Source: Acidobacteriota bacterium
GTDB lineage: Bacteria; Acidobacteriota; Terriglobia; Terriglobales; Acidobacteriaceae
DNA length: 64,000 bases
NCBI GenBank assembly: GCA_021778315.1
Contig: JAJYCQ010000007.1
Location: 3,893 to 67,892 of the forward strand
Direction of reading: 5' to 3'
How positions within the stretch are numbered: position 1 is the first letter of the stretch; the number at the start of each line of letters is the position of its first letter. A program made the translations under genes and the position numbers. Under the pieces are notes generated by a model that ran no database searches, was not told the DNA's origin, and worked only from the letters and a program-made list of their open reading frames with translations. Below, piece by piece: positions 1-64,000 of the stretch.

Positions 1-1
1 T

Positions 2-541
2 CCTGCGGACAATGCCGGCAAGGGCCTCATCCGCGAGATTTTCGCGGCTGCTGCCAGGCTCGATTCCAGCAAGCTTCGGATCTTGTATCTCGAGAATTAC
101 GACTGGGAACTCGGCGAGCAACTGACCAACGGAGTCGACGTCTGGCTCAACACGCCGTTGCGTCCGTATGAGGCGTCGGGTACCAGCGGCATGAAGGCCG
201 CCATCAACGGCGTGCCCAGCCTCAGTGTGATGGATGGCTGGTGGATCGAGGGCTGCGCGGAGAATGTAACCGGCTGGTGCATCGAGAACAGCGAAGATGA
301 GGCGATTCAGGCGGGCCGGCTCTACGACAAGCTTGAGAATGCTGTGGCTCCGCTCTACGCCGACAAGGCTCGCTGGGCCGAGATGCGGAGGCATTGCATC
401 GCCATCAACGGGACCTTCTTCAACACGCATCGCATGCTTGGCCAATACGTTGCGAACGCTTACTTCCCGCCATCGGCGTCGATTCCCGCTTCCAACCAGG
501 TGGTAGTCAACGACGAAGTATCCCAGACCGTTCTGGCCTAG
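2..541 (+). CDS. glgP: Alpha-glucan (glycogen) phosphorylase, C-terminal part
   Basis: Partial gene: the reading frame is already open at base 2, so only about the last 179 residues are present. The enzyme releases glucose-1-phosphate from glycogen or maltodextrin by phosphorolysis in the cytoplasm. The visible segment contains PADNAGKGLIREIF, then EASGTSGMKAAINGV, which is the family's pyridoxal-phosphate site; the Lys of SGMK corresponds to the PLP-bound lysine of known phosphorylases. DGWWIEG follows, typical of the bacterial TIGR02094 subfamily. A Met-like TTG at base 83 is internal, not a start. The downstream gene is bcp, 54 bases away. glgC, which drives synthesis of the same polymer, lies 10 kb downstream. 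The family assignment is firm; the exact substrate (glycogen or maltodextrin) is not decidable from the C-terminus. Confidence 0.93.
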   Translation, partial: PADNAGKGLIREIFAAAARLDSSKLRILYLENYDWELGEQLTNGVDVWLNTPLRPYEASGTSGMKAAINGVPSLSVMDGWWIEGCAENVTGWCIENSEDEAIQAGRLYDKLENAVAPLYADKARWAEMRRHCIAINGTFFNTHRMLGQYVANAYFPPSASIPASNQVVVNDEVSQTVLA

Positions 542-595
542 CGCCAACGAGAACCGGCCAAGCCTGCCGTGCGACGAAAGGCTCAGGAGACACCC

Positions 596-1051
596 ATGCA
601 AGTAGGCGACCTCGTAGAAAACTTCACGCTGCCCGATCAGGACGGCAACACCGTCAGCCTTACCGACTTCGCGGGCAAACCTGTCGTCCTGTTCTTCTAT
701 CCCAAGGCAGACACGCCCGGCTGCACTATCGAGGCCTGCGGCTTTCGCGATCACTTCAAGAAACTGCAGAAAGCTGGCGTTGTGGTCCTCGGCATCTCGC
801 GTGACACCGTCAAGGCACAGAAGAAGTTCGCCGATAAGTATGACCTGCAGTATCCGCTGCTCGCCGACGCCGACCAGACCATCTGCAATCGTTTCGGCGT
901 CATCAAAGAAAAGAATATGTACGGCAAGAAGGTCACGGGCATCGAGCGCACAACCTACGTGATTGGCCCAGATCAGAAGCTCGTGCATGAGTTCAACAAG
1001 GTGAAGCCCGAAGGCCACGCCGAAGAAGTTCTCGCGCTGTTGAAGAAGTAA
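596..1051 (+). CDS. bcp: Peroxiredoxin Bcp, thioredoxin-dependent thiol peroxidase
   Basis: A 151-residue atypical 2-Cys peroxiredoxin that reduces hydrogen peroxide and organic hydroperoxides using thioredoxin. The peroxidatic cysteine is C43 in ADTPGCTIEACGF and the resolving cysteine is C48, the five-residue spacing of the BCP/PrxQ group. The thioredoxin-like fold runs over the whole length (GDLVENFTLPDQDG at the start, VVLFFYPKADTPGCT, then GITTYVIGPD-like C-terminal strands). An upstream GTG at 569 would add nine residues, but the ATG at 596 has AGGAG six bases ahead and gives the usual family length. The next gene starts two bases after its stop, so the two are probably cotranscribed. 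Confidence 0.95.
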   Translation: MQVGDLVENFTLPDQDGNTVSLTDFAGKPVVLFFYPKADTPGCTIEACGFRDHFKKLQKAGVVVLGISRDTVKAQKKFADKYDLQYPLLADADQTICNRFGVIKEKNMYGKKVTGIERTTYVIGPDQKLVHEFNKVKPEGHAEEVLALLKK

Positions 1052-1053
1052 GC

Positions 1054-1797
1054 ATGATCAGCACGGGCATCCCCGGAGAGCTGGTGCTAGGTGGCGCTGC
1101 CGCCGTCGTCGCCGCAACCGCCGCCTGCACGTTGACCTACGCTGCGCTCAGCCCGGGCTCTCAACTCTTCGGCCACACGATTATCGCGGGCAACAATCCA
1201 AACGAAGTCGCGCTCACCTACGACGATGGCCCGAACGACGTCGCCACCGACGCGCTCCTCGACCTCCTTGCTCACTACAACGCTCACGCTACGTTCTTCA
1301 TGATCGGCCGCTTCGTGCGTCAGCGGGAGGATATCGTCCGTCGCGTCCACGCCGCCGGCCATCTCATCGGCAACCACACCCAGACGCATCCGTGGCTAAG
1401 TTTTCAGTCCTCCAGGGTCATTCGCGAGGAGCTCCGCTCCTGCAACGAGGCGCTCGAGGATGCTCTTGGCGCTCCCGTGCACTACCTCCGCCCTCCCCAC
1501 GGAGCGCGCCGTCCTGCTGTCCTTCGCGTCGCCGAGGAGCTTGGCCTCAAGCTCGTCCAGTGGAACTCCATGGGTTACGACTGGCAGCCCATCACCGCTG
1601 ATCGCATTCTCTCTCACGTCGAGCGTGGCCGCCAGCGCGCGCAGCGTCATCACACCGGAGCCAATATCCTCCTTCACGACGGCCATCAGCAGGGTATTGG
1701 CACCGATCGAAGCGCAACCGTCGAGGCTACCGCCAGGCTTCTTGACCGCTTTGCCAGCGAGGGCACGCGCACCGTCACCGTAGACGCATGGACGTAA
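1054..1797 (+). CDS. Membrane-anchored polysaccharide deacetylase (NodB/CE4 family)
   Basis: A 247-residue protein with an N-terminal hydrophobic segment (residues 10-32, signal anchor) and a NodB-homology domain. The CE4 motifs are readable: motif 1 TYDDGPN (55-61, with D57 and D58 as base and metal ligand), motif 2 HTQTH (H108 and H112, metal ligands), motif 3 RPPHGARRP, and the late LLHDGH with the catalytic His. These enzymes remove N- or O-acetyl groups from cell-wall or exopolysaccharides such as peptidoglycan, chitin-like or xylan substrates; which one cannot be told here. The start is two bases after the bcp stop, which implies translational coupling. The domain is catalytic-complete, so an active enzyme is expected. 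Confidence 0.9.
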   Translation: MISTGIPGELVLGGAAAVVAATAACTLTYAALSPGSQLFGHTIIAGNNPNEVALTYDDGPNDVATDALLDLLAHYNAHATFFMIGRFVRQREDIVRRVHAAGHLIGNHTQTHPWLSFQSSRVIREELRSCNEALEDALGAPVHYLRPPHGARRPAVLRVAEELGLKLVQWNSMGYDWQPITADRILSHVERGRQRAQRHHTGANILLHDGHQQGIGTDRSATVEATARLLDRFASEGTRTVTVDAWT

Positions 1798-1842
1798 TCA
1801 TCCGCCGTGAGTCCTCTAAATTGTGAAGTGAACTGGGAAAGA

Positions 1843-1919
1843 TGGTGCGCCCGAGAAGATTCGAACTTCTGACCTACAGCTTCGGAGGCTGCCGCTCTAT
1901 CCAGCTGAGCTACGGGCGC
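1843..1919 (-). tRNA. tRNA-Arg(CCG)
   Basis: Read on the minus strand, the acceptor stem GCGCCCG pairs with CGGGCGC, followed by discriminator A and an encoded CCA (plus-strand TGG at 1843-1845). The D arm (GCTC...GAGC), anticodon stem GCAGC/GCTGT and T arm with TTCGAAT are all present. The seven-base anticodon loop is CTCCGAA, giving anticodon CCG, which reads CGG arginine codons. No intron is seen. The gene stands alone between the deacetylase and the DUF2911 gene. Confidence 0.97.
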
Positions 1920-1998
1920 ATGCTATTAGCCTAGCAGAAACCACCGTCTCAGGAATACCCAGTGTCAACCATCAACCGCATCGGAGTAGGATACTGCC

Positions 1999-2583
1999 AT
2001 GAGAATACTCGTCCGCTGTAGCACGCTCGTCCTCGCCTTCGCTTCCGTCGCCACCCTTGGCGCGTCCGCCCAGATGTCCAATATGGACAAGCCCGCCAAG
2101 CAGGATGCCGGCTCGGCCAAGCCGCTGGCCAGCCCGGCCGCCATGGCCGAAACCACGATCGACGGCGCCAAGATCACCATCCATTACAACTCGCCCGCCA
2201 TGCGGGGCCGCAAGATCATGGGCGACCTCGTCCCCTACGGCAAGGAGTGGCGTACCGGAGCAAACCCTGCCACCACCCTCGTCACCACGGGCAACCTCAA
2301 GATCGGAACCCTCACCGTTCCCGCCGGAACCTATACCCTCTTCACCCTCCCCGCCGCTCCTGGTACCCCCTGGCAACTGATCGTCAGTAAGAAGACCGGT
2401 GAGTGGGGCATCCCCTACCCCGCGGGCAATGATCTCGGACGCACGCCGATGCACGGTGCCACACTGCCCGGCCCGCAGGAATCCATGACTATCAGCTTCG
2501 AGAAGACCACGAAGCACTCTACCGAACTCCACATCAAGTGGGAGACCACCGACGAGTCCGTCAAAATCGAAGCAGCGAAGTAA
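1999..2583 (+). CDS. Secreted DUF2911 domain protein
   Basis: A 194-residue protein with a clear signal peptide (residues 1-23, ending ASA) and one DUF2911 domain. The conserved core reads GRKIMGDLVPYGKEWRTGAN and later LTVPAGTYTLFTLP. DUF2911 proteins are periplasmic or secreted, common in Acidobacteriota and Bacteroidota, and have no established biochemical function. The gene is monocistronic: tRNA-Arg lies upstream on the other strand and a strong terminator follows 22 bases after the stop. The ATG at 1999 starts the only reading that gives a signal peptide. Confidence 0.85.
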   Translation: MRILVRCSTLVLAFASVATLGASAQMSNMDKPAKQDAGSAKPLASPAAMAETTIDGAKITIHYNSPAMRGRKIMGDLVPYGKEWRTGANPATTLVTTGNLKIGTLTVPAGTYTLFTLPAAPGTPWQLIVSKKTGEWGIPYPAGNDLGRTPMHGATLPGPQESMTISFEKTTKHSTELHIKWETTDESVKIEAAK

Positions 2584-2605
2584 CTCTGCTTCATCACGGA
2601 ACGCG

Positions 2606-2634
2606 AAGGCCTGCTCGTGCGAGCAGGCCTTTTG
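2606..2634 (+). terminator. Rho-independent terminator after the DUF2911 gene
   Basis: A perfect stem AAGGCCTGCTCG / CGAGCAGGCCTT is followed by a short T run. It sits between the DUF2911 gene and the convergent epimerase gene, so it may serve both directions. Confidence 0.85.
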
Positions 2635-2636
2635 CA

Positions 2637-3767
2637 TCAGGCCTTCACGCTCTGCACGATCCCCTTGGCCCGTAGCCCCGCTTCAGCCTGCGCAAAATAA
2701 TCCTCCACCGCGCCCTGCGTTTTGATCCACGCGATATATCGCCCGATGCCTTCCTCCATCGTCACCAGAGGTTCATACCCGATCATCCGAATGCGACTGA
2801 TGTCCGAGATCAGCGATCGAATCTCCCCCGGCCGGAACTCTCCCCGCGCCAGCGGCTCAATCTTTATCCCCAGTTGATCCGCGATAATCCCCGCGAGGTC
2901 TCGCACGCTCGTCGCCCTTCCGCTACCGGCATTCACCGGCAGTCCATCGAGCTTGTCCGTAGTCGCCACCAGCAGATTCGCGCGCGCAATATCCTCTACA
3001 AAGCATAGATCCCGCGTCTGCCCACCATCCTCATACATCACCGGCGGCTGATGGTTGAGCAGCCGCGTACAGAAGATCGCAATCACCCCCGTATACGGAT
3101 TGAACAGCGACTGCCGCGGCCCATACGTGCACGAGTAGCGCAGCGCCACTGTCGGAATCCCCGTCTGCTTGCCCCACAGCAGCACCAGCTTCTCCTGATC
3201 CACCTTCGTCAGCCCATAAACCGTCTCGCCCCCAACTGGCGCGGCCTCAGGCGTAGCAATACTCACCGTGGCCTTCCCGCAAATCGGACATCGTACCCTG
3301 AAATCCCCCGCCCGCAATTGCTCCGCCGGCCGCAGCATCGGAAACACCTCGCCATGCTCCACGCACCGCGCCGCGCCTTCGCTATACACCGCTTGCGAAC
3401 TCGCAACGACGACCTTCTTCACCGGCAGATTGTGGTCGCGGATAATCTCCAGCATCTGCGCCGTGCCGAAGCTATTGACGAGCACATACTTCGCCATCTC
3501 CGGCATATACCCGCCGTAAGCCGCCTCGTGAAACACCACGTCGATATCGGTCAGCGCAGCCCGCATCGTCTCGTAGTCCTGCACAAACCCCTCCACAAAC
3601 TCGGCCCGGGGATTCACCCACTCCGGCTTCCCAAGCTTGTGCGTTTGCGGTTCAAGATTATCGAGGATGCGCACAGTCCACCCCTCGCACAAAAGCAGGT
3701 CGACGATATGAGATCCAATAAGTCCAGCGCCGCCCGTAACCAGCGCCCGTTTCCGATGAGCTTCCAT
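2637..3767 (-). CDS. NAD-dependent sugar-nucleotide epimerase/dehydratase
   Basis: A 376-residue extended short-chain dehydrogenase. The Rossmann nucleotide motif is TGGAGLIGSH (G12, G15, G18) and the catalytic pair is Y184 and K188 in YGLTK. An unusual insert just before the catalytic tyrosine carries C135 and a CPICG knuckle (C160, C163). The same insert is known from dTDP-L-rhamnose 4-epimerase-like enzymes, where it looks like a metal site. The enzyme probably interconverts nucleotide sugars for surface polysaccharide, but the sugar is not decidable. It is a single gene convergent with the DUF2911 gene and separated from gcvPB by 65 bases. Family call firm, substrate call speculative. Confidence 0.85.
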   Translation of the reverse strand: MEAHRKRALVTGGAGLIGSHIVDLLLCEGWTVRILDNLEPQTHKLGKPEWVNPRAEFVEGFVQDYETMRAALTDIDVVFHEAAYGGYMPEMAKYVLVNSFGTAQMLEIIRDHNLPVKKVVVASSQAVYSEGAARCVEHGEVFPMLRPAEQLRAGDFRVRCPICGKATVSIATPEAAPVGGETVYGLTKVDQEKLVLLWGKQTGIPTVALRYSCTYGPRQSLFNPYTGVIAIFCTRLLNHQPPVMYEDGGQTRDLCFVEDIARANLLVATTDKLDGLPVNAGSGRATSVRDLAGIIADQLGIKIEPLARGEFRPGEIRSLISDISRIRMIGYEPLVTMEEGIGRYIAWIKTQGAVEDYFAQAEAGLRAKGIVQSVKA

Positions 3768-3832
3768 GCAGCCTAGAATACCGAATCAGCCGCCCGTCTG
3801 CCCGTGCTGCCCCTCGGTCCTGTCCTCCGCCG

Positions 3833-5383
3833 TTACCACTCCTTCGCGGCAGTTTCTGGCGTCAGCTCTGTCGCAGCAACCGGAGCCTTCCAGCGCAGAA
3901 TCGGCTTGCGCGCAGCGGTCGTTTCGTCGAGTCGCTGCAGCCGCGTCGTGTGCGGCGCTGTCTGCACCAGCTCCGGATTCTCCTCTGCCTCGCGAGCAAT
4001 CTGCTTCAGCGCGTCAATCAACAAATCGAGCTCCTCGCGCGACTCACTCTCTGTCGGCTCAATCATCATCGCGCCGTGCACCACCATCGGGAAGCTGACC
4101 GTATAAGCATGAAATCCGTAGTCGATCAGCCGCTTGCCCATGTCGCCCGTCTTCACGCCATTCTTCGCCTGCAGCCGGTCCGAGAACACCACCTCATGCA
4201 GCGACCGCGACTTATACGGCAGCTCAAACGTGCCCTCCAGCTTGGCGCGAATGTAGTTCGCATTCAGCACCGCGTCCTCGGTCGTCTGCCGCAAACCATC
4301 CGGCCCGTTCGCCAGGATGTACGCCAGCGCGCGGATGAACATCCCGAAATTTCCGTACCACGCCCGCACACGCCCAACGCTCTGCGGCCGGTTGTACTCC
4401 AGCCCCAGCGATCCATCTGCATTCGTCTTCAACACCGGCGACGGCAGGAACGGCTCCAGAATTTTCTTGCAGGCCACCGGCCCCGACCCCGGACCACCAC
4501 CACCATGCGGCGTCGAAAACGTCTTGTGCAAATTCAAATGCATCACGTCCGCACCAAAGTCGCCCGGCCGCGTCTTGCCCACCAGCGCATTCATATTCGC
4601 GCCGTCCATGTAGAGCAGCGCGCCCTTCGCATGCAAAATATCGGCAATCTTATGAATGTCCGACTCGAACACTCCAATCGTCGAAGGATTCGTCAGCATC
4701 AGCGCGGCCACATCTTCATCCACCATCCGCTCGAGCTCCGCCAGGTCCACCATTCCAAGCTCATTCGACTTCAGATTCGCAACCTCATACCCGCAGATCG
4801 CCGCCGTCGCCGGATTCGTCCCATGCGCAGAGTCCGGAACGATAATCTTTCGCCGGGGATTGCCATTCGCCTCGTGGTACGCGCGAGCCAGCAAAATCCC
4901 CGTAAACTCTCCCTGCGCGCCCGCCGCTGGCTGCAGCGTAATCGTGTCCATGCCCGTAATCTCGATCAGGCAATCCGACAGCATCTTCATAATCCCCAGC
5001 GCGCCTTGCGACAACGCCTCCGGCTGATACGGATGCGCTTCTGCGAGCCCCTCAAGTCTGGCAACTGTTTCGTTGATCCGAGGGTTGTACTTCATCGTGC
5101 AGCTCCCCAGCGGATACATCCCCAGATCAATCGCATAGTTCCACGTCGAGAGCCGCGTGAAGTGCCGAATGATCTCAATCTCACTCAACTCCGGCATCGC
5201 CCCAAGATCATCGGTCCGCACCGCATCGCCCAGCAGGGAAGCCACATCCACCGCCGGCACATCCATCTGCGCCAGCCGATACCCCTTCTTCCCAGCCGAC
5301 GACTTCTCGAAGATCAAATCTTCGTTCTGATTAACGTGCGTCGTAGCCTTCTTCGGCGTCCCGATAAACTTTGTCTCTACCAT
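3833..5383 (-). CDS. gcvPB: Glycine dehydrogenase (decarboxylating) subunit 2
   Basis: The C-terminal half of a split P-protein, 516 residues. With GcvPA it decarboxylates glycine and passes the aminomethyl group to the lipoyl arm of GcvH. The PLP-binding lysine is K287 in MHLNLHKTFSTPHGGGGPG. The frame is open for 24 codons upstream (to 5455), but that would overlap the preceding gene. The ATG at 5383 has AGAGGG at the right distance and begins MVETKFIG, so it is preferred. It is the last gene of the operon gcvT-gcvH-gcvPA-unknown-gcvPB. A long family-A-free gap to the epimerase gene follows; no terminator was recognised. Confidence 0.95.
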   Translation of the reverse strand: MVETKFIGTPKKATTHVNQNEDLIFEKSSAGKKGYRLAQMDVPAVDVASLLGDAVRTDDLGAMPELSEIEIIRHFTRLSTWNYAIDLGMYPLGSCTMKYNPRINETVARLEGLAEAHPYQPEALSQGALGIMKMLSDCLIEITGMDTITLQPAAGAQGEFTGILLARAYHEANGNPRRKIIVPDSAHGTNPATAAICGYEVANLKSNELGMVDLAELERMVDEDVAALMLTNPSTIGVFESDIHKIADILHAKGALLYMDGANMNALVGKTRPGDFGADVMHLNLHKTFSTPHGGGGPGSGPVACKKILEPFLPSPVLKTNADGSLGLEYNRPQSVGRVRAWYGNFGMFIRALAYILANGPDGLRQTTEDAVLNANYIRAKLEGTFELPYKSRSLHEVVFSDRLQAKNGVKTGDMGKRLIDYGFHAYTVSFPMVVHGAMMIEPTESESREELDLLIDALKQIAREAEENPELVQTAPHTTRLQRLDETTAARKPILRWKAPVAATELTPETAAKEW

Positions 5384-5393
5384 AATCTGCCCT

Positions 5394-5738
5394 CTAGAAC
5401 TCTTCTTCGTCCTGCCCATCGCCGCTAGCCGAATAACTTCCAGCCTCTGGCCCATCCAACTCTTCTTCCCGCAAACTCAACGCAATTACGGTGCCCGATT
5501 CAAACTCAACCGTGAGCGACTCTATCTCCTCGAGCGCTGCCTTCGCAACCATCTCGCCAATCTGCGCGCACAACGCATTCCGATACTCCGGCTCTCCATA
5601 CGCGATAGAGAAGTCAGCGAGCAACACATGCGGCCACCCGTACAGCGTCAGCATCGGCCCATCAAACCTCAGCCGCAGGTAGTCGCCGACAAACTCCACC
5701 GCCGTCAGCTCCTGCCCCTCAATCGCGCTGATATCCAT
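5394..5738 (-). CDS. Conserved-looking hypothetical protein within the gcv operon
   Basis: A 114-residue acidic protein without signal peptide or membrane segment, placed between gcvPA (stop two bases before its start) and gcvPB (10 bases after its stop). The N-terminal half has a regular strand pattern (LTAVEFVGDYLRLRFDGP, TLYGWPHVLLADFSIAYG) and the tail is Asp/Glu-rich. Its tight packing and shared strand indicate it is translated with the glycine cleavage genes. I do not recognise the family. Its presence also argues against the longer gcvPB start. It may simply be an operon passenger, or a cytoplasmic accessory of glycine metabolism; nothing in the sequence decides. Confidence 0.72.
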   Translation of the reverse strand: MDISAIEGQELTAVEFVGDYLRLRFDGPMLTLYGWPHVLLADFSIAYGEPEYRNALCAQIGEMVAKAALEEIESLTVEFESGTVIALSLREEELDGPEAGSYSASGDGQDEEEF

Positions 5739-5740
5739 CG

Positions 5741-7144
5741 CTACTTCGCTCCCACCAGCTCGCGCTCAAACACGCCCGCGCATACTGCCGCAGCCGCATC
5801 CATCTGAACCTTCGTCGTTAGCTCGGTCGCACACCACAGCGTCGCGCTCTCGCCCAACTCCGGATACCACTTCGCCAGCGCCAGCCCTCCAACGATCTGC
5901 TTTTCCAGCAACTGCGCATTCATCACGTCTGCAGCAACCGCACTCGTCAACACAAATTCATGGAACCGCGGCGTGCCATCGAACATGGTCTTTGCACCGC
6001 TCGCAAGCAGCGACTTCCGCAAGTAAGCAGCCTTCGCCAAGTTCTGCGCGGCCAACTCCTGCAGTCCCTGCTTGCCATACACCGTCATGAAAATCGTCAC
6101 CATCAGCGCAACCAGCGCCTGGTTCGTACAAATATTCGACGTAGCCTTCTCGCGCCGAATATGCTGCTCGCGCGTGCTTAGCGTCAGCACCCATCCGCGC
6201 TTGCCATGGCTGTCCTTGGTCTCGCCGACCAACCGCCCGGGCATCTGCCGCAGGAACTTCTCCTTGCACGCAATCACGCCGCAGTACGGTCCGCCAAATC
6301 CCACCGCAACGCCAAAGCTCTGCGCCTCGAGCGAAACAATATCAGCCTCCACCGGAGCTTTGACGGCGCCAAGCGAAACGGCCTCGGCAATCGATACGAT
6401 CAAAAGCGCGCCCTTCTTATGCGCAATCTCTGCAATGGCCGCCACATCCTCAATCGTGCCAAAGAAGTTCGGCGACTGGATCAGCACCGCAGCCGTCTCC
6501 GACGTAATCGCGTTATCCAGCGCGGCCAAATCCACACGCCCTGTTTCCGCAACATAGCCAACTTCAGTGATCGGAATCTCCTGGTGCTTGGTCACCGTCG
6601 CCATCACTTCGCGATACTCAGGGTGCACCGTCCGCGCCACCACTGCGCCCTGTCGCCCCGTCACGCGGCAAGCCATCAGCACCGATTCCGCAGCGCCTGT
6701 CGACCCGTCATACATCGACGCGTTCGCAATCTCCATCCCCGTCAGCTCACAGATCATCGTCTGGAACTCGAACATCGCCTGCAGCGTGCCCTGCGAAATC
6801 TCCGGCTGATAGGGCGTATAGCTGGTCAAAAATTCCCCGCGCTGCACCAGCGAATCAATAATCACCGGACGATAATGCCGATACGCTCCCGCACCAAGAA
6901 AGCTCGCGAAGAGCTTGCCCGCAGGCTGTGCCGCCAGCTCCGCAGCATCGCCGCTGGCAATGTTTGCAGCGAACGCACGGAAGCGGTCTAGCACCTCAGA
7001 CTCGGAGTGCTGGCGCGGAATATCGAGGTCATGGGTAAGCCGGTATTCGGCAGGAATCGTCTCGAACAAACTCTCGATCGACGGGACACCGATATCGGCG
7101 AGCATCGCCTCGCGATCGGCTGGCGACTTAGGCAAATAACGCAT
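5741..7144 (-). CDS. gcvPA: Glycine dehydrogenase (decarboxylating) subunit 1
   Basis: The N-terminal half of a split P-protein, 467 residues, partner of GcvPB. It begins [15 protein letters not shown], the standard start of this family (glycine cleavage P-protein homotetramer-to-heterotetramer type), and contains [20 protein letters not shown] and [14 protein letters not shown], both typical. An ATG six codons upstream (7162) exists, but the ATG at 7144 has AGAGGG seven bases ahead and gives the family N-terminus. It lies 29 bases after the gcvH stop. The two-subunit form is usual in Acidobacteriota, Firmicutes and Thermus. Confidence 0.95.
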
Positions 7145-7173
7145 GAAGGAACCCTCTTGCAATGAAATTCTGG

Positions 7174-7563
7174 TTAGTGTCCGGTCTCTTCCGCTACGAA
7201 CTTCTCGTAGTCGGCAGCTGACAGCAGCGCGCCCACTTCATCGGCACTCTTCACTGCGACCTTGATGATCCAGGTTTCGTTGGCCGCTGCGTTGATCGTC
7301 TCGGGCGCGGTGTTTAGCGACTCATTGATGGCGCTTACGCTCCCAGTTACGGGGGAGTACAAATCACTCACCGCCTTCACCGACTCAACCGAGCCGAACG
7401 TCGATCCAGCCTGAATCTCCTGGCCAATCTTCGGCAGTTCGACGAACACAATATCGCCCAGCGAACCCTGTGCGTAGTCAGTAATGCCGACCGTGGCAAT
7501 GTCGCCCTCAAGCAGCAGCCACTCGTGCGATTTGGAGTAACGGTATTTCTCCGGATAGCTCAT
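7174..7563 (-). CDS. gcvH: Glycine cleavage system H protein
   Basis: A 129-residue lipoyl carrier that shuttles the methylamine group between P and T proteins. The lipoylated lysine is K63 in [15 protein letters not shown], the standard lipoyl motif. The frame extends 30 codons upstream, but the ATG at 7563 has GAGGAC ahead and starts [16 protein letters not shown], the conserved family start. It lies 90 bases downstream of gcvT and 29 bases upstream of gcvPA on the same strand. Length and motif are normal, so it is expected to be functional. Confidence 0.96.
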
Positions 7564-7653
7564 GAAAGTCCTCAAAAATTTAGATCGTTCCATAACAATT
7601 GTAGGCAGCACAGCGGTGGAAAGCGAACGGCGGCTGCTAACCGCCCGAAGCAT

Positions 7654-8844
7654 CTAGCTAAGGGGAGTAGTGATGACCGGTGAAGAAACCTTTGGCCGCT
7701 TGTAGAAGGGCGTCGGCACCACGACCGCCTTGACCATCTGGCCGCGAATCTCAACCGCGACCTCGGTTCCCAATTCGATGAACGCAATCGGTACATACGC
7801 CAGCGCGATGTTTTTCTTCAGGAACGGTGCAGGTGACCCGCTGGTAATCTCGCCGATGCGCGTCCCATCCAGCGAAAATACCGGGTAGCCATCGCGGCCA
7901 ATACCGCGTTCCACCATCTCCAGCCCCACCAGCCGCTTTGTCGGACCACCGTTTATCTGGACCTCCAGCAGCGCCTCGCGGCCGATAAAGTCGATGGCCC
8001 CTTCAGGCTCCCTGCCCAGCTTGCAATAACGCCCCAGGTTGGCCTCAAGGACGTTAAGGCTGTCAGAAATCTCATGTCCATACAGCGCCATTGCCGACTC
8101 CAACCGCAGCGTATTCCTCGCTCCCAGCCCACACGGCATGATGCCAAACTCCTCGCCCGCAGCCAGCACTTCCGCCCACACGCCCGCGCTGGTCGGCTCA
8201 TCCGACGGCACATAAATCTCAAACCCGTCCTCGCCCGTATACCCGGTTCGTGCGATGAGCACGTTATACAGGCCGCAGACCTTGCCCCATGTAAACCAGT
8301 AGTTTTTGATCGGCGCGAGGTCAACGTCGGTGAGCTTCTGCAGCGTCGCGGCGGCTTTCGGCCCTTGGATCGCAATCTGGGTGTAGTAATCGCTGACGTT
8401 CGTCACATGCACTCCGCTCATGCTACCCACGGACTGCCGTACCCACTGCACGTCCTTCTCGCGCGTCCCAGCGTTGATCACCAGCAAGTAGTCATTGTCG
8501 CTGAGCTTATGCAGGATCAGATCGTCCACAAACGTTCCATTTGGATACAGCATCGCGGTGTAGTGCGCCTGCCCGATCTGCAGCTTCGAAGCGTCGTTCA
8601 TCAGCAGCTTCTGCACGGCGGCCAACGAGTTCGGCCCGCGCAACTGGATGTCGCCCATGTGCGATACGTCGAAGATCCCAACTCCAGTCCGCACCGCCAT
8701 ATGCTCTTCAATCAGCCCGCGATACTGCACCGGCATGTCCCATCCGCCGAAGTCCACCATCTTCGCCTTATGATCGCGATGGACAGAGTTCAGTGCAGTA
8801 CGGTGAAGTTGAGATGGGGCCAGAGTTGCGGAGCTGTCAGTCAT
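7654..8844 (-). CDS. gcvT: Glycine cleavage system aminomethyltransferase (T protein)
   Basis: A 396-residue tetrahydrofolate-dependent enzyme that releases ammonia from the aminomethyl-lipoyl intermediate and forms 5,10-methylene-THF. Family motifs include MVDFGGWDMPVQY, GIFDVSHMGDI and ARTGYTGEDGFEIY; the catalytic Asp of the family lies in the PCGLGARNTLRLE region. The frame is open 38 codons further upstream, but the ATG at 8844 gives the usual length and a conserved start. It is the first gene of the gcv operon. I looked for a glycine riboswitch in the 150 bases upstream and saw no convincing one. Confidence 0.95.
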   Translation of the reverse strand: MTDSSATLAPSQLHRTALNSVHRDHKAKMVDFGGWDMPVQYRGLIEEHMAVRTGVGIFDVSHMGDIQLRGPNSLAAVQKLLMNDASKLQIGQAHYTAMLYPNGTFVDDLILHKLSDNDYLLVINAGTREKDVQWVRQSVGSMSGVHVTNVSDYYTQIAIQGPKAAATLQKLTDVDLAPIKNYWFTWGKVCGLYNVLIARTGYTGEDGFEIYVPSDEPTSAGVWAEVLAAGEEFGIMPCGLGARNTLRLESAMALYGHEISDSLNVLEANLGRYCKLGREPEGAIDFIGREALLEVQINGGPTKRLVGLEMVERGIGRDGYPVFSLDGTRIGEITSGSPAPFLKKNIALAYVPIAFIELGTEVAVEIRGQMVKAVVVPTPFYKRPKVSSPVITTPLS

Positions 8845-9002
8845 AGGAGTGTGCCTTCCTCGGCTGCAATGCGCATGTTCCGCCGCCTGCAACCACTTCA
8901 AACGATAACAAACCGCGAGCCTGACCGCTAACCAGCACCTTCGCGTCACCGTATTCATGACGCGGTTTTTGAAGGCATTGTTACAGCATTTATGCTGAAT
9001 TC

Positions 9003-9476
9003 CTAATGCCTTTCACGTCGGTATGCGCGGACGAAGTTGCTGACCGCAAAGTAAGCAAAGCCAAGGAATGCCGCCAGCTGCAGATAGAAAACGGCTGCGG
9101 TGTGCGAGTGAATCGGCAGTCGAATAGCTCCTCGTTGCTTCCACAAACCCTGTGATAGGAAGAGCGCGATCAGCATAAAGAATGAACCTGTAACCTGCAG
9201 CCACAACACGCTGGAAAATCGTGCCACGGGCGAGAGAACGGACCGTCCGAGCTTGCCGGCATGCTTCTGCGTCTGGGCAACCGTCCGCCGCGTCTCAACC
9301 ACGCGCTCGACCACCCTCGAGACCGTGGGCTGTGGCGTCGACGACCGACTCGCCGGGCGCGACGGGCCTGCCGCAGATGGATTGGGGGAGCTCGCCGCGT
9401 CCGCCGCCTTCAGCAGCGACTTCGCCGCATGGCGGGCACCGTACCCCAAAGCGCGACCGAATCGAACCCTGTCCAT
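9003..9476 (-). CDS. Small membrane protein, unknown function
   Basis: A 157-residue protein read from the ATG at 9476 (MDRVRFGRALGYGARHAAKS). The N-terminal half is basic and proline/serine-rich with a helical VSRVVERVVETRRTVAQ stretch. The C-terminal half has two hydrophobic segments (VLWLQVTGSFFMLIALFL and AVFYLQLAAFLGFAYFAV), ending in a basic tail. An upstream extension to 9674 is open but looks like intergenic sequence. It lies just upstream of gcvT on the same strand, 158 bases away. I do not recognise the family; a two-helix inner-membrane protein is as far as the sequence goes. Confidence 0.65.
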   Translation of the reverse strand: MDRVRFGRALGYGARHAAKSLLKAADAASSPNPSAAGPSRPASRSSTPQPTVSRVVERVVETRRTVAQTQKHAGKLGRSVLSPVARFSSVLWLQVTGSFFMLIALFLSQGLWKQRGAIRLPIHSHTAAVFYLQLAAFLGFAYFAVSNFVRAYRRERH

Positions 9477-9604
9477 AGTGCAACCAGTGTACTGTCCCGA
9501 GGTTCTTTCCCGCCCAAGTTCTACCCAGCAGACGTTGTGCTCCGCTTCTGCATCCAAACACCCGTGGCGCGCATTGTGATAATGATGAATAGAAGGGGCT
9601 GTGT

Positions 9605-9748
9605 ATGAAGAAGCTGGTTTGGTTGGTGGGTGGGATGGCGGCAGCGACGGTAGGGTTTCTGGTCTGGGATGCAAGACGCGTCAAACCGGTCGAAGAGTTG
9701 GCGCATCGCCTGGAAGAAGCCTGGGCCGATCACCATACGGTCGTGTAG
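9605..9748 (+). CDS. Tiny single-span membrane protein (47 aa)
   Basis: A short reading frame beginning MKKLVWLVGGMAAATVGFLVWDARR and ending HHTVV. It has AAGGGG just upstream, a basic N-terminus, one transmembrane segment (residues 4-20) and a charged amphipathic C-terminal helix (VEELAHRLEEAWADH). This layout is typical of small bacterial envelope proteins. It is in a different frame from the longer open frame over the same bases, whose translation there looks random. Divergent from the two-span membrane gene at 9003-9476. Function unknown. Confidence 0.6.
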   Translation: MKKLVWLVGGMAAATVGFLVWDARRVKPVEELAHRLEEAWADHHTVV

Positions 9749-9963
9749 CGAGCTTCATCCTCTGGAAATCTTTCCCTTTTCCGGTGTACAGAGGACTTGG
9801 CTTCTACTACGGCATCAGCGTAGTCTTAGATCAGTCAACACCCGCAGATGCCGTTCCCTCTGACGTTCGCAGGGAATACCCAATGCGTGGGATGGGCATT
9901 CCAGCTAGCAGTGAATTCAAGGCTTTTCCAAAAAGCTTGTTTCCGAAGAACGGGGAGGTGGCA

Positions 9964-10317
9964 TTGAATCAGCAGGTCAAAGACCTTATCCAGAAACTGG
10001 GCGAAGCGATCCACGAGTCGGTCAGCGAATCCGATCAGATCTCCGGAGTAGTTCGCGAGATACGCGAGCAGGGGTTCGACGTGTTGCTGATGCTCGAAGC
10101 GACCATTGGCCTCAATGAGGTTGAGGATGACGCCGAGGAAGTGGACGTTGACGAGGGAACCGAGGCCGAACCAGGCCCCTTTACCCGCCACGATCTCACT
10201 TTCCTGAAGTCGCTTCGCATCACCACCGAGGAAGTCGAGGCCACCGACACCTCTTCTCCGCAGCTGCCAAAACCGGCGCGTCAGGAATCGAAGCCTCAGG
10301 ATCCACCGGACGCCTAG
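9964..10317 (+). CDS. Acidic cytoplasmic protein, unknown function
   Basis: A 117-residue protein if started at TTG 9964, which has GGGGAGG five bases ahead. The frame is open much further upstream (to 9601), and ATGs at 9883 and 9892 are possible, but they lack a ribosome site and the upstream translation looks non-coding. The sequence starts LNQQVKDLIQKLGEAIHES, then DVLLMLEATIGL, followed by a strongly acidic stretch and a Pro/Ser-rich tail. It is predicted to be helical and soluble. It precedes glgC by 125 bases on the same strand. I do not recognise a characterised family. Confidence 0.6.
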   Translation: MNQQVKDLIQKLGEAIHESVSESDQISGVVREIREQGFDVLLMLEATIGLNEVEDDAEEVDVDEGTEAEPGPFTRHDLTFLKSLRITTEEVEATDTSSPQLPKPARQESKPQDPPDA

Positions 10318-10442
10318 TCTGCCATCGATTTGCCAAGAATTTCTCGGCGCTGATACTCTCGGGCGTCGCTGGCTGGAGTATTCTGCATCCCAGCAGAGTG
10401 CAGACGACGGTACCGACTAGATCCGTTCGAGAAGGTGGAATC

Positions 10443-11693
10443 ATGAGAGATACGTTAGGTGTTTTGCTTGCCGGTGGTGCTGGGGAACGGCTCTTTCCGC
10501 TCACACGTGACCGCGCTAAGCCAGCAGTTCCGTTTGCCGGGCAGTACCGCATCATCGATATAACGCTCTCCAACTGCATCAACTCCGATCTCCGTCACGT
10601 CTACATCCTGACCCAGTACAAAGCGCTCTCGCTCAACCGCCACATCCGCGAGGGATGGGGCCCTGTGGTTGCCAGCGAACTCGGTGAGTTCATCGAGATC
10701 CTGCCCCCCATGCAGAGAGTCTCCAAGAGTTGGTATCAGGGCACCGCCGACGCCGTCTTTCAGAACATCTACTCCATCGGGTCCGAGGAGCCAAAGTACG
10801 TCCTCATTCTCTCTGGCGATCACATCTACAAGATGAACTACGCGCTCATGAAGCAACAGCACGTAGACTCCGGAGCCGACGTCACCCTCGCCACTCTGCC
10901 CGTCACACCCGACAAGGTCTCCGAATTCGGAGTCGTCCAGGTTGCAAAGAATGGGGAGGTCACCGGCTTCGTCGAGAAGCCCAAAGAGACCAGCATTCGC
11001 TCCCCCTTTAACCCCGACATGGTCGACATCTCCATGGGCATTTACCTGTTCAATACCGACGTTCTCCTGCCCGAACTCGTCAAGGATTCCGAAGACCCCG
11101 ACTCCAAGCACGACTTCGGCCACGACATTCTGCCCAAGCTCCTCGGCCGCTACAAGGTCAATGCCTACAACTTCGTCGATGAGAATAAGCAGCGAGCTCT
11201 CTACTGGCGCGACGTCGGCACGCTCGAGGCCTACTACGAGGCCAACATGGACATCGCCGCCGTTGCCCCCACGTTCAACCTCTACGACAAAGCCTGGCCC
11301 ATGCGATCGCGAGCCTACCAGTATCCGCCCGCCAAGTTCGTCTTCGGCGAGCCCGGCCGCACCGGCATGGGGATCAACTCGATCGTCAGCGCTGGCTGCA
11401 TCGTCTCCGGATCGGTTCTGCGCAACTCCGTGCTCTCGCATGATGTGCGAGTAAACAGCTATGCGGACGTCGATTCCAGCGTCATCTTCGCGCACGTCAA
11501 CATTGGCCGTCACTGCCGCATCCGCCATGCCATCGTCGACCGCGACTGCCATATCCCGGACGGCACGGTCATCGGCTACGACCCGGCGGAGGATAAGAAA
11601 AATTACTTCGTTACGCCCACAGGCCTCACCGTCGTGACTCGCGATTACTCAGCCTATGAAAACCCCGTCTCTCCAGATTTTCTGCAAGGCTGA
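10443..11693 (+). CDS. glgC: Glucose-1-phosphate adenylyltransferase (ADP-glucose pyrophosphorylase)
   Basis: A 416-residue enzyme that makes ADP-glucose from glucose-1-phosphate and ATP, the committed step of glycogen synthesis. The N-terminal nucleotidyltransferase domain carries LLAGGAGERLFPLTRDRAKP and PFAGQYRIIDITLSNC; the mid-region YQGTADAVFQNI and ILSGDHIYKM are family motifs; the C-terminus is a left-handed beta-helix (SAGCIVSGSVLRNSVLSHDV). An upstream start at 10398 is open, but the ATG at 10443 follows GAAGGTGG and gives the standard length. The glgP fragment lies at the left edge, so glycogen metabolism is spread over this region. A palindromic terminator flanked by inverted family-A repeats follows the stop. 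Confidence 0.96.
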   Translation: MRDTLGVLLAGGAGERLFPLTRDRAKPAVPFAGQYRIIDITLSNCINSDLRHVYILTQYKALSLNRHIREGWGPVVASELGEFIEILPPMQRVSKSWYQGTADAVFQNIYSIGSEEPKYVLILSGDHIYKMNYALMKQQHVDSGADVTLATLPVTPDKVSEFGVVQVAKNGEVTGFVEKPKETSIRSPFNPDMVDISMGIYLFNTDVLLPELVKDSEDPDSKHDFGHDILPKLLGRYKVNAYNFVDENKQRALYWRDVGTLEAYYEANMDIAAVAPTFNLYDKAWPMRSRAYQYPPAKFVFGEPGRTGMGINSIVSAGCIVSGSVLRNSVLSHDVRVNSYADVDSSVIFAHVNIGRHCRIRHAIVDRDCHIPDGTVIGYDPAEDKKNYFVTPTGLTVVTRDYSAYENPVSPDFLQG

Positions 11694-11729
11694 GAAGCAG
11701 GGTTTAGGGATCAGAGATTAGGGATCAGA
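11693..11729. repeat. Family A repeat after glgC (direct copy)
   Basis: GAAGCAGGG followed by TTTAGGGATCAG and GATTAGGGATCAG words begins at the glgC stop codon. Together with the inverted copy at 11768-11791 it brackets the terminator. Confidence 0.75.
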
Positions 11730-11732
11730 CAA

Positions 11733-11767
11733 ATACAAAGGCCGCCTCACTGAGGCGGCCTTTGTAT
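11733..11767. terminator. Bidirectional terminator between glgC and an outer-membrane gene
   Basis: Palindrome ATACAAAGGCCGCCTCA / TGAGGCGGCCTTTGTAT with A and T runs on both sides, positioned between convergent genes, so it can stop transcription both ways. Confidence 0.9.
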
Positions 11768-11791
11768 CTAATACCTGTTGCCTAATCCCTG
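11768..11791. repeat. Family A repeat (inverted copy)
   Basis: CTAATACCTGTTGCCTAATC then CCTGCTTCT, the reverse complement of the family A word. It can pair with the copy at 11693-11729. Confidence 0.7.
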
Positions 11792-11794
11792 CTT

Positions 11795-12616
11795 CTATCT
11801 CTTGCCTATCCTGTACACGACGCCCATGGAGATCGCGAAGTACTCGCGCACCTCGGTACCAAGGTGCTCGAACACCAGGTCTGGCTGCAGGCGAATCGCC
11901 AACTTCGCACTCTCATTGAAGTCGATGCTGCCGCCCACCACACCGTACGGCCCAATGTGGTTGCAGTACAGGCCAAGATTACCCTGCTGTCCTAAACCCT
12001 GATCGGCCGCGCAGGCGCTCACCGGGCTGCTTCCCGGATAGTGGTTCACGGCATAGGTGTAGTCCCCGTAAACCCCGCCGCCTAGTACATGCAAGTCGAC
12101 CGCAGCATAGCGGTTCTTCGGTCCACGATACTGAATTCCGCCCATGCCGATGGTTTGCATGACCAGCACGCGGTTGTAGAACGGGCTGATGACCGGAGTC
12201 GTTCCGGCCCCAAAGCGGGCATCCGCTGCCAAGCCCAGGTGGCGCGTCAGCCAATAGGTTCCCATCGCCTCGCCGCCGCCCATGTTGAAGCGTACCGGAG
12301 TATTCTGCCCCGCCTGGTCGTTCATGAACAGCAAGCCTCCGTAGACCTCCCAGCGGTTGTCATACTTTGGGCCGGTGTAGGGAGCCAGCGCCGCCGCTGT
12401 GGCCTGCGAGACCGCAACCGTCCCCGGAGCAGCCAACGGCCTTTTCGTCTGACTGCTCGACTGCGAGTCGCTCGCCGCCGGATTCGGAGTTTGTGCCATC
12501 GCGGACGGTGTTCCAGCGGAGACAGCGATCGCCAGGCCCAGAAACAGGCCAAAGGTCGTCGCGCAGGCCACCGTACGGGTGGCAGGGTGTAGGGTCTTCT
12601 TGATCGGTTGCAGCAT
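11795..12616 (-). CDS. Outer-membrane beta-barrel-like protein
   Basis: A 273-residue protein starting MLQPIKKTLHPATRT at 12616, with GAGGAAG just upstream. The N-terminus is a signal peptide (hydrophobic FGLFLGLAIAVSAG, cleavage near AMAQ), followed by a Ser/Thr/Ala-rich linker and an alternating aromatic, glycine-rich region (NRWEVYGGLLFMND, FNMGGGEAMGTYWLTRHLG) that ends in GVVYRIGKR. This is the pattern of small OmpA/OprF-like 8- to 10-strand barrels. The frame remains open to 12763, but that part is not signal-like. Function unknown; structural or porin-like role inferred only from the barrel pattern. Confidence 0.75.
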   Translation of the reverse strand: MLQPIKKTLHPATRTVACATTFGLFLGLAIAVSAGTPSAMAQTPNPAASDSQSSSQTKRPLAAPGTVAVSQATAAALAPYTGPKYDNRWEVYGGLLFMNDQAGQNTPVRFNMGGGEAMGTYWLTRHLGLAADARFGAGTTPVISPFYNRVLVMQTIGMGGIQYRGPKNRYAAVDLHVLGGGVYGDYTYAVNHYPGSSPVSACAADQGLGQQGNLGLYCNHIGPYGVVGGSIDFNESAKLAIRLQPDLVFEHLGTEVREYFAISMGVVYRIGKR

Positions 12617-12891
12617 CTTCCTCGTTTGCGGGCTCGTGCGAGCGGCGCGGGTGAATCTGGTTTGCGCGCCATCACGAAGCCTCGTCTTGAGGATGTCGCG
12701 GAGCGTCTCTTCAAGGATATACCGGCGAACGCCTATGCCAGCCCCTCGAGGCGCCTTTTGCATCCAAATCGCCGCCCGCAGCGTAATCTACTTGACTGCC
12801 TGAGTTCTACAACCGGACATGAATCGTGGATCGTGCGACAATGAATCGTCGCCGTCCGGCATACGTCACGGACGGCAGTAGGGAGATTTAT

Positions 12892-13125
12892 ATGGGCGAA
12901 TTATTCCAACCGACGCACCTCATCATCCTCGCGGTGCTGCTCGTGATCCTGTTTGGCGGCAAGAAGCTGCCAGAACTCGGTAAAGGCCTTGGTGAAGGCC
13001 TCCGCGGCTTTAAAGAGGGCATGAAGGGCATCAACGATGACGTCAAGGCGGACGTCAAACCCGCCGAGACGGCGCACGTCGTCACCCCCAAGCCTGACGA
13101 AGCGACCAAGCCTCCCGCCGCTTAG
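12892..13125 (+). CDS. tatA: Sec-independent protein translocase TatA/TatE
   Basis: A 77-residue protein with one N-terminal transmembrane helix (HLIILAVLLVILFGG), the conserved hinge FGGKKLPELGKGLGEGLRGF and a charged amphipathic helix and tail. TatA subunits form the channel-like component of the twin-arginine pathway that exports folded proteins across the inner membrane. The frame opens at 12826, but the ATG at 12892 follows GGGAGA and gives the standard start MGELFQPTHL. No tatB or tatC is adjacent. The GH28 gene at 38967 has a twin-arginine-like leader and could be a client. A terminator follows. Confidence 0.93.
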   Translation: MGELFQPTHLIILAVLLVILFGGKKLPELGKGLGEGLRGFKEGMKGINDDVKADVKPAETAHVVTPKPDEATKPPAA

Positions 13126-13141
13126 CGCATCTGCATCTCAC

Positions 13142-13181
13142 AAGAGCGACGCCCGCGCTACTGTGCGGCCGTCGCTCTTTT
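13142..13181 (+). terminator. Terminator after tatA
   Basis: Stem AAGAGCGACG / CGTCGCTCTT with an 18-base loop and trailing TTTT, 17 bases after the tatA stop. Confidence 0.8.
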
Positions 13182-13215
13182 CGATTTCAGATCCCCAGCA
13201 CGAGGTCGTCTCTGC

Positions 13216-14076
13216 ATGAAATTCAAGTCTCCGCATCTCATCCCTCCCCATTCCAAGGTCCGACTCTCGCGCATATCCACTACCAACCACGATGGCATCG
13301 TCGATAAGGATGCAGCGGACGCCGTCGTCGCCAAACACCGCGAACAACTTGAAGCCCTCCAGGAGGTCTTCTACGCCTCCCAGAAGAAAGCCCTGCTCAT
13401 CGTCCTACAGGGCATGGACACCGCCGGCAAGGACGGCACCATCCGCCACATCTTCTCCGGCATCAACCCGCAGGGCTGCGACGTCTCGTCCTTCAACGTC
13501 CCCACGCCCCTCGAAGCGCAGCATGAATTCCTGTGGCGCTGCCAGAAGCGAGTCCCCGCCCGCGGCATGATCGGCATCTTCAACCGCTCCCACTACGAGG
13601 ATCTTCTCTCCCCCTGGGTCCACGGCAAAATCGACGACAAGACCGTTCCCCGCCGCCTCAAGGACATCAACGCCTGGGAGCAGACCCTGACCGACGAAAA
13701 TGTCGTGATCCTCAAGTTCTATCTCCACATCTCGCGCGCCGAGCAGACCGATCGCCTGCAGGCCCGCATCGACACCCCCGACAAGCGCTGGAAGCTCTCT
13801 CCCGCCGACTTCGCAGAGCGCCAATTCTGGCCAAAGTACATGGACGCCTACGAAGACATTTTGCGTCATACCAGCCACAAACACGCTCCCTGGTTCGTCA
13901 TCCCCTCCGATGCCAAGTGGTACCGCAACGTCGCCATCTCCTCGATCCTCGTCGAGGCCATGCGAGGGCTGAACCTCAAATATCCACCGGCGTCGTTCAA
14001 TCCCGCAGGCATTGACCTCAAGGAGGAGTCGCCCTCGCAGGTCGCAAAGCATGCCGCCAAGCGTGTTGCAAAGTAG
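13216..14076 (+). CDS. ppk2: Polyphosphate kinase 2 family protein
   Basis: A 286-residue cytoplasmic kinase that uses inorganic polyphosphate to phosphorylate nucleotides (or the reverse). The Walker-A-like loop is VLQGMDTAGKDGTIRH, the lid/Walker B region reads MIGIFNRSHYEDLL, and KRWKLSPADFAER and APWFVIPSDAKWYRN are later PPK2 motifs. The N-terminus (FKSPHLIPPHSKVRLS) and single-domain length match the short PPK2 class. Whether AMP, ADP or both are acceptors is not decidable by eye. It stands alone, with the tatA terminator upstream and a convergent transporter gene downstream. Confidence 0.93.
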   Translation: MKFKSPHLIPPHSKVRLSRISTTNHDGIVDKDAADAVVAKHREQLEALQEVFYASQKKALLIVLQGMDTAGKDGTIRHIFSGINPQGCDVSSFNVPTPLEAQHEFLWRCQKRVPARGMIGIFNRSHYEDLLSPWVHGKIDDKTVPRRLKDINAWEQTLTDENVVILKFYLHISRAEQTDRLQARIDTPDKRWKLSPADFAERQFWPKYMDAYEDILRHTSHKHAPWFVIPSDAKWYRNVAISSILVEAMRGLNLKYPPASFNPAGIDLKEESPSQVAKHAAKRVAK

Positions 14077-14100
14077 GCAATCGCGCCTAACGGCTCCGTC

Positions 14101-15024
14101 TCATAACGTAATCATCACCACCGCCGCCAGTGCAGCGATCATCCCTGCCGCCTGCCGTCTGGTAGGCTGCTCCTTCAGATACCACGCCGCCAGCAGAATC
14201 GTCCCTGCCGGATACAAACTCGCGACTACCGATGCCACATCCAACCTGCCCAGTCGCGCCGCCACGAGAAAGAGCATATTTCCCCCGGTATCAAGCAGCG
14301 CCACACCCGCCGCCCACCACAACACCGTCTTCCTGAACCATTGTCCCGGGTGCCCCACATTTTGCGTTTTAGGTGTGGGTTGAGGCTGCGACCGTGACCC
14401 CGCCAGACCCATGACCGCGAGGATCAGCAGGCACAGCGTGATGCTGCTCGCCCTAGCAATCGCCATCGGCATCACGAGTCCCAGCGGACTCGCCATCTTC
14501 AGCGCCACAAAATAAATTCCAAACGCCACGCCCGCAAAGATCGACAGCACCATCGTGCTGCTCGATTCGCCCACGCTCTCCGGCGAATCCCCAGCCGCGA
14601 TCAGCCAGATCGCCCCGCCCGCCAGCACAAACCCCGCCAGACGCATCGCCCCCGGAGCCCCCTCCATCCAACTTGACACCACCGCTGGAATGGCCGCCGC
14701 CAGCAACCCGCTTACCGCCGCCGAAACGCCCATCCCGCCCCTGCTCAGTGCCATATAAAACGCCACCACGCCCAGAGATCCGGTCACACCTCCAACCATC
14801 GCCCAGAGTACGGGTGCCCCATGCGGCAGAACGGCATGTTGCCCCCACAGTGTCGCCAGCAGCAGGCTCAGGCTGATCGCATGAGCCAGGATGACGAACC
14901 GAATCGCTCCGGGCACACGTCCTCCCGCGGCCTTTACCCCCATGCCGCCGGAAAAATCACCGCCGCCCCAGGAGGCGGCGGCAGCGAGCGCAATCAGCGC
15001 GTTCTTGTGGATCTCAAACCCCAT
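14101..15024 (-). CDS. EamA (DMT) family transporter carrying an in-frame palindromic insert
   Basis: A 307-residue inner-membrane protein with about ten hydrophobic segments in two repeated EamA halves (first half around residues 5-140, second about 155-300). Members export or import small metabolites; the substrate is not predictable. It lies four bases after the end of the VWA gene start side (VWA stop at 15028) on the same strand. Between the two halves, residues about 206-227 (SQPQPTPKTQNVGHPGQWF) are encoded by the family C palindrome at 14345-14379. The insert lies in a loop, so the protein is probably still functional. Confidence 0.85.
   Translation of the reverse strand: MGFEIHKNALIALAAAASWGGGDFSGGMGVKAAGGRVPGAIRFVILAHAISLSLLLATLWGQHAVLPHGAPVLWAMVGGVTGSLGVVAFYMALSRGGMGVSAAVSGLLAAAIPAVVSSWMEGAPGAMRLAGFVLAGGAIWLIAAGDSPESVGESSSTMVLSIFAGVAFGIYFVALKMASPLGLVMPMAIARASSITLCLLILAVMGLAGSRSQPQPTPKTQNVGHPGQWFRKTVLWWAAGVALLDTGGNMLFLVAARLGRLDVASVVASLYPAGTILLAAWYLKEQPTRRQAAGMIAALAAVVMITL
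14345..14379. repeat. Family C palindrome inside the EamA transporter gene
   Basis: Starts CCCGGGTGCCCCACA and closes with TGTGGG, so the arms CCCACA/TGTGGG can pair around a 14-base loop. The constant CGGGTGCCCCA arm is shared with the copies at 18356, 20127, 60952 and 62186. Confidence 0.75.
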
Positions 15025-15027
15025 CGC

Positions 15028-16383
15028 CTACGGGGTTGCCGGTGCCGTCACCGGTGCTGCTCTCCGCCGGTTATCGGCAGCCGACGGATAGTAGCCGTCC
15101 TTGCAGGTGATCGTCAGCCCAGGCCTCATCACTCGTACCTCGGTGTGACGATAGGTCTCGTTATAAGGAGACTCATGCGTGTAATATCCCACCGTGTACT
15201 GTGCACGAACCTCGTCGGTTATCCGCGCGAAGCTCTCCTCGATGCCCTTGGGCCGGAACTCAGGATCGGTCTGCCCTCCAGTCTCTGCGGTGTACTTCGG
15301 AAGTACATCGTCGCGCATTGTCAACGGCAGATGGATCCGGTCAAGAAAGCCGAGGCCCGGTATCGCCGCATCGCCCACCAGCGTCGCCCATACGGTCACA
15401 TTGTTGGTCAGCAGATACTTGATGACCTCTTTCTGACTCGCCTTGCTACCGTACTCCTTGCCATCCGAGATCACATACACAATGCGCCGCCGGTCAGGAC
15501 TGGCCTTAGCCGCCTCCTGCGCCGCCATCAAGATCGCATCGTTCAGCGTATGAAACTCGCGAGGAACCGTGAACGACATATTGCCTGCGGAGTGCCCCGG
15601 ATCGATAACGCCGTCGACCGGCTCATTATTGATCACCGAACCGTGTGACAGCGGCCCTGTCATCCCCATCAATGGATCGCGCCCCACGCCCTTCGACCTC
15701 TCCAGCACCGCACCAAGGCGTGCACTCTGCGCCGCCGTGAAGCCTGTCTGCTTGGTCACGCCGTTGTTATACGTGAACACCGACACCTCGTCGTAGGGCG
15801 TAAATGCTCCCTGCAACGCACTCAGCGAGGCATTGATCTTCTCCATCGTGTCGTGCGTCACGCTCTGGTCAATCACCAGGGCTACGGACAACGGAAACGG
15901 ATCCGCAGTAAACAGTCTCAACTGCTGACGTAGACCATTCTCATACACCCGCACATCCCGCCAAGTGATCCCCGGGACCAGGCGGCCCTTCGAGTCCTTC
16001 ACCGTGAACGGAATCTGGTGAAACTGCACATTCACCGACAGCCTGTTCGCCGCACTCGCGGTCGATTCCGGCGGAGGTCCCTGATCTTCCTGCGCTGCCT
16101 GCGGAGTGGGCGCTGGAGCCGCGGGTAGAGCACCACCCGGCGTCACTCCGCCATTCCCGCTTGTCGCTTCATCGGGTGCCACTGGGGCTGACGGCAACGC
16201 TGGAGCCACGGGCCGGATCGACTTCAGATTCGGGAGCGTCTGCGGCACAGGTGCATCTGGTACGTTCTGCTGTGTCGGCTGTGCATTCGTCGCCGGAGTT
16301 CCTTGTCCGTTCGCCGGACTTCCTGCCGCAGCCAGTGCCAGCACCAATCCGCCCACCCACATCATTTGCTTTCCCAACGTCAT
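15028..16383 (-). CDS. Secreted VWA domain protein (acidobacterial VWFA-related type)
   Basis: A 451-residue protein with a signal peptide (MTLGKQMMWVGGLVLALAAA, cleavage near ANG), a Pro/Ala-rich linker and a C-terminal von Willebrand A domain. The MIDAS-like motif reads ALVIDQSVTHDT, a degenerate form of DxSxS. The lead-in FTVKDSKGRLVPGITWRDVRVYENG and the closing YTVGYYTHESPYNETYR match the family known as acidobacterial VWFA-related (TIGR03436). These are exported, of unknown function, and present in many copies in Acidobacteriota. It is divergent from a second member at 16740. Confidence 0.87.
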   Translation of the reverse strand: MTLGKQMMWVGGLVLALAAAGSPANGQGTPATNAQPTQQNVPDAPVPQTLPNLKSIRPVAPALPSAPVAPDEATSGNGGVTPGGALPAAPAPTPQAAQEDQGPPPESTASAANRLSVNVQFHQIPFTVKDSKGRLVPGITWRDVRVYENGLRQQLRLFTADPFPLSVALVIDQSVTHDTMEKINASLSALQGAFTPYDEVSVFTYNNGVTKQTGFTAAQSARLGAVLERSKGVGRDPLMGMTGPLSHGSVINNEPVDGVIDPGHSAGNMSFTVPREFHTLNDAILMAAQEAAKASPDRRRIVYVISDGKEYGSKASQKEVIKYLLTNNVTVWATLVGDAAIPGLGFLDRIHLPLTMRDDVLPKYTAETGGQTDPEFRPKGIEESFARITDEVRAQYTVGYYTHESPYNETYRHTEVRVMRPGLTITCKDGYYPSAADNRRRAAPVTAPATP

Positions 16384-16739
16384 CCCTCATCCTCTTTCGC
16401 GAGCATCAGGCAGCACCACCTCTGGACCTGCAACAAGGAGTCTTTAGCCTTTCGCTAAGCCCAACTCCTTCGCACTCCAGCGGCGGCGCGGCGCGCAACG
16501 CATCCTCTAGAGACTACCAGCGCGGAGCCGCCCCCGCATCACTCTTCGACTTCTTCCATCCCGGAGGTTCCCCTCCTCTCACTCTGACGCGTAACCCACC
16601 CACTTCGTTGCGCCCCATCCTCCGGGAGCTCTCTGCCCGCTTGCCTACGCTCATCCACCCCGTCCTCAGCCTCTCGAGGAAAATAAAGCCACACCCTTGC
16701 TGTCGCCAAAATACCCTGCAATAGCGTCTAATAGTGCAT
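16384..16739. other. Intergenic region between two divergent VWA genes
   Basis: 356 bases without a supportable gene. It is C/T-rich on the plus strand and must hold both divergent promoters, but I see no clear -10/-35 pair, repeat or hairpin. Confidence 0.5.
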
Positions 16740-17807
16740 ATGCGTCTGGTCTCTGTGCGCCGTTTTTCTCCTCTCCCGCTCGCACTCGTGCTCGCCTCCG
16801 CCACGGCTCTCCGCGCTCAGGAGGCCCCGTCCCCCGACGCCCCTCCTCCCCCCAGCAAGGCCGCTCCCCAGCAGGAGCACGTCGGCCACGCCAACGAAAC
16901 CCTCAATCTCAACGTCAACCTCGTCGACGCCTACTTCTCCGTCCGCGACAAGAACGGCTACGTCGCCGGCCTCGGCAAAGAAGATTGCCAAGTCTACGAG
17001 GACAACAAGCTCCAGACCATCAAAAACCTCACCCAGGAGAAAAATCTCCCTCTCACCATCGGTATCCTCCTCGACACCAGCGGCAGCCAGCAGAACGTTC
17101 TCCCCCTCGAGCAGGAGTCCGGAGCGCGCTTCCTCAAAGAGGTCCTCACCCCCAAGGACGAGGCCTTCCTCATCTCCTTCGACGTCAACGTAGACCTGCT
17201 CTCCGACTACACCAACAGTCCCCGCGAGCTCACCCGCGCCATCAACCAGGCTTCCATCAACACCGCCAGCTCCTCCGCCGGAATCCCCGGCATCGGCGGC
17301 GGCCCCATGCCCACTAGCAATCCCCGCGGAACCCTGCTCTACGACGCCGTCTACCTCGCCGCCCACGACAAGCTCAACTCCCAGACCGGCCGCAAAATCA
17401 TCGTCATCCTCACCGACGGCGGCGACCAGGGTTCTCAGGAAACCCTCAAGTCCGCCTCCGAAGCCGCCCAGAAGGCCAACAGCATCGTCTACGTCATCCT
17501 CATCGCCGACCACGCCTTCGGCGGAGCCTTTGGCAGTCCCTTCAACGGCAAAGCCCAGATGGAGCAGCTAGCCCGCGAGACCGGTGGCCGCGTCATCGAC
17601 GTAGGCAACAACGGCCGCCGCCTCGAAGACGCCTTCGACCAGATCCAGGACGAACTCCGCACCCAATACCTCCTCAGCTACACCCCCGCCAACACCACCG
17701 CCGACGGCAAATACCGCAAGCTCGAAATCGACTGCGGCAAGGGCAACACCGTTCAGGCCCGCAAAGGCTACTACGCCATCACCGGCGACGCCGACCCCGA
17801 CAACTAG
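16740..17807 (+). CDS. Secreted VWA domain protein (acidobacterial VWFA-related type)
   Basis: A 355-residue exported protein. The signal peptide is MRLVSVRRFSPLPLALVLAS with cleavage near LRAQ. The domain begins VDAYFSVRDKNGYVAGLGKE, a lead-in shared with the neighbouring VWA gene. The MIDAS motif is DTSGSQQN (DxSxS), complete here, unlike the neighbour. ILTDGGDQGS and the closing YLLSYTPANTTADGKYRKLE, KGYYAI are family features. A GTG at 16734 could add two residues; the ATG at 16740 is preferred. The two divergent paralogues probably arose by duplication. Role unknown; metal-dependent protein binding outside the inner membrane is inferred from the fold. Confidence 0.88.
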   Translation: MRLVSVRRFSPLPLALVLASATALRAQEAPSPDAPPPPSKAAPQQEHVGHANETLNLNVNLVDAYFSVRDKNGYVAGLGKEDCQVYEDNKLQTIKNLTQEKNLPLTIGILLDTSGSQQNVLPLEQESGARFLKEVLTPKDEAFLISFDVNVDLLSDYTNSPRELTRAINQASINTASSSAGIPGIGGGPMPTSNPRGTLLYDAVYLAAHDKLNSQTGRKIIVILTDGGDQGSQETLKSASEAAQKANSIVYVILIADHAFGGAFGSPFNGKAQMEQLARETGGRVIDVGNNGRRLEDAFDQIQDELRTQYLLSYTPANTTADGKYRKLEIDCGKGNTVQARKGYYAITGDADPDN

Positions 17808-17829
17808 CCGCTACGCCCCCCATCAGCGC

Positions 17830-17950
17830 ATCTGCATTGCCGTTGCCTTTGCTCTCTCCCACACCCAACCAAACTCTCGTCATCCTAGAGCGAAGCGAAG
17901 GACCACTGTATTGGCTGTTGCTGTTGCTTTTGCCGTTGCCCTTAGCTCTC
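17830..17950. repeat. Family B REP-like element plus GCAA-type tract (inverted)
   Basis: CGTCATCCTAGAGCGAAGCG then AAGGACCACTGTATTGGC, followed by CTGTTGCTTTTGCCGTTGCC-type sequence. It is the reverse complement of the family B units at 35.8, 40.6 and 53.7 kb and fills the gap between a VWA gene and hisA. Confidence 0.75.
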
Positions 17951-17958
17951 GTCCCCTC

Positions 17959-18726
17959 CTAAGCCTCCATCGCCCCTGAATACACCGCCATCCCCGCCAC
18001 GGCATCCACTCCCATCGCATCCAGCGCCTCCACCTCGCTCATCGCCTTGATCCCTCCCGCCACAATCAATTGCCGCGCCGTAGTCGACCTAAGAATGGCA
18101 GCCACATCCAGAGGAAACCCCTGCATCGTCCCCTCCGTATCGACATGCGTATACAGAAACGCCGAGCAGCAATCCTCCAGCCACGTCACCGCCTCCTCCG
18201 GCCCCAGCTCCACCTGCTCCTTCCACCCCCGCACCGCCACCTTCCCCCCCTTCGTGTCCACCGAGAAGCACAGCGCCTCCTCCCCCAGCGCCTTCTTCAA
18301 CCCCTCCGCAAACTCCAGCCGAATCACCTTATGCCGCCGCTTCTTTGCCACCAATCCGGGTGCCCCATGTCTCGATTCTGAGACGTGGGTTTCCACCGAG
18401 TTCTCCATCGAGTCCTCCACCTCCGGCCCAAACAAGCTCGACCCATAGATCACCCTCTTCGCCCCGGCCTCCAGCAGCCTCCGCCCGTCCTCGGCGGTCC
18501 GCAGACCACCTCCCACCTGGCATGGCAGCCGCTTGCAGATCATCTCGATCAGCTCCCGGTTGTCGCCCTGCCGCATCGCCGCATCCAGGTCGATCAACTG
18601 CACCAGCGGATACTTCGAGAACCGCTCAATCCAATAATCGAAGTCATCAAACGAGAGCTTCAGCTTCTCTCCCTGCACCAACTGCACAATCCGCCCACCC
18701 ATCAAATCAATCGAAGGAATCAACAT
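17959..18726 (-). CDS. hisA: HisA, phosphoribosylformimino-AICAR-phosphate isomerase, with in-frame palindromic insert
   Basis: A 255-residue TIM barrel for step four of histidine synthesis, the Amadori isomerisation of ProFAR to PRFAR. Catalytic Asp D7 (IPSIDLMGG) and D157 (FSVDTKGG) are both present, as are the phosphate-binding VGGGLRT and VAGGIK loops. Residues 112-126 (ETHVSESRHGAPGLV) are encoded by the family C palindrome at 18356-18390, inside a loop between the GSSLF strand and the RLEFAEGLKKALG helix. Relatives carry a short loop there. All catalytic elements flank it intact, so activity is expected. It is separated from hisF by a 1.9 kb island of small genes. Confidence 0.93.
   Translation of the reverse strand: MLIPSIDLMGGRIVQLVQGEKLKLSFDDFDYWIERFSKYPLVQLIDLDAAMRQGDNRELIEMICKRLPCQVGGGLRTAEDGRRLLEAGAKRVIYGSSLFGPEVEDSMENSVETHVSESRHGAPGLVAKKRRHKVIRLEFAEGLKKALGEEALCFSVDTKGGKVAVRGWKEQVELGPEEAVTWLEDCCSAFLYTHVDTEGTMQGFPLDVAAILRSTTARQLIVAGGIKAMSEVEALDAMGVDAVAGMAVYSGAMEA
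18356..18390. repeat. Family C palindrome inside hisA
   Basis: CCGGGTG then arms CCCATGTCTC (18364-18373) and GAGACGTGGG (18380-18389), a ten-base stem with one mismatch and loop GATTCT. Confidence 0.85.
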
Positions 18727-18860
18727 CCCTCTATCTTCTCAAATTGCGGCTAGACACCGAAATTCACCAACCCCGCTGGGGCAAAGTGTACGATTATTTT
18801 TGTTTCGTGAGTCGGTTCGTTGATGGCTATGCAGGTGGAATCTCTGGGGGGACTTAAGAA

Positions 18861-19103
18861 ATGACTTGGGCGCAGAGAACTGGGTTGGTTTCGGCAATTC
18901 TCGGGGCCATTGGCACAATAATTATGTTCCGCTATAGCTATGCCCTTCAATCACTAGAAGGCGGAGTTTTCGGAAGTCCCGAGATAACAGAATGCAATAA
19001 CCGCATTAACGCCGAAAACCGCCGCCGTCACAGTTGGCAAAGAATAGGGCTTGGAGTTCTTTGCTTCAGCTTCTTCGTTCAAGCTGTCGCGTCTGTGCTC
19101 TAG
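18861..19103 (+). CDS. Small two-span membrane protein in the hisA-hisF island
   Basis: An 80-residue protein, MTWAQRTGLVSAILGAIG..., with two hydrophobic segments (residues 8-27 and 62-79) separated by a hydrophilic Asn/Arg-rich loop (ITECNNRINAENRRRHSW). Its base composition is clearly lower in G+C than the his genes on either side, and it is on the opposite strand. GGGGGGA lies 10 bases upstream of the ATG as a possible ribosome site. Downstream, 40 bases on, is the MuF-like gene in the same direction. No family recognised; transfer into the his operon is inferred from composition and position. Confidence 0.55.
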   Translation: MTWAQRTGLVSAILGAIGTIIMFRYSYALQSLEGGVFGSPEITECNNRINAENRRRHSWQRIGLGVLCFSFFVQAVASVL

Positions 19104-19143
19104 GGCGCAGCGGGGTATACGGATTACTTCACGGGAGGAAGGA

Positions 19144-19734
19144 ATGTCTTGGCTTCGACACCTATTGCAGCCATCTACCAAGCCAACAGAGGTTAAGGGC
19201 CATTCTCGGTCTGGGCTGGGGTCGCAATCTATGCCCACCATTAAGTTCGATCCTTCAACAGTGAGCAAGAGCGCCAAAGCAAACCTACGAAGAAATATCG
19301 GCTTGCTTGACGATATCGAGAAAAAACAAGTCAAACAGATTTATGAGCTTGCTTTGCGTTCATCGGTGTGCGGGGATTTGCACTTGTTCTGTACAGAACT
19401 AATGAACATGAACATCGAAGGAATGACCACAGGACGGGCGGCTGAAATCGGACGATCCCTGAGAAACAAAGCGAAGGCGATAATTGATCGAGAACGCCAA
19501 GCCTCCCTTGGAATCACTCATGCAAAATGGATGTATCCGAACGCCCCCTGCATGAAAGATCCAAAGCACCCAACAGCCGCAGACGTTCAACAGGATTCTG
19601 CCCACCGCTCAGCCAACGGAGAAAAATATGAAATCAGTAAGGGCTTATTTTTAGATGGCAAGTGGACATGGCCCGGCGTTGAGGATGGATGTAGATGTTG
19701 TTCGAGATCAGTCTTGCCATGGTCGGAGGAGTAA
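19144..19734 (+). CDS. Protein with a phage Mu gpF-like C-terminal module (tentative)
   Basis: A 196-residue protein starting MSWLRHLLQP at 19144, preceded by the strong ribosome site GGGAGGAAGG; the open frame continues upstream to 19051 without one. Residues 45-125 are helical. The C-terminal 65 residues hold ordered Cys/His features: MYPNAPCMKDPKHP, then AHRSANGEKYEISKG, FLDGKWTWPGVEDGC and CRCC. This order (W, D-x-H, G-x-x-Y, W-x-W-P-G, C-x-C) resembles the end of phage minor head proteins of the Mu gpF type, which also occurs in polymorphic toxins. There is no other phage gene nearby. Composition is AT-richer than the his genes. The domain call is tentative. Confidence 0.5.
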   Translation: MSWLRHLLQPSTKPTEVKGHSRSGLGSQSMPTIKFDPSTVSKSAKANLRRNIGLLDDIEKKQVKQIYELALRSSVCGDLHLFCTELMNMNIEGMTTGRAAEIGRSLRNKAKAIIDRERQASLGITHAKWMYPNAPCMKDPKHPTAADVQQDSAHRSANGEKYEISKGLFLDGKWTWPGVEDGCRCCSRSVLPWSEE

Positions 19735-19770
19735 GAGCACGATATGCCATGAGTCCCGACCAAATGCCCA

Positions 19771-20091
19771 TCATTCGGGTTTCAGCACGTCAAAGATCAA
19801 CCATCCATCTACCTCACGTATCACTCTAGAGTGGGAGTTTAATCGGCCATCGATAAGCACAGCGCCACGGCGATCGACAATCCTTACATCGGTAATGCCT
19901 TGGAGGTCCCTTGCGGTTCCACCAAACCAACGTATTGTCGATGGACGACGACCTGTGCTTTCCCTGCCATCAACACCGCGAAGAACAATATCCGGCTCAT
20001 GTGTTATTTCAACAGTCTGCGCCGTATTTTTTCTGGGCTTGATACCGGCAGTGGAATTGCTAACAAGAGCTATTTCAACGATGGTTTGCAT
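19771..20091 (-). CDS. Hypothetical protein, island between hisF and hisA
   Basis: A 106-residue frame starting MQTIVEIALVSNSTAG at 20091 and ending WLIFDVLKPE. The sequence has a sensible alternation of strands (TVEITHEPDIVLRGVDG, DVRIVDRRGAVLIDGRL) and normal charge, so it reads like a real small protein. No clear ribosome site is present, and no family is recognised. The open frame continues upstream into the family C palindrome at 20127-20168, whose ATGGGGCACCC end would supply an alternative start. It is convergent with the MuF-like gene, 36 bases away. Confidence 0.4.
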   Translation of the reverse strand: MQTIVEIALVSNSTAGIKPRKNTAQTVEITHEPDIVLRGVDGRESTGRRPSTIRWFGGTARDLQGITDVRIVDRRGAVLIDGRLNSHSRVIREVDGWLIFDVLKPE

Positions 20092-20126
20092 GGTCCATTT
20101 TACTCTGATACAGAAAAATCTCCGCC

Positions 20127-20168
20127 CCGGGTGCCCCATTCATGACGGTTCCATCGTCATGGGTGGGG
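20127..20168. repeat. Family C palindrome, intergenic copy
   Basis: CCGGGTGCCCCATT, then CATGACG (20141-20147) pairs with CGTCATG (20155-20161) and CCCCA with TGGGG. It is the most complete intergenic copy of the element found in hisA. Confidence 0.85.
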
Positions 20169-20253
20169 TGATGAGGCCAGTCCAGCCACTAGATCACCCA
20201 TACCCACCCACCCAGCACCACCCCGCAAAACCCCTCGCCTGTGCAAAACCTTG

Positions 20254-20463
20254 TCAAGCCCACTCAGCCCCTAAACCGCACATTCCAAACCAAATAGACT
20301 TGGCATAGTTACCCCACGCAGCGGCGTAAAATTGAATCAGGGTTAAAACGAACAACGGAGTAACCCAGCCAACACGCAAGCAAACCAGCTTCGAAGACAC
20401 TCCGTCAGGCGACGATTCAATCAGATCGTCCCCTAAGTCCAATGTTTTGAATATTTTGCCCAT
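20254..20463 (-). CDS. Possible small membrane protein, island between hisF and hisA
   Basis: A 69-residue frame from the ATG at 20463 (MGKIFKTLDLGDDLIESSPDG) with a hydrophobic stretch VGWVTPLFVLTLIQFYAAAW. No good ribosome site is seen and the frame could start at 20511. It is on the his operon strand, in AT-richer sequence. It may be a remnant. Reported with low confidence because the hydrophobic segment and length are compatible with a real small membrane protein. Confidence 0.3.
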   Translation of the reverse strand: MGKIFKTLDLGDDLIESSPDGVSSKLVCLRVGWVTPLFVLTLIQFYAAAWGNYAKSIWFGMCGLGAEWA

Positions 20464-20536
20464 AAAGCCTTTAGATGGAATATTTTGAAGGCACAAATGT
20501 CTGTAAGTCACTCATTCCAGAGATCAGGCCATTTTA

Positions 20537-20551
20537 GGGGGGGAGGGGGGG
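20537..20551 (+). other. Double seven-G run
   Basis: Two runs of seven G separated by a single A on the plus strand, in a region otherwise C-rich on that strand. It lies 36 bases past the hisF stop side, next to an inverted family A repeat. Confidence 0.6.
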
Positions 20552-20559
20552 TACCCCAC

Positions 20560-20583
20560 CTAATCCCTGTTCCCTAATCCCTC
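20560..20583. repeat. Family A repeat (inverted) beside hisF
   Basis: TAATCCCTGTTCCCTAATCC then CTCG, the reverse complement of the family A word, five bases from the hisF stop. Confidence 0.8.
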
Positions 20584-20587
20584 GCCG

Positions 20588-21367
20588 CTAACAGGGGAGT
20601 CGCATGGGTACACCGGCCGCCGCCACCTCAGCCTTCAGCGCCCGCGAGTCGGTCACGCCGAAGTGGAAGATGCTGGCCGCCAGCGCCGCATCCGCCCTCC
20701 CCACCAGGAACACCTCGGCGAAGTGGGCCGCCGACCCCGCCCCCCCCGACGCGATCACCGGAATCTGCACCGCCTCCGACACCCTCCTCGTCAGCTCGCA
20801 GTCAAATCCTCCCCGCACCCCATCCGTGTCCATGCTGGTCAGCAGAATCTCCCCGGCCCCCCTGGCCTCCGCCTCCACAGCCCACTCAATCACCCTCAAT
20901 CCAGTAACTTTCCTTCCGCCCGAAACAAAAACCTCAGCGTCTCCAACAGGATCGCTCGATCCCTTTGCCCTCCGAGCATCGATCGCCACAATCACCGCTT
21001 GCGCTCCAAAGCTAGCGCCAATCTCCCCAATCAACTCAGGCCGAGCAATCGCACTCGAGTTGATGCTGACCTTATCTGCACCAGCATCGAACACCGCAGC
21101 AGCATCTTCCGCCGACCGAATTCCACCTCCAACAGTGAACGGAACGAACAGCTTCTCCGCAGTCCGCTTCACGGTCTCGAGCAGCGTTCCTCGCCCTTCA
21201 TGCGTAGCTGTAATATCCAGCAGCACAATCTCATCCGCTCCTCCGCGAGCATGACGATGAGCCAGTTCCGCAGGATCTCCAGCATCCACAATGTCCACGA
21301 ACTGCACGCCCTTCACGACGCGTCCTCCGCGAACGTCCAGGCAAGCGATGATGCGCTTCGTCAGCAT
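20588..21367 (-). CDS. hisF: HisF, imidazole glycerol-phosphate synthase cyclase subunit
   Basis: A 259-residue TIM barrel that, with HisH, makes imidazole glycerol phosphate and AICAR from PRFAR and ammonia. The catalytic aspartates are D11 ([13 protein letters not shown]) and D130 (VIVAIDARR). Phosphate loops FTVGGGIRS and VIASGGAGS are present. The start ATG follows directly after the stop of the preceding 143-residue gene. In this operon hisF is the last gene before the low-GC island; hisA lies beyond it. Confidence 0.97.
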
Positions 21368-21799
21368 CTACGAGCTCACTCCCATGTTCATCACCGGACA
21401 CTTCGCAACCGAAGCCTCGCTACCACCAACCCGCCCAAACCCGAAGTCCTCCGTCCCCAGGAAGCTCATCTTGTGGTGCTTCGCCATTCCGCTAAGCTCG
21501 TTATGCACCATATGCATCGCCATCTGGATAGCATGCACCGAGTCCGCACCGCCAGCAGGCGTAACGTGATCACGCCCGAGCGCGCTGATGCGATACGGAC
21601 AAGCCCAACCTTTGCCCTCGATGTGGAACGGCTTGGCGAAGCTAACCGTCAGCGTAGTAGTTTGCCCCTCATGCTCAAGGTCAATGAAGCGCTCAGCGAT
21701 GATCTCGAACGGGATCAGTTCGAGCCCAGTCCAGTTGGCCGCGGCGTCCGGCTTCACCATCTCTACTGTGCCATGTACGACTTCGCTCGTGTCTCTCAT
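21368..21799 (-). CDS. Conserved-looking hypothetical protein between hisH and hisF
   Basis: A 143-residue soluble protein starting MRDTSEVVHGTVEMVKPD. Readable features are a strand-rich N-terminal half (TTTLTVSFAKPFHIEGKGW), a central helical segment with several His and Met (SVHAIQMAMHMVHNELSGMAKHHKM), and a C-terminal VAKCPVMNMGVSS. No signal peptide or membrane segment. The stop abuts the hisF start without a gap and the start lies 30 bases after hisH, so it belongs to the operon. No characterised family recognised; a supporting role in histidine synthesis is possible but unsupported. Confidence 0.75.
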   Translation of the reverse strand: MRDTSEVVHGTVEMVKPDAAANWTGLELIPFEIIAERFIDLEHEGQTTTLTVSFAKPFHIEGKGWACPYRISALGRDHVTPAGGADSVHAIQMAMHMVHNELSGMAKHHKMSFLGTEDFGFGRVGGSEASVAKCPVMNMGVSS

Positions 21800-21829
21800 T
21801 GCGTGTCTCCTTACGTAGTCATCTCGATG

Positions 21830-22441
21830 CTACAGCGCGAGGAAGTTCCTCAACACCTGCAGTCCAGTTTCGGCCGACTTCTCCGGATGAAACTGCACCC
21901 CCATCACATTGCCGCGCTCCACAGCCGCCGTAAACGCTCCACCATACATCGTCGTCGCAGCCGTATCCACAGACAGCGGAGCACGCCACGAATGCGTGTA
22001 GTACACGAAGCTTCCAGGCGTAATGCCCGCAAGCAGCCTGGAATCAGCGCGGATATCTTCCAGCGAGTTCCAGCCAACATGCGGAGACTTCAGATCAGCA
22101 CCCTCGAATGAAGCAGGGAATCGCTCGCACCGCCCGGCGAAGTGTCCAAGACCACGGGTCTCGGGTGCTTCGGTAGAGCCTTCGTAGAGCCATTGCAGGC
22201 CGACGCAGATGCCGAGGAACGGAGTTCCATGACTGACGACGTCACGCGTAGCCTGCGTCAGCCCGAGATCTTCCAACAGTTGCGTAGACCGGAAGTGGCC
22301 TACGCCGGGGAGGACGATCTTGTTGGCGCGCAGTACGTCGGCGGGGGATTGGGTTACGACGATGTCGTTTGCATCAAGAAAACGCAGAGCCTTGACGACG
22401 CTCGTAAGATTGCCCGCCTTGTAGTCGATGACTGCGATCAT
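21830..22441 (-). CDS. hisH: HisH, imidazole glycerol-phosphate synthase glutaminase subunit
   Basis: A 203-residue class I glutamine amidotransferase that supplies ammonia to HisF. The catalytic triad is C79 (LGICVGLQWL), H185 and E187 (VQFHPEKS). The open frame extends 42 codons upstream, but the ATG at 22441 overlaps the stop of the membrane-protein gene as ATGA and gives the standard MIAVIDYKAGN start. The plus-strand base skew changes sign within or near this gene (see findings), although the coding strand does not change. Confidence 0.96.
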   Translation of the reverse strand: MIAVIDYKAGNLTSVVKALRFLDANDIVVTQSPADVLRANKIVLPGVGHFRSTQLLEDLGLTQATRDVVSHGTPFLGICVGLQWLYEGSTEAPETRGLGHFAGRCERFPASFEGADLKSPHVGWNSLEDIRADSRLLAGITPGSFVYYTHSWRAPLSVDTAATTMYGGAFTAAVERGNVMGVQFHPEKSAETGLQVLRNFLAL

Positions 22442-22719
22442 GGGGCCATTCCGCAGAGAGCCCAGATGGCGAGCAAAAGTATGCAAGGAATGAGTGCAAT
22501 GATCCGTTTCCGACCACTTCCGAAGGCAGTAAGCGCAAATCCTATCAGAGCGCAGATTCCCCCCCAATTAACCCATGGTCGCGGATCGTTGGAATTACTA
22601 GAAGCTCTAGTCCAGTGGCCTATTGCATTTTCGAAGCAGACAAGAATCGTCAGCGACGCTACTTGAGCGATGATGCCACCTGTGAATAGTCTGCTGCGCA
22701 ATGGCGTTGTAGCGATCAC
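22438..22719 (-). CDS. Small membrane protein between hisB and hisH
   Basis: A 93-residue protein with three hydrophobic segments (TGGIIAQVASLTILVCF, WGGICALIGFALTAFG, IIALIPCILLLAIWALCG) and little else. Its start directly follows the hisB stop and its stop overlaps the hisH start by ATGA, so it is translationally coupled to both. Composition is less G+C-rich than the neighbours. No known family; membrane proteins are not part of the histidine pathway, so it is a passenger or has a role not yet described. Confidence 0.7.
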   Translation of the reverse strand: MIATTPLRSRLFTGGIIAQVASLTILVCFENAIGHWTRASSNSNDPRPWVNWGGICALIGFALTAFGSGRKRIIALIPCILLLAIWALCGMAP

Positions 22720-23358
22720 TTAGAGCAATCCTTTGGTGCTGGGTAACAACTCTTTCATGCGCTCATCGCGGGAGCAGGCTCCGCGGAGGGCGCGGGCGAA
22801 GGCTTTGAAGATGGCCTCGATCTTGTGGTGATTGCTGCGACCGTACATGGTCTTGACATGGACGTTGGCCCTGGCTCCGCGGGCGAATCCGTCGAAGAAG
22901 TCGGTGACGAGTTCGGTCTGGAGATCTCCGACTACGGGGACGTCGACCTGGTCGTCGACGACGTAGGCGACGCGGCCGGAGAGGTCGACGGCGGCGACGG
23001 CGAGGGTCTCGTCCATCGCCATGACGAAGTAGCCTGCGCGGAGAATGCCCTTTTTGTCGCCGAGTGCTTCAGCGAACGCTTCGCCGAGCGCGATGCCGAC
23101 GTCTTCCACCGTGTGATGTTGGTCAACGTCAAGATCGCCGATGCATTTCAGTTGCAGGTCGAAGCCGCCGTGGCGCGTGAAGAGCTCCAGCATGTGGTCG
23201 AAGAAGCGTATTCCAGTGGAAACGGTGTACGATCCCTGGCCATCGACGTTGAGCCGCAACGAGATCTTGGTCTCCGTAGTGTTGCGCTCGACGATTCCGA
23301 TGCGTTCAGGCCCTGCAGGCTGCGGCACAACGCCGACTTCTTCTAACAGATCACTCAT
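22720..23358 (-). CDS. hisB: HisB, imidazoleglycerol-phosphate dehydratase (monofunctional)
   Basis: A 212-residue enzyme that dehydrates IGP to imidazole acetol phosphate. The two metal-binding motifs HHTVED and NHHKIEA are present. There is no N-terminal HAD phosphatase domain, so histidinol-phosphate phosphatase must be encoded elsewhere; the HAD protein at 30180 is a heptose phosphatase-like candidate but not adjacent. The start overlaps the hisC stop by four bases. Confidence 0.96.
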
Positions 23359-24497
23359 GCTTGTCCTCTACCTTCTGCTGGCGTCCAGCCGATCTCCGCG
23401 AGTGACTCGCGCAGCGCTGTAATTCCTCTTGTCACATGGTCTTCGACGCCTACGGTGATGCGAACGTAGCCATCGCAGCCGGGGTCGGCGGAGCGATCGC
23501 GGAGGAGCACGCCGCGCTTGCGCATCGCAGCGCAGAACTCCTTGTGGCGAGGGCCGATATCCATGAGTACGAAGTTGGCGGCGCTGGGCCAGGTGCGGAC
23601 GTGGAGCTCGCGAAGAGCGGCGAATATTCGCTCGCGGCCAGCGTGAACCTGGTCGACGTACCAGTTGATGTAGGCGTCGTCGGCGACGGCGTCAGGGAGG
23701 ACGGCGAGAGCGACTCCGTTGACGTTGTAGGGCGAGCTGACCTTGCGGAGGAAGCTGATGAGGCGAGCGTCGCCGGCGAGCATTCCGATGCGAAGGCTGG
23801 CGAGACCGTAGGCCTTGGAGAAGGTGCGAGCGACGATGAGGTTGGGGATGCTGCCGACGTCGCTGATGGTGGTATCGCCGTGAAAGTGGAAGTAGGCTTC
23901 GTCGACCATGAGGACGGCTTGCGGAGCTGCTGCGGCTATGGCGTGGAGATGCTCGCGGCTGACGGTGGCTCCGGTGGGATTGTTGGGCGAAGCGACGATG
24001 ATGAGCTTGGTCTTCGGCGTGATGGCAGCGAGGAAACGCTCAAAGGGGAAGGAGAGGGAATCGTCGGTTTGTACGCGCTTGAGGCCGGAGGTCATCAAGC
24101 TGATGGAGACGTCGTACATGAAGAAGGTGGGGGTGCAGATGAGGGCTTCGTCGCCCTCGTCGAGGAAGGCGCAGGCGACGAGATGAATGGCCTCGTCGAC
24201 GCCGTTGGTGAGGAGGATCTGGTCGTGCTGGAGACCGACGTGTTGCGCGACGATGTGCTCGACGGGCTCGCGCTCGGGATAGATGGTTAGGTCTTCGGAG
24301 GTGAGTTGCTGGAGCTTTCGCAGAACGGAGGGGCTGGGAGCGAAGGTGTTCTCGTTGAAGTCCAGGCGCAGGGCGTCACGGCCGGCGAGCGGAGGGTGGT
24401 ACTCGGGCATGGCGAGGACGGCCTTGCGCGGTTGTACGAGCTGGGATTGCTCTGGCTTGGCTTGCTCGATGTTGGTTAGTTCTGTTACGGCGTTCAT
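23355..24497 (-). CDS. hisC: HisC, histidinol-phosphate aminotransferase
   Basis: A 380-residue fold-type I PLP enzyme that converts imidazole acetol phosphate and glutamate to histidinol phosphate. The PLP lysine is in [16 protein letters not shown], preceded by [10 protein letters not shown] and [12 protein letters not shown], and followed by [11 protein letters not shown]. The N-terminus before residue 40 ([18 protein letters not shown]) is less conserved. Start and stop overlap hisD and hisB by four bases each. Confidence 0.95.
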
Positions 24498-25753
24498 CGC
24501 ATCCTCACGCGCACGCTCTCGGCGTGGCCGGTTAGTCCTTCTGCTTCTGCCAGGGCGATGGTGTGAGGTCCGACCTCACGCAAGGCGTCGAGTGTGTACT
24601 GCTGCACGGTGATGATTTTGACGAAGTCGAGCACGCTGAGGCCTCCGCGAACTCGACCGTTACGGCCGGTGGGGAGGACGTGGTTGGGGCCGCTGATGTA
24701 GTCGCCCATGGATTGTGGCGTGTGGTGTCCGATGAAGACGGAGCCGGCGTTTCTGACCCAGCGAAGGTCGGCTCCAGCGTCGACGGTGAGGTGCTCGGGT
24801 GCGAGTCTGTTGGTGAGCGCGTGCGCTTCGTCGGCGGTTGCTGTGATGAAGGCGAAGCCCTGCGCGGAGAGTGATTGCTGGGCGATGGTGTTGGTTTGAG
24901 ACTGCCGCTTCACCTCGAGCACGACCTCTTCAGCGAGGTCGGATTTGCTGGTGATGAGGACAGCGAGCGCTTCGGGATCGTGCTCGGCCTGGGCTACGAG
25001 ATCGGCTGCGATGCCGGAGGGGTCGCCGGTTTCGCTGGTGACGATGATCTCGGTTGGACCCGCGGGCATGTCGATTCCGGTGTGATGCGAGACGGCGATC
25101 TTGGCGGAGGTGACGTAGAGATTACCCGGGCCGACGATCTTTGCTACGGGTGCGATGGTGGATGTTCCGAACGCGAGAGCGGCGATGGCTTGGGCTCCGC
25201 CGATGCGGTAGAACTCGGTGACGCCGGCGAGATGGGCCGCGGCTAAGGTCTCTCGTGCGGGCTTGGGGGAGCAGACGACGATGCGCTCAACACCCGCGAC
25301 TTGGGCGGGCGTTACGGTCATCAGCAAGGTCGAGGGCAGTGGGTATCGGCCGCCAGGAACGTAGCAGCCGACCGAGCTGAGAGGACGAATGATCTGGCCG
25401 ACTTCCATTCCTTCAGTGGGACGAAAGCTCCAGGCGCGGGGGAGTTGCTTTTCGGCGAAGGCGCGGATGTTGGCCTGGGCGAGGAGCATGGCGGCCTTGA
25501 GGTCCTCGCTGGTGGCGTCCCAGGCGGCCTGCATCTCTTCGCGGCTGACGAGGAGCGGCTGATCGTCGGTGAGGGCGTCGAAGGTGGCGGAATATTCGCG
25601 GACGGCTGCGTCGCCTCGGTCGCGCACTGCGGCGAGGATGTCCTGCACGACAGCATCGACCTTGGCGGTGTTGACGGCGCCGCGCTGCTCGAGCTGCTGG
25701 ATCGCAGCCTCGGCGGAACTAAGGCTGTCGCCGAAGGTTTTGAGGATCTTCAT
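24494..25753 (-). CDS. hisD: HisD, histidinol dehydrogenase
   Basis: A 419-residue zinc enzyme that oxidises histidinol to histidine in two NAD-dependent steps. Family motifs: VPGGRYPLPSTLLM, DMPAGPTEIIVTSE, LVAQAEHDPEALAVL and NRLAPEHLTVDA, which include the zinc-binding and catalytic Glu/His residues. The start overlaps the preceding 143-residue gene by four bases and the stop overlaps hisC by four. Confidence 0.96.
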   Translation of the reverse strand: MKILKTFGDSLSSAEAAIQQLEQRGAVNTAKVDAVVQDILAAVRDRGDAAVREYSATFDALTDDQPLLVSREEMQAAWDATSEDLKAAMLLAQANIRAFAEKQLPRAWSFRPTEGMEVGQIIRPLSSVGCYVPGGRYPLPSTLLMTVTPAQVAGVERIVVCSPKPARETLAAAHLAGVTEFYRIGGAQAIAALAFGTSTIAPVAKIVGPGNLYVTSAKIAVSHHTGIDMPAGPTEIIVTSETGDPSGIAADLVAQAEHDPEALAVLITSKSDLAEEVVLEVKRQSQTNTIAQQSLSAQGFAFITATADEAHALTNRLAPEHLTVDAGADLRWVRNAGSVFIGHHTPQSMGDYISGPNHVLPTGRNGRVRGGLSVLDFVKIITVQQYTLDALREVGPHTIALAEAEGLTGHAESVRVRMR

Positions 25754-26181
25754 CGTGGTCCTCTGCGACCGCGGACGCTTGGGACGACGCCGCGGCCGGA
25801 CTGCATCTGGCGACGTTCGCTGCGGGAGCCGGTGGCGACGACGCGCTTGGCTGCTTCGGGACCTGCGGGGTAGATGCGCTTCGGATTTTTGGGATCGACG
25901 ACGATGACCAGGCGGACTCCGGGTTCGATCTTTTGGCCGGGTTCGATGCGCGAGCTGAGGGTGACCTGACGGCTGGTCTTGTCAGGTTCCTGGAGCCACA
26001 TGACGATCTTGGCCATCGGAAGCGTTTTGCCGAAGCGTTTGATGGGCGTGACGGAGACGACGGTGGCGTAGAGGGCGAGGCCTTCGCGCTCGGCCTTGGT
26101 CTGTCGCCACCGCTGGTAGAAGTACAGCACCGCGGGCGTTGCGGCTGCTATGAAGATGATGGTCCAGATTACTGTCTTCAT
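25750..26181 (-). CDS. Single-span membrane-anchored protein between hisG and hisD
   Basis: A 143-residue protein with one N-terminal membrane helix (VIWTIIFIAAATPAVLYFY) and a soluble part rich in beta strands (LYATVVSVTPIKRFGKTLP, VRLVIVVDPKNPKRIYPAG), resembling DUF3592-like membrane proteins, then a basic Arg-rich tail. It starts 18 bases after hisG and overlaps hisD by four bases, so it is translated with the operon. It has no evident role in histidine synthesis. Family resemblance is weak. Confidence 0.72.
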   Translation of the reverse strand: MKTVIWTIIFIAAATPAVLYFYQRWRQTKAEREGLALYATVVSVTPIKRFGKTLPMAKIVMWLQEPDKTSRQVTLSSRIEPGQKIEPGVRLVIVVDPKNPKRIYPAGPEAAKRVVATGSRSERRQMQSGRGVVPSVRGRRGPR

Positions 26182-26199
26182 CGAAACACTTCCTTCTGG

Positions 26200-27081
26200 T
26201 TACAGAACTACTTTACTAAGTGGATATTCGACAATGCCTGTGCCTCCCGCAGCCTTGAGCTTAGGGATGACGTCGCGAACGAGATGGGTTTCGAGGATGG
26301 TGTTGAGGGCAACCCAGTGTTCATCTCGCAGCTGCGAGATCGTAGGGGAGTTGAGCGCGGGGAGGACGCTGAGGACGTTGTCGAGGTCAGCCTTGCGGAC
26401 GTTGAGCATCAGGCCGACTTGCACCTCGGCGTCCATTGCGCCGTTGAGCATGAGCGAGAGCGTCTGGATCTTGGAGCGCTTCCAATCGTTAGCCCAGGCG
26501 GTCTTGTTGGCGATGAGTTGGGTCTCGGACTCCATCAATGTCTCGATGATTCGGAGGCGGTTGGCGCGGAGAGAGCTGCCGGTTTCGGTGACCTCAACGA
26601 TGGCGTCGGCGAGGGTTGGCGGCTTGACCTCGGTGGCTCCCCAGCTGAACTCCACCTTGACGGGAATATTCTTTCCGGCGAAGTAACGTTTGGTGTACTC
26701 AACGAGTTCGGTGGCGATTGTCTTGTCGGCGAGGTCTTCAGGCTTCTGAAAGGGCGAGTCCTCGGGCACGGCGAGCACCCACTTAACGGGCACGCGAGAC
26801 TGCTTGGAGTAGGTGAGCGACGTGACGCGCTCGACGTCCGATTGGTTCTCGAGGATCCAGTCATTTCCGGTGAGACCGGCGTCGAGGGCGCCGTGCTCGA
26901 CGTAGCGGGCCATCTCCTGGGCGCGAACGAGCATGCACTCGATCTCGACGTCGTCGATGGTGGGGAAGTAGCTTCGGCCGCTGGCGTAGATGCGCCAGCC
27001 GGCGCGCTCGAAGAGAGCAATCGTTGCATCCTGCAGGCTGCCCTTGGGAATACCTAATTTTAGTTTATTTTTGTGTGACAT
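26200..27081 (-). CDS. hisG: HisG, ATP phosphoribosyltransferase (long form)
   Basis: A 293-residue first enzyme of histidine synthesis, condensing ATP and PRPP. Motifs: [33 protein letters not shown] and the PRPP-binding [17 protein letters not shown]. The length and C-terminal ACT-like region ([19 protein letters not shown]) indicate the long, self-regulated form, which is feedback-inhibited by histidine and does not need HisZ. Its ATG shares one base with the hisI stop (TAATG). Feedback control and the upstream attenuator together would give two layers of histidine control. Confidence 0.95.
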
Positions 27082-27431
27082 TACTTACTCCCTAATTCGA
27101 TGGGCTTGGTGAAGCAGCTGACGGTTCCTTCGTGGCAGACGAGGCCGTCGCCTTCAACTTCAACGCGGAAGAGCAGGGCATCGTTGTCGCAGTCGGTGGA
27201 GGCGGAGACGATGCGCAGTCGGTTGCCGCTGGTCTCGCCCTTCATCCACAGTTTAGAGCGGGTGCGTGACCAGAAGGTGACGAAGCCAGTTTCTGTGGTC
27301 TTGAGGTAGCTCTCTTCATTGAGGAAGCCGAGCATGAGGACTTCGCCGGTCTTCGCGTCCTGCACAATGCCGGCTACCAAACCGCCAGCCTTTGCAAAGT
27401 CAATCGTTATGGGTTTTGTTGAGTTCGTCAT
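27081..27431 (-). CDS. hisI: HisI, phosphoribosyl-AMP cyclohydrolase
   Basis: A 116-residue monofunctional enzyme that opens the adenine ring of PR-AMP. Metal ligands C81, C99 and C106 lie in [11 protein letters not shown] and CHEGTVSC, with D80 and D82. The ORF is open to 27494, but the ATG at 27431 gives the normal length. There is no HisE (pyrophosphatase) domain, and no hisE in this operon. It is the first structural gene, 61 bases after the attenuator hairpin. Confidence 0.95.
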
Positions 27432-27492
27432 CCTGTTTCCTTGAGGGTTGCGGTGAGGTTGATGGCCGAAGAGGTGCTCAACGCGACGCAGC

Positions 27493-27526
27493 AAAAAGCC
27501 CGCTCGCGATGTGCGCGTCAGCGGGC
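27493..27526 (-). terminator. his operon attenuator terminator
   Basis: On the minus strand GCCCGCT (27526-27520) pairs with AGCGGGC (27504-27498) around a 15-base loop and is followed by five T (27497-27493). It lies between the leader peptide and hisI. The sequence CACAGGCCCGC that includes its left arm is complementary to GCGGCTGTG near the end of the leader, which offers an antiterminator alternative. Confidence 0.88.
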
Positions 27527-27558
27527 CTGTGATAGATCCTGTAGGGCGTTCTTGTTAC

Positions 27559-27642
27559 TTACTTCGCCGCACCGGACACAGCCGCCAACACGCTATGCGC
27601 ATGATGATGGTGATGCCCGAGATGGTGCCGACGAACGCTCAT
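27559..27642 (-). CDS. hisL: Histidine operon leader peptide
   Basis: A 27-residue peptide, MSVRR then HHLGHHHHHAH, with eight histidines (seven of them within 11 residues), ending SGAAK. AGAGGG lies just upstream of the ATG. It is followed by a terminator hairpin before hisI on the same strand. This is the layout of his leader peptides in enterobacteria: with enough charged tRNA-His the ribosome clears the His run and the terminator forms; with too little it stalls and the alternative fold lets transcription continue. The peptide and terminator are read directly; the mechanism here is inferred. A leader this short falls below usual gene-calling limits. Confidence 0.9.
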   Translation of the reverse strand: MSVRRHHLGHHHHHAHSVLAAVSGAAK

Positions 27643-27650
27643 TACCCTCT

Positions 27651-27679
27651 ACGCTAACGGGAGGACGCTGCAATGTCAA
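27651..27679 (-). promoter_or_regulatory. Candidate his operon promoter
   Basis: On the minus strand TTGACA (27679-27674) is followed by a 17-base spacer and TAGCGT (27656-27651), a weak -10. The -10 is very close to the leader ATG, which would leave almost no 5' leader, so the true -10 may differ. The perfect -35 is the main support. Confidence 0.35.
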
Positions 27680-27821
27680 TGCTCTGCTGGTCGCGTACCC
27701 GAAGTTCCAAAATTGGCGGTGATCTTTCGTCTTACGCAACTACGTGAGCGCATGGAAAGGTCGCGTAAGCCGAAATCTGCATCTCTTCTGGTTACGGCAA
27801 CCTGCCGGGGAGATGCACTTT

Positions 27822-28085
27822 ATGACGGACTATCGCGTACAAGCTGGAGAAGCTCAGGAAGACCAAGTTACGGCAATCATTGAGAAGTACACAGCGCCCG
27901 TTCCCTCGAGCGTGTATCTGGGGTTGGCGCTGGTGTCGATTGCTGCGTCGGTGACGCTCCAGGTGACACAGAAGGAGAAGGCAAACCCGGCCCTCTTTGT
28001 GGGCCAGTGGGTGGCGCCGTTCCTGCTGCTGGGAATCTACAACAAGCTGGTCAAGCAGCACGGTTCGGACGCGAAAGTCCGATAG
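27822..28085 (+). CDS. Small two-span membrane protein
   Basis: An 87-residue protein starting MTDYRVQAGEAQEDQV at 27822; GGGGAG lies nine bases ahead. Two hydrophobic segments (SSVYLGLALVSIAASVTLQV, WVAPFLLLGIYNKLV) are separated by a charged loop. The frame is open to a GTG at 27744, but that part runs toward the his promoter and looks non-coding. It is divergent from the his operon and convergent with the carbonic anhydrase. Family not recognised; seems a typical conserved small inner-membrane protein. Confidence 0.65.
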   Translation: MTDYRVQAGEAQEDQVTAIIEKYTAPVPSSVYLGLALVSIAASVTLQVTQKEKANPALFVGQWVAPFLLLGIYNKLVKQHGSDAKVR

Positions 28086-28118
28086 AGTGGAACGATTCGC
28101 CAAGCAGTCGCGTGCGGC

Positions 28119-28781
28119 TTACACGCCGGTCGGGAGAGTAACCCCGATCGGCGTAAAGGTGCATTCACCATCCTCAGCCACGAAGACCTCGCCGGTTCCG
28201 ATGCAGTAAATCCAACCGGAGATGGTGAGCTCTCCTTTGGCCATGGCGCGAGCCACGGAAGGGTGGGTTTTGAGGTGCTGCATCTGGAGGAGAACGTTCT
28301 GCTCGGTGATGACGTCGACCATGGTTTCGCCTGTGGAGAGGGCGGTGGGGTGGTTGTTCAGGGACTCGGCTGTGGAGAGGGCGGCATGGGCATTGACGAG
28401 CCAGGCCTTGACGGTGGGCATCTCCGCTACGGATTCGGGATGGAGCAGAGCGGACATCGCTCCGCAGTGGGTATGACCGCAGATGACGACGTGGCTTACG
28501 TTGAGCGAGGTGACGGCGAACTCGATGACGGCGCTGACGCCTCCGAGCATCTCGCCGTAGGCCGGAACCATGTTGCCGATGTTGCGGGTGACGAAGACTT
28601 CACCGGTGCCGGAACTGGTGATGGCGATGGGGTCAACGCGTGAGTCGGCGCAGGTGATGAAGAGGGTATGCGGACGCTGGGGTTCACTGGCTGCCTGCGC
28701 AAAGACCTCGGCCTGCTCCGGATAGACCTCCGTCTGGAAGCGTCGTACACCCTCTTTGAGACGGTGGAGAACTTCGTCCAT
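28119..28781 (-). CDS. Beta-class carbonic anhydrase
   Basis: A 220-residue zinc enzyme that interconverts carbon dioxide and bicarbonate. Zinc and catalytic motifs are FITCADSRVDP (zinc Cys and the Asp-Arg dyad) and ICGHTHCGAM (zinc His and Cys). The C-terminal LTISGWIYCIGTGEVFV is typical of the beta class. It stands alone, divergent-to-convergent with unrelated genes. Cytoplasmic, no signal peptide. Confidence 0.95.
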   Translation of the reverse strand: MDEVLHRLKEGVRRFQTEVYPEQAEVFAQAASEPQRPHTLFITCADSRVDPIAITSSGTGEVFVTRNIGNMVPAYGEMLGGVSAVIEFAVTSLNVSHVVICGHTHCGAMSALLHPESVAEMPTVKAWLVNAHAALSTAESLNNHPTALSTGETMVDVITEQNVLLQMQHLKTHPSVARAMAKGELTISGWIYCIGTGEVFVAEDGECTFTPIGVTLPTGV

Positions 28782-28824
28782 TTTGTCCTCTTCTCCTAGG
28801 TTGTATTCTTAGATGACGATCCGG

Positions 28825-29493
28825 TTAAGTTTGACGCCATTTGATATTGCAACCAATGCTGCTGCGCTGCTCCGGGCTGGGATGCTTGCCGGCGATGACG
28901 GCGTCCATGGCGGTGCGGAGGTCTTTGCCTGTGACTGGCTGGTCGTTGCCGAAGTCCTTGCGGCGGGGGCGGCTGTCGTCGAGTTGGCCGCGGTAGACGA
29001 GGCGCATTTCGGCGTCGAAGAGGAAGAAATCCGGGGTGCAGGCTGCAGCGTAAGCGTGCGCTACTTCCTGGGTTTCATCGAGGAGGTAGGGGAAGGTCCA
29101 GCCGAGGCGGGTGGCCTGCTCGCGCATGCCGTCGGGACCGTCGTCGGGGTACTCGGCGATGTCGTTGGACTGGATGGCGGCGATGGCGATGGGGCCGTTG
29201 CCGTCGTCGAAGTAGTCGTGGCCAATGCGGGCTAGCTCTCCTTCGACGTGCTTGACGTAGGGGCAGTGCACGCAGACGAACATGACGAGCAAGCCGTGCT
29301 TCTTCGCAGACCCGCCGTGGGTGGAGAGGTTGGCGGCGTCAGAACGGTTATCGTCCCAACTGAGGGCGAATATGTCGTCGCGACTCATGGCTTTGCCGGT
29401 GAGAACGTTGGGCAGCTCGAAAGGGGGAGCTATGGTTCCCAGCGGTAGCATGATCGATTCGGTTCTGGACATGGTTGGCCTCGTCTTCCCCAT
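28825..29493 (-). CDS. Thioredoxin-like (redoxin domain) family protein
   Basis: A 222-residue thioredoxin-fold protein. The domain starts LPLGTIAPPFELPNVLTG, has a central VMFVCVHCPYVKHVEGELA with a CxxC redox pair, AIAAIQSNDIAEYPDDGPDGM and the cis-proline region TPDFFLF. This is the pattern of the AhpC/TSA-redoxin proteins (cd02969-like) whose partners are unknown. Of the possible starts 29496, 29493 and 29472, the pair at 29493-29496 follows AAGGAC. A much longer open frame to 30153 is the antisense of the HNH gene and is rejected. No signal peptide, so cytoplasmic. Confidence 0.85.
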   Translation of the reverse strand: MGKTRPTMSRTESIMLPLGTIAPPFELPNVLTGKAMSRDDIFALSWDDNRSDAANLSTHGGSAKKHGLLVMFVCVHCPYVKHVEGELARIGHDYFDDGNGPIAIAAIQSNDIAEYPDDGPDGMREQATRLGWTFPYLLDETQEVAHAYAAACTPDFFLFDAEMRLVYRGQLDDSRPRRKDFGNDQPVTGKDLRTAMDAVIAGKHPSPEQRSSIGCNIKWRQT

Positions 29494-29589
29494 CATAAGT
29501 CCTTTGCGGCCGGGTGCTGCGCGCACCGTGGGACTAGAGGGTGGCTGATGGTGGGAAGGTGGGCGGAGGATTGATAGACTATCTGTATC

Positions 29590-30108
29590 ATGGCCATGAA
29601 AAAGGGGAAACCTGAGATTGTGCCCGGGAGGGGAGCCCGGCCGGGCCGGGTGTTGGCTGAGGCGGGGCGTGCTGCGGGCAAGGAGTCGGAGGTTGGGCCG
29701 CATGGAAGGCCGCTGTGCCGGTGGTGCCGGATGGAGATTCTGGCGAAGCGGCGGAGGACGTTTTGCTCGGATTTCTGCGTGCATCAGTGGAGGTTGCGGT
29801 CGGACCCGGGGTATCTGCGGGACCAGGTATTTGCGCGGGACCGTGGGATCTGTGTGCTTTGTGAGACGGACACGGTGGCGGCGTATGCGGAGTTGAAGCG
29901 CAGCCGGGGACGGGCGAGGGAGGAGGCGTTGAAGGTTTGGGGGATGAAGTCGGTGACAGCGCGGAGGTCCTTGTGGGACGCGGACCATATTCGACCGGTG
30001 GCGGAGGGTGGAGGGGAGTGCGATCTGGATAATCTGCGGACGATTTGTTTGCCGTGTCATCGGGAGGTGACGGCGGATTTGCGGCGACGGCTGAAGGGCC
30101 GGGGCTGA
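29590..30108 (+). CDS. HNH endonuclease domain protein
   Basis: A 172-residue protein. Residues 43-66 form a zinc-ribbon-like knuckle (CRWCRMEILAKRRRTFCSDFC). The C-terminal HNH module reads LWDADHIRPVAEGGGECDLD, then NLRTICLPCHREVT, with catalytic His and the CxxC-type zinc pair (VLCETD ... CLPC). HNH proteins cut DNA as homing, repair, restriction or phage packaging enzymes; this stand-alone, zinc-ribbon type is common in chromosomes and its role is unknown. It begins a plus-strand run of six genes. Start 29590 or 29596 (two Met) cannot be decided. Confidence 0.85.
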   Translation: MAMKKGKPEIVPGRGARPGRVLAEAGRAAGKESEVGPHGRPLCRWCRMEILAKRRRTFCSDFCVHQWRLRSDPGYLRDQVFARDRGICVLCETDTVAAYAELKRSRGRAREEALKVWGMKSVTARRSLWDADHIRPVAEGGGECDLDNLRTICLPCHREVTADLRRRLKGRG

Positions 30109-30179
30109 GGGCATTCGGTTGCTTCGATGGGACAGGAGTGGGATAGTCCACAATGGAGGGATGGGGTGCGTGTGTGGCG

Positions 30180-30758
30180 ATGAATAAGGCGCTGTTTCTG
30201 GATCGCGATGGGGTGATCAATCACGAGGTAGGGTATCTGCATGCGGCGGAGGATGTGCGCTGGGTTGCGGGGATCTTTGAGCTTTGCCGCGTGGCCGTGG
30301 GTTCGGGGTACAAGCTGGTGGTGGTGACGAACCAGGCGGGGATTGCGCGGGGACTCTATACGGAGGCGCAGTTCGAGACGCTGATGGAGTGGATGCGCGG
30401 GGAGTTTGTTGCGCGGGGAGTGGCGCTGGATGCGGTGTACTTCAGCCCGTATCACCCGGTGCATGGGCTGGGCGAGTATAAGCGGGAGCATGAAGACCGG
30501 AAGCCCGGGCCGGGGATGCTGCTGCGGGCAGCAAAGGACTTGGGACTGGATCTGGGGAGGTCGGTGATGGTGGGGGATCGCTGCTCCGATGTGGGGGCGG
30601 CGAATGCTGCGGGGCTGCGGAGGATGTTTTTGCTGAGCGGGACGGAGGCGGAGGGGTGCGCGGGGGAGTATGTGCCGGTGGAGTCGCTGGGTGAGGTGGA
30701 GAGCTGGATTGCTGCGGATTCGGCTGCGGATTTGTCTAAAGAGCAGGAGGTGCGGTGA
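30180..30758 (+). CDS. gmhB: HAD-IIIA phosphatase, D,D-heptose 1,7-bisphosphate phosphatase-like
   Basis: A 192-residue HAD phosphatase. Motif I is LFLDRDGVIN (nucleophile and acid Asp), motif II VVTNQAGIARG, and motif III/IV RKPGPGMLLRA and MVGDRCSDVGAAN. In the pathway to ADP-heptose for LPS core it removes the C7 phosphate. The usual Cys zinc-finger loop of E. coli GmhB is missing: the corresponding HPVHGLGEYKREHEDRKPG has no cysteine. It could therefore also act on a different sugar or on histidinol phosphate, which lacks a dedicated gene here. Its stop overlaps the DUF721 start (TGATG). Confidence 0.8.
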   Translation: MNKALFLDRDGVINHEVGYLHAAEDVRWVAGIFELCRVAVGSGYKLVVVTNQAGIARGLYTEAQFETLMEWMRGEFVARGVALDAVYFSPYHPVHGLGEYKREHEDRKPGPGMLLRAAKDLGLDLGRSVMVGDRCSDVGAANAAGLRRMFLLSGTEAEGCAGEYVPVESLGEVESWIAADSAADLSKEQEVR

Positions 30759-31081
30759 TGCAGAGGATGCGGGATTTGCTGCGGGGATCGCTGGGGAGGA
30801 GTTTGCGGGAGTTGCCGGATGAGGATCGGCTGGCGGCTGCGTGGCCGGTGGCTTGCGGGAGTGCGCTGGCGGGGCATGGGGAGGTGCGGCATCTCGATCT
30901 GGAGGGAGTGCTGCATGTGCGGGTGGTGGGGGCGGAGTGGATGCAGCAGTTTCTGCAGGTGCGGTCGGCGCTGGCCAATGACCTGGGGAGGATCGCGGGG
31001 GTCCGGCTCAACGGGATACACTTCGAAGAGCAGGGCGTGGCGCGGGTTCGTGCGGTGAAAAGAACAGGGATTAGGGATTAG
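30758..31081 (+). CDS. DUF721 (DciA-like) protein
   Basis: A 107-residue basic protein with the DUF721 pattern: LAAAWPVACGSALAGHGEVR, then LEGVLHVRVVGAEWMQQFL and NDLGRIAGVRLNGIHF. In other bacteria DUF721/DciA helps load the replicative helicase; that role is inferred from the family. ATG at 30758 overlaps the gmhB stop and follows GCAGGAGG. The last residues (KRTGIRD) and the stop codon are encoded by a family A repeat, so the tail is probably recent. gatC follows 23 bases later. Confidence 0.8.
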   Translation: MQRMRDLLRGSLGRSLRELPDEDRLAAAWPVACGSALAGHGEVRHLDLEGVLHVRVVGAEWMQQFLQVRSALANDLGRIAGVRLNGIHFEEQGVARVRAVKRTGIRD

Positions 31082-31098
31082 GGCACAGGGATTAGGAG
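31063..31098. repeat. Family A repeat at the end of the DUF721 gene
   Basis: AACAGGGATTAGGGATTAGG then GCACAGGGATTAGGAG. It encodes the DUF721 C-terminus and stop, and its final AGGAG is the ribosome site for gatC. Confidence 0.85.
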
Positions 31099-31104
31099 AT
31101 GGTG

Positions 31105-31434
31105 ATGAGTGAGGCGGCGGGAGCGGTTACGTTGGAGGAGGTTCGGCATGTGGCGGACCTGGCGAACCTGGAGTTGACGGCGGAAGAGTTGCCGCAGATG
31201 GCACGGGATTTGAATGCAATTCTGGGGCATATTGCGCAGTTGAATGAGCTGGATACCTCGGCTGTGGAGCCGATGGCGCAGGTGGGGGAGGCGCTGGGGT
31301 ATACAGCGGCGGATGCGGGCGAGACGCTGCGGCCGGATGCGGTGAAGCCTTCGGTGGACCGTGCGGCGGTGATGGAGGAGGCTCCGGAGAGCGATGGACG
31401 GTTCTTCAAGGTGCCGAAGGTAATTGAGAGATAG
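31105..31434 (+). CDS. gatC: Aspartyl/glutamyl-tRNA amidotransferase subunit C
   Basis: A 109-residue small subunit of GatCAB, which converts Glu-tRNA(Gln) and/or Asp-tRNA(Asn) to the amidated form. Conserved text: VRHVADLANLELTAEELPQM, LNAILGHIAQLNELDTSAVEP and RPDAVKPSVDRAAVMEEAPE. ATG at 31099 abuts the AGGAG ribosome site, whereas ATG at 31105 is six bases away, so 31105 is preferred; the AGGAG itself belongs to a family A repeat. gatA is next; gatB is not in the window. Confidence 0.94.
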   Translation: MSEAAGAVTLEEVRHVADLANLELTAEELPQMARDLNAILGHIAQLNELDTSAVEPMAQVGEALGYTAADAGETLRPDAVKPSVDRAAVMEEAPESDGRFFKVPKVIER

Positions 31435-31440
31435 AGATAA

Positions 31441-31474
31441 AGCAGGGATTAGGGAACAGGGATTAGGGATTAGG
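31441..31474. repeat. Family A repeat between gatC and gatA
   Basis: GCAGGGATTAGGGAACAGGG then ATTAGGGATTAGG, the clearest copy of the family. An upstream open frame of gatA reads through it (AGIREQGLGIRKNG). Confidence 0.9.
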
Positions 31475-31483
31475 AAGAATGGG

Positions 31484-32959
31484 ATGGAAGATATGGGTGT
31501 GGAGTCGGTGAATATGATCGAGAATTTGTCGCTGGCGGAGGCTCGGGCGGCGGTGGTGGAGGGTCGCGTGTCGGCGGTAACGCTGGCGGCCGAGCATTAT
31601 GAGCGGATTGCCGTGCTGGATCCGGAGATTCATAGCTACCTGGCGCTGACGCGGGATCGCGCGATGGCGCAGGCGGAGCGCGTGGATTCGGCGGCGAAGG
31701 CGGGTGATCCGCTGGGGCCGCTGGCTGGCGTTCCGGTGGGAATCAAGGACGTGCTGGCGATGCGCGGCGCGGTGACGACGGCGGGGTCGAAGATTCTGGA
31801 GGGGTACCACCCTCCGTACGATGCGACGGCGGTGGCGCGGCTGGAGGCGGCGGGCGCGGTGGTGCTGGGGAAGTTGAACTGCGATGAGTTTGCGATGGGA
31901 TCGTCGAATGAGAATTCGGCGTATGGGCCGGTGAAGAATCCGAGGGCGCTGGACAGGGTTCCGGGGGGGTCGTCGGGCGGGTCGGCGGCGGCGGTGGCGG
32001 CGGGGATGTGTGTCGCGAGTCTGGGGACGGATACGGGGGGATCGATTAGGCAGCCGGCGGCGTTTTGCGGCGTGGTGGGCGTGCTGCCAACGTATGGGCG
32101 CGTCTCGAGATACGGGCTGATTGCGTTTGCGTCGTCGCTGGATCGTGTGGGGCCGTTTGCTCGGTCGGTGGAGGACGCGGCGGTGATGCTAGAGGTGCTG
32201 GCGGGGCTGGATGAGATGGATGCTACGTCGTCGCATGAGGCTGTGGGCAAGTATGCGGCGGAGGCGGCGAAGGACGTTGCGGGGCTGCGGATTGGTGTTC
32301 CGGAGGAGTACTTCGGGGAGGGGCTGGACCCGGAGATTCGGGCTGCGATAGAGCGCACGCTGGATGGGCTGCGGGCGGCGGGGTGCTCGATTCACAAGGT
32401 GAGTTTGCCGCACACCCGGTATGCGGTTCCGACCTATTACGTGATTGCTACGGCGGAGGCGAGCTCGAATCTTTCGCGGTTCGATGGAGTGCGGTTTGGG
32501 ATGCGGTCGAGCGATGCGGGGACGCTGTCGGCGATGTTCCGAAATACTCGCGATCAGGGGTTTGGAGCGGAGGTAAAGCGGAGGATTCTGCTGGGAACCT
32601 ATGTGCTTTCAGCGGGATACTACGATGCCTACTACCGGAAGGCGCAACAGGTACGGGCACTGCTGACGAAGGATTTTGTGGAGGCGTTTGCGAAGGTGGA
32701 TGCGATTGTTGCTCCGGTAACGCCGACTCCGGCGTTCAAGCTGGGCGAGAAGACGGATGATCCGCTGCAGATGTATCTGGAAGATATATATTCGGTGGCC
32801 GCGTCGCTGGCAGGGATTTGCGGGATGAGTGTGCCCTGCGGGGAAACACAGGCCGGGCTGCCGATCGGGGTGCAGGTTCTGGGCAAGCACTTTGATGAGG
32901 CGACGATGCTGCGCGTTGGGGCAGCGGTGGAGAAACAGGGCTTAGGGAACAGGGCTTAG
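31484..32959 (+). CDS. gatA: Aspartyl/glutamyl-tRNA amidotransferase subunit A
   Basis: A 491-residue amidase that releases ammonia from glutamine for tRNA amidation. The Ser-cisSer-Lys triad is carried by GVPVGIKDVLAM (Lys), GGSSGGSAAAVAAGM (cis-Ser) and TGGSIRQPAAFCG (nucleophile Ser). ATG at 31484 follows AGGAAG; the frame is open to 31424 but that extension is encoded by a family A repeat. The C-terminal QGLGNRA and stop are likewise from a family A repeat. The gene is cotranscribed with gatC and upstream of a TonB receptor gene. Confidence 0.95.
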   Translation: MEDMGVESVNMIENLSLAEARAAVVEGRVSAVTLAAEHYERIAVLDPEIHSYLALTRDRAMAQAERVDSAAKAGDPLGPLAGVPVGIKDVLAMRGAVTTAGSKILEGYHPPYDATAVARLEAAGAVVLGKLNCDEFAMGSSNENSAYGPVKNPRALDRVPGGSSGGSAAAVAAGMCVASLGTDTGGSIRQPAAFCGVVGVLPTYGRVSRYGLIAFASSLDRVGPFARSVEDAAVMLEVLAGLDEMDATSSHEAVGKYAAEAAKDVAGLRIGVPEEYFGEGLDPEIRAAIERTLDGLRAAGCSIHKVSLPHTRYAVPTYYVIATAEASSNLSRFDGVRFGMRSSDAGTLSAMFRNTRDQGFGAEVKRRILLGTYVLSAGYYDAYYRKAQQVRALLTKDFVEAFAKVDAIVAPVTPTPAFKLGEKTDDPLQMYLEDIYSVAASLAGICGMSVPCGETQAGLPIGVQVLGKHFDEATMLRVGAAVEKQGLGNRA

Positions 32960-32962
32960 GGG
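32936..32962. repeat. Family A repeat encoding the gatA tail
   Basis: ACAGGGCTTAGGGAACAGGG then CTTAGGGG. It supplies the last codons and the stop of gatA. Confidence 0.85.
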
Positions 32963-32969
32963 CGCGGTG

Positions 32970-35060
32970 ATGGTGCGAGGATGGAGTGGGTCTGCCGCGC
33001 TGGTCGTGCTGGTTGCGCTGGCGGCTGGAGCGCAGCAGCCGGCAGTGCAGCCGAAGGTGAAGGCTACGGATTCGGTTACGGTGAATGCGGACCGGGGGCT
33101 GGTGGGGGTGAGCGACTCGGCGACCAGCGTTGCGGTGCTGTCGCAGAAGCAGATGCAGAATGCTCCGGGGCTGACTCTGGACGATAAGCTGCACCAGGTG
33201 GCGGGGTTTCAGTTGTTTCGGCGGACGAGTTCGTGGACCGCGAACCCTACGACGGAGGGGGTAAGTTTGCGGGGGCTGGGCAGCACGGCGGCCAGCCGGA
33301 CGCTGGTGGTGAGCGATCAAGTTCCTTTGAATGATGCGTTTGGCGGGTGGGTGCATTGGGATGAGATTCCGGCTCTGGTGATCGACGAGGTGAAGTTGCT
33401 GCGGGGAGGGTCCGCGGATCTTTATGGATCGAGCGCGATTGGAGGAGTGATTGATGTGGTTCCGGTGATGCCGGGGCTGTCGGTTACGCCGCAATTGGAG
33501 AGGAAGGGCTCGGGGCCGGATAGAGGGTTTGGGGTCAGTGCGGATGCTAGTGGGGCCTCGGAGGACACGGCGCTGGAGGATTTGTTGCTGACCGGCGTGG
33601 AGCGGCGAATGACGATGTTGGGGGCGTTTACGGGGCTGAAGACGGGGGGGTACATTCCGATTGCTCCGGCGTTTCGGGGGACGGTGGATACTCCGGCGAA
33701 TGTGACGGCGGAGAGCGGGCGGGTGATGCTGGGGACTTCGCCGGGGAGGAGGGGAATCAGTACGTTTTTACTGGGGAATGTGCTGAATGAGGCCAGGGAC
33801 AATGGGACGGCGCTGCAGACGAATGGGACTCGGTTGTGGAGGTATGAGGGTGGGGCGGATGGGCATGGGAGCTCGGGGAATGCGGCGGTGCGGGTGTATG
33901 GGTCGAGGGAGAGCTACCGGCAGAGTTTTTCGGCGATTGCGGTGAATCGGGACTCGGAGAGGCTGACGAAGTTGCAGCGGGTACCGGTGGATGAGCTGGG
34001 GTTTGTGGTGCAGGGGTCGAGGGCGCTGGGGCGGGCGGTGACGGCGGCGGTGGGGATGGATATGCGGGATATTCGGGCGACGGATGATGAATCGGTCGTT
34101 GGGAATGTTGGATTTACGACGAGTACGAGCGCAAGGCAAAGGGAGACGGGAGGGTATGTGGATGGGATCTGGCAGCCGAAAGGGTGGTCGGTTTCGGGAT
34201 CGGTGAGGGTAGATTCGTTCCGGACGTTCGATGCGCGGCAAGTGGTGTCGAATGCGGCGGGGGTGGTGGGTTTGCCGGAGCTGGATGAGCTGGTGGCTAG
34301 CCCGCGGGTGGGTTTGGTGCGTAGATTGGGCAAGGGATTTGAGCTGACGGGGACGGGCTTTCGGGCGTTTCGAGGGCCTACTATGAACGAGTTATACCGG
34401 ACGGGGCAGGTGGGGCAACAGATTACCAAGGCCAATGATGCGCTGCTGGCGGAGCGGGCTACGGGGTTTGAGGTGGGGGGGGAAGAGGTGGGGAGGTTGG
34501 GGAGGTTGCGGGGGACCTACTTCTGGACGGAGGTAAATCGGCCGATTTCGGCGGTTTTGCTGAGCCAGACGGCTACATCGCAACTGTTGCAGCGGCAGAA
34601 CTTAGGGCAGATTCGGAGTCGTGGGGTGATGCTGGAGGGGCAGACGGAGCGGTGGCATGGGGTGGACGCTAACTTCGGCTATCAGCTTGCATTTGCAACA
34701 GTTACGGCATTCAACACGAGCAGTTTGGTGCAGAAGAACCTGACGGGGAACTGGATTCCGGAGGTTCCGAGGGAGTCGGTTACGGCTGCGGTGAATTATG
34801 TGGTGCCACGAATCGCCAGTGTTCATGGGATTGCGAGCTATACGGGGAAGGAATTTGACGAGGCTGCGAACCAGTTTGTGCTGCATCCGTATGCTCGGGT
34901 GGATGTATCGGCGGAGAGGGAGCTGGGGAGGGGGTTTTCAGTGTTTGTGGGGGCGCAGAATGTGCTGAATCGCACGATTGACGCGGGGATGACGCCGCTG
35001 CTGACGTTGGCGGCTCCCCGGCTGGTGCAGGGTGGGCTACGGTACAAGTTGGGCCGGTGA
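32970..35060 (+). CDS. TonB-dependent receptor
   Basis: A 696-residue outer-membrane receptor. Signal peptide at residues 1-20 (GSAALVVLVALAAGAQ). Plug domain follows (VTVNADRGLVGVS, VAVLSQKQMQNAPG, GVSLRGLGSTAASRTLVVSD, LLRGGSADLYGSSAIGGVID), then a 22-strand-type barrel ending with LRYKLGR. It is BtuB/FepA-like rather than the large carboxypeptidase-type acidobacterial receptor. It lies 10 bases after gatA, perhaps in the same transcript. Ligand (vitamin, siderophore or glycan) not predictable. An alternative GTG start is one codon upstream. Confidence 0.9.
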   Translation: MVRGWSGSAALVVLVALAAGAQQPAVQPKVKATDSVTVNADRGLVGVSDSATSVAVLSQKQMQNAPGLTLDDKLHQVAGFQLFRRTSSWTANPTTEGVSLRGLGSTAASRTLVVSDQVPLNDAFGGWVHWDEIPALVIDEVKLLRGGSADLYGSSAIGGVIDVVPVMPGLSVTPQLERKGSGPDRGFGVSADASGASEDTALEDLLLTGVERRMTMLGAFTGLKTGGYIPIAPAFRGTVDTPANVTAESGRVMLGTSPGRRGISTFLLGNVLNEARDNGTALQTNGTRLWRYEGGADGHGSSGNAAVRVYGSRESYRQSFSAIAVNRDSERLTKLQRVPVDELGFVVQGSRALGRAVTAAVGMDMRDIRATDDESVVGNVGFTTSTSARQRETGGYVDGIWQPKGWSVSGSVRVDSFRTFDARQVVSNAAGVVGLPELDELVASPRVGLVRRLGKGFELTGTGFRAFRGPTMNELYRTGQVGQQITKANDALLAERATGFEVGGEEVGRLGRLRGTYFWTEVNRPISAVLLSQTATSQLLQRQNLGQIRSRGVMLEGQTERWHGVDANFGYQLAFATVTAFNTSSLVQKNLTGNWIPEVPRESVTAAVNYVVPRIASVHGIASYTGKEFDEAANQFVLHPYARVDVSAERELGRGFSVFVGAQNVLNRTIDAGMTPLLTLAAPRLVQGGLRYKLGR

Positions 35061-35294
35061 GGGGTGTTTTCGCGCGTGTTTGGGTGGGTCTTGGGTCGCA
35101 AGTGGCGTGACTGAGGGAAGGTTCGGGTTGCGCGGCGGGAAAATGGGGTTGGAAATGGGCTGCGGGGAGGGTCTGGAATTTTGAGCCGGGGTCTGTGAAC
35201 CCGGGTGGGGGAAAAGGTTGCGCGCAACACGGTGGGGGGAAGTGCGTTTATCTAACTGCACGGCGGAAGTGATCGCAGGTGCAGGAGGCACGTC

Positions 35295-35732
35295 ATGAAG
35301 AAGCTATCCAATTTGGTTGCGAAGCTTACTGGAAGGAAGTTGAACGGAATGGGCGTGCTGGCAGCAGCCACGTTGGCTGGTGCGGTGTTGATGGCTGGCG
35401 CTCCTGCGGCGCAGGCGCAACGGTTTGGGATTGGAGTGCAGTTTGGTGGGCCGAGGTATTATGCTCCGGCTCCTCCGGTCGCGGTATATGGCGGGGCTGG
35501 ATATGGGTATGGCGCTCCGGCGGTGTATGGGAATGGGTACTACGGCGGGTATGCGCAGCCCTATGGCGATGGAGATGGCGATGGCTGGAGAAACCGCGGC
35601 TATGGCTATGGCGATGACCACCGTGGATGGGGGGATGGCGATGGCGACCGGCGCGGATGGGGTGGGGATGACCACCGCGGATGGGGTGGCGGCGATGACC
35701 ACCGCGGATGGGGCGGCCGGGAACACCGGTAA
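35295..35732 (+). CDS. Secreted Gly/Asp/Trp-rich repeat protein
   Basis: A 145-residue protein with a signal peptide (hydrophobic VLAAATLAGAVLMAGAP, cleavage near AQAQ), a region rich in Gly, Tyr and Pro, and a C-terminal tandem repeat DDHRGWG present four times in imperfect form. GGAGG eight bases ahead supports the ATG. Low-complexity Tyr/Gly/Asp proteins of this sort are often cell-surface or matrix components; function unknown. The repeat DNA is GATGACCACCGCGGATGGGG-like and may change copy number by slippage. Confidence 0.78.
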   Translation: MKKLSNLVAKLTGRKLNGMGVLAAATLAGAVLMAGAPAAQAQRFGIGVQFGGPRYYAPAPPVAVYGGAGYGYGAPAVYGNGYYGGYAQPYGDGDGDGWRNRGYGYGDDHRGWGDGDGDRRGWGGDDHRGWGGGDDHRGWGGREHR

Positions 35733-35742
35733 GAGGTTCGCG

Positions 35743-35764
35743 AGGCCGCCCGAGAGGGCGGCCT
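35743..35764 (+). terminator. Hairpin after the Gly/Asp-rich gene
   Basis: Stem AGGCCGCCC / GGGCGGCCT with loop GAGA, 11 bases past the stop. The T run is weak (TTGCTGT), so termination is likely but not certain. Confidence 0.6.
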
Positions 35765-35787
35765 TGCTGTGCTTGGGGGGAGGAGGT

Positions 35788-35842
35788 TCTAGCTTAGCTT
35801 CTAGCTTCTGGCTTTTAGCTTCTAGGTTCTAGCTTCTAGCTA
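35788..35842. repeat. Family E TTCTAGC heptamer tract
   Basis: Imperfect tandem copies of TAGCTTC / CTTCTAG units, shared with tracts at 43.52 and 43.6 kb. Confidence 0.75.
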
Positions 35843-36060
35843 AGGGCAAAGGCAAGGGCAACGGCGAATACAGGGGTCCTTCGCTTCGCTCAAGGATGAC
35901 GGGTGTTTTGCGGGGTGTTGGGGGGAGCAAGGGCAAAAGCAAAGGCAACGGCAAAAGCAAAGGCAAAAGCAAGTGCAACGGCAACGGCAAAAGCAAGGGC
36001 AAAGGCAAGGGCAAAAGCAAAGGCAAGTGCAACGGCAACAGTAACGGCGAAGGCGAGGTT
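35843..36060. repeat. Family B tract: GCAA-rich repeats with REP-like core
   Basis: GGGCAAAGGCAAGGGCAACG, then a core GGTCCTTCGCTTCGCTCAAG ending in GATGACGGG, then over 120 bases of GCAAAAGCAAAGGCAA-type repeats. With the TTCTAGC tract it fills the whole 340-base gap before the FmdE gene. Confidence 0.85.
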
Positions 36061-36072
36061 GCGCTCGAGGGG

Positions 36073-36702
36073 TTAGAGGGGGTGGTAGTAGCGGGTTTCG
36101 GGGTGGGCGCAGGAGAGGCAGAGGCGCTGGCCGTTGCGGTCGATGAAGCGGTCGAAGTTGATGCCTTCGTGGCAGAGGTCGCAGGTGACTCGCTGGCCTT
36201 TGAAGCCGGGGAATTCGTTGGGGGGGAGAGAGACGCGGACCCAGGCGGTGCTGAAGAGGTCGTCGTCGGGGAGCTCGCGGTAGGCCTTCATCTGCTGCGC
36301 ATTTTTTTCGAGGTCGGGGTAGAGTTCGCGGGCGCGATTTTTGGAGCTTTCGAGGGCTACGATGCGGAGGCCTTTGTAGTCGTCGGTGTCGCCGATTTTT
36401 TGGTTGAGGTCGATGAAGGTGGCGGCCATCTTGCCGAAGTCGCGGAGCTTGAGGGCTCGCTTGCCGACGCGGCAGCCGGTGACGACTCCGATGGCGTCGG
36501 TGGCGCAGCGGTCGATTTCTACGAAGGTGACGAGGCGCTTGCGGTCGGGGTTGAGGGAGCCGTCGGGGAGATGGCGGGCGCGGGGGTCGTGGATGTTGAG
36601 GCGAGAGAGGGCGAGCATGGCCATGCGGACGCCGAGGATCTGGCCGGCGCAGAGATGGCCGTGGGCTTGTTCGGCGTCTTGGAGGAGAGAGTCTAGGGGC
36701 AT
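36073..36702 (-). CDS. FmdE family protein with C-terminal zinc ribbon
   Basis: A 209-residue protein. The FmdE domain (residues about 10-140) reads AHGHLCAGQILGVRMAMLAL, VEIDRCATDAI and VTGCRVGKRALK. The C-terminal residues 168-200 form a CxxC...CxxC zinc ribbon (CDLCHEG, CLSCAHP). FmdE proteins are named from formylmethanofuran dehydrogenase operons, but this bacterium shows no such genes nearby, so its role is unknown; redox or metal handling is a guess. Start MPLDSLLQDAEQ at 36702. It is flanked by repeats on both sides, so it appears isolated. Confidence 0.85.
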   Translation of the reverse strand: MPLDSLLQDAEQAHGHLCAGQILGVRMAMLALSRLNIHDPRARHLPDGSLNPDRKRLVTFVEIDRCATDAIGVVTGCRVGKRALKLRDFGKMAATFIDLNQKIGDTDDYKGLRIVALESSKNRARELYPDLEKNAQQMKAYRELPDDDLFSTAWVRVSLPPNEFPGFKGQRVTCDLCHEGINFDRFIDRNGQRLCLSCAHPETRYYHPL

Positions 36703-36708
36703 GGTTGT

Positions 36709-36756
36709 TAGTTGTTAGTTGTTAGTTGCTAGTTGTTGGTTGTTGGTTGTTAGTGG
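36709..36756. repeat. Family E-like GTTAGTT heptamer tract
   Basis: About seven imperfect copies of GTTAGTT/GTTGGTT. A shorter run of the same word occurs at 41649-41680. Confidence 0.75.
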
Positions 36757-36850
36757 ATAGGGGGTAGGGATGGGGTGAGTTGCTTGCCCGTTTTGATGAT
36801 ACTGCCGGGGGCATGGGTGGGGAACCCGGGCTTGTGCGGATGGGGAGAAC

Positions 36851-36930
36851 GAGCAATAGCAACGGCGAAATACAGGGGTCTCTCCACTGCGTCGCGCAAG
36901 AGGCCGCGCGGCTCCGGTCGAGATGACGGG
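36851..36930. repeat. Family B element
   Basis: GCAATAGCAACGGCGAAATA, CAGGGGTCTCTCC, ... GGTCGAGATGACGGG: the same order of parts as at 35843 and 40609, with a different hairpin core. Confidence 0.7.
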
Positions 36931-37007
36931 ATCTTTACAGCTTCTTGCTCTTCTTCGTCGTCGTCTTCTTCTTCGTCGGGATCGTTGCGTGGATGGGGCA
37001 CCCTGAG

Positions 37008-37023
37008 GTCCTGCGCGGACGGC
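37008..37023. repeat. Family D word
   Basis: TCCTGCGCGGACGGC, immediately after a half-copy of family C (ATGGGGCACCC, 36993-37003). Confidence 0.65.
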
Positions 37024-37054
37024 TGGGGTTTGAGGCGGTGGTATGGACGCTCTC

Positions 37055-37090
37055 TGATCCCTGTTCCCTGATCCCTGTTCCCTGCTTCTA
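37055..37090. repeat. Family A repeat (inverted) upstream of the GH13 gene
   Basis: TGATCCCTGTTCCCTGATCC then CTGTTCCCTGCTTCT, 11 bases before the GH13 start codon. Confidence 0.85.
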
Positions 37091-37100
37091 TGCTGTTGGT

Positions 37101-38786
37101 ATGGCTGATAGTGAGTTTTTGGCGACGCAGTGGTGGCAGACCGGGGTGATCTACCAGGTGTATCCGCGGAGTTTTCAGGATACGGATGGGGATGGCGTGG
37201 GGGATCTGCGGGGGATTGCGGCTCGGCTGGATTACCTGGTCGGGCTGGGGGTGGATGCGGTGTGGATTTCGCCGATTTATCCGTCGCCGATGAAGGATTT
37301 TGGGTATGACGTGAGTGACTATACCGGTGTAGACCCGCTGTTTGGGACGATCCAGGATTTCGATGCGCTGCTGGCGGCGGCTCATGCGAAGGGGCTGCGC
37401 GTGATTCTGGATTTTGTGCCGAATCATACTTCGGATCAGCATCCTTGGTTTGTGGAGTCGAGGTCGTCGCGGACGAGTGGGCCTGATAACAAAAAGCGGG
37501 ATTGGTATTTGTGGAGGGATGCGGCTCCTGCGGGGGATGACTGGAGGCCGCCGGGGGAGAGGGTGCCGAACAATTGGGGGTCGAACTTTGGGGGGCCGGC
37601 GTGGACGTGGGATGAGGGGACGGAACAGTTTTATCTGCACTCGTTTTTGAAGGAGCAGCCGGATTTGAACTGGAGGAATCCGGAGGTGCGGGAGGCGATG
37701 TATGCGGCGATGCGGTTCTGGCTGGATAAGGGCGTCGACGGGTTCAGGATGGATGTCTTGTGGCTGCTGGTGAAGGATGCGGAGTTTCGGGATAATCGTG
37801 CGGGGGTGGTGCATAACGCGGATCAGCCGGGGACGCTGGAGATCGTGGCGGAGATGCGGGCGTTGATGGAGGCGTATGGGGATAGCCTGGCGGGGGCGTC
37901 GGTGGGGGAGAAGCAGATCCTCCGCTTAGCAAAGGAGGACAGCCAGAAAAGCAAGAGCTCGGGGAGGGTGCTGATTGGGGAGATTTATCTGCCGCTGGAT
38001 CGGCTGGTGCGGTACTACGGGGGTGGGCCGCAGTTGAGTGGGGCGAATCTGCCGTTCAATTTTCACCTGATCCAGACGCGGTGGGAGGCGGAGGCGATTG
38101 CGGAGGTGATTCGGAACTATGAGGCGCTGCTGCCGCCGGGGGCGTGGCCGAATTATGTGCTGGGGAATCATGATCAGTCGCGGCTGGCGACGAGGATTGG
38201 AGCGCAGCAGGCGCGGGCTGCGGCGATGTTGCTGCTGACGCTGCGGGGGACTCCGACGATGTATTACGGGGATGAGTTGGGGATGGAGGATGTGGCGATT
38301 GCGGCGGAGCAGGTGCGGGATCCGGCGGCGAGGGATGGAGGGAAGGGACGGGATCCGGAACGGTCTCCAATGATTTGGGTAGGGGCGGCGAATGCGGGGT
38401 TTACTGCTCCGGGAGCGGTGCCGTGGCTGCCGCTGGTGACGGGGTGGGAGACGGAGAATGCGGCGGCGCAGTCGGTGGATAAGAGATCGATGCTGATGCT
38501 GTATCGGAAGCTGCTGGCGCTGCGGAGGAGGCATGACACGCTGCATGCGGGTGGGATTGCGGAGGTGCGGGCGGAGGGGTCGGTGCTGCGGTATCGGAGG
38601 GTGGGGATGGAGGAGGGGGAGAGTACGGATTTTCAGGTGCTGCTGAATTTGGGGACGGAGGTGGCGACGGTGTCTTGCGAACTGGGGACGGTGGTGCTGA
38701 CTACGTTGCTGGATGGGGAGGGTGCGAGGGTGGAGGGCGAAGTGGAGGTGGAGGCGGGGGAGGGACTGCTGGTCGCGTTGGATTGA
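37101..38786 (+). CDS. GH13 alpha-glucosidase / oligo-1,6-glucosidase-like
   Basis: A 561-residue GH13 enzyme. Conserved regions: VDAVWISPIYPSPMKDFGYD, DFVPNHTSDQHPWF, DGFRMDVLWLL with nucleophile D218, LIGEIYLP with acid/base E294, and LGNHDQSRLATR with the transition-state Asp. This set is typical of oligo-1,6-glucosidase/alpha-glucosidase/trehalulose synthase-like enzymes. No signal peptide, so cytoplasmic. Residues about 272-286 (LRLAKEDSQKSKSS) are encoded by a family B REP-like sequence (37917-37957) placed between two catalytic motifs. The frame is open upstream to 36945, but that part is repeat DNA; ATG 37101 gives the standard start. Confidence 0.9.
   Translation: MADSEFLATQWWQTGVIYQVYPRSFQDTDGDGVGDLRGIAARLDYLVGLGVDAVWISPIYPSPMKDFGYDVSDYTGVDPLFGTIQDFDALLAAAHAKGLRVILDFVPNHTSDQHPWFVESRSSRTSGPDNKKRDWYLWRDAAPAGDDWRPPGERVPNNWGSNFGGPAWTWDEGTEQFYLHSFLKEQPDLNWRNPEVREAMYAAMRFWLDKGVDGFRMDVLWLLVKDAEFRDNRAGVVHNADQPGTLEIVAEMRALMEAYGDSLAGASVGEKQILRLAKEDSQKSKSSGRVLIGEIYLPLDRLVRYYGGGPQLSGANLPFNFHLIQTRWEAEAIAEVIRNYEALLPPGAWPNYVLGNHDQSRLATRIGAQQARAAAMLLLTLRGTPTMYYGDELGMEDVAIAAEQVRDPAARDGGKGRDPERSPMIWVGAANAGFTAPGAVPWLPLVTGWETENAAAQSVDKRSMLMLYRKLLALRRRHDTLHAGGIAEVRAEGSVLRYRRVGMEEGESTDFQVLLNLGTEVATVSCELGTVVLTTLLDGEGARVEGEVEVEAGEGLLVALD
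37917..37957. repeat. Family B REP-like sequence inside the GH13 gene
   Basis: AGATCCTCCGCTTAGCAAAG then GAGGACAGCCAGAAAAGCAAG. Compare the intergenic ATTCCTCCGCTGCGCTGCGG, AATGACAGCCAGAAAAGCAAG at 45.6 kb: same order and the same final 15 bases. TCCTCC pairs with GGAGGA. Confidence 0.8.
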
Positions 38787-38803
38787 GTCCTGCGCGGACG
38801 GCG
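38785..38803. repeat. Family D word after the GH13 gene
   Basis: GAGTCCTGCGCGGACGGCG begins at the GH13 stop codon (TGA is part of the repeat context). Confidence 0.7.
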
Positions 38804-38852
38804 AGGGTTGTTGAGGAGAGTCCCAGGGGGCTGAAGCCCGGAGCTGTCTGAG

Positions 38853-38920
38853 GGGCAACGGCAAAAGCAGATCCCTGCGGGATGACAGCCAGAAATACAA
38901 GAACGGCTGCAAGGGCGAGG
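38853..38920. repeat. Family B element
   Basis: GGGCAACGGCAAAAGCAG, hairpin ATCCC-TGC-GGGAT, then GACAGCCAGAAATACAAGAA. Fills the gap before the GH28 gene. Confidence 0.8.
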
Positions 38921-38966
38921 GCGGGGGTGCCAAGGGTGGAGGTTGTGCTGTAGGATTTTGTACACT

Positions 38967-40577
38967 ATGGATCGTCGCGATATTTTGAAGGTTTCTCCGT
39001 TGGCTATTGCTGGTGCAATTGGCTACGTTGCCAAGGCTGAAATGCCTAAGGCTGGTACGGCAAAGGTTTTGTTCGATGTGCGTAGCTATGGGGCTACGGG
39101 CGATGGGAAGACCGTGGATACTCCGGCGGTGAACCGGGCGATTGAGGCTGTCGCGGCGGCGGGTGGTGGGACGCTGGTGTTTCCGGCGGGGACTTATGTT
39201 TGCTTCACGATTCGGCTGAAGAGCAGGGTGGAGATTTATCTGTCGCGGGGGTGCGTGATTGTGGCGGCGGATTCGCCGAAGGTGGGAGAGACGACGGGGT
39301 ATCGCGGAGGGACGTACGATCCGGCGGGGCCGGCGCAGGCGTGGGAGGCTTATGAGGATTATGGGCATAACCACTGGCCGAACTCGTTGTTTTATGGCGA
39401 GGGGTTGGAGGATGTGTCGATTGTGGGGCCGGGGATGATCTGGGGGCGGGGGCTGAGCAATGGCACGAAGGGTGTGCGCGATGGGACGGGCGGGTTCGTT
39501 GCCGAGCAGGCCGGGGTGGGGAACAAGGCGATCTCGCTGAAGAACTGCCGCAAGGTTTTGCTGCGGGACTTTTCAGTGTTGAAGGGAGGACACTTTGCGC
39601 TGCTGGCTACGGGCGTGGATGATTTGACGATCGATAATCTGCTGGTGGATACGGACCGGGATGGGTTCGATATTGATTGCTGCAAGAATGTGCGGGTGAG
39701 TAATTGCACGGTGAACTCGCCTTGGGATGATGCGATCTGTCCGAAGTCGAGTTTTGCTCTGGGGTATGCGCGGTCGACGGATAATGTGACGATTGCGAAC
39801 TGCTTTGTGGCGGGGATGTACAAACTGGGCACGGTGCTGGATGGGACGTGGAAGAAGTATGATTCGGCGACCGATCACGTTTGGGGGAATGGGCGGATCA
39901 AGTGCGGGACGGAGTCGAATGGCGGGTTCCGGAATATTGCGATTTCGAATTGCGTGTGCGAGGACTCTCGGGGGATATCGCTGGAGACGAGCGATGGAGC
40001 GTATCTCGAGGATATTGCGATTTCGAATATCACGATGCGGGGGACGCTGGATGCTCCGCTGTTTTTGAGGCTGAATGCGAGGAACCGCGGGCCGAAGGAG
40101 ACGATGCGCGCGGGGACGTTGCGGAGGGTGCTGATTTCGAATATTGTGTCGCATGATTCGGCGGCGGTGACGGCGTCGATTCTGTCGGGGATTCCGGAGA
40201 ATGCGATCGAGGATGTGAAGCTGTCGAACTGCTACTTTGGGCATAAGGGTGTGTACCCGGCGGAGGCGGTGGGGCGGGCGGTTCCGGAGTTGGTGGATGG
40301 ATATCCGGAGATCGGGAGGTTCGGGCCGACTCCTTCAAATGGGTTTTATATTCGGCACTTGAAGAACCTGGAGATGTCGCATGTGGAGATTGCTCCGGAG
40401 AAGGCGGATGCTCGGCCGGCGTTCTGGCTGGAGGATGTGCAGCGAGCGGACTTTTTTGCGGTGACGGCTCCGGGTGGGCCTAATTTTGCGCTGAAGAATG
40501 TGAAGGATTTGAGGATTTTGTGGAGTAGGGCGGCGAAGGATGTGACCGTGGCGGAGGTTGGGGAGGAGATGCTGTAG
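38967..40577 (+). CDS. GH28 polygalacturonase-like protein
   Basis: A 536-residue exported glycoside hydrolase. It begins MDRRDILKVSPLAIAGAIG, a twin-arginine-like leader. The pectin-lyase-fold beta-helix runs over the rest. GH28 motifs: VRVSNCTVNSPWDDAICPKS (with the catalytic Asp pair DD), and GTESNGGFRNIAISN. This family cleaves polygalacturonan or rhamnogalacturonan, consistent with plant-debris degradation in soil. ATG 38967 is chosen over an upstream alternative (38943). It is followed by a long repeat tract and then the convergent bactofilin gene. Confidence 0.88.
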   Translation: MDRRDILKVSPLAIAGAIGYVAKAEMPKAGTAKVLFDVRSYGATGDGKTVDTPAVNRAIEAVAAAGGGTLVFPAGTYVCFTIRLKSRVEIYLSRGCVIVAADSPKVGETTGYRGGTYDPAGPAQAWEAYEDYGHNHWPNSLFYGEGLEDVSIVGPGMIWGRGLSNGTKGVRDGTGGFVAEQAGVGNKAISLKNCRKVLLRDFSVLKGGHFALLATGVDDLTIDNLLVDTDRDGFDIDCCKNVRVSNCTVNSPWDDAICPKSSFALGYARSTDNVTIANCFVAGMYKLGTVLDGTWKKYDSATDHVWGNGRIKCGTESNGGFRNIAISNCVCEDSRGISLETSDGAYLEDIAISNITMRGTLDAPLFLRLNARNRGPKETMRAGTLRRVLISNIVSHDSAAVTASILSGIPENAIEDVKLSNCYFGHKGVYPAEAVGRAVPELVDGYPEIGRFGPTPSNGFYIRHLKNLEMSHVEIAPEKADARPAFWLEDVQRADFFAVTAPGGPNFALKNVKDLRILWSRAAKDVTVAEVGEEML

Positions 40578-40608
40578 CTTGGGATGTTTGGGCGGGTGCG
40601 GGGGAGAA

Positions 40609-40862
40609 CGGGAGACAGCAGGTTCCTCGGCTTCGCTTGGAATGACAGACAGAAAGGCAAGGGCAACAGCAACAGCCAATACAGTGGCCCTTCGCTTCGC
40701 TCCAGGATGACGGGAGCTTGGGCGGTGTTTGGGAGGGCAACTGCAACTGCAAGAGCAACGGCAACGGCAACTGCAACTGAAAGAGCAACTGCAACTGCAA
40801 CGGCAACTACAGATCCCTGCGGGATGACAGACAGAAAGGCAAAGGCAAGGGCAAAGGCTAGA
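40609..40862. repeat. Family B compound repeat tract
   Basis: Two cores (TTCCTCGGCTTCGCTTGGAA..., and CCCTTCGCTTCGCTCCAGG ATGACGGG), a GCAACTGCAACTGCAAGAGC-type tract, then ATCCC-TGC-GGGAT with ATGACAGACAGAAAGGCAAA. The longest repeat field in the window. Confidence 0.88.
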
Positions 40863-40894
40863 GCAGGGCGATGACAGGGGTAGGGGGCAAAGGT

Positions 40895-40920
40895 AAAGCC
40901 CCGGGGTTGGCCGGGGCTTT
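40895..40920. terminator. Bidirectional terminator between GH28 and bactofilin
   Basis: Stem AAAGCCCCGG / CCGGGGCTTT with loop GGTTGG, located between convergent genes. Confidence 0.85.
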
Positions 40921-40961
40921 GGGTGGTTGGGTCTCTCAATGGGCGAGAGAGGTGCGGTGGG

Positions 40962-41468
40962 TTAGCTTTCTTTGTGCTCTGAGTCGGGGGTGGCGGGGGT
41001 TGCCGGGGTGCCACCCTTGGGCTCGTTGCCGGGCTTGCGGATGTCGATGCCACCCTTGAAGAAGGCACCGTCTTCGATGGAGATGCGGGCGGCGATGACG
41101 TCGCCGGTGAGGGAACCTTCGCTGCGGATGTCGACGCGGTCAGAGGCCTGGCAGTTGCCACGGACTTTGCCGAGAACGACGACCTCGCGGGCGGAGATGT
41201 TGGCGGCTACCTGGCCGTTGCGGCCAATGGTGACGCGGTTTCCGGGGAGGTTGATGGCTCCTTCGACCTTGCCGTCGATGTAGAGAGACTCGGAACCGGA
41301 GACCTCACCTTTGACGACGAGGCTTTTGCCGATGGTGGCCTGCTCGGTGCTGGCTACCGCTCCTGCACCACTGGGAGTTGCGGTGAAGCCGGGAGTGGTG
41401 GAGGGAGGGGTGGGACGGACGGGCTCGGGGGTTGCAGGCGTGGCGCCAGGCTGATTCGGTTTCCACAT
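40962..41468 (-). CDS. Bactofilin family cytoskeletal protein
   Basis: A 168-residue protein with a Pro/Thr-rich unstructured N-terminus (residues 1-42), a central bactofilin (DUF583) beta-helix (TIGKSLVVKGEVSGSESLYI, GNRVTIGRNGQVAANIS, ARISIEDGAFFKGGI) and a short Pro/Thr-rich tail. Bactofilins polymerise without nucleotides and organise cell shape, stalks or wall growth. No membrane helix, so it is cytoplasmic and may bind the membrane through its N-terminus. Single gene; terminator on its 3' side. Confidence 0.92.
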   Translation of the reverse strand: MWKPNQPGATPATPEPVRPTPPSTTPGFTATPSGAGAVASTEQATIGKSLVVKGEVSGSESLYIDGKVEGAINLPGNRVTIGRNGQVAANISAREVVVLGKVRGNCQASDRVDIRSEGSLTGDVIAARISIEDGAFFKGGIDIRKPGNEPKGGTPATPATPDSEHKES

Positions 41469-41648
41469 AGATCTCTAATTCCTTTCCTTCGGGGGAGGGT
41501 ATATCGCGGTAGCTGCTGCGCCAGGGTGAAAAATGATGCCAGACGTAGAACACAGCGTTGGCACCTGCGCTGAGAACACGATACTACTTTGTCAACAGTG
41601 CTGTGCTGTAGAGTTCGACGCAGAATGGTGGATTGGAGTTACCTCTCG

Positions 41649-41705
41649 TGGTTCTCGGTTGTTGGTTGTTGGTTGTTGGACTCACGGTCTTGCGCGGACG
41701 GCGGG
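41649..41705. repeat. GGTTGTT heptamer tract plus family D word
   Basis: TCGGTTGTTGGTTGTTGG-type repeats (41655-41680), then TCTTGCGCGGACGGCGGG. Two families side by side in a 263-base gap. Confidence 0.7.
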
Positions 41706-41731
41706 AGTAAGAACGGGTTGGCGGGTAGGGG

Positions 41732-42421
41732 CTAGTCGTCGAGGGAGTTGTCGTTGTCTTCGATGAGGGAGAGGGTTCCTACTATGTCGAAGGTGAGGGG
41801 TTGGCCACCGGTGAGCTGGAGGGTGGCTCGCATGGGGGTTCGCTGCCACTGGGGGCGGGCGCAGACGGGGTGCGGGGCGGAGGAGTTGGGCCAGGGGGCT
41901 AAGACCTTCTGGACGATGGGCTTGCGGGCTCCCAGCTCGGCGATGACGGCGACGATGGAGGGCTTGGCGGTGGTGGAGATTCCGCAGTAGGCGGCGTAGT
42001 CGCGGAACCAGACGAGGTCGGAGATTTGAGCGTCGTAGGAGGGGAGATGGAGGGCGGTGATATGGCCGGTGGAGCGGTCGACCATGAGCCAGGAGCCGGG
42101 CTGCCAGGTCCAGCGGGGGGACTCGGAGGGGAGGGAATCGTTGATGCGGAGGGCCCGGCGGACGACGAAGGTGCGGTCGGTGACATCGTGGACTTCGCCG
42201 AGGGTCCACTCTTTCTGTGTACCGTCGACGACGAGGGGGCGGATGCGGAGGGTGGTGGCGTCTTCGGAGGTGGTGTTGGGCGTGGCCTCGGGGGGAGTGT
42301 ACGGGACTTTGCGGGAGGGGCCGAGGGTGACGCTGTGAACTTTTGGCGGCCTGGCGGCAGCGGGAAGGGCAAAGGCGAGGACTAAGAGCAGTGGCACTAG
42401 AGCCGGGCGAAGGGTCTGCAT
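41732..42421 (-). CDS. Secreted hypothetical protein
   Basis: A 229-residue protein with a signal peptide (LVPLLLVLAFALPAAA, cleavage after ARP). The mature part has no obvious motif; it contains TLGPSRKVPYTPPEA, VVDGTQKEWTLGEVHDVTDR (a possible beta-sandwich strand set), RWTWQPGSWLMVDRSTGH and a Cys in AAYCGIST. The tail is acidic (SLIEDNDNSLDD). Single gene between two repeat blocks. Function unknown. Confidence 0.72.
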   Translation of the reverse strand: MQTLRPALVPLLLVLAFALPAAARPPKVHSVTLGPSRKVPYTPPEATPNTTSEDATTLRIRPLVVDGTQKEWTLGEVHDVTDRTFVVRRALRINDSLPSESPRWTWQPGSWLMVDRSTGHITALHLPSYDAQISDLVWFRDYAAYCGISTTAKPSIVAVIAELGARKPIVQKVLAPWPNSSAPHPVCARPQWQRTPMRATLQLTGGQPLTFDIVGTLSLIEDNDNSLDD

Positions 42422-42438
42422 GCTGAAAGCCTAGCAGG

Positions 42439-42468
42439 TTCTGCGCGGAGTCCTGCGCGGACGGCGGG
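42439..42468. repeat. Family D tandem words
   Basis: CTGCGCGGAG then TCCTGCGCGGACGGCGGG, the same double form as inside xseA (63613-63663). Confidence 0.75.
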
Positions 42469-42609
42469 TGTTGTTGTGGTGGGGCTGCGCCATGGGCGGG
42501 GCACTGGGACGGTGGTTTCGGAATTGGCTTGACATGATGGGGCGTTCGGCTAAGGATGGGCTTTTCGTTTGAGCGTCTGAATCAGTTGCCAGATGTGACG
42601 GGAGGTTCC

Positions 42610-43041
42610 ATGAATGCGACGAATGGTTTGGTGATTGGATTGGTCCTGTTGTTGGGGAGCCTGGGATCGCTGGTGAGTGCGTTTATCGGTGACAGTGCAT
42701 GGCATTTGCCACGGATGGATCAGGGCATTTTTCGGCCGGGGTATGTCGGGAACATGCTGGTGGGGGCGTTGGCGGCGCTGGCGTCTTGGGGGATGCAGAA
42801 GGGGGCGGTGTTGATTGGCGCGACGCCGAGTGCGCTCAGCTTTTCGACGTCGGATATGGCGAACGCGATTGTGATTGGGTTTGGAGGGGCGAGTTGGTTT
42901 AAGAGCCAGATTGACAAGATGGTCCTGCAGAGAACGGCAGCGGTGGCGGCGGGTAAACCGGGGGACCTGATGGCTGCGGCGAGCATCGCCGTGTCGAGTC
43001 CTATGGCGGCGCTCGAGACGGCAAACGGTATGAAGTCTTAG
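42610..43041 (+). CDS. Small membrane protein, unknown function
   Basis: A 143-residue protein from ATG 42610, which follows GGGAGG. Hydrophobic segments: GLVIGLVLLLGSLGSLVSAF, GNMLVGALAALASWGM and AIVIGFGGASWF. The C-terminal third is Ala-rich and polar (VLQRTAAVAAGKPGDLMAAA). The frame is open upstream to 42556 but lacks a ribosome site there. The arrangement resembles small envelope proteins with two or three helices. No family recognised; it is upstream of infA and on the same strand. Confidence 0.6.
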   Translation: MNATNGLVIGLVLLLGSLGSLVSAFIGDSAWHLPRMDQGIFRPGYVGNMLVGALAALASWGMQKGAVLIGATPSALSFSTSDMANAIVIGFGGASWFKSQIDKMVLQRTAAVAAGKPGDLMAAASIAVSSPMAALETANGMKS

Positions 43042-43293
43042 GCGGGGATGGCGGGAGGCACGGCGGGGTTGGAAGAAAGCGTGTGGGCAGCGTGGTATGC
43101 CCTTCCCAAACCGCTAGCTTTTAGGTAGACTTGCAGGTGGTGCGTGTACCTTCCGCCGTCTTCCCTTGACTGGTCTTGCGAAATGATCGCAGGACGGAGT
43201 GAGTGAAGGCTATCAGAAGCCCACGAAACAGGTTTTAGGGAAAGCAGATGGGGTTTTGCGTCGTGAGGCGTGGACTCTATCGAAGGAGACTGT

Positions 43294-43512
43294 TTGTCGA
43301 AGGAAGATGCAATTGAAGTGATGGCGGTGGTTGTCGAGACGCTGCCGAATGCGTTGTTCAAGGTAGAGCTCGAGAACAAGCACCAGGTGCTGGCGCATGT
43401 TTCGGGCAGAATGCGCAAGAACTTCATCCGCATCCTCCCCGGCGACCGGGTCGCGATCGAGCTTAGCCCGTATGACTTGAACCGCGGCCGGATTGTGTAT
43501 CGGTATAAGTAG
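43294..43512 (+). CDS. infA: Translation initiation factor IF-1
   Basis: A 72-residue OB-fold factor that binds the 30S A site. It begins with [27 protein letters not shown] lies six bases ahead and the length is exactly that of E. coli IF-1, whereas the upstream ATG at 43270 would add eight untypical residues. Family text: [38 protein letters not shown] (given in parts: [28 protein letters not shown]). First gene of the infA-rpmJ-rpsM-rpsK-rpsD-rpoA-rplQ group. Confidence 0.95.
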
Positions 43513-43522
43513 CAGGAAGGCC

Positions 43523-43640
43523 AGCTTCTAGCTTCTAGCTTCTGGCTTCTAGCTAAAGACAACCACTGGTAGAGAGTTTTCGTAGGAGCCTTTTGTTTTT
43601 AGCTAGAAGCTAGAAGCTAAGGGCCAAAAGCTAAGGAGTT
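43523..43640. repeat. Family E inverted TTCTAGC / GCTAGAA tracts between infA and rpmJ
   Basis: CTTCTAGCTTCTAGCTTC on the left (43523-43560) and AGCTAGAAGCTAGAAGC on the right (43594-43630) form a long inverted repeat with a 30-base middle. It can form a strong hairpin in the transcript ahead of the rpmJ ribosome site. Confidence 0.8.
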
Positions 43641-43644
43641 TGAA

Positions 43645-43758
43645 ATGAAGGTTCGTGCATCTGTAAAGCCGATTTGTGACAAGTGCAAGGTGATCCACCG
43701 CAAGGGGATCGTTCGCGTGATTTGCGAGAATGCCAAGCACAAGCAGAGACAAGGGTAG
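43645..43758 (+). CDS. rpmJ: 50S ribosomal protein L36
   Basis: A 37-residue protein starting [15 protein letters not shown] and ending KHKQRQG. The four zinc ligands are C11, C14, C27 and H32 ([14 protein letters not shown]), so this is the zinc (C+) form. AAGGAG lies nine bases ahead of the ATG. It is too short for ordinary gene-length cutoffs. Position between infA and rpsM matches the standard bacterial order. Confidence 0.95.
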
Positions 43759-43759
43759 T

Positions 43760-43842
43760 GCAGGGAACAGGGATTAGGGATTAGAAGTGCCCCTGACTCA
43801 AGAGTTTTTCTAATCCCTGAGCCCTGATCCCTAATCCCTGCC
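43760..43842. repeat. Family A inverted pair between rpmJ and rpsM
   Basis: GCAGGGAACAGGGATTAGGG, ATTAGAAG (43760-43787) faces TAATCCCTGAGCCCTGATCC, CTAATCCCTGC (43811-43841). The arms are complementary over about 27 bases around a 24-base loop. Confidence 0.88.
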
Positions 43843-43975
43843 TTTGTGGCCCCACTGGGCGAGTTCGCCGAAGTTAAGGCGTGCGATGAACCCGGAGGAG
43901 ACAGCAGTCAGGTCAGCCACACAACCGTAAACCCCGCTTTAGAGCGTTGCTCGAAGCCCAACCGAAAGGCACACC

Positions 43976-44356
43976 ATGGCACGTATTGCCGGCGTCGACC
44001 TGCCAGGAAACAAGCAGGCTCGTATCGCCCTCACGTATATCTATGGCATCGGGGATCCCCGCGCCAAGAAGATTTTAGAGAAGGCTGGGATTGACCCCCT
44101 GGCGAAGATGGCCACTCTTGATGAGGACCAGCTTAACAAGATTCGTCAGGTCATCGAAGCAGAGGGCGGCATCGAGGGAGATCTTCGCAAGGAGATTTCC
44201 CTCAACATCAAGCGCCTGATCGAGATTCAGTCCTACCGTGGCCTTCGCCACCGCCGCAGCCTTCCGGTTCGCGGACAGCGTACCCACACTAACGCTCGTA
44301 CTCGCAAGGGTCCTCGTAAGGGAACTGTTGCCGGTAAGAAGAAAGCGACGAAGTAA
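43976..44356 (+). CDS. rpsM: 30S ribosomal protein S13
   Basis: A 126-residue head protein of the 30S subunit contacting tRNA and forming bridges to the 50S. Family text: [31 protein letters not shown] and [31 protein letters not shown]. Start [11 protein letters not shown] at 43976. rpsK follows three bases after the stop. Confidence 0.97.
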
Positions 44357-44359
44357 CCC

Positions 44360-44782
44360 ATGGCAAAGTCACAGAATAAGGGTACCGGCGCGAAGGTCGG
44401 CAAGAATAAGAAGTTCAAGAAACGCGAACGCAAGAATGTTCCGTTTGGTCTGGTGTTTATCCAGGCTACGTTCAACAACACGATCGTGACAATCACGGAC
44501 CAGCAGGGCAATACGCTGAGCTGGAAGAGCTCGGGTTCGCTCGGCTTCCGCGGATCGCGCAAAGGAACACCATTTGCCGCGCAGCAGGCAGCGGTCGGAG
44601 CAGCTACGGCGGCTCGTGACCACGGTCTGCGTGCGGTTGATGTGCGGGTTTCCGGGCCTGGTTCGGGACGTGAGTCTGCGATCCGTGCGCTGGCTGCTGC
44701 GGGTATCGATGTGCGGAGCATTCGGGACGTTACGCCGATGCCGCATAACGGTTGCCGTCCGCCGAAAAGACGTAGGGTATAG
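44360..44782 (+). CDS. rpsK: 30S ribosomal protein S11
   Basis: A 140-residue platform protein. Family text: [36 protein letters not shown] and [20 protein letters not shown]. The N-terminal 20 residues are Lys-rich and longer than in E. coli. Stop 44782. A repeat-like, partly self-complementary GGGCCC-rich spacer (44783-44872) separates it from rpsD. Confidence 0.97.
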
Positions 44783-44872
44783 GGCCCAAGGCTCAGCGTA
44801 CTTTGTGCTGGCTCTGGGCTCTTGCTGAGACCCGTTTCTGGACCCTGGGCACTAAGCCCTGGGCCCTTGTTT
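44783..44872. repeat. Inverted GGGCCC/GGGCTTAG words between rpsK and rpsD
   Basis: AGGGCCCAAGGCTCAGC on the left and GCCCTGGGCCCTTG on the right, with TGGGCACTAAGCCCTGGGCC between, are related to the gatA variant of family A (AGGGCTTAGG) in inverted order. A hairpin is likely. Confidence 0.6.
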
Positions 44873-44939
44873 ACGGATCGTGACGAAGGGCGACGCCGCC
44901 TGTAAAGCGATCGACAACCGAAGTATTTGGAGATAAGAA

Positions 44940-45572
44940 ATGGCACGTTATACAGGACCCGTCTGCCGGCTTTGCCGCAGGGACGGAACCAAGCTGTTCC
45001 TCAAGGGCGCGAAGTGCTTTACCGACAAGTGCCCCGTCGAGAAGCGCAACTTTCCCCCGGGCCAGCATGGTCAGAGCAAGAAGATCAAGAAGGTTGTGGG
45101 CTACGGTTTGCAGCTTCGTGAGAAGCAGAAGGCCAAGCGCATCTACTTCACGCTGGAGACACAGTTCCGCGCGTACTACGAGAAGGCTGCGAGCCGCACG
45201 GGCGTTACCGGCGAGCTGTTGTTGCAGCAACTGGAGACACGGTTGGACAACGTGTGCTACCGGATGGGATTTGCGATGAGCCGCCGGCAGTCTCGGCAGG
45301 TGGTTCGCCACGGGCATGTTCAGGTGAATGGCCGCAAGGTGAACATTCCGAGCTTCCAGTGCAAGGTTGGCGACGTGATCGAGATTCGCGAGGCTTCGAA
45401 GAAGCTGGTGATGCTCGAGACGGCGAAGGACTTTGTGTCTGGGCAGAATCGCGTGCAGTGGATCGAAGTGGCTGCCGATAATCTGTCGGGTAAGGTCATT
45501 GCGATGCCGAAGCGCGAGGATGTGAATCTGCCGGTGAACGAGCAGTTGATCGTCGAACTTTATTCGAAGTAA
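44940..45572 (+). CDS. rpsD: 30S ribosomal protein S4
   Basis: A 210-residue primary 16S rRNA-binding protein. The N-terminus carries a zinc site with C9, C12, C26 and C31 ([19 protein letters not shown]), so it is the C+ paralogue type. The S4 RNA-binding domain follows ([39 protein letters not shown]). In many bacteria S4 represses its own operon; an S4-binding site cannot be judged here. ATG follows GGAGAT. Confidence 0.97.
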
Positions 45573-45596
45573 GCCTTAGGTTTTGTGGCGCAGCGG

Positions 45597-45650
45597 GAGA
45601 AGAAGATTCCTCCGCTGCGCTGCGGAATGACAGCCAGAAAAGCAAGAACA
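45597..45650. repeat. Family B element between rpsD and rpoA
   Basis: Hairpin ATTCCTCCGC-TGC-GCTGCGGAAT-like core followed by GACAGCCAGAAAAGCAAGAA and CAACGGCAG. The closest relative of the copy inside the GH13 gene. Confidence 0.85.
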
Positions 45651-45721
45651 ACGGCAGTATCAACCGCACCACCATCAGCCACGCAGAATGCCTCGCGTGT
45701 GCGATGAAGAAAGGATCCACC

Positions 45722-46822
45722 ATGCTTTGGAGAGGTTTTCAAAAGCCCAAGCGTCTCGCCGTCGATCAGGAGAGCCTGACTAACCTTTACGGAAAGTTTT
45801 CCGCGCAACCTTTTGAGCGCGGTTTCGGTACGACGATCGGCAATGCGCTGCGCCGCACGCTGCTGTCGTCCATCGAGGGAGCGGCTGTGACGGCTGTTCG
45901 CATCGAGGGCGTGCTGCACGAGTTCCAGTCGATCACGGGCGTGGTTGAAGACGCGACCGACATCATTTTGAATTTGAAGCAGATTCCGTTCAAGCTGAAT
46001 GGCGAGGGGCCGAAGGCTCTTTACCTTCGCGCGGATGCGGCGGGCGTGATTCTTTCGGGCTCGATCGAAGCGGATTCGGATGTTGAGATTCTGGATCCGA
46101 ATGTGTACATCTGCACGATCTCCGAGGGCGGACGCATTGACATGGAGATGCGCCTGAAGCGTGGCCGTGGCTATGTTTCAGCCGACAAGAACTTTGATAG
46201 CGATCTGGGCATTGGATTCATTCCGGTGGACTCGGTTCACTCGCCGGTGCGGAAGGTGAATTACCTGGTTGAGGCGGCACGTCTTGGACAGATCACCGAC
46301 TACGAGAAGCTGACGCTGGAGATCTGGACCAACGGAACGGTGCTTCCCGCGGATGCGCTGGGACTTTCGGCGAAGCTGCTGAAGGACCACATGACGATCT
46401 TCATCAACTTCGAAGAGGAGATGGAGGCGGGTGCCGAGGGTCTGCATGACGGGCCGGCGATTCGCAACGAGAATCTCAATCGGTCGGTTGAAGAGCTGGA
46501 GCTTTCGGTTCGCAGCTACAACTGCCTGAAGAATGCCAATATCGCGACGATCGGCGAGCTGATTCAGAAGACCGAAGCAGAGATGCTGAAGACGAAGAAC
46601 TTTGGCCGCAAGAGCCTGAACGAGATCAAGGAAATCCTTGCTCAGATGGGGCTATCGCTGGGCATGAAGATTGATGAGCAGGGCAACCCGGTTCCGGGAC
46701 CGACGTCGGTACTGCCGGCGGCGACACTGGCGGCGAGCTATGCGAACTTCGACGATGAAGACGAGGATGAGGACGAGGAAGAGGATGATCTCGATCTCGC
46801 GGCCGAGCCGGAGAATTTTTAA
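45722..46822 (+). CDS. rpoA: DNA-directed RNA polymerase subunit alpha
   Basis: A 366-residue subunit that scaffolds RNA polymerase assembly and contacts UP elements and activators. The N-terminal domain (about 1-230) contains [22 protein letters not shown] text ([18 protein letters not shown]) and the C-terminal domain has [16 protein letters not shown] and [17 protein letters not shown]. The tail is a run of Asp/Glu ([17 protein letters not shown]), longer and more acidic than in most bacteria. ATG 45722 follows AAGGA; an upstream 45704 start is open. Confidence 0.96.
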
Positions 46823-46875
46823 GGGCAGGGATTAGGGAACAGGGATTAGGGATTAGAAGAACTGATCCCTGTTCC
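46823..46875. repeat. Family A inverted pair after rpoA
   Basis: GGCAGGGATTAGGGAACAGG then GATTAGGGATTAGAAG (46823-46859) faces CTGATCCCTGTTCC (46862-46875). It separates rpoA from the four-helix-bundle gene. Confidence 0.88.
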
Positions 46876-46902
46876 GGCACTTTCCAGTAGAGCAGGACGG
46901 AA

Positions 46903-47253
46903 ATAGGCGATTCGTTTCGGGACTTGGTTGTGTGGCAACGTTCGGTTCAGATGAGGGTTGCGATTTACAAGCTCACTGCCGGGTTTCCGAAGGAAGAGAT
47001 TTACGGATTGAGCAGCCAACTCCGGCGAGCCGGCGTATCGGTTGCAAGCAATATAGCAGAAGGTTATGCGCGGGCATCTCGGGGTGAGTACAAGCAGTTT
47101 CTCGGGATGGCACGTGGTTCCAATTCAGAGGTGCAAACGCAATTAGTCATTGCACGGGAGTTGGGATTTGGAAGTCCGCAGACGCTCGATACGGCCGAGG
47201 GGCTATCGAACGAAGTGGGCAAAATGATGGCGGCAATTCTTCGTGGCCTCTGA
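46903..47253 (+). CDS. Four-helix bundle (S23 / 23S rRNA intervening-sequence) protein
   Basis: About 116 residues. The core LVVWQRSVQMRVAIYKLTAG, FPKEEIYGLSSQLRRAGVSV and SNIAEGYARASRGEYKQFL is the family known from 23S rRNA intervening sequences and often called four-helix-bundle protein; its function is unknown. The annotated-looking start is TTG at 46924, but in the same frame upstream lies ATA-GGC-GAT-TCG-TTT-CGG-GAC (46903), which gives the family's usual ..SFRDLVVWQ N-terminus, with AGGACGG five bases ahead of the ATA. The true start could therefore be an ATA or a lost ATG. It sits in the ribosomal operon between rpoA and rplQ, framed by inverted family A repeats. Confidence 0.8.
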   Translation: MGDSFRDLVVWQRSVQMRVAIYKLTAGFPKEEIYGLSSQLRRAGVSVASNIAEGYARASRGEYKQFLGMARGSNSEVQTQLVIARELGFGSPQTLDTAEGLSNEVGKMMAAILRGL

Positions 47254-47271
47254 CACGCGAATGTGCAGCAT

Positions 47272-47301
47272 TCCTAATCCCTAATCCCTAATTTCTAAAC
47301 C
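47272..47301. repeat. Family A repeat (inverted) before rplQ
   Basis: CCTAATCCCTAATCCCTAAT then TTCTAAACCC. With the direct copy at 46823 it brackets the four-helix-bundle gene. Confidence 0.85.
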
Positions 47302-47352
47302 CTCGAACGCAGTATCCGAGCCGGGCTGAAGTCCGGGTCGAAGGAGATTATC

Positions 47353-47823
47353 ATGCGCCACCGTAATGGCGGATTCAAGCTGGGACGTAATACCAGCCAT
47401 CGCCGCGCTTTGCTTCGCAACCTTGTTACCTCGATTATTTTGAACGATCGCGTTCACACCACCATTACGAAGGCGAAGGCGTCGAAGCCGATCGTCGAGA
47501 AGATGATTACGCTGGGCAAGAATGGCAGCGTTCATGCACGCCGGCAGGCGCTGGCGTATATGATGACTCCGGAGTCGGTGGACCGTTTGTTCAAGACGGT
47601 GGCACCGCGGTATGCGACGCGTCCGGGTGGGTATTCGCGGATTGTTCGCACGGGACAGCGGCAGGGAGATGCAGCAGAGATGGCGTATATCGAGCTGCTG
47701 GGTGCTGAACTGGAGCTGAGCGAGAAGGCTGAGAAGCGTTCGGCGGCTCGTGCGAAGCGCAACGAGGAGCTGCAGAAGCAGCTGGCGGAGAGCGGCCAGG
47801 ACGACGGCGGTACTGCGCAGTAG
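47353..47823 (+). CDS. rplQ: 50S ribosomal protein L17
   Basis: A 156-residue protein near the tunnel exit. Family text: MRHRNGGFKLGRNTSHRRAL, LRNLVTSIILNDRVHTTITK and YSRIVRTGQRQGDAAEMAYI. The C-terminal 30 residues are a basic, Glu/Ala-rich extension. A strong terminator follows, ending the operon. Confidence 0.97.
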   Translation: MRHRNGGFKLGRNTSHRRALLRNLVTSIILNDRVHTTITKAKASKPIVEKMITLGKNGSVHARRQALAYMMTPESVDRLFKTVAPRYATRPGGYSRIVRTGQRQGDAAEMAYIELLGAELELSEKAEKRSAARAKRNEELQKQLAESGQDDGGTAQ

Positions 47824-47845
47824 ATTGAAGCGATTTCGATGCGAG

Positions 47846-47870
47846 AGACGCACCTTCGGGTGCGTCTTTT
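47846..47870 (+). terminator. Terminator of the ribosomal operon
   Basis: Stem AGACGCACC / GGTGCGTCT with the stable loop TTCG and a TTTT tail, 23 bases after rplQ. Confidence 0.93.
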
Positions 47871-47972
47871 GCGTTGGGCGAAGGTGAAGGGCGGTCGAGG
47901 AAACTGCACTGCGCTAGACTAGGGTTGCTGACTACTACGTCTGTTGGCTACGAAAGAAGGCCTTCCTACCGC

Positions 47973-48905
47973 ATGGCTATCGTTGAGCTGAATAAGATTC
48001 GCAAGGTGTACGACACGAAGGTTGCTGTTGAGGGGCTTTCGCTGACGATTGAACCGGGAACGATGTTTGGATTGCTGGGGCCGAATGGCTCGGGCAAGAC
48101 GAGTTCGATTCGGATGATGATCGGGATGACGGTTCCGGACTCGGGTACAGTGAGTTTGTTTGGGAAGCCGTTTGAGCGGGCGTCGCTGCACCGGGTGGGG
48201 TATCTGCCGGAGGAGCGCGGGCTGTACAAGAAGATGAAGGTGGTGGACCAGTTGGTGTTCCTGGGGCAGCTGCATGGGCTGACCGAGGCGACGGCGCGGG
48301 CGCGGGCGCTGGTGTGGTGCGAGCGGATGGAGATTACCGAGGCGATCGAGAAGAAGACCGAGGAGCTGTCGAAGGGGATGCAGCAGAAGATCCAGTTTAT
48401 TGCGGCGCTGCTGCATGAGCCGGAGCTGATTATTATGGACGAGCCGTTCAGCGGGCTTGATCCGGTGAATGCGACGCTGCTGATGGACACGCTGGTGGAG
48501 CTTCGCGGGGAGGGGAAGGCGATTCTTTTCTCGACGCACAGGATGGACCAGGTGGAGAAGTTGTGCGATGCGATTGCGTTGATTTCGCGAGGGAAGCTGC
48601 TGCTGTCGGGGTCGATGCGGGAGATTAAATCGGAGTATCCGAGGAACAGGTTGCAGGTGGTGTTCACGGGGGACGAATCGTTTCTGGGCCATGCGGAGGT
48701 GGCGGAGGCGAAGAATTATTCGGGCATTGCGGAGATCAAGCTGCATCGCGAGGCGGGTGCGCAGTCGGTGCTGGCGGAGGCGATTGGCCGGGGCACGGTG
48801 ATCAACCGGTTCGAGGTGATTGAGCCGACGCTGGAAGAGATTTTTATTGAGCGGGTTCGCGCAAGTTTTGGGGATGAGGAAGCACGAGGGATCGTCGATG
48901 CATAA
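47973..48905 (+). CDS. ABC transporter ATP-binding protein
   Basis: A 310-residue ATPase. Walker A is GPNGSGKT (36-43), the signature is ELSKGMQQKIQF, Walker B is LIIMDEPFSGLDP, and the H-loop STHRMDQVEKL is present. The C-terminal region resembles the DUF4162 domain of Na+/drug exporters. The frame opens upstream to 47874; ATG 47973 starts MAIVELNKIRKVYD, as expected. The next gene overlaps its stop by eight bases and encodes the permease partner. Confidence 0.93.
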   Translation: MAIVELNKIRKVYDTKVAVEGLSLTIEPGTMFGLLGPNGSGKTSSIRMMIGMTVPDSGTVSLFGKPFERASLHRVGYLPEERGLYKKMKVVDQLVFLGQLHGLTEATARARALVWCERMEITEAIEKKTEELSKGMQQKIQFIAALLHEPELIIMDEPFSGLDPVNATLLMDTLVELRGEGKAILFSTHRMDQVEKLCDAIALISRGKLLLSGSMREIKSEYPRNRLQVVFTGDESFLGHAEVAEAKNYSGIAEIKLHREAGAQSVLAEAIGRGTVINRFEVIEPTLEEIFIERVRASFGDEEARGIVDA

Positions 48906-50127
48906 TGTCTGGTTGATTGCGAAGCGCGAGTATACGGAGCGGGTGAAGACGAAGGGGTTCATTATTGCGACGGTGCTGATTCCGGTGCTGATGAGCGTGC
49001 TGGTGGTGGGCGGCGGATTTCTGGCGAGCAAGACGAAGAGCAACTCGCATATTGCGGTGGTGACGAGCGATGCGGTGTTTGGCGCGGACTTGAAGCAGAA
49101 GCTGGAGTCGGACAAAGAGAGCACGATGAAGGTGGATGTGGCGACGCCGTCGGATGAGACGCGGAAGAGGCTGGATGGGGAGCTACAGGATAAGACGTCA
49201 ACGCTGTCGGGGTACCTGTGGGTGACTCCTGCTGCGCAGGCGGGGGAGCGTCCCAAGTTTAGCTACAAGGCTCGGTCGGCGGGAGACATCAGTACGCAGC
49301 TTGCGCTGCAGAGCTCGATTAAATCGGTGCTGATCCTTGAGCGGCTGACGGCGAAGGGGATGAGCGTGGCGGAGATTGACGCGCTGAATGCTCCGGTGGA
49401 TATCGATACGAGCGCGTCGGGCAATACGATGGCGGCGCTGGCTTCGGCGTACGTGATGTTTCTGCTGATGTACATGGCGATTGCGTTGTACGGGATGAAT
49501 ACGGCGCGATCGATTATTGAAGAGAAGACGAGCCGCGTGTTTGAGGTGTTGCTGGCGACGATCAAGCCGGATGAGTTGCTGGCGGGAAAGATTCTGGGTG
49601 TGGGAGCGGTGGGGCTGACGCAGGTGGGGATTTGGATGTTTGCCGCGGCGCTGCTATCGACCAGTGGGCTGGCTGCGAGCCTTATAGGCAGCGGGCATTC
49701 GCTGATCAGCGGGCTGCAGATTGTTTACTTCCTGCTGTATTTCGTGTTCGGGTTTCTGTTGTATTCGAGCATCGCTGCGGCGTTGGGAGCGATGACGAAT
49801 TCGGAGCAGGAGCTGCAGCAGTTGAATATGTTTCTGATGATGCCGCTGTTCTTTTGCATGCTGATGTTGCTACCGACGATTCGCGCTCCGAATTCGATGC
49901 TGTCGCAGATTGCATCGCTGATTCCGTTTTGCAGTCCGCTGTTGATGAATGTGCGGGCTTCTTTGACGGAGGTTCCGGCGTGGCAGATCGGTCTTTCGTT
50001 TGTGCTGATGTCGCTGACGATTGTGGTGATTCTGTGGATCTCGTCGCGGATTTATCGCGTTGGTATTTTGATGTACGGCAAGAAGCCCAATCTCCCTGAG
50101 ATTCTTCGCTGGTTGAAATATAGCTAG
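48898..50127 (+). CDS. ABC-2 type permease (NatB-like)
   Basis: A 409-residue membrane protein starting MHNVWLIAKREYTERVKTKG. One membrane helix follows (GFIIATVLIPVLMSVLVVGG), then a large extracytoplasmic domain, then five helices (MAALASAYVMFLLMYMAIAL, GVGAVGLTQVGIWMFAAALL, QIVYFLLYFVFGFLLYSSIA, QQLNMFLMMPLFFCMLMLLP, QIGLSFVLMSLTIVVILWIS). Layout of ABC-2 family exporters such as NatB. The frame opens upstream to 48820, inside the ATPase gene; ATG 48898 is preferred. Substrate unknown (Na+, antibiotic or peptide). Confidence 0.9.
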   Translation: MHNVWLIAKREYTERVKTKGFIIATVLIPVLMSVLVVGGGFLASKTKSNSHIAVVTSDAVFGADLKQKLESDKESTMKVDVATPSDETRKRLDGELQDKTSTLSGYLWVTPAAQAGERPKFSYKARSAGDISTQLALQSSIKSVLILERLTAKGMSVAEIDALNAPVDIDTSASGNTMAALASAYVMFLLMYMAIALYGMNTARSIIEEKTSRVFEVLLATIKPDELLAGKILGVGAVGLTQVGIWMFAAALLSTSGLAASLIGSGHSLISGLQIVYFLLYFVFGFLLYSSIAAALGAMTNSEQELQQLNMFLMMPLFFCMLMLLPTIRAPNSMLSQIASLIPFCSPLLMNVRASLTEVPAWQIGLSFVLMSLTIVVILWISSRIYRVGILMYGKKPNLPEILRWLKYS

Positions 50128-50160
50128 AGCAAAGATGCTCTGGTTGTTGAGGGAGCTTCG

Positions 50161-51741
50161 ATGGAGATTGATCTTGCGGGTGCAGGGGTTCCGGTAGCGG
50201 CGGTTCGGTCGCAGGTGTGCGTGGTGGGGGCGGGGATTGCGGGACTGACGGTGGCGCGGAGGCTGGCGCAGCGCGGCGTGGATGTGGTGGTGATCGAGGC
50301 CGGCGGGCGCGAGGTGGAGGAGGCGGGGCAGCAGCTGTTTGCGGAGGCGGAGCTGACTGGGCGGGCGCATGTGGGAACGATCGATGGACGGGCGAGGGTG
50401 CTGGGGGGAACGTCGGTGTGGTGGGGCGGGCAGGTGCTGGGGATGACGCGCGATGCGGCTGCGGCGTGGCCGGTGGCGTGGGAGGAGATGGAGAGATTCC
50501 TGGCTGAGGCGGAGCAGTTGGTCGAGGTGGACTCGCTGCCGTATGAGGGGGCGGAGTTTTTTGCGGCGACGGGCGCGGCGGTGCCTCCGATGATTGCGGA
50601 GTTGGGTGAGGTGGATGCGAGGATGTCGAAGTGGATGGGGTTCTCGCGGAGGAATTTTGCGGGGACGGTGGGGAAGGAGTTGCTGGCGCATCCGAGGGCG
50701 AGGATTTATTTGCATGCGCAGGTGAGGGAGTTGTTGCTGACCGCGTCGGGAGAGCGATTGGAGGCGGTTGTGGTGCGGACGGCCTCGGGTGCGGCGGTTC
50801 GATTCGAAGCGGAAGAGTTTGTGCTGGCGACGGGAACGGTGGAGACGTCTCGGCTGCTGCTGGCTTCGCGGACGGTTGCGGCGGAGGGTGTGGGGAATGC
50901 GAATGACCAGGTGGGGCGAGGGTTTCATGATCATGTGACGCTGCCGGTGGCAACGCTGACGGGAGCTGCGCGGGAGAGAATTTTGCGGGAGCTTCGGCCG
51001 TGGGTGTTGGGCGGGACGGTGCATAGCGTGAAGTTTGAGGCGTCGCGAAGGTTGCGGGAACGGTTGGGAGTGAATCCGGTGCTGGCGCATGTGGCGCTGG
51101 ATGAGCCGGAGGGTTCGGGGGTTGCGGTGGTGCGGGAGTTGTTGACGGCGATGCAGCGCGGAGAGTTTGGGAGGGCGTTGACGACGCATGCGGCGCGGGT
51201 TCCGGGGGCGGCGGTGGAGGCGGTGAGATTGGCTTGGGAGGCGAAGGTGCGGCGGCGGAGATTCGTGTCGGAGGATGCGGTGGTGAAGCTGCAGATGAAT
51301 GTGGCGCAGGATGTGGGGTCGCAGTCGCGGGTGATGCTGGATGAGGGGAGGGATGCGAGTGGGATGCCGCGGGTGGTGGTGGATTGGCGCGTGTCGGCGA
51401 ATGAGATTGCGACGCTGCAGAGGTATGCGGGGTATCTGCGGGAGAGGTTTGAGGGGATGGGTTTGAGGGACGTGGAGTGGGTACGCGAGATGTTTGTGGA
51501 GGGCGCAGAGCTGCCGGGGATGGAGGACGCGCGACATGCGATGGGCGGGGCTTGCATGGGAACGGATCCTCTGAGCAGCGTGGTGGATGCGGAGATGAGA
51601 GTGCATGGGGTTGCGAATCTTTCGATTGCCAGTGCTGCTACGTTTCCGGATGGGAGCGCGCAGCTGCCGACGTTGACGATGATGGCGCTGGCGCTGCGGC
51701 TGGCAGAACGGATAGGGCAGGGATTAGGGAATAGGGATTAG
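50161..51741 (+). CDS. GMC-family oxidoreductase
   Basis: A 526-residue FAD enzyme. The ADP-binding Rossmann motif is VCVVGAGIAGLTVARRLAQR at the N-terminus, GGTSVWWGGQVLGM is the second FAD contact, and the GMC C-terminal domain ends with GGACMGTDPLSSVVDAEMRV and NLSIASAATFPDGSAQLPTL. The catalytic His/Asn lie in HAMGGACMG. Oxidises alcohols, sugars or sterols; substrate unknown. Start follows GAGGGAG. The last residues (RIGQGLGNRD) and the stop come from a family A repeat. Confidence 0.9.
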   Translation: MEIDLAGAGVPVAAVRSQVCVVGAGIAGLTVARRLAQRGVDVVVIEAGGREVEEAGQQLFAEAELTGRAHVGTIDGRARVLGGTSVWWGGQVLGMTRDAAAAWPVAWEEMERFLAEAEQLVEVDSLPYEGAEFFAATGAAVPPMIAELGEVDARMSKWMGFSRRNFAGTVGKELLAHPRARIYLHAQVRELLLTASGERLEAVVVRTASGAAVRFEAEEFVLATGTVETSRLLLASRTVAAEGVGNANDQVGRGFHDHVTLPVATLTGAARERILRELRPWVLGGTVHSVKFEASRRLRERLGVNPVLAHVALDEPEGSGVAVVRELLTAMQRGEFGRALTTHAARVPGAAVEAVRLAWEAKVRRRRFVSEDAVVKLQMNVAQDVGSQSRVMLDEGRDASGMPRVVVDWRVSANEIATLQRYAGYLRERFEGMGLRDVEWVREMFVEGAELPGMEDARHAMGGACMGTDPLSSVVDAEMRVHGVANLSIASAATFPDGSAQLPTLTMMALALRLAERIGQGLGNRD

Positions 51742-51747
51742 GGATTC
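51716..51747. repeat. Family A repeat encoding the GMC oxidoreductase tail
   Basis: GGGCAGGGATTAGGGAATAG then GGATTAGGGATTCGG, with the stop codon inside. Confidence 0.85.
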
Positions 51748-51776
51748 GGTGCGGCTGAGCGGATACACTGGGGAGC

Positions 51777-52421
51777 GTGGCTTCCTTCACGCGTAAAGAG
51801 AGATTGATGCTGGCGATTGTGCCGCCGATGGCGGCGCTGCTGATTCGTGTGTTGGGGGCTACGCTGCGATATCGCGATGTGAATGCGGAGGGGACTCCGA
51901 ATGGGCATACGATGCCGGGGCCGACGGTGTTTGCATTTTGGCATTGCACGATGCTGACTTCGGCGCACCGGTTTAGGAATTTGGGGATTGCGATTTTGAT
52001 TTCGCGATCGTTTGATGGAGAGTTGATTGCGCGGACGGTGGAGCGGCTGGGATTTTTGGCGGTGCGGGGATCGAGTTCGCGGGGAGGTGCGGCGGGATTG
52101 AAGGGCATGGCGGAGGCGTATGCGGCGGGGCACCGGTGCGCGTTTACGGCGGATGGGCCGAGAGGGCCGGCGAGGGTGGCGAAGGCCGGGCCGGTGCAGC
52201 TTGCGGAGTTGGCGGGGGCGACTTGGATTGGGGCTTATCATGCGCAGCCTTCGAGGGCTTGGTATTTGAAGAGCTGGGATCGATTTATGATTCCGAAGCC
52301 GTTTTCTACGGTGACGTTTGGATGGCCGGCGCATGTGAAGCCGGAGTTGGAGCTTGTGCAGCGGGCGATGGATGAGGCCGTGGCGATGGCTCAGATGCAG
52401 GGATTAGGTATTAGGGATTAG
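51777..52421 (+). CDS. DUF374 lysophospholipid acyltransferase-like protein
   Basis: A 214-residue inner-membrane-associated acyltransferase-like protein. N-terminal hydrophobic segment ([18 protein letters not shown]), then [19 protein letters not shown], which carries the FWH..M motif of DUF374 in place of the usual NHxxxx[34 protein letters not shown] and [11 protein letters not shown]. Likely involved in lipid A or phospholipid assembly; substrate not predictable. The start is GTG 51777. The C-terminal QGLGIRD and stop are from a family A repeat. Confidence 0.85.
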
Positions 52422-52427
52422 GGATTG
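52397..52427. repeat. Family A repeat encoding the DUF374 tail
   Basis: GCAGGGATTAGGTATTAGGG then ATTAGGGATTGG, overlapping the stop codon. Confidence 0.85.
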
Positions 52428-52434
52428 GATTTCG

Positions 52435-53559
52435 ATGCTGGTATCGGATTTTGGGTATGAGTTGCCGGATGAGTTGATTGCGCAGCGGCCGCCGGAGGTG
52501 CGGGGGACGAGCCGTATGTTGACGCTTGATCGGAGGACGGGGGCGTTTGCGGATCGGAGTTTTGGGGACCTGCCGTCGTTGCTGCGGGCGGGCGATTTGC
52601 TGGTGCTGAATGACTCGCGGGTGATTCCGGCGCGGCTGTTTGCTACGCGTGTGGGGTTGACGACGCAGGAGAAATCGCCGGTGCCTCGTGGGGTTGTGGA
52701 GGTATTGCTGACGGAGCGGCTGGTTGGGCTGCCTGGGGGACAGGCGGAGTGGTCTGCGCTGGTGCGGCCGGCGAAGAAGGTGCAGGTGGGGGAGCGATTA
52801 TTGTTTGGCGCTGCAGCTTCGGGGGAGGCCGTGCTACGGGCCGAGGTGATGGCGGCGGGAGAGTTTGGCGAGCGCACGCTGCGGTTCGATGCGGTGGATG
52901 ATTTTTATGCGGAGCTGGAGCGGATTGGGCATCTGCCGCTGCCTCCTTATATTCGGCGCGAGAAAGATGTGCCGGATCGGGCGGAGGATCGGGAGCGGTA
53001 CCAGACGGTGTATTCGCGGCCGCTGGGGAGTGCGGAGGCTCGTGGGTCGTCGGCTGCACCGACGGCGGGGCTGCACTTTACTCCGGAGATTTTGGATGAG
53101 CTGCGAGGGCGTGGGGTGGAGGTGGTGACGTTGACGCTGCATGTGGGGCTGGGGACGTTTCAGCCGGTGCGGGCGGAGCGGACCGAGGAGATCAAGCTGC
53201 ATGCGGAGAGCTATACGATCTCAGCGGAGACGGCGGCGGCGGTGAACCGCGCGAGAGTGGAGGGGCGGCGGATACTTGCGGCGGGGACGACGAGCACTCG
53301 GACGCTGGAGCATGTGGCTCGCGTGTTTGGAGATAGGGGTATTGAGGCTCACTCGGGGAGTACGAGTTTATTTTTGTCGCCGGGCGCGGAGTTCAAGGTG
53401 GTGAGTGGGTTGCTGACGAATTTTCATCTGCCGGAGTCGACGCTGTTGATGCTGGTGTCGGCGTTTGCGGGACGGGAGAAGGTGCTGGCGGCTTATGCGC
53501 ATGCGGTGGAGCAGCGGTATCGTTTTTTTTCGTATGGCGACTGTATGCTGATTGTTTAG
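52435..53559 (+). CDS. queA: S-adenosylmethionine:tRNA ribosyltransferase-isomerase
   Basis: A 374-residue enzyme that transfers the ribosyl of SAM to preQ1 in tRNA, forming epoxyqueuosine. Family text: [67 protein letters not shown] and [20 protein letters not shown]. Start 52435 ATG 14 bases after the DUF374 stop. Followed by a long repeat tract. Confidence 0.96.
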
Positions 53560-53560
53560 A

Positions 53561-53872
53561 GGCAGGGATTGAAGGGCAGGGATTAGGGGATAGGGATTAG
53601 GAGTGCAAGTGCAGAAGCAGATTCCTCCGCTGCGCTGCGGAATGACAGGCAGAAAAGCAAGTGCAAGAACGAATGCAAGAGCAAGAGCAAGAGCAAAGGC
53701 AAGAGCAAAGGCAAAGGCAAGAGCAAAGGCAAAGGCAAAGGCAAGAGCCAATATAGTGGTCCTTCGCTTTGCTCTAGGATGACGGGATTTTTGGGGGTGC
53801 TAGGGAGTGTAAGAGCAACTGCAAGAACAAGAGCAACTGCAGATCCTTACGGGATGACAAATAAAAGAGCGC
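53561..53872. repeat. Family A plus family B compound tract between queA and polA
   Basis: GGCAGGGATTGAAGGGCAGG (family A, 53561-53602), then hairpin ATTCCTCCGCTGCGCTGCGG, AATGACAGGCAGAAAAGCAA, more than 90 bases of GAGCAAAGGCAAGAGCAA-type repeats, GTCCTTCGCTTTGCTCTAGG, ATGACGGG, a GAGCAACTGCAAGAAC tract and ATCCTTACGGGATGACA. It fills most of a 379-base gap. Confidence 0.88.
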
Positions 53873-53938
53873 GAGTCAGAGTTTCGGCGGGTGGATTTGT
53901 TCGGGAATGGTTGAAGGAAAGATGAGAGTGATTTTGAA

Positions 53939-56929
53939 ATGATGACGAACAAAAACATGACGACGGATAAGCCACCGATTTATTTGTTGGACTCGATGGC
54001 GTTTATTTTTCGGGCGTATCACGCGATGGCTCGCATGAGGCCGATGACGACGCGGACGGGGATACCTACGGCGGCAACTTATGTCTTTGTGAACATGATT
54101 AATAAGTTGCGCGCGGATTTTAAGCCGGAGTATCTGGCGGCGGTGTATGACGTAGGGGCTCCGCTGCATCGGTATGAACTGGCTACGCAGATGAAGGGCG
54201 TGCAGAAGTTTAATAGCAAGACGCAGCAGTTTGAGACGGTGGAGTATGCGGGGTACAAGGCGAATCGCGCGGAGACTCCTCCGGATTTAATTCAGCAGCA
54301 GCCTTATATTCGGCGGGCGCTGGAGGCGTTCAGGATTCCAATTTTGTACTACGAGGGGTTCGAGGCTGATGATGTGATCGGCACGCTGAGCCGGCAGCTT
54401 TCGGCGCTGGGGCACAAGGTGTTTGTGGTGTCGTCGGATAAGGACATGATGCAGTTGGTGAATGCGGACGTGTCGATCTTGAATCCTACGAAGGACAATT
54501 TAATTCTTGATCCGGCGGGAGTGGAGAAGGTGCTGGGGGTTCCTCCGGAGCGCGTGGTGGATGTGATGGCGCTGCGGGGAGATGCGATTGACAATATTCC
54601 GGGAGCTCCGGGAATTGGGGACAAGGGGTCGGTGGAGTTGATTCAGCAGTTCGGCACGGTGGAGGGCGCGCTGGATCATGCGGACGAGGTGAAGAAGAAG
54701 ACGTATCGCGAGTCGCTGCAGAATAATCGCGAGAATATTTTGCTGTCGAAGGAGTTGGTGACGATTGATACGTCGGTGCCGATTGAGTTTTCGATTGACG
54801 CGATGCGGACGCGGCCGGTGGACAATGCTGCGTGTCGAGCGCTGTTTACGGAGCTTGAGTTTACGACGATGTTGAAGGACCTGGCTCCGGATGCGGATGC
54901 GGTGCTGACGACGTATAACGTGAAGGCGACGGCGGAGGACGTGGCGCAGTTGTTGATGGAGGCTCGTGCGGCGGGGCATTTGGCGATTGCGATGGCGTCG
55001 AATTCGCAGGCGGTGGCGGAGGAGATGGGCGCGGATGCGGCGGCTGATGCGGAGGTGGAAGCGGAGCCTGGTCCGGCGGAGACGATGTCGTTGTTTGGTG
55101 CCCCGGAGGCTGAGGTGAAGGCGGCGGTGAGCGCGGTGGATCCAGCGTGCCGGCTGGGGTTGGCGGTGACGGCGGCGGAGGCGATGGAGGTGTCGCTGGA
55201 GATGCCGGGGGTTCGCGAGGCGTTAATGGATGCGACGCTGCCGAAGCAGGTGCATGATCTGAAGGCGGTGCTGCGTGCGCTCGAACCGCATGGTGTTGAG
55301 CTGGCGGGAGCGGTGACGGATGTGATGCTGGAGAGCTATCTGCTGAACCCTACGCATAGCTCGCACACGCTGGTGGATATGGCGGCGCGGACTACAAGCC
55401 TGGCGCTGACGCACCAGGTGACGAAGGATAATCCTGCGGACCCGAAGAGGTTGGCAGAGGCCGCCGCTGCGGTGGTGCGGTTGGCGAAGACGCTGGGCGA
55501 GCAGATGCAAGAAGCAGGGATTAGGGGACAGGGATTAGGGATTAGCGAGAGGCTGGTGGATGAGCCAGGGTTGGGTGGGGCGATTACGACGGAAATGATG
55601 TTTGGAAGAACAGGGACTAGGGAACAGGGATTAGGGATTAAAAAGCGGGTCGAGGGCGAGTCGGCTTCGGCGTTGAATGAGGACTCGACGCTGGAGGATG
55701 TTTATTGGAAGTTGGATTTGCCGCTGGTGCGGGTGCTGTTGCAGATGGAGCGGGTGGGCGTGCGGGTGGATAGTGATGTGCTGCGGGCGATGAGTTCGCG
55801 GCTGGCGGTGACGATCGATGATTTGGCGGAGCAGGTGTATGCGAGTTCGGGGCATCGATTTAATATCAACTCGCCAAAGCAGTTGGGGGATGTGCTGTTC
55901 AATAAGATGGATCTGCCGAAGCCGATGAAGCATGGCAAGGGCAAGGTGATTTCTACGGCGCAGGATATTTTGGAGGATTTGGCGGAGCGGACGGATGTCG
56001 AAGGACATGAAGTGCCGGCGCTGGTGTTGGAGTATCGGCAACTGCAGAAGTTGAAGGGGACGTATCTGGATGCGTTGCCGGCGCTGGCGGATTCGCAGGG
56101 GCGGATTCATACGACGTTCAATCAGGTGGGTACGGCTACGGGGCGACTGAGTTCGACGAATCCGAATTTGCAGAATATTCCGGTGCGGACGGCGGTGGGG
56201 AGAGAGATTCGCGCGGCGTTTATTGCGGCGGAGGGGAATCTTTTGATGTCGGCTGATTATTCGCAGATTGAGTTGCGTTTGATGGCGCATTTTTCGCAGG
56301 ACCCGCTGCTGCTGGATGCGTATCGCACGGGGAAAGATATTCATACGCTTACGGCGGCGGAGGTGTTTGAGGTGGACGCGGAAACGATGGATAAGGAGAC
56401 TCGCGCGCGGGCGAAGGCGGTGAACTTCGGAATTGTGTATGGTATTTCACCGTTTGGTTTAGCAGCGCAGTTGGGGATCGATCAGAAGATTGCGAAGGAA
56501 TATATTGCGCGATATTTTGAGCGGTATAAGGGTGTGGCGGAGTTTATTGAGCGGACGCTGGAGACGGTGCGGCGCGATCAGTCAGTGCGGACTGCGTTTG
56601 GGAGGGTGAGGCCGATTCCGGATATTCAATCGCGGAATCCGAATCAGCGCGGGTTTGCGGAGAGGACGGCGGTGAATACTCCTCTGCAGGGAACGGCGGC
56701 GGACTTGATCAAGATTGCGATGTTGCGGATTGATGCGGCGATGCGGTCGCGGAATTTTAAGTCGGTGATGACGCTGCAGGTGCATGACGAGCTGCTGTTT
56801 GATGTGGTGCCGGAGGAGGCGGAGGAGTTGCAGGAGCTGGTGAAGCGGGAGATGGAGTCGGCTGCGGAGTTTAGTGTGCCGATTGTGGCGGAGGTTGGTT
56901 TGGGAAAGAATTGGCGGGATATCAAGTGA
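53939..56929 (+). CDS. polA: DNA polymerase I with two in-frame repeat insertions
   Basis: A 996-residue family A polymerase for Okazaki fragment processing and repair. The 5'-3' exonuclease domain is residues 1-310 (LLDSMAFIFRAYHAM, YYEGFEADDVIGTLSRQL, IPGAPGIGDKGSVELIQQFG). The 3'-5' exonuclease region (about 340-520) lacks the DxE metal motif, so proofreading is probably absent, as in Taq-like enzymes. Polymerase motifs A (LLMSADYSQIELRLMAHFSQ), B (RARAKAVNFGIVYGISPFGL) and C (LQVHDELLFDV) are complete. Between exonuclease and polymerase domains residues about 523-537 (AGIRGQGLGISERL) and 556-568 (TGTREQGLGIKKR) are encoded by family A repeats. Start may be 53939 or 53957. Confidence 0.95.
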   Translation: MMTNKNMTTDKPPIYLLDSMAFIFRAYHAMARMRPMTTRTGIPTAATYVFVNMINKLRADFKPEYLAAVYDVGAPLHRYELATQMKGVQKFNSKTQQFETVEYAGYKANRAETPPDLIQQQPYIRRALEAFRIPILYYEGFEADDVIGTLSRQLSALGHKVFVVSSDKDMMQLVNADVSILNPTKDNLILDPAGVEKVLGVPPERVVDVMALRGDAIDNIPGAPGIGDKGSVELIQQFGTVEGALDHADEVKKKTYRESLQNNRENILLSKELVTIDTSVPIEFSIDAMRTRPVDNAACRALFTELEFTTMLKDLAPDADAVLTTYNVKATAEDVAQLLMEARAAGHLAIAMASNSQAVAEEMGADAAADAEVEAEPGPAETMSLFGAPEAEVKAAVSAVDPACRLGLAVTAAEAMEVSLEMPGVREALMDATLPKQVHDLKAVLRALEPHGVELAGAVTDVMLESYLLNPTHSSHTLVDMAARTTSLALTHQVTKDNPADPKRLAEAAAAVVRLAKTLGEQMQEAGIRGQGLGISERLVDEPGLGGAITTEMMFGRTGTREQGLGIKKRVEGESASALNEDSTLEDVYWKLDLPLVRVLLQMERVGVRVDSDVLRAMSSRLAVTIDDLAEQVYASSGHRFNINSPKQLGDVLFNKMDLPKPMKHGKGKVISTAQDILEDLAERTDVEGHEVPALVLEYRQLQKLKGTYLDALPALADSQGRIHTTFNQVGTATGRLSSTNPNLQNIPVRTAVGREIRAAFIAAEGNLLMSADYSQIELRLMAHFSQDPLLLDAYRTGKDIHTLTAAEVFEVDAETMDKETRARAKAVNFGIVYGISPFGLAAQLGIDQKIAKEYIARYFERYKGVAEFIERTLETVRRDQSVRTAFGRVRPIPDIQSRNPNQRGFAERTAVNTPLQGTAADLIKIAMLRIDAAMRSRNFKSVMTLQVHDELLFDVVPEEAEELQELVKREMESAAEFSVPIVAEVGLGKNWRDIK
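55511..55547. repeat. Family A repeat inside polA, copy 1
   Basis: GAAGCAGGGATTAGGGGACA then GGGATTAGGGATTAGCGAG, in frame, translating as AGIRGQGLGISE. Confidence 0.9.
55607..55641. repeat. Family A repeat inside polA, copy 2
   Basis: GAACAGGGACTAGGGAACAG then GGATTAGGGATTAAAA, in frame, translating as TGTREQGLGIKK. Confidence 0.9.
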
Positions 56930-56967
56930 GTCCTACGCGGACGGGTCCTGCGCGGACGGCGAGGGTT
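56928..56967. repeat. Family D words after polA
   Basis: AGTCCTACGCGGACGG then GTCCTGCGCGGACGGCGAGG, directly at the polA stop, followed by a second small repeat (GTTAAGTGCTGCG twice, 56965-57002). Confidence 0.75.
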
Positions 56968-57016
56968 AAGTGCTGCGTGGGGGGGCGGGAGTTAAGTGCT
57001 GCGCGGGGGAGCTAAG

Positions 57017-57928
57017 ATGGTGGGTATGCGAAGGCTGGGTGTTGTGGTTGTGATGATGCTGTCGTCGATGGTGGGGGTGGCGCAGCAGAGGACGCTGCTG
57101 CTGTGGCCGAAGGGGAATCCTGAGCCGTCGAAGGTGGTGGGGCCGGAGGTGGATCCGACTACGGATGCGAACCGTATGGTGTCGGGCAAGGTGACGGTGC
57201 GGGTGACGAATGTGAGACAGCCGACGCTGACGGTGTATCCGCCGAAGGGGAAGAATACGGGCGCGGCGGCGCTGGTGTTTCCGGGTGGATCGTATGTGCG
57301 GCTGGCGTACAACATCGAGGGCACGGAGGTGTGCGATTGGTTGAACTCGATTGGGATGACGTGCGTGCTGGTGAAGTATCGCGTGCCGGAGGAGGGACAC
57401 TATCCGGCGAATGTGGAAGACCTGGAGGACGCGCAGCAGGCGATGCGGATGACGCGGGTGCATGCTGCGGAGTGGGGGATTGATCCGCAGCGGATTGGGG
57501 TGATTGGATTTTCCGCGGGAGCGCATCTGGCGGTGGTGTTGAGTACGCATCCGGATTTCGAGGGGAAGAATGTGGCGGCGTCTGCGGTGGATGCGCGACC
57601 TGATTTTCAGATGGTGATTTATCCGGGATGGCTGACGGGGCCGGGGGGTAAGGTGGATGCTTCGGTGGCTCCGAATGCCGGGGTGCCTCCTACGTTTTTA
57701 GTGCAGGCGGAGAATGATTACACCGCGCATGTGGAGAATGTGCTGGGGTATTTTCAGGCGTTGAAGGATGCGAGGATTCCTGCGGAGCTGCACGTGTATA
57801 CGGAGGGCGGGCATGGGTTCGGGATGCGGCCTACGGAGCTGCCGATCTCGCACTGGGGAGCGGTGGCGGAGATTTGGCTGCATACGATTCATGTGCTGGG
57901 GGAGCCGGGAGTGGTGGGGAGGCCTTGA
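57017..57928 (+). CDS. Secreted alpha/beta-hydrolase (esterase/acetyl xylan esterase-like)
   Basis: A 303-residue exported hydrolase. Signal peptide MVGMRRLGVVVVMMLSSMVG, cleavage near VAQQ. The oxyanion text is VFPGGSYVRLAYN, the nucleophile elbow GFSAGAH (Ser), acid in LVQAENDYTAHVEN (Asp) and base in GGHGFGM (His). This set matches small dienelactone/BD-FAE-like esterases that deacetylate plant sugars. GGGGGAG lies five bases ahead of ATG 57017; ATG 57026 is an alternative. With the GH28 and GH13 genes it fits a plant-polymer lifestyle. Confidence 0.88.
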   Translation: MVGMRRLGVVVVMMLSSMVGVAQQRTLLLWPKGNPEPSKVVGPEVDPTTDANRMVSGKVTVRVTNVRQPTLTVYPPKGKNTGAAALVFPGGSYVRLAYNIEGTEVCDWLNSIGMTCVLVKYRVPEEGHYPANVEDLEDAQQAMRMTRVHAAEWGIDPQRIGVIGFSAGAHLAVVLSTHPDFEGKNVAASAVDARPDFQMVIYPGWLTGPGGKVDASVAPNAGVPPTFLVQAENDYTAHVENVLGYFQALKDARIPAELHVYTEGGHGFGMRPTELPISHWGAVAEIWLHTIHVLGEPGVVGRP

Positions 57929-58008
57929 GGGCGGGAAGGGAGTCGGTGGCGATATTTTGGTGCTAATCGCGGCTGAGGTTGAGTTTGGAAATAATGGAGA
58001 GACATCAA

Positions 58009-59292
58009 ATGAGTTCAACCCGCCGCGTTGCCACGATTGACTTGGAGTTTTTGCATAGGTCTTTCTATGAAACGGTCACAAATGCGGCTAATATCAAACT
58101 GCTGGAACTTGTCGAGTCAAAACTTGGGGAGCAAGGTATTTCTCTCCAAGACCCAGAGCGCGAAGAAATTCTCCGCCAGATCACAGCTGATCCAACACAG
58201 TTGCGGCTGTCTATTGACCGAGATAACAGTGATCGCGACCTCTCGATAAAGATCACCGATGAGGATTTCGGCCAGCTTAATCGAGCAATATCAAGACTCG
58301 AAGCTAAACTTCCAGAGCTGTTTGAGCAGTCTGCTACCTTTTCGGCAGAGTTGATTCTGAAGTCGCTAAAGCAAAGGTGGAAGGAAGAATCAAAACTTCA
58401 GAGGAAAGAGATTGCCTCTTTCGAAAGAAACCTTTATCTAAGATGGAAACGACCCCTCGAGCTATTGCGTCAGTTCCTCACGATGTGCGGCGAATTGGCA
58501 GCTAGTTATCGAGCCGAGGTAGACCTTGACTCGGCTCGACCTAAGTTGTGGGAGCTGCTCACGCGCTTGAATGCTAGGGCTCTTCGTGTAGCGGAGGAGA
58601 TTTTCTGCTTGCTGAAGACGGGTCATGCTGATGGGGCATTAGTCCGCTGGCGCACAGTACATGAGATAGCAGTCACAATTCGCTTTCTCGTCAAGCACGG
58701 AGAAGACGCTGCAATTAGATACATCGATCATCAGTGGGTTGGAAGTAAGAAAAGCGCTGATGAATATCAAAAGGTATTCGGAGATGATCTAGAATCCACG
58801 ATTTCACAGGAGGAACTTCAGCGTTTGAATGACGGCTATTCAGCAATGTTGAATAAGCATGGATTTGAATTTCGTCATGATTATGGATGGGCTGCAAAGG
58901 CTCTTTCGATAGCTAAGCCAAACTTTAAACACATTGAGGAATCGGTGGCGGCCTCTCGTTATCGACCACACTATCAGTGGGCGAGTCAGGGGTTACATGC
59001 AGGATCTAAAGGAACATATGCTCCTCTGTCAGGAGACGCCCCCATTCTCTTAATTGGCCCATCAAATACAGGTTTGGCTGACCCAGCACAAGCGCTTTCA
59101 CATGTGCTAACCGAAATTGCAGAAGATATCTCCAGTCTCCATTTAAGTCTGGATGCACTAGTGATCCTGAAAATGTTGAGGACGCTTCGTGATGAGATCA
59201 ATGAAGCGTTCCTTGAGTGCCATTGGAAACTCGAGGAAGACGAGGCCAAGCTGGATGCGAGTGAATCAGGTTCCGAAGGCGCATTGAACTAG
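58009..59292 (+). CDS. DUF5677 domain protein, low G+C
   Basis: A 427-residue soluble helical protein. The central part RALRVAEEIFCLLKTGHADG, ALVRWRTVHEIAVTIRFLVK, HGEDAAIRYIDHQW has the DUF5677 pattern. ATG 58009 follows GGAGAG; earlier starts (57994, 57979) lack a ribosome site. The G+C content and codon use are clearly lower than in the neighbours glmM and the esterase, suggesting horizontal transfer. DUF5677 proteins are scattered in accessory regions with unknown function. Gene is alone, with no mobility gene next to it. Confidence 0.78.
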   Translation: MSSTRRVATIDLEFLHRSFYETVTNAANIKLLELVESKLGEQGISLQDPEREEILRQITADPTQLRLSIDRDNSDRDLSIKITDEDFGQLNRAISRLEAKLPELFEQSATFSAELILKSLKQRWKEESKLQRKEIASFERNLYLRWKRPLELLRQFLTMCGELAASYRAEVDLDSARPKLWELLTRLNARALRVAEEIFCLLKTGHADGALVRWRTVHEIAVTIRFLVKHGEDAAIRYIDHQWVGSKKSADEYQKVFGDDLESTISQEELQRLNDGYSAMLNKHGFEFRHDYGWAAKALSIAKPNFKHIEESVAASRYRPHYQWASQGLHAGSKGTYAPLSGDAPILLIGPSNTGLADPAQALSHVLTEIAEDISSLHLSLDALVILKMLRTLRDEINEAFLECHWKLEEDEAKLDASESGSEGALN

Positions 59293-59299
59293 CTGGTTC

Positions 59300-60646
59300 T
59301 CACACCCCTAGTTCGTGGCGGATGGCGTTGGCTATGGTGGTGGCGTGGTGGTGCATGGCTTCGGCGCTTTCGGCTTCGATCATTACGCGGGCGAGGGGTT
59401 CGGTGCCGGAGTAGCGGATGACGACTCGGCCGGTGGTGGCGAGGTCGGCTTCGGCGGCGGCGATGGCGGCGACGATGGCGGGGAAGGTGTTGAGGGGGAG
59501 TTTTTCGCGGACCTTTACGTTGAGGATGATCTGCGGATAGTTGGTGAGGTCGGCGATGAGCTGGCTGAGGGTTTTGCCGCTGCGGTGGACTACGTCGAGG
59601 ACAAGGAGCGCGGTGAGGAGGCCGTCGCCGGTGGTGGCGCGGGCGGGGAAGAGGATGTGGCCGGACTGTTCGCCGCCCAAAGATGCTCCCGAACTGCGCA
59701 TCTCTTCGAGGACGTATTTGTCGCCGACGGGGGCGCGGAGCATGCGGATTCCGGAGCGGGCGAAGGCGGCTTCGAGGCCCATGTTGGACATGGTGGTGGC
59801 GACGACGAGGTTATGGGCGAGCTCTCCGCGGGCCTGGAGGTCGCGGGCGCAGAGGAGGAGGACGGCGTCGCCGTTGAGGACGTTGCCGTGCTCGTCGGCG
59901 AACATGGCCCGGTCGGCGTCGCCGTCGAAGGTGAAGCCGATGGAGGCACCGGCGACTTTGACCTGGGCGGCGACGATTTCGGGGTGGAGGGCACCGCAGT
60001 GCTCGTTGATGTTGCGGCCGTCGGGTGAGGCGTGGGTGACCTGGACGGTGCCGTGGAGGGAGTCGAATAGCTGGGGGGCGACGGAGGTGGCGGCACCGTT
60101 GGCGCAGTCGATGACGACGCTGCGGTTGTCGAGGGAGATGCCGGGGACGGCGTCGAGGAGGAAACGGATGTAGTCGAGGCGGTAGGACTCGTTGACTTCG
60201 GGGAGGGGTGGATCGGAGGGGACGGTGGGGTTGGTGGCTAGGACGCGCGTGATCTCTTGCTCTATGGCGAGCTCGGTGTTGTCGGGGAGTTTGTAGCCGT
60301 CGTGGCCGAAGATTTTGATGCCGTTGTCTTGCCAGGGATTGTGGCTGGCGGAGATGACGACTCCGGCGGAGAAGCCGTGCTTGCGGGCGAGGAAGGCGAT
60401 GGCGGGGGTGGTGATGATGCCGGCGGAGGCGACCTCGGCACCGGCGGCGCGAAGGCCGGCGGCGAGCGTCGATGCAATCCAGGGGCCGGACTCGCGGGTG
60501 TCCATGCCCATGATGACGCGGACGGGGTGGTGGGCTTCGGCGAGCTTGGTGGCGAGGGCGACGCCGATGGCGTAGATGGTGGGCTTGTCGAGGGGGGCTT
60601 CGCCGGCGATGGCTCGAATTCCGTCTGTGCCGAATAACTTCCGCAT
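59300..60646 (-). CDS. glmM: Phosphoglucosamine mutase
   Basis: A 448-residue enzyme converting glucosamine-6-phosphate to glucosamine-1-phosphate for peptidoglycan and LPS. Four family motifs: MRKLFGTDGIRAIAG, the phospho-Ser S101 in SASHNPWQDNGIKIFG, metal-binding DGDADRAMF and substrate RYSGTEPLARVMIE. The glm type is indicated by the GTDGIRG-like start and length. The gene is convergent with the DUF5677 gene, eight bases apart. Strongly G-biased plus strand although coded on minus. Confidence 0.96.
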   Translation of the reverse strand: MRKLFGTDGIRAIAGEAPLDKPTIYAIGVALATKLAEAHHPVRVIMGMDTRESGPWIASTLAAGLRAAGAEVASAGIITTPAIAFLARKHGFSAGVVISASHNPWQDNGIKIFGHDGYKLPDNTELAIEQEITRVLATNPTVPSDPPLPEVNESYRLDYIRFLLDAVPGISLDNRSVVIDCANGAATSVAPQLFDSLHGTVQVTHASPDGRNINEHCGALHPEIVAAQVKVAGASIGFTFDGDADRAMFADEHGNVLNGDAVLLLCARDLQARGELAHNLVVATTMSNMGLEAAFARSGIRMLRAPVGDKYVLEEMRSSGASLGGEQSGHILFPARATTGDGLLTALLVLDVVHRSGKTLSQLIADLTNYPQIILNVKVREKLPLNTFPAIVAAIAAAEADLATTGRVVIRYSGTEPLARVMIEAESAEAMHHHATTIANAIRHELGV

Positions 60647-61083
60647 GGTGATCCTTTGGGCTTAGATGTCCAACTAACGATGGTAGTGGATGAGGGCGGT
60701 AAGGGATAGTCCGGGGGGCCTGCGCGGACGGCGGAGGGCTTTGCGTGGCGAAGGGGAGAGCGTGGGTCGCAGGGAGGAAGGCAAGTTGGTCGTTGCGCCT
60801 GCGGCTTCACTCCGGCCTTCGGCAGAGCGGAAGGGCCTGCGGCCTGATTGTTTACCTAGGGCTTCGCCCTAGGCTGGTATGGGGCGGGCCTCCGGCCCTT
60901 GGAGGGGTGGTGGGTTTGGGGAGAATGGGGTTGGGGTGGGTGGTATTCGCGGCCCATGCTTGACGGTGAGGCTGGCATGAATGGGGCACCCGGCTAAAAT
61001 TGCTGGTTTGGTAGAACTAATTGATGATAAGGCGAACAAAATGCGTATCATACATATAGCATTCAGGATGAAGTCCGGCGAAC
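60647..61083. other. Non-coding region with stacked short hairpins and repeats
   Basis: 437 bases without a supportable gene. It holds a family D word (60718-60735), hairpin CCTAGGGC-TTC-GCCCTAGG (60855-60873), hairpin GGGCC-TCC-GGCCC (60886-60898), related GGGCCTGCGGCCT text (60834-60846) and a family C palindrome (60952-60993). The G-rich plus strand is extreme here. Confidence 0.75.
60952..60993. repeat. Family C palindrome before the low-GC gene pair
   Basis: GCCCATGC (60952-60959) pairs with GCATGAATGGGGC (60975-60987), ending CACCCGG, the inverse of the hisA/EamA orientation. Confidence 0.78.
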
Positions 61084-61416
61084 ATGCGAATGTTTGTTGA
61101 AGCATTTGTGCTAGTAGTATTAGCTGCAGTATTCACAGGCCTCGTCGTCACTCCGGGGAAACTGGATTGGTCTCAACGGATATCGCTAGGCGTTGCATTG
61201 ATTGCGAGCGCTTTCTTTGCTGCGCATACCGTGAGCAAGATGAAGGCAGAGTCCAAACCGACCATTGTGGTTGAGCCCGTCGCGGTACCCCAAGGGCCCA
61301 CAAAGAGAACTGGCGATGCCGAAGGTGGAGAGAATCAAAGCCCAGGAAACACTGGTGATGACAATACCTTCGACTACAACAACAGCTCGCAACCGAAGAA
61401 CAGGATGCCCAAATGA
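61084..61416 (+). CDS. Small two-span membrane protein with polar tail
   Basis: A 110-residue protein, MRMFVEAFVLVVLAAVFTG, then RISLGVALIASAFFAAHTV, both membrane segments, followed by a polar Gly/Asn/Pro-rich tail (GGENQSPGNTGDDNTFDYNN). Its last codons overlap the next gene start (ATGA), so the two are translationally coupled. AT-richer than neighbours. No family recognised. May be a signalling or anchoring partner for the secreted protein that follows. Confidence 0.65.
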   Translation: MRMFVEAFVLVVLAAVFTGLVVTPGKLDWSQRISLGVALIASAFFAAHTVSKMKAESKPTIVVEPVAVPQGPTKRTGDAEGGENQSPGNTGDDNTFDYNNSSQPKNRMPK

Positions 61417-62045
61417 AGTGCCCCTTCCTGATATTGCTGATTATCTGTTTTGTAGGGACCGCATTCGGTCAATCAACTAAAACGGGGGATGCGAAGTCAC
61501 AGGGTCAATGCACCGCTGCCAACACCGGCAGCAACAATCGCTTTGTAATCAATTGCGGCATAGGCAAGAAACAGGGAGCTGAGATGCTCGCTATTCTGAA
61601 TAAGGTCCTGGCAAATCAGATTGATCCTAATGCAGTGATGACAAAGCTTGATGAAATCTTGAATCGCACTAACCCTAACCTTACGGTGGTTGCTTACGAT
61701 TGCCAAGGAACTATGCGGTCGACCAACCTGTCAACTGGTGTTATGCAGTATGGTCGCAATTATCCATTCGCAAATATCAAGCCAATGGATGATCTTTTGG
61801 TTCGAAGGCTTTACCCAGATTTATTGACTTCCTGCCTCGCACAAATCAGTCAGAAGCCGGAATGGTTGACACCTCGATTACTTTGTGGCGAAGCCTACAG
61901 CGAAATGGGCGATCGTGCAAATGCGCTAACGATGCTGGGTGACTACGAGAAAAATGCCGGGCCTGGCTACAACACCGACCCCTATTGCAGGGCTTTAGAT
62001 TCTGCGTTGCGTCAGAAGCTACAAGTGACCCCACTTAGCAACTAG
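61413..62045 (+). CDS. Secreted hypothetical protein coupled to the membrane gene
   Basis: A 210-residue protein with a signal peptide (MKCPFLILLIICFVGTAFGQ, cleavage after FGQ). The mature part begins with a Cys-containing loop (GQCTAANTGSNNRFVINCGI) and a helical region LAILNKVLANQIDPNAVMTK, LDEILNR, then a C-terminal half with further Cys (VVAYDCQG, LTSCLAQIS, LLCGEAYSEMGD) that resembles a TPR-like helix pair. Several cysteines suggest disulphides outside the cytoplasm. Overlaps the previous gene by four bases. Low G+C. No characterised family. Confidence 0.68.
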   Translation: MKCPFLILLIICFVGTAFGQSTKTGDAKSQGQCTAANTGSNNRFVINCGIGKKQGAEMLAILNKVLANQIDPNAVMTKLDEILNRTNPNLTVVAYDCQGTMRSTNLSTGVMQYGRNYPFANIKPMDDLLVRRLYPDLLTSCLAQISQKPEWLTPRLLCGEAYSEMGDRANALTMLGDYEKNAGPGYNTDPYCRALDSALRQKLQVTPLSN

Positions 62046-62286
62046 CTAGCCATCACGACCAATCCCATGCCCATTCCATATGGCGACTAACAGTGGCGGA
62101 ACAGAGAATCAGGATTCTGGTCCGCAGAGGCTCATCCAATCCATAAAGGACCTACACGAGCGGTTCGCGCGTACCCGCGCGACTACCCACTCATGTTGCA
62201 TGAAGCCGCGCCATGGGTGGGGCACCCGGCGGAAGGTTGATCCTGAGGAGTATTTGGCAAAGGAATGGGAAGGGCGGGTTGCGGGG
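62046..62286. other. Spacer before xseA with a family C palindrome
   Basis: Contains the palindrome at 62186-62229 (CCCACTCATG / CATGGGTGGG, then GCACCCGG). An 83-codon open frame crosses it (62080-62331) without a ribosome site; it may be a remnant, not called. Confidence 0.6.
62186..62229. repeat. Family C palindrome between the low-GC pair and xseA
   Basis: Arms CCCACTCATG (62186-62195) and CATGGGTGGG (62212-62221) with one mismatch, closing with GCACCCGG. Confidence 0.8.
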
Positions 62287-63861
62287 TTATTCGGTGGAGG
62301 TGACTTTGGCGCGGAGGCGGCCGCGGGCTAGTTGGGCGGTGATAGGGGTGCCGGCGGGGGCTTCGGTGGCGTTGCGGAGGAGTTTGGCGTTGGGGCCGGG
62401 GGCGTCTAGGTAGATCAGGGCGTAGCCTCGTTCGAGGACGCGGAGGGGGCTTAGGGCTTCGAGCTGGGAGGTGGCTCGGGTGAGGCGGTTGTGGGCGGTG
62501 AGGAAGGCGTTGGGGCGGGCGGCGTGGAGGCGCTGGGTGAGGGCGTCGAAGCGGCGGTTGGCGGCGGCGATGCGGAGGGAGACGTGCTGGCGGCTGAGGC
62601 GGGCTTCGAGCTGAGAGAGGCGGGTGGAGCGGGCGCGGAGGAGGCGGTTGAGGGAGGATTCGGCGCGGAAGGAGAGGTCGTCGAGGTGCTGGGCGCGGCG
62701 GGCGACGTTGGCCTGGGTGCGGTGGAGCACGGCGTCGGCGGTGAGGGAGGAGAGGCGCTGGCGGGTGCGGAGGAGGTTGTAGCGGAGGGAGCGGGAGAGG
62801 CGGGAGTGGAGGCGGTCGAGTCGGTCGGCGATGCCTTGCTGGGCGGCGGTGACGAGCTCGGCGGCGGCGGAGGGGGTGGGGGCGTGGAGGTCGGCGGCGA
62901 AGTCGGCGAGGGTGGAGTCGGGTGCGTGGCCGATGCCGGTGATGACGGGGATGGAGGAGGCGGCGATGGCGCGGGCGACGACTTCGGCGTCGAAGCCGTG
63001 GAGGTCTTCCCAGGAGCCACCGCCGCGGGCGACGAGGATGACGTCGACGAGAGAGGGGTGGGAGGAGAACCAGCGGACTCCGGCAGCTACTTCGGAGGGG
63101 CAGTTGGGGCCCTGGACGGCGGCGGGATAGATGAGGAGGTTGACGGCGGCGTGGCGGCGGCGACAGACCTTGATGATGTCGCGGAGGGCGGCTCCGTGGA
63201 GGCTGGTGACGATGCCGATGCAGCGAGGGAACGCGGGGAGCGGGCGGGCGTTTTCGAAGAGGCCTGCGCGGCGGAGGCGGGCTTTGAGTTCTTGCACCTC
63301 TGCAAGTAGTGCACCGAGGCCGGTTTGTTGCATGGATTCGGCGATGAGCTGGAGCTGGCCGCGGGACTCGTAGACGGAGAGCTGGCCGGAGATGCGGACG
63401 GCGTCGCCGTCTTTGGGACGGAAGCGGAGGAGGGAGGCCTGGCGGCGGAAGAGGACGATGGAGAGCTGGGCTTCGCCGTCTTTGAGCGTGAAGTAGCAGT
63501 GGCCGCTGGAGGCGGGACGCCAGTTGGAGATTTCGCCTTCGACGGTAACGTGGTTGTGGGTTCGCTCGACGAGGTTGCGGATGTGGCGGACGAGCTGGGC
63601 GACGGTGAACACGGCCTGCGCGGAGTCCTGCGCGGACGGCGAGCGGTCCTTCGCGGACGGCGCGAGTTTGGGTGGTGGTGCATCGGAGGAGGGGGTGCGG
63701 AGGGCTCGGGATTGTTCGGCGAGGATGTCGGCGGTGGTGACCTCGGGCTCGGGGGCCTGGTCGAAGAGTGAGGGGGCAGAGGCCGGGGCGGACTGGCGCG
63801 AGGGGGCCCGTTTGGAGCGGGAGCGGCGGAGGTCGGCGAGGGTGGGGATGTCGTCGGGCAT
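62287..63861 (-). CDS. xseA: Exodeoxyribonuclease VII large subunit with repeat-coded N-terminal linker
   Basis: A 524-residue large subunit of the single-strand DNA exonuclease. The OB fold begins near residue 85 (VAQLVRHIRNLVERTHNHVT, VEGEISNWRPASSGHCYFTL), followed by the catalytic domain (CIGIVTSLHGAALRDIIKVC, ILVARGGGSWEDLHGF, VITGIGHAPDSTLADFAADL) and the C-terminal coiled coil (residues about 330-460). Residues 1-84 are an unusual low-complexity extension; 67-83 (APSAKDRSPSAQDSAQA) is encoded by family D words. xseB is not adjacent; the gene on the other side is an IS630-like transposase start. Confidence 0.93.
   Translation of the reverse strand: MPDDIPTLADLRRSRSKRAPSRQSAPASAPSLFDQAPEPEVTTADILAEQSRALRTPSSDAPPPKLAPSAKDRSPSAQDSAQAVFTVAQLVRHIRNLVERTHNHVTVEGEISNWRPASSGHCYFTLKDGEAQLSIVLFRRQASLLRFRPKDGDAVRISGQLSVYESRGQLQLIAESMQQTGLGALLAEVQELKARLRRAGLFENARPLPAFPRCIGIVTSLHGAALRDIIKVCRRRHAAVNLLIYPAAVQGPNCPSEVAAGVRWFSSHPSLVDVILVARGGGSWEDLHGFDAEVVARAIAASSIPVITGIGHAPDSTLADFAADLHAPTPSAAAELVTAAQQGIADRLDRLHSRLSRSLRYNLLRTRQRLSSLTADAVLHRTQANVARRAQHLDDLSFRAESSLNRLLRARSTRLSQLEARLSRQHVSLRIAAANRRFDALTQRLHAARPNAFLTAHNRLTRATSQLEALSPLRVLERGYALIYLDAPGPNAKLLRNATEAPAGTPITAQLARGRLRAKVTSTE
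63613..63663. repeat. Family D words inside xseA
   Basis: CCTGCGCGGAG, TCCTGCGCGGACGGCGAG and TCCTTCGCGGACGGCGCG, three units in frame on the minus strand. Confidence 0.85.
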
Positions 63862-63936
63862 CGTTAAGTTAGTTTAGAGCATTTCTCTATCAGGTGTACA
63901 CTATAATTGCTCTGACGGACCGCGACATCGATAGGG

Positions 63937-64000
63937 ATGGCGAAGGCATATTCGGATGATTTGAGATGCAAGCTGCTGGCGGCATTCGACGCTGGGCAGG
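63937..64000 (+). mobile_element. Start of an IS630-family-like transposase gene (cut by window end)
   Basis: ATG 63937 opens MAKAYSDDLRCKLLAAFDAG, which is the helix-turn-helix start of IS630-type transposases. Only 21 codons are in the window. The sequence TAGAGCATTTCTCTATCAGG (63875 on) ahead of it may include the left terminal repeat, but this cannot be confirmed without the other end. Confidence 0.65.

Follow-up and report, generated by a model that had tools for sequence, protein, structure and literature searches.

REPs in hisA and eamA

The palindromic element that lies in frame in hisA and in an EamA-family transporter gene is a REP, composed of the constant tag CCGGGTGCCCCA and a variable hairpin, of a Granulicella-like soil acidobacterium, and it appears that a functioning enzyme, HisA, gains and loses mobile DNA of this kind by exchange. 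The genes and elements concerned lie as follows in the window, the whole 64,000-nucleotide stretch of DNA that was analyzed.

14101-15024, minus strand: EamA-family transporter gene with a REP in its central loop (open frame; homologs with Pfam PF00892)
14345-14379, plus strand: REP, subtype A-like, in eamA; CCCGGGTGCCCCACATTTTGCGTTTTAGGTGTGGG, minus-strand reading PTPKTQNVGHPG (from sequence and fold)
17959-18726, minus strand: hisA (HisA/HisF-type barrel) with an insert in the beta4-alpha4 loop (homologs with PF00977; model and PDB matches to PriA/HisA)
18356-18389, plus strand: REP, subtype A, in hisA; CCGGGTGCCCCATGTCTCGATTCTGAGACGTGGG, minus-strand reading THVSESRHGAPG (from sequence and fold)
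20127-20167, plus strand: REP, subtype B (CATTCATGACG...CGTCATGGGTGGG), with a strong hairpin
60951-60993, minus strand: exact copy of the tag whose hairpin has decayed, lying between the open reading frames 59300-60646 and 61413-62045
62187-62229, minus strand: exact copy of the tag whose hairpin is imperfect, just past the 3' end of the open reading frame 62287-63861

The initial annotation had placed one and the same element in both genes, in frame and read on the minus strand, and this is borne out at 14345-14379 and 18356-18389, both within open frames. At a tolerance of one mismatch, the window contains 8 matches to the tag versus 0.66 expected, and none of 100 shuffles reaches this count; 5 of the 8 matches are exact. 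A near match at 14810 (ACGGGTGCCCCA) was rejected as a further eamA copy because the stretch it encodes is common to EamA homologs (25 rows among the matches listed). Folded alone with RNA parameters, each copy forms a single hairpin (-11.2 kcal/mol for the eamA copy and -17.9 kcal/mol for the hisA copy), and 60957-60993 folds at only -3.0 kcal/mol. The stems beside the constant tag covary: the outer variable pairs are paired in 20 of 20 subtype A copies, versus 11.8 and 15.0 after shuffling.

The window HisA has 255 amino acids versus 236 in relative L001, corresponding to a 57-bp insert. This insert is wider than the palindrome; the element takes up ~36 bp, and the remainder is a small local GTGGAGGACTCG-like repeat. 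It is the sole segment of the HisA model with a pLDDT below 50. The residues D6 and D156, which we take to be the catalytic aspartates of HisA, are invariant in a 60-row alignment, in keeping with the earlier statement that the catalytic residues are intact.

Genome-wide copies and their association with RAYT genes

The initial annotation had proposed counting the element genome-wide and asking how many copies are in frame. The exact tag is present 12 to 93 times in each of the 16 related genomes tested, with 0 to 2 occurrences of the reversed control, and the repeat is also found in the isolates Granulicella rosea, Bryocella elongata, and Terriglobus albidus. In the related genome G305, 80 tags were sampled, and no fewer than 16 of them are in-frame insertions within conserved genes (ligA, hisS, asnS, ilvB, mutM, tsaD, and others). 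Codon-usage scoring was rejected as too weak for this purpose; it missed both in-frame copies of the window at its thresholds, and in-frame copies were therefore found via family matches and relatives.

Elements lie on both sides of the gene for a RAYT (REP-associated tyrosine transposase) at nine loci: L070, L076, L084, L172, L176, L179, L184, L193, and L195. Most RAYT loci are without elements: in the two sets of 30 loci fetched, no more than 5 and 12 loci, respectively, have them. The eight RAYT proteins tested all pass NF047646. The L176 frame is interrupted by a stop, and in the L084 protein the HUH motif is missing its first His. The stem type of the hisA copy is that of the REPs flanking the RAYT genes in L070 and L176; similarly, the subtype B of the copy at 20127 is the subtype at L179. 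No RAYT gene was found within the 64-kb window, and another genome, G007, has 17 exact tags yet no PF01797 match.

Copies also occur close to one another. Within 100 bp, 23 of the 80 tags sampled in G305 have a neighbor, on the same strand in all 23 cases, and 7 of 12 same-strand neighbor pairs differ in subtype as judged by eye. A single facing pair of tags, ~100 bp apart, is present in L063.

The same loops in relatives

An insert unique to this genome, as the initial annotation had envisaged, is rejected: many relatives hold a REP in the same hisA loop, often of another subtype. The 120 best-matching HisA proteins, among which the window protein is counted, form a list that favors insert carriers; 97 of them have a REP-encoded peptide of one of four subtypes there, and the loop is empty in 23. 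These loops were classified by pattern, with four proteins assigned by eye, and the subtypes of metagenome proteins were read from peptides, not DNA. Among ~100 distinct hisA loops from named or fetched genomes, a REP is present in only six relatives. In the 9- to 10-residue loop extension of many Granulicella and Edaphobacter HisA proteins, which might conceivably be a REP that decayed long ago, no palindrome was seen.

Different REPs can occupy the loop in nearly identical genes. The window and relative L040 are identical at 307 of 312 nucleotides (98%) on one side of the loop and 129 of 134 (96%) on the other, with a subtype A REP in the window hisA and a subtype B REP in that of L040. The HisA proteins P0002 and P0003 (subtype A) and P0006 (subtype B) are identical except in the loop. 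Two pairs of HisA proteins have a common linker after the tag and different REP subtypes. REPs are in tandem in P0052 and P0103, and a REP is nested in hisA of L009, of which L011 has the unnested state.

The essential gene tsaD follows the same pattern as hisA, and at the tsaD and ligA sites both filled and empty states occur among close relatives: tsaD site 1 is empty in 8 of 14 genes and holds a reversed copy in G309, and ligA site 1 holds a copy in G305 and G307 but none in G306. At the eamA position, L012 has a decayed copy and L001 has none. The peptides of REP type seen in the HisA loop are also present in unrelated proteins.

Probable spread and tolerance and proposed exchange

It is highly likely that these REPs are short, nonautonomous, tagged palindromes, very probably spread by RAYTs, that insert widely and survive in frame in disordered loops. 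The initial annotation had supposed a mobile or copied palindrome tolerated by loops. As judged from sequence, this is the favored reading because the tag repeats genome-wide, RAYT genes are flanked by it, sites are found empty, and the insert has low confidence in the HisA model. Short palindromes with a constant 5' tag would be spread by RAYT transposases encoded in related genomes, which probably mobilize the REPs; these would land widely, the survivors being in-frame copies in permissive, disordered loops, those of essential enzymes included. A new REP may then land at or beside a resident one and one of the two copies be lost, the tag end remaining a fixed junction.

We tentatively propose, as a route by which such exchange may proceed, that REPs in loops are exchangeable cassettes, with the resident tag offering a different subtype a place to land, after which the older copy disappears, so that the loops of the essential enzymes HisA and TsaD would outpace the rest of the protein in their change while keeping the frame. 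This would fit the shared tag-side linkers with different stems, the tandem and nested states, the same-strand neighbors of different subtype, and the fixed hisA frame.

A possible explanation that we hold to be less likely than not is that each REP arrived separately in a tolerant loop that was empty at the time, earlier copies having been lost and a resident REP being no target. Empty sites are indeed frequent in HisA and at tsaD site 1, and the reversed tsaD copy in G309 and the filled and empty states of ligA site 1 are what such insertions would leave. However, the hisA frame encodes GAP or one of its variants in each of the 97 REP-bearing proteins despite the other frame used in eamA, and the linkers common to protein pairs of different subtype, the tandem and nested REPs, and the same-strand neighbors also argue against such insertions.

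A single ancient hisA insertion, whose stems diverged by complementary point mutations so that the subtypes are its descendants and no exchange took place, is improbable. It would account for the one orientation and one frame of all 97 REP-bearing proteins, and the peptide variation of subtype A suits compensatory stem changes. Subtype labels also track the HisA tree beyond shuffled labels (47 changes versus 62.2, range 55 to 69), in a tree of low resolution that has stars on 6 of its 115 inner branches. It does not fit the presence of A and B between nearly identical DNA flanks and in proteins identical outside the loop, nor the tandem and nested states. The L040 REP matches a genome-wide subtype, that of the window copy at 20127 and of L179, and is not a mutated A; the window and L040 nearly amount to conspecific strains, one holding A and the other B in hisA.

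Retention of the inserts for some usefulness of the loop peptide, such as tuning HisA or its interactions, is very improbable: it would explain their persistence in most of the 120 HisA proteins, but they differ freely in sequence, length, and presence, the segment is without order in the model, and the same peptides occur in unrelated proteins. The REP peptide is most likely just tolerated by the host protein rather than of benefit to it. Chance, rejected by the window shuffles and reversed tag controls, or an assembly artifact is scarcely credible, since, although metagenome assemblies supplied a large part of the sequences compared, the repeat is also in isolates and a subtype D HisA (P0077) lies on a 4.46-Mb contig.

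Comparison with known repeats

REPINs are REP-based elements made of inverted REP pairs and dispersed by RAYTs. The elements described here are likewise REP-based but, unlike REPINs, show no inverted pair among the 23 close neighbors of the G305 sample. The likeness to Rickettsia palindromic elements (RPEs) drawn in the initial annotation stands in that palindromes lie in frame in protein genes (hisA, eamA, and those counted in G305) and are tolerated by the proteins, as is the case for RPEs. It does not extend to identity, since these are RAYT-associated REPs with their own tag. In the accessible part of PMC3733652, the RPE types treated carry a CGTC tag, and CGTC repeats are apparently without a dedicated transposase; here, the tag is not CGTC, and the repeat lies on either side of RAYT genes.

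The same text (Di Nocera et al., 2013), as far as accessible, describes GTAG superfamily REPs with RAYT/TnpA-REP transposases, intragenic REPs included, with DNA ligase and tRNA synthetases among the targets and different REPs at about one recB site in two Xanthomonas species. Our elements resemble these systems in their one-ended constant tag, high copy number, flanking of RAYT genes, and some in-frame copies in core genes. Unlike GTAG REPs, they have neither a GTAG nor a GT[AG]G end, the constant end being CGGGTGCCCCA, and their host is an acidobacterium; every neighbor in the G305 sample is on the same strand, in contrast to the opposite orientation that the paper gives for many families. 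In-frame REPs and a site shared by different REPs are thus already published; the apparent, repeated subtype exchange at one loop across many relatives differs from what is accessible there. The RepRanger survey (PMC12306157) places Granulicella aggregans in its table of genomes with many REP candidates and, in its accessible part, finds that REPs seldom overlap genes and does not use the words "intragenic" or "in-frame." Among the matches listed from the open-access literature, no title or abstract opening concerned in-frame REPs in Acidobacteria.

Significance

To our knowledge, how protein loops gain sequence has been an open question since the Rickettsia elements were described. These loops offer annotators an explanation for the odd GAPG and GHPG inserts in acidobacterial proteins. 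Variants of HisA and TsaD whose main difference is the element in the loop exist naturally and can be compared. With dense natural sampling, such loops document mobile DNA that entered functioning enzymes in frame and was then, it appears, exchanged. Direct questions can therefore be asked about what guides RAYTs to their targets, how short elements are maintained while genes stay intact, and by what means loops acquire new sequence.

The palindromes in hisA and eamA are REP copies

Rereading the window sequence confirmed the positions of the two palindromes in the initial annotation and its claim that both lie within open frames on the minus strand. The palindromic element is a REP, a constant tag with a hairpin body of many subtypes (among them A to D) 3' of it. 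Allowing at most one mismatch, the window contains 8 matches to the tag CCGGGTGCCCCA where 0.66 would be expected, and 0 of 100 shuffles attain this count. A near match at 14810 was rejected as a REP copy, being a motif of the EamA protein. The features are as follows:

14101-15024, minus strand: eamA, with a REP at 14345-14379
17959-18726, minus strand: hisA, with a subtype A REP at 18356-18389
20127 (start): exact tag of a further copy, subtype B
60993 (start): exact tag of a further copy
62229 (start): exact tag of a further copy

The linker adjoining the hisA REP (18391-18421) is an imperfect triple repeat on the minus strand, GTGGAGGACTCG / ATGGAGAACTCG / GTGGAA.

REPs form a repeat family linked to RAYT genes

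A genome scan with HisA returned 61 loci, with titles nearly all from Acidobacteria, Granulicella, Edaphobacter, Terriglobus or similar. Genome-wide repetition of the element was borne out in relatives, the window's own genome lying outside the data searched: 16 of 16 carry 12 to 93 exact tags each, against 0 to 2 matches for the reversed pattern. Among 20 subtype A copies, both variable outer pairs are complementary (20/20 each), compared with means of 11.8 and 15.0 when partners were shuffled. Tags are split unevenly over the contig strands (G003, 11/25; G306, 38/24; G307, 38/21; G308, 55/30; G310, 58/35).

PF01797, the domain of REP-associated tyrosine transposases (RAYTs), was present in 7/8 and 8/8 genomes of the two sets searched; the sole genome in which it was not found, G007, nevertheless has 17 exact tags. 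Five RAYT proteins of relatives, used as queries, found no RAYT in the window. At nine loci (L070, L076, L084, L172, L176, L179, L184, L193, and L195) elements lie on both sides of a RAYT gene, with one subtype per locus at most of them: subtype A, as in hisA, flanks the genes of L070 and L176, and at L179 subtype B flanks the gene on either side, with one D in addition. The element is missing from many RAYT loci: it was present at only 5/30 and 12/30 fetched loci of two sets and, at some of the latter 12, lies far from the gene. The NCBIfam cutoff for REP-associated tyrosine transposase was passed by all 8 RAYT proteins tested. Most RAYT proteins contain a HUH motif resembling EHVHLL and a tyrosine motif resembling YIHRNP. 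The first His of the HUH motif is absent from the L084 protein, and the L176 frame is interrupted by a stop.

REPs occupy loops of HisA and EamA

In an alignment of 44 relatives, the big HisA length differences map to the loop following GSSLFG. The HisA model (mean pLDDT, 88.9; best matches among solved structures, PriA and HisA) is confident except at residues 103 to 126, which are the insert, between strand 90-93 and helix 136-146. The beta-alpha loops of such barrels lie on the catalytic face. The REP-encoded peptide is present in 97 and absent from 23 of the best 120 HisA homologs, a list that includes the window's own protein and is biased toward insert carriers because the query itself has the insert. 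Read off the peptides (four corrected by eye), the subtypes are A in 50, B in 21, C in 7, and D in 19. All 97 inserts use a single reading frame, giving GAP or variants such as GVP, GPP, RAP, and GAW; the homologs P0052 and P0103 hold a tandem REP pair. Beyond its REP peptide, P0018 (310 aa) has about 60 residues of tandem SVAGTTPR-like units.

At the DNA level, the hisA loop contains a palindrome in the window and six relatives: subtype B in L040, a decayed A in L052, D-like in L011 and L009, and D in L147 and L146. The remaining hisA loops of 99 distinct ones showed no palindrome by eye. REPs also nest, L009 carrying a second REP within the first and L011 being its unnested counterpart.

The eamA copy lies in the central loop and is read in frame GHP, a frame other than that of hisA. 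A related peptide occurs in 43/120 EamA homologs (41 by pattern, minus one false match, plus three missed, corrected by eye). L001 (73% identical) has no copy at that place, and L012 (94% identical) has a decayed one. HisA of L012 is only 78% identical to the window's against 94% for EamA, and this unequal kinship of neighboring genes hints at recombination between relatives. In five EamA homologs (P0127, P0139, P0147, P0156, and P0186) a second insert, DPSTGSGQA or similar, lies within the REP-encoded peptide, where another short repeat seems to be nested.

Different REPs lie between near-identical flanks

The hisA genes of the window and L040 are identical at 307/312 nt left and 129/134 nt right of the loop, with A in one and B in the other. 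Outside the loop, the HisA protein P0006 (B) does not differ from P0002 or P0003 (both A). Linkers after the tag are common to different subtypes: GLVAKKRRHK to P0001 (window, A) and P0004 (B), and GAVAKKRRHQ to P0003 and P0006. On a HisA tree built from loop-less proteins, in which only 6/115 inner branches are well supported, subtype labels require at least 47 changes against a mean of 62.2 (55 to 69) in 200 shuffles, suggesting that labels partly track descent yet change often.

REPs lie in frame within other conserved genes

In G305, one relative, we sampled 80 tags in 53 stretches picked around exact tags. An open frame spans 63 of 86 copies (these 80 plus six in the window), which is no proof by itself. 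We searched twenty of the frames against NCBIfam; four matched no family, and for 12 copies one family match runs across the copy: two overlapping tags in a solute-binding protein, two copies in a TIGR03623 repair protein, and one each in ilvB, hisS, mutM, rsmE, mnmG, a MoeB/ThiF protein, a FadD11-like ligase, and asnS (through a related synthetase model). Aligning relatives added two in-frame copies in tsaD and two in ligA. Thus at least 16/80 G305 tags are in frame within conserved genes. Likely further cases are dnaX, an ArnT-like protein, and dpp5.

At tsaD site 1, with stems assigned by eye, G305 has A with a nested second REP, G306 has B, G307 another palindrome, G309 a reversed palindrome, and G337 a further one; the site is empty in 8/14 genomes and unreadable in G308. 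At ligA site 1, G305 and G307 have a REP and G306 is empty. In G305, 23/80 tags have a neighbor within 100 bp, on the same strand in 23/23, and 7/12 close pairs combine two subtypes (by eye).

Some in-frame palindromes do not carry this tag (EILSFAQNDE in L254, G307 tsaD; SDPERSEGEES in L272, G305 ligA). One nested REP type (PASEDRSPGTP-like peptide, stem GCGAGC...GCTCGC) lies within other REPs in several genes and species: L215/L252 (G305 tsaD), HisA P0088 and P0106, and L009. In L264/L266 (G308 tsaD region), the tsaD frame is apparently interrupted, with one TAG and one TAA inside the match.

Possible mechanism and relation to known REPs

A RAYT probably mobilizes these REPs, and an in-frame REP would probably be neutral for its host. 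In the exchange we propose, a new REP would land at or beside a resident one, the older copy then being lost; the linkers common to different subtypes at hisA fit this. A serious rival for the hisA loop is that each REP reflects a fresh, independent insertion into an empty loop; empty sites do occur, as at tsaD and ligA.

PMC3733652 already reports intragenic REPs, their association with RAYTs, and a site in Xanthomonas recB at or near which different REPs lie. PMC6006769 describes RAYT classes and GT[AG]G guides, and a table in the REP survey PMC12306157 lists Granulicella aggregans. As far as the literature searched shows, three things are new: the tag, the in-frame load on this group's core genes, and recurrent exchange of REPs within a single loop.
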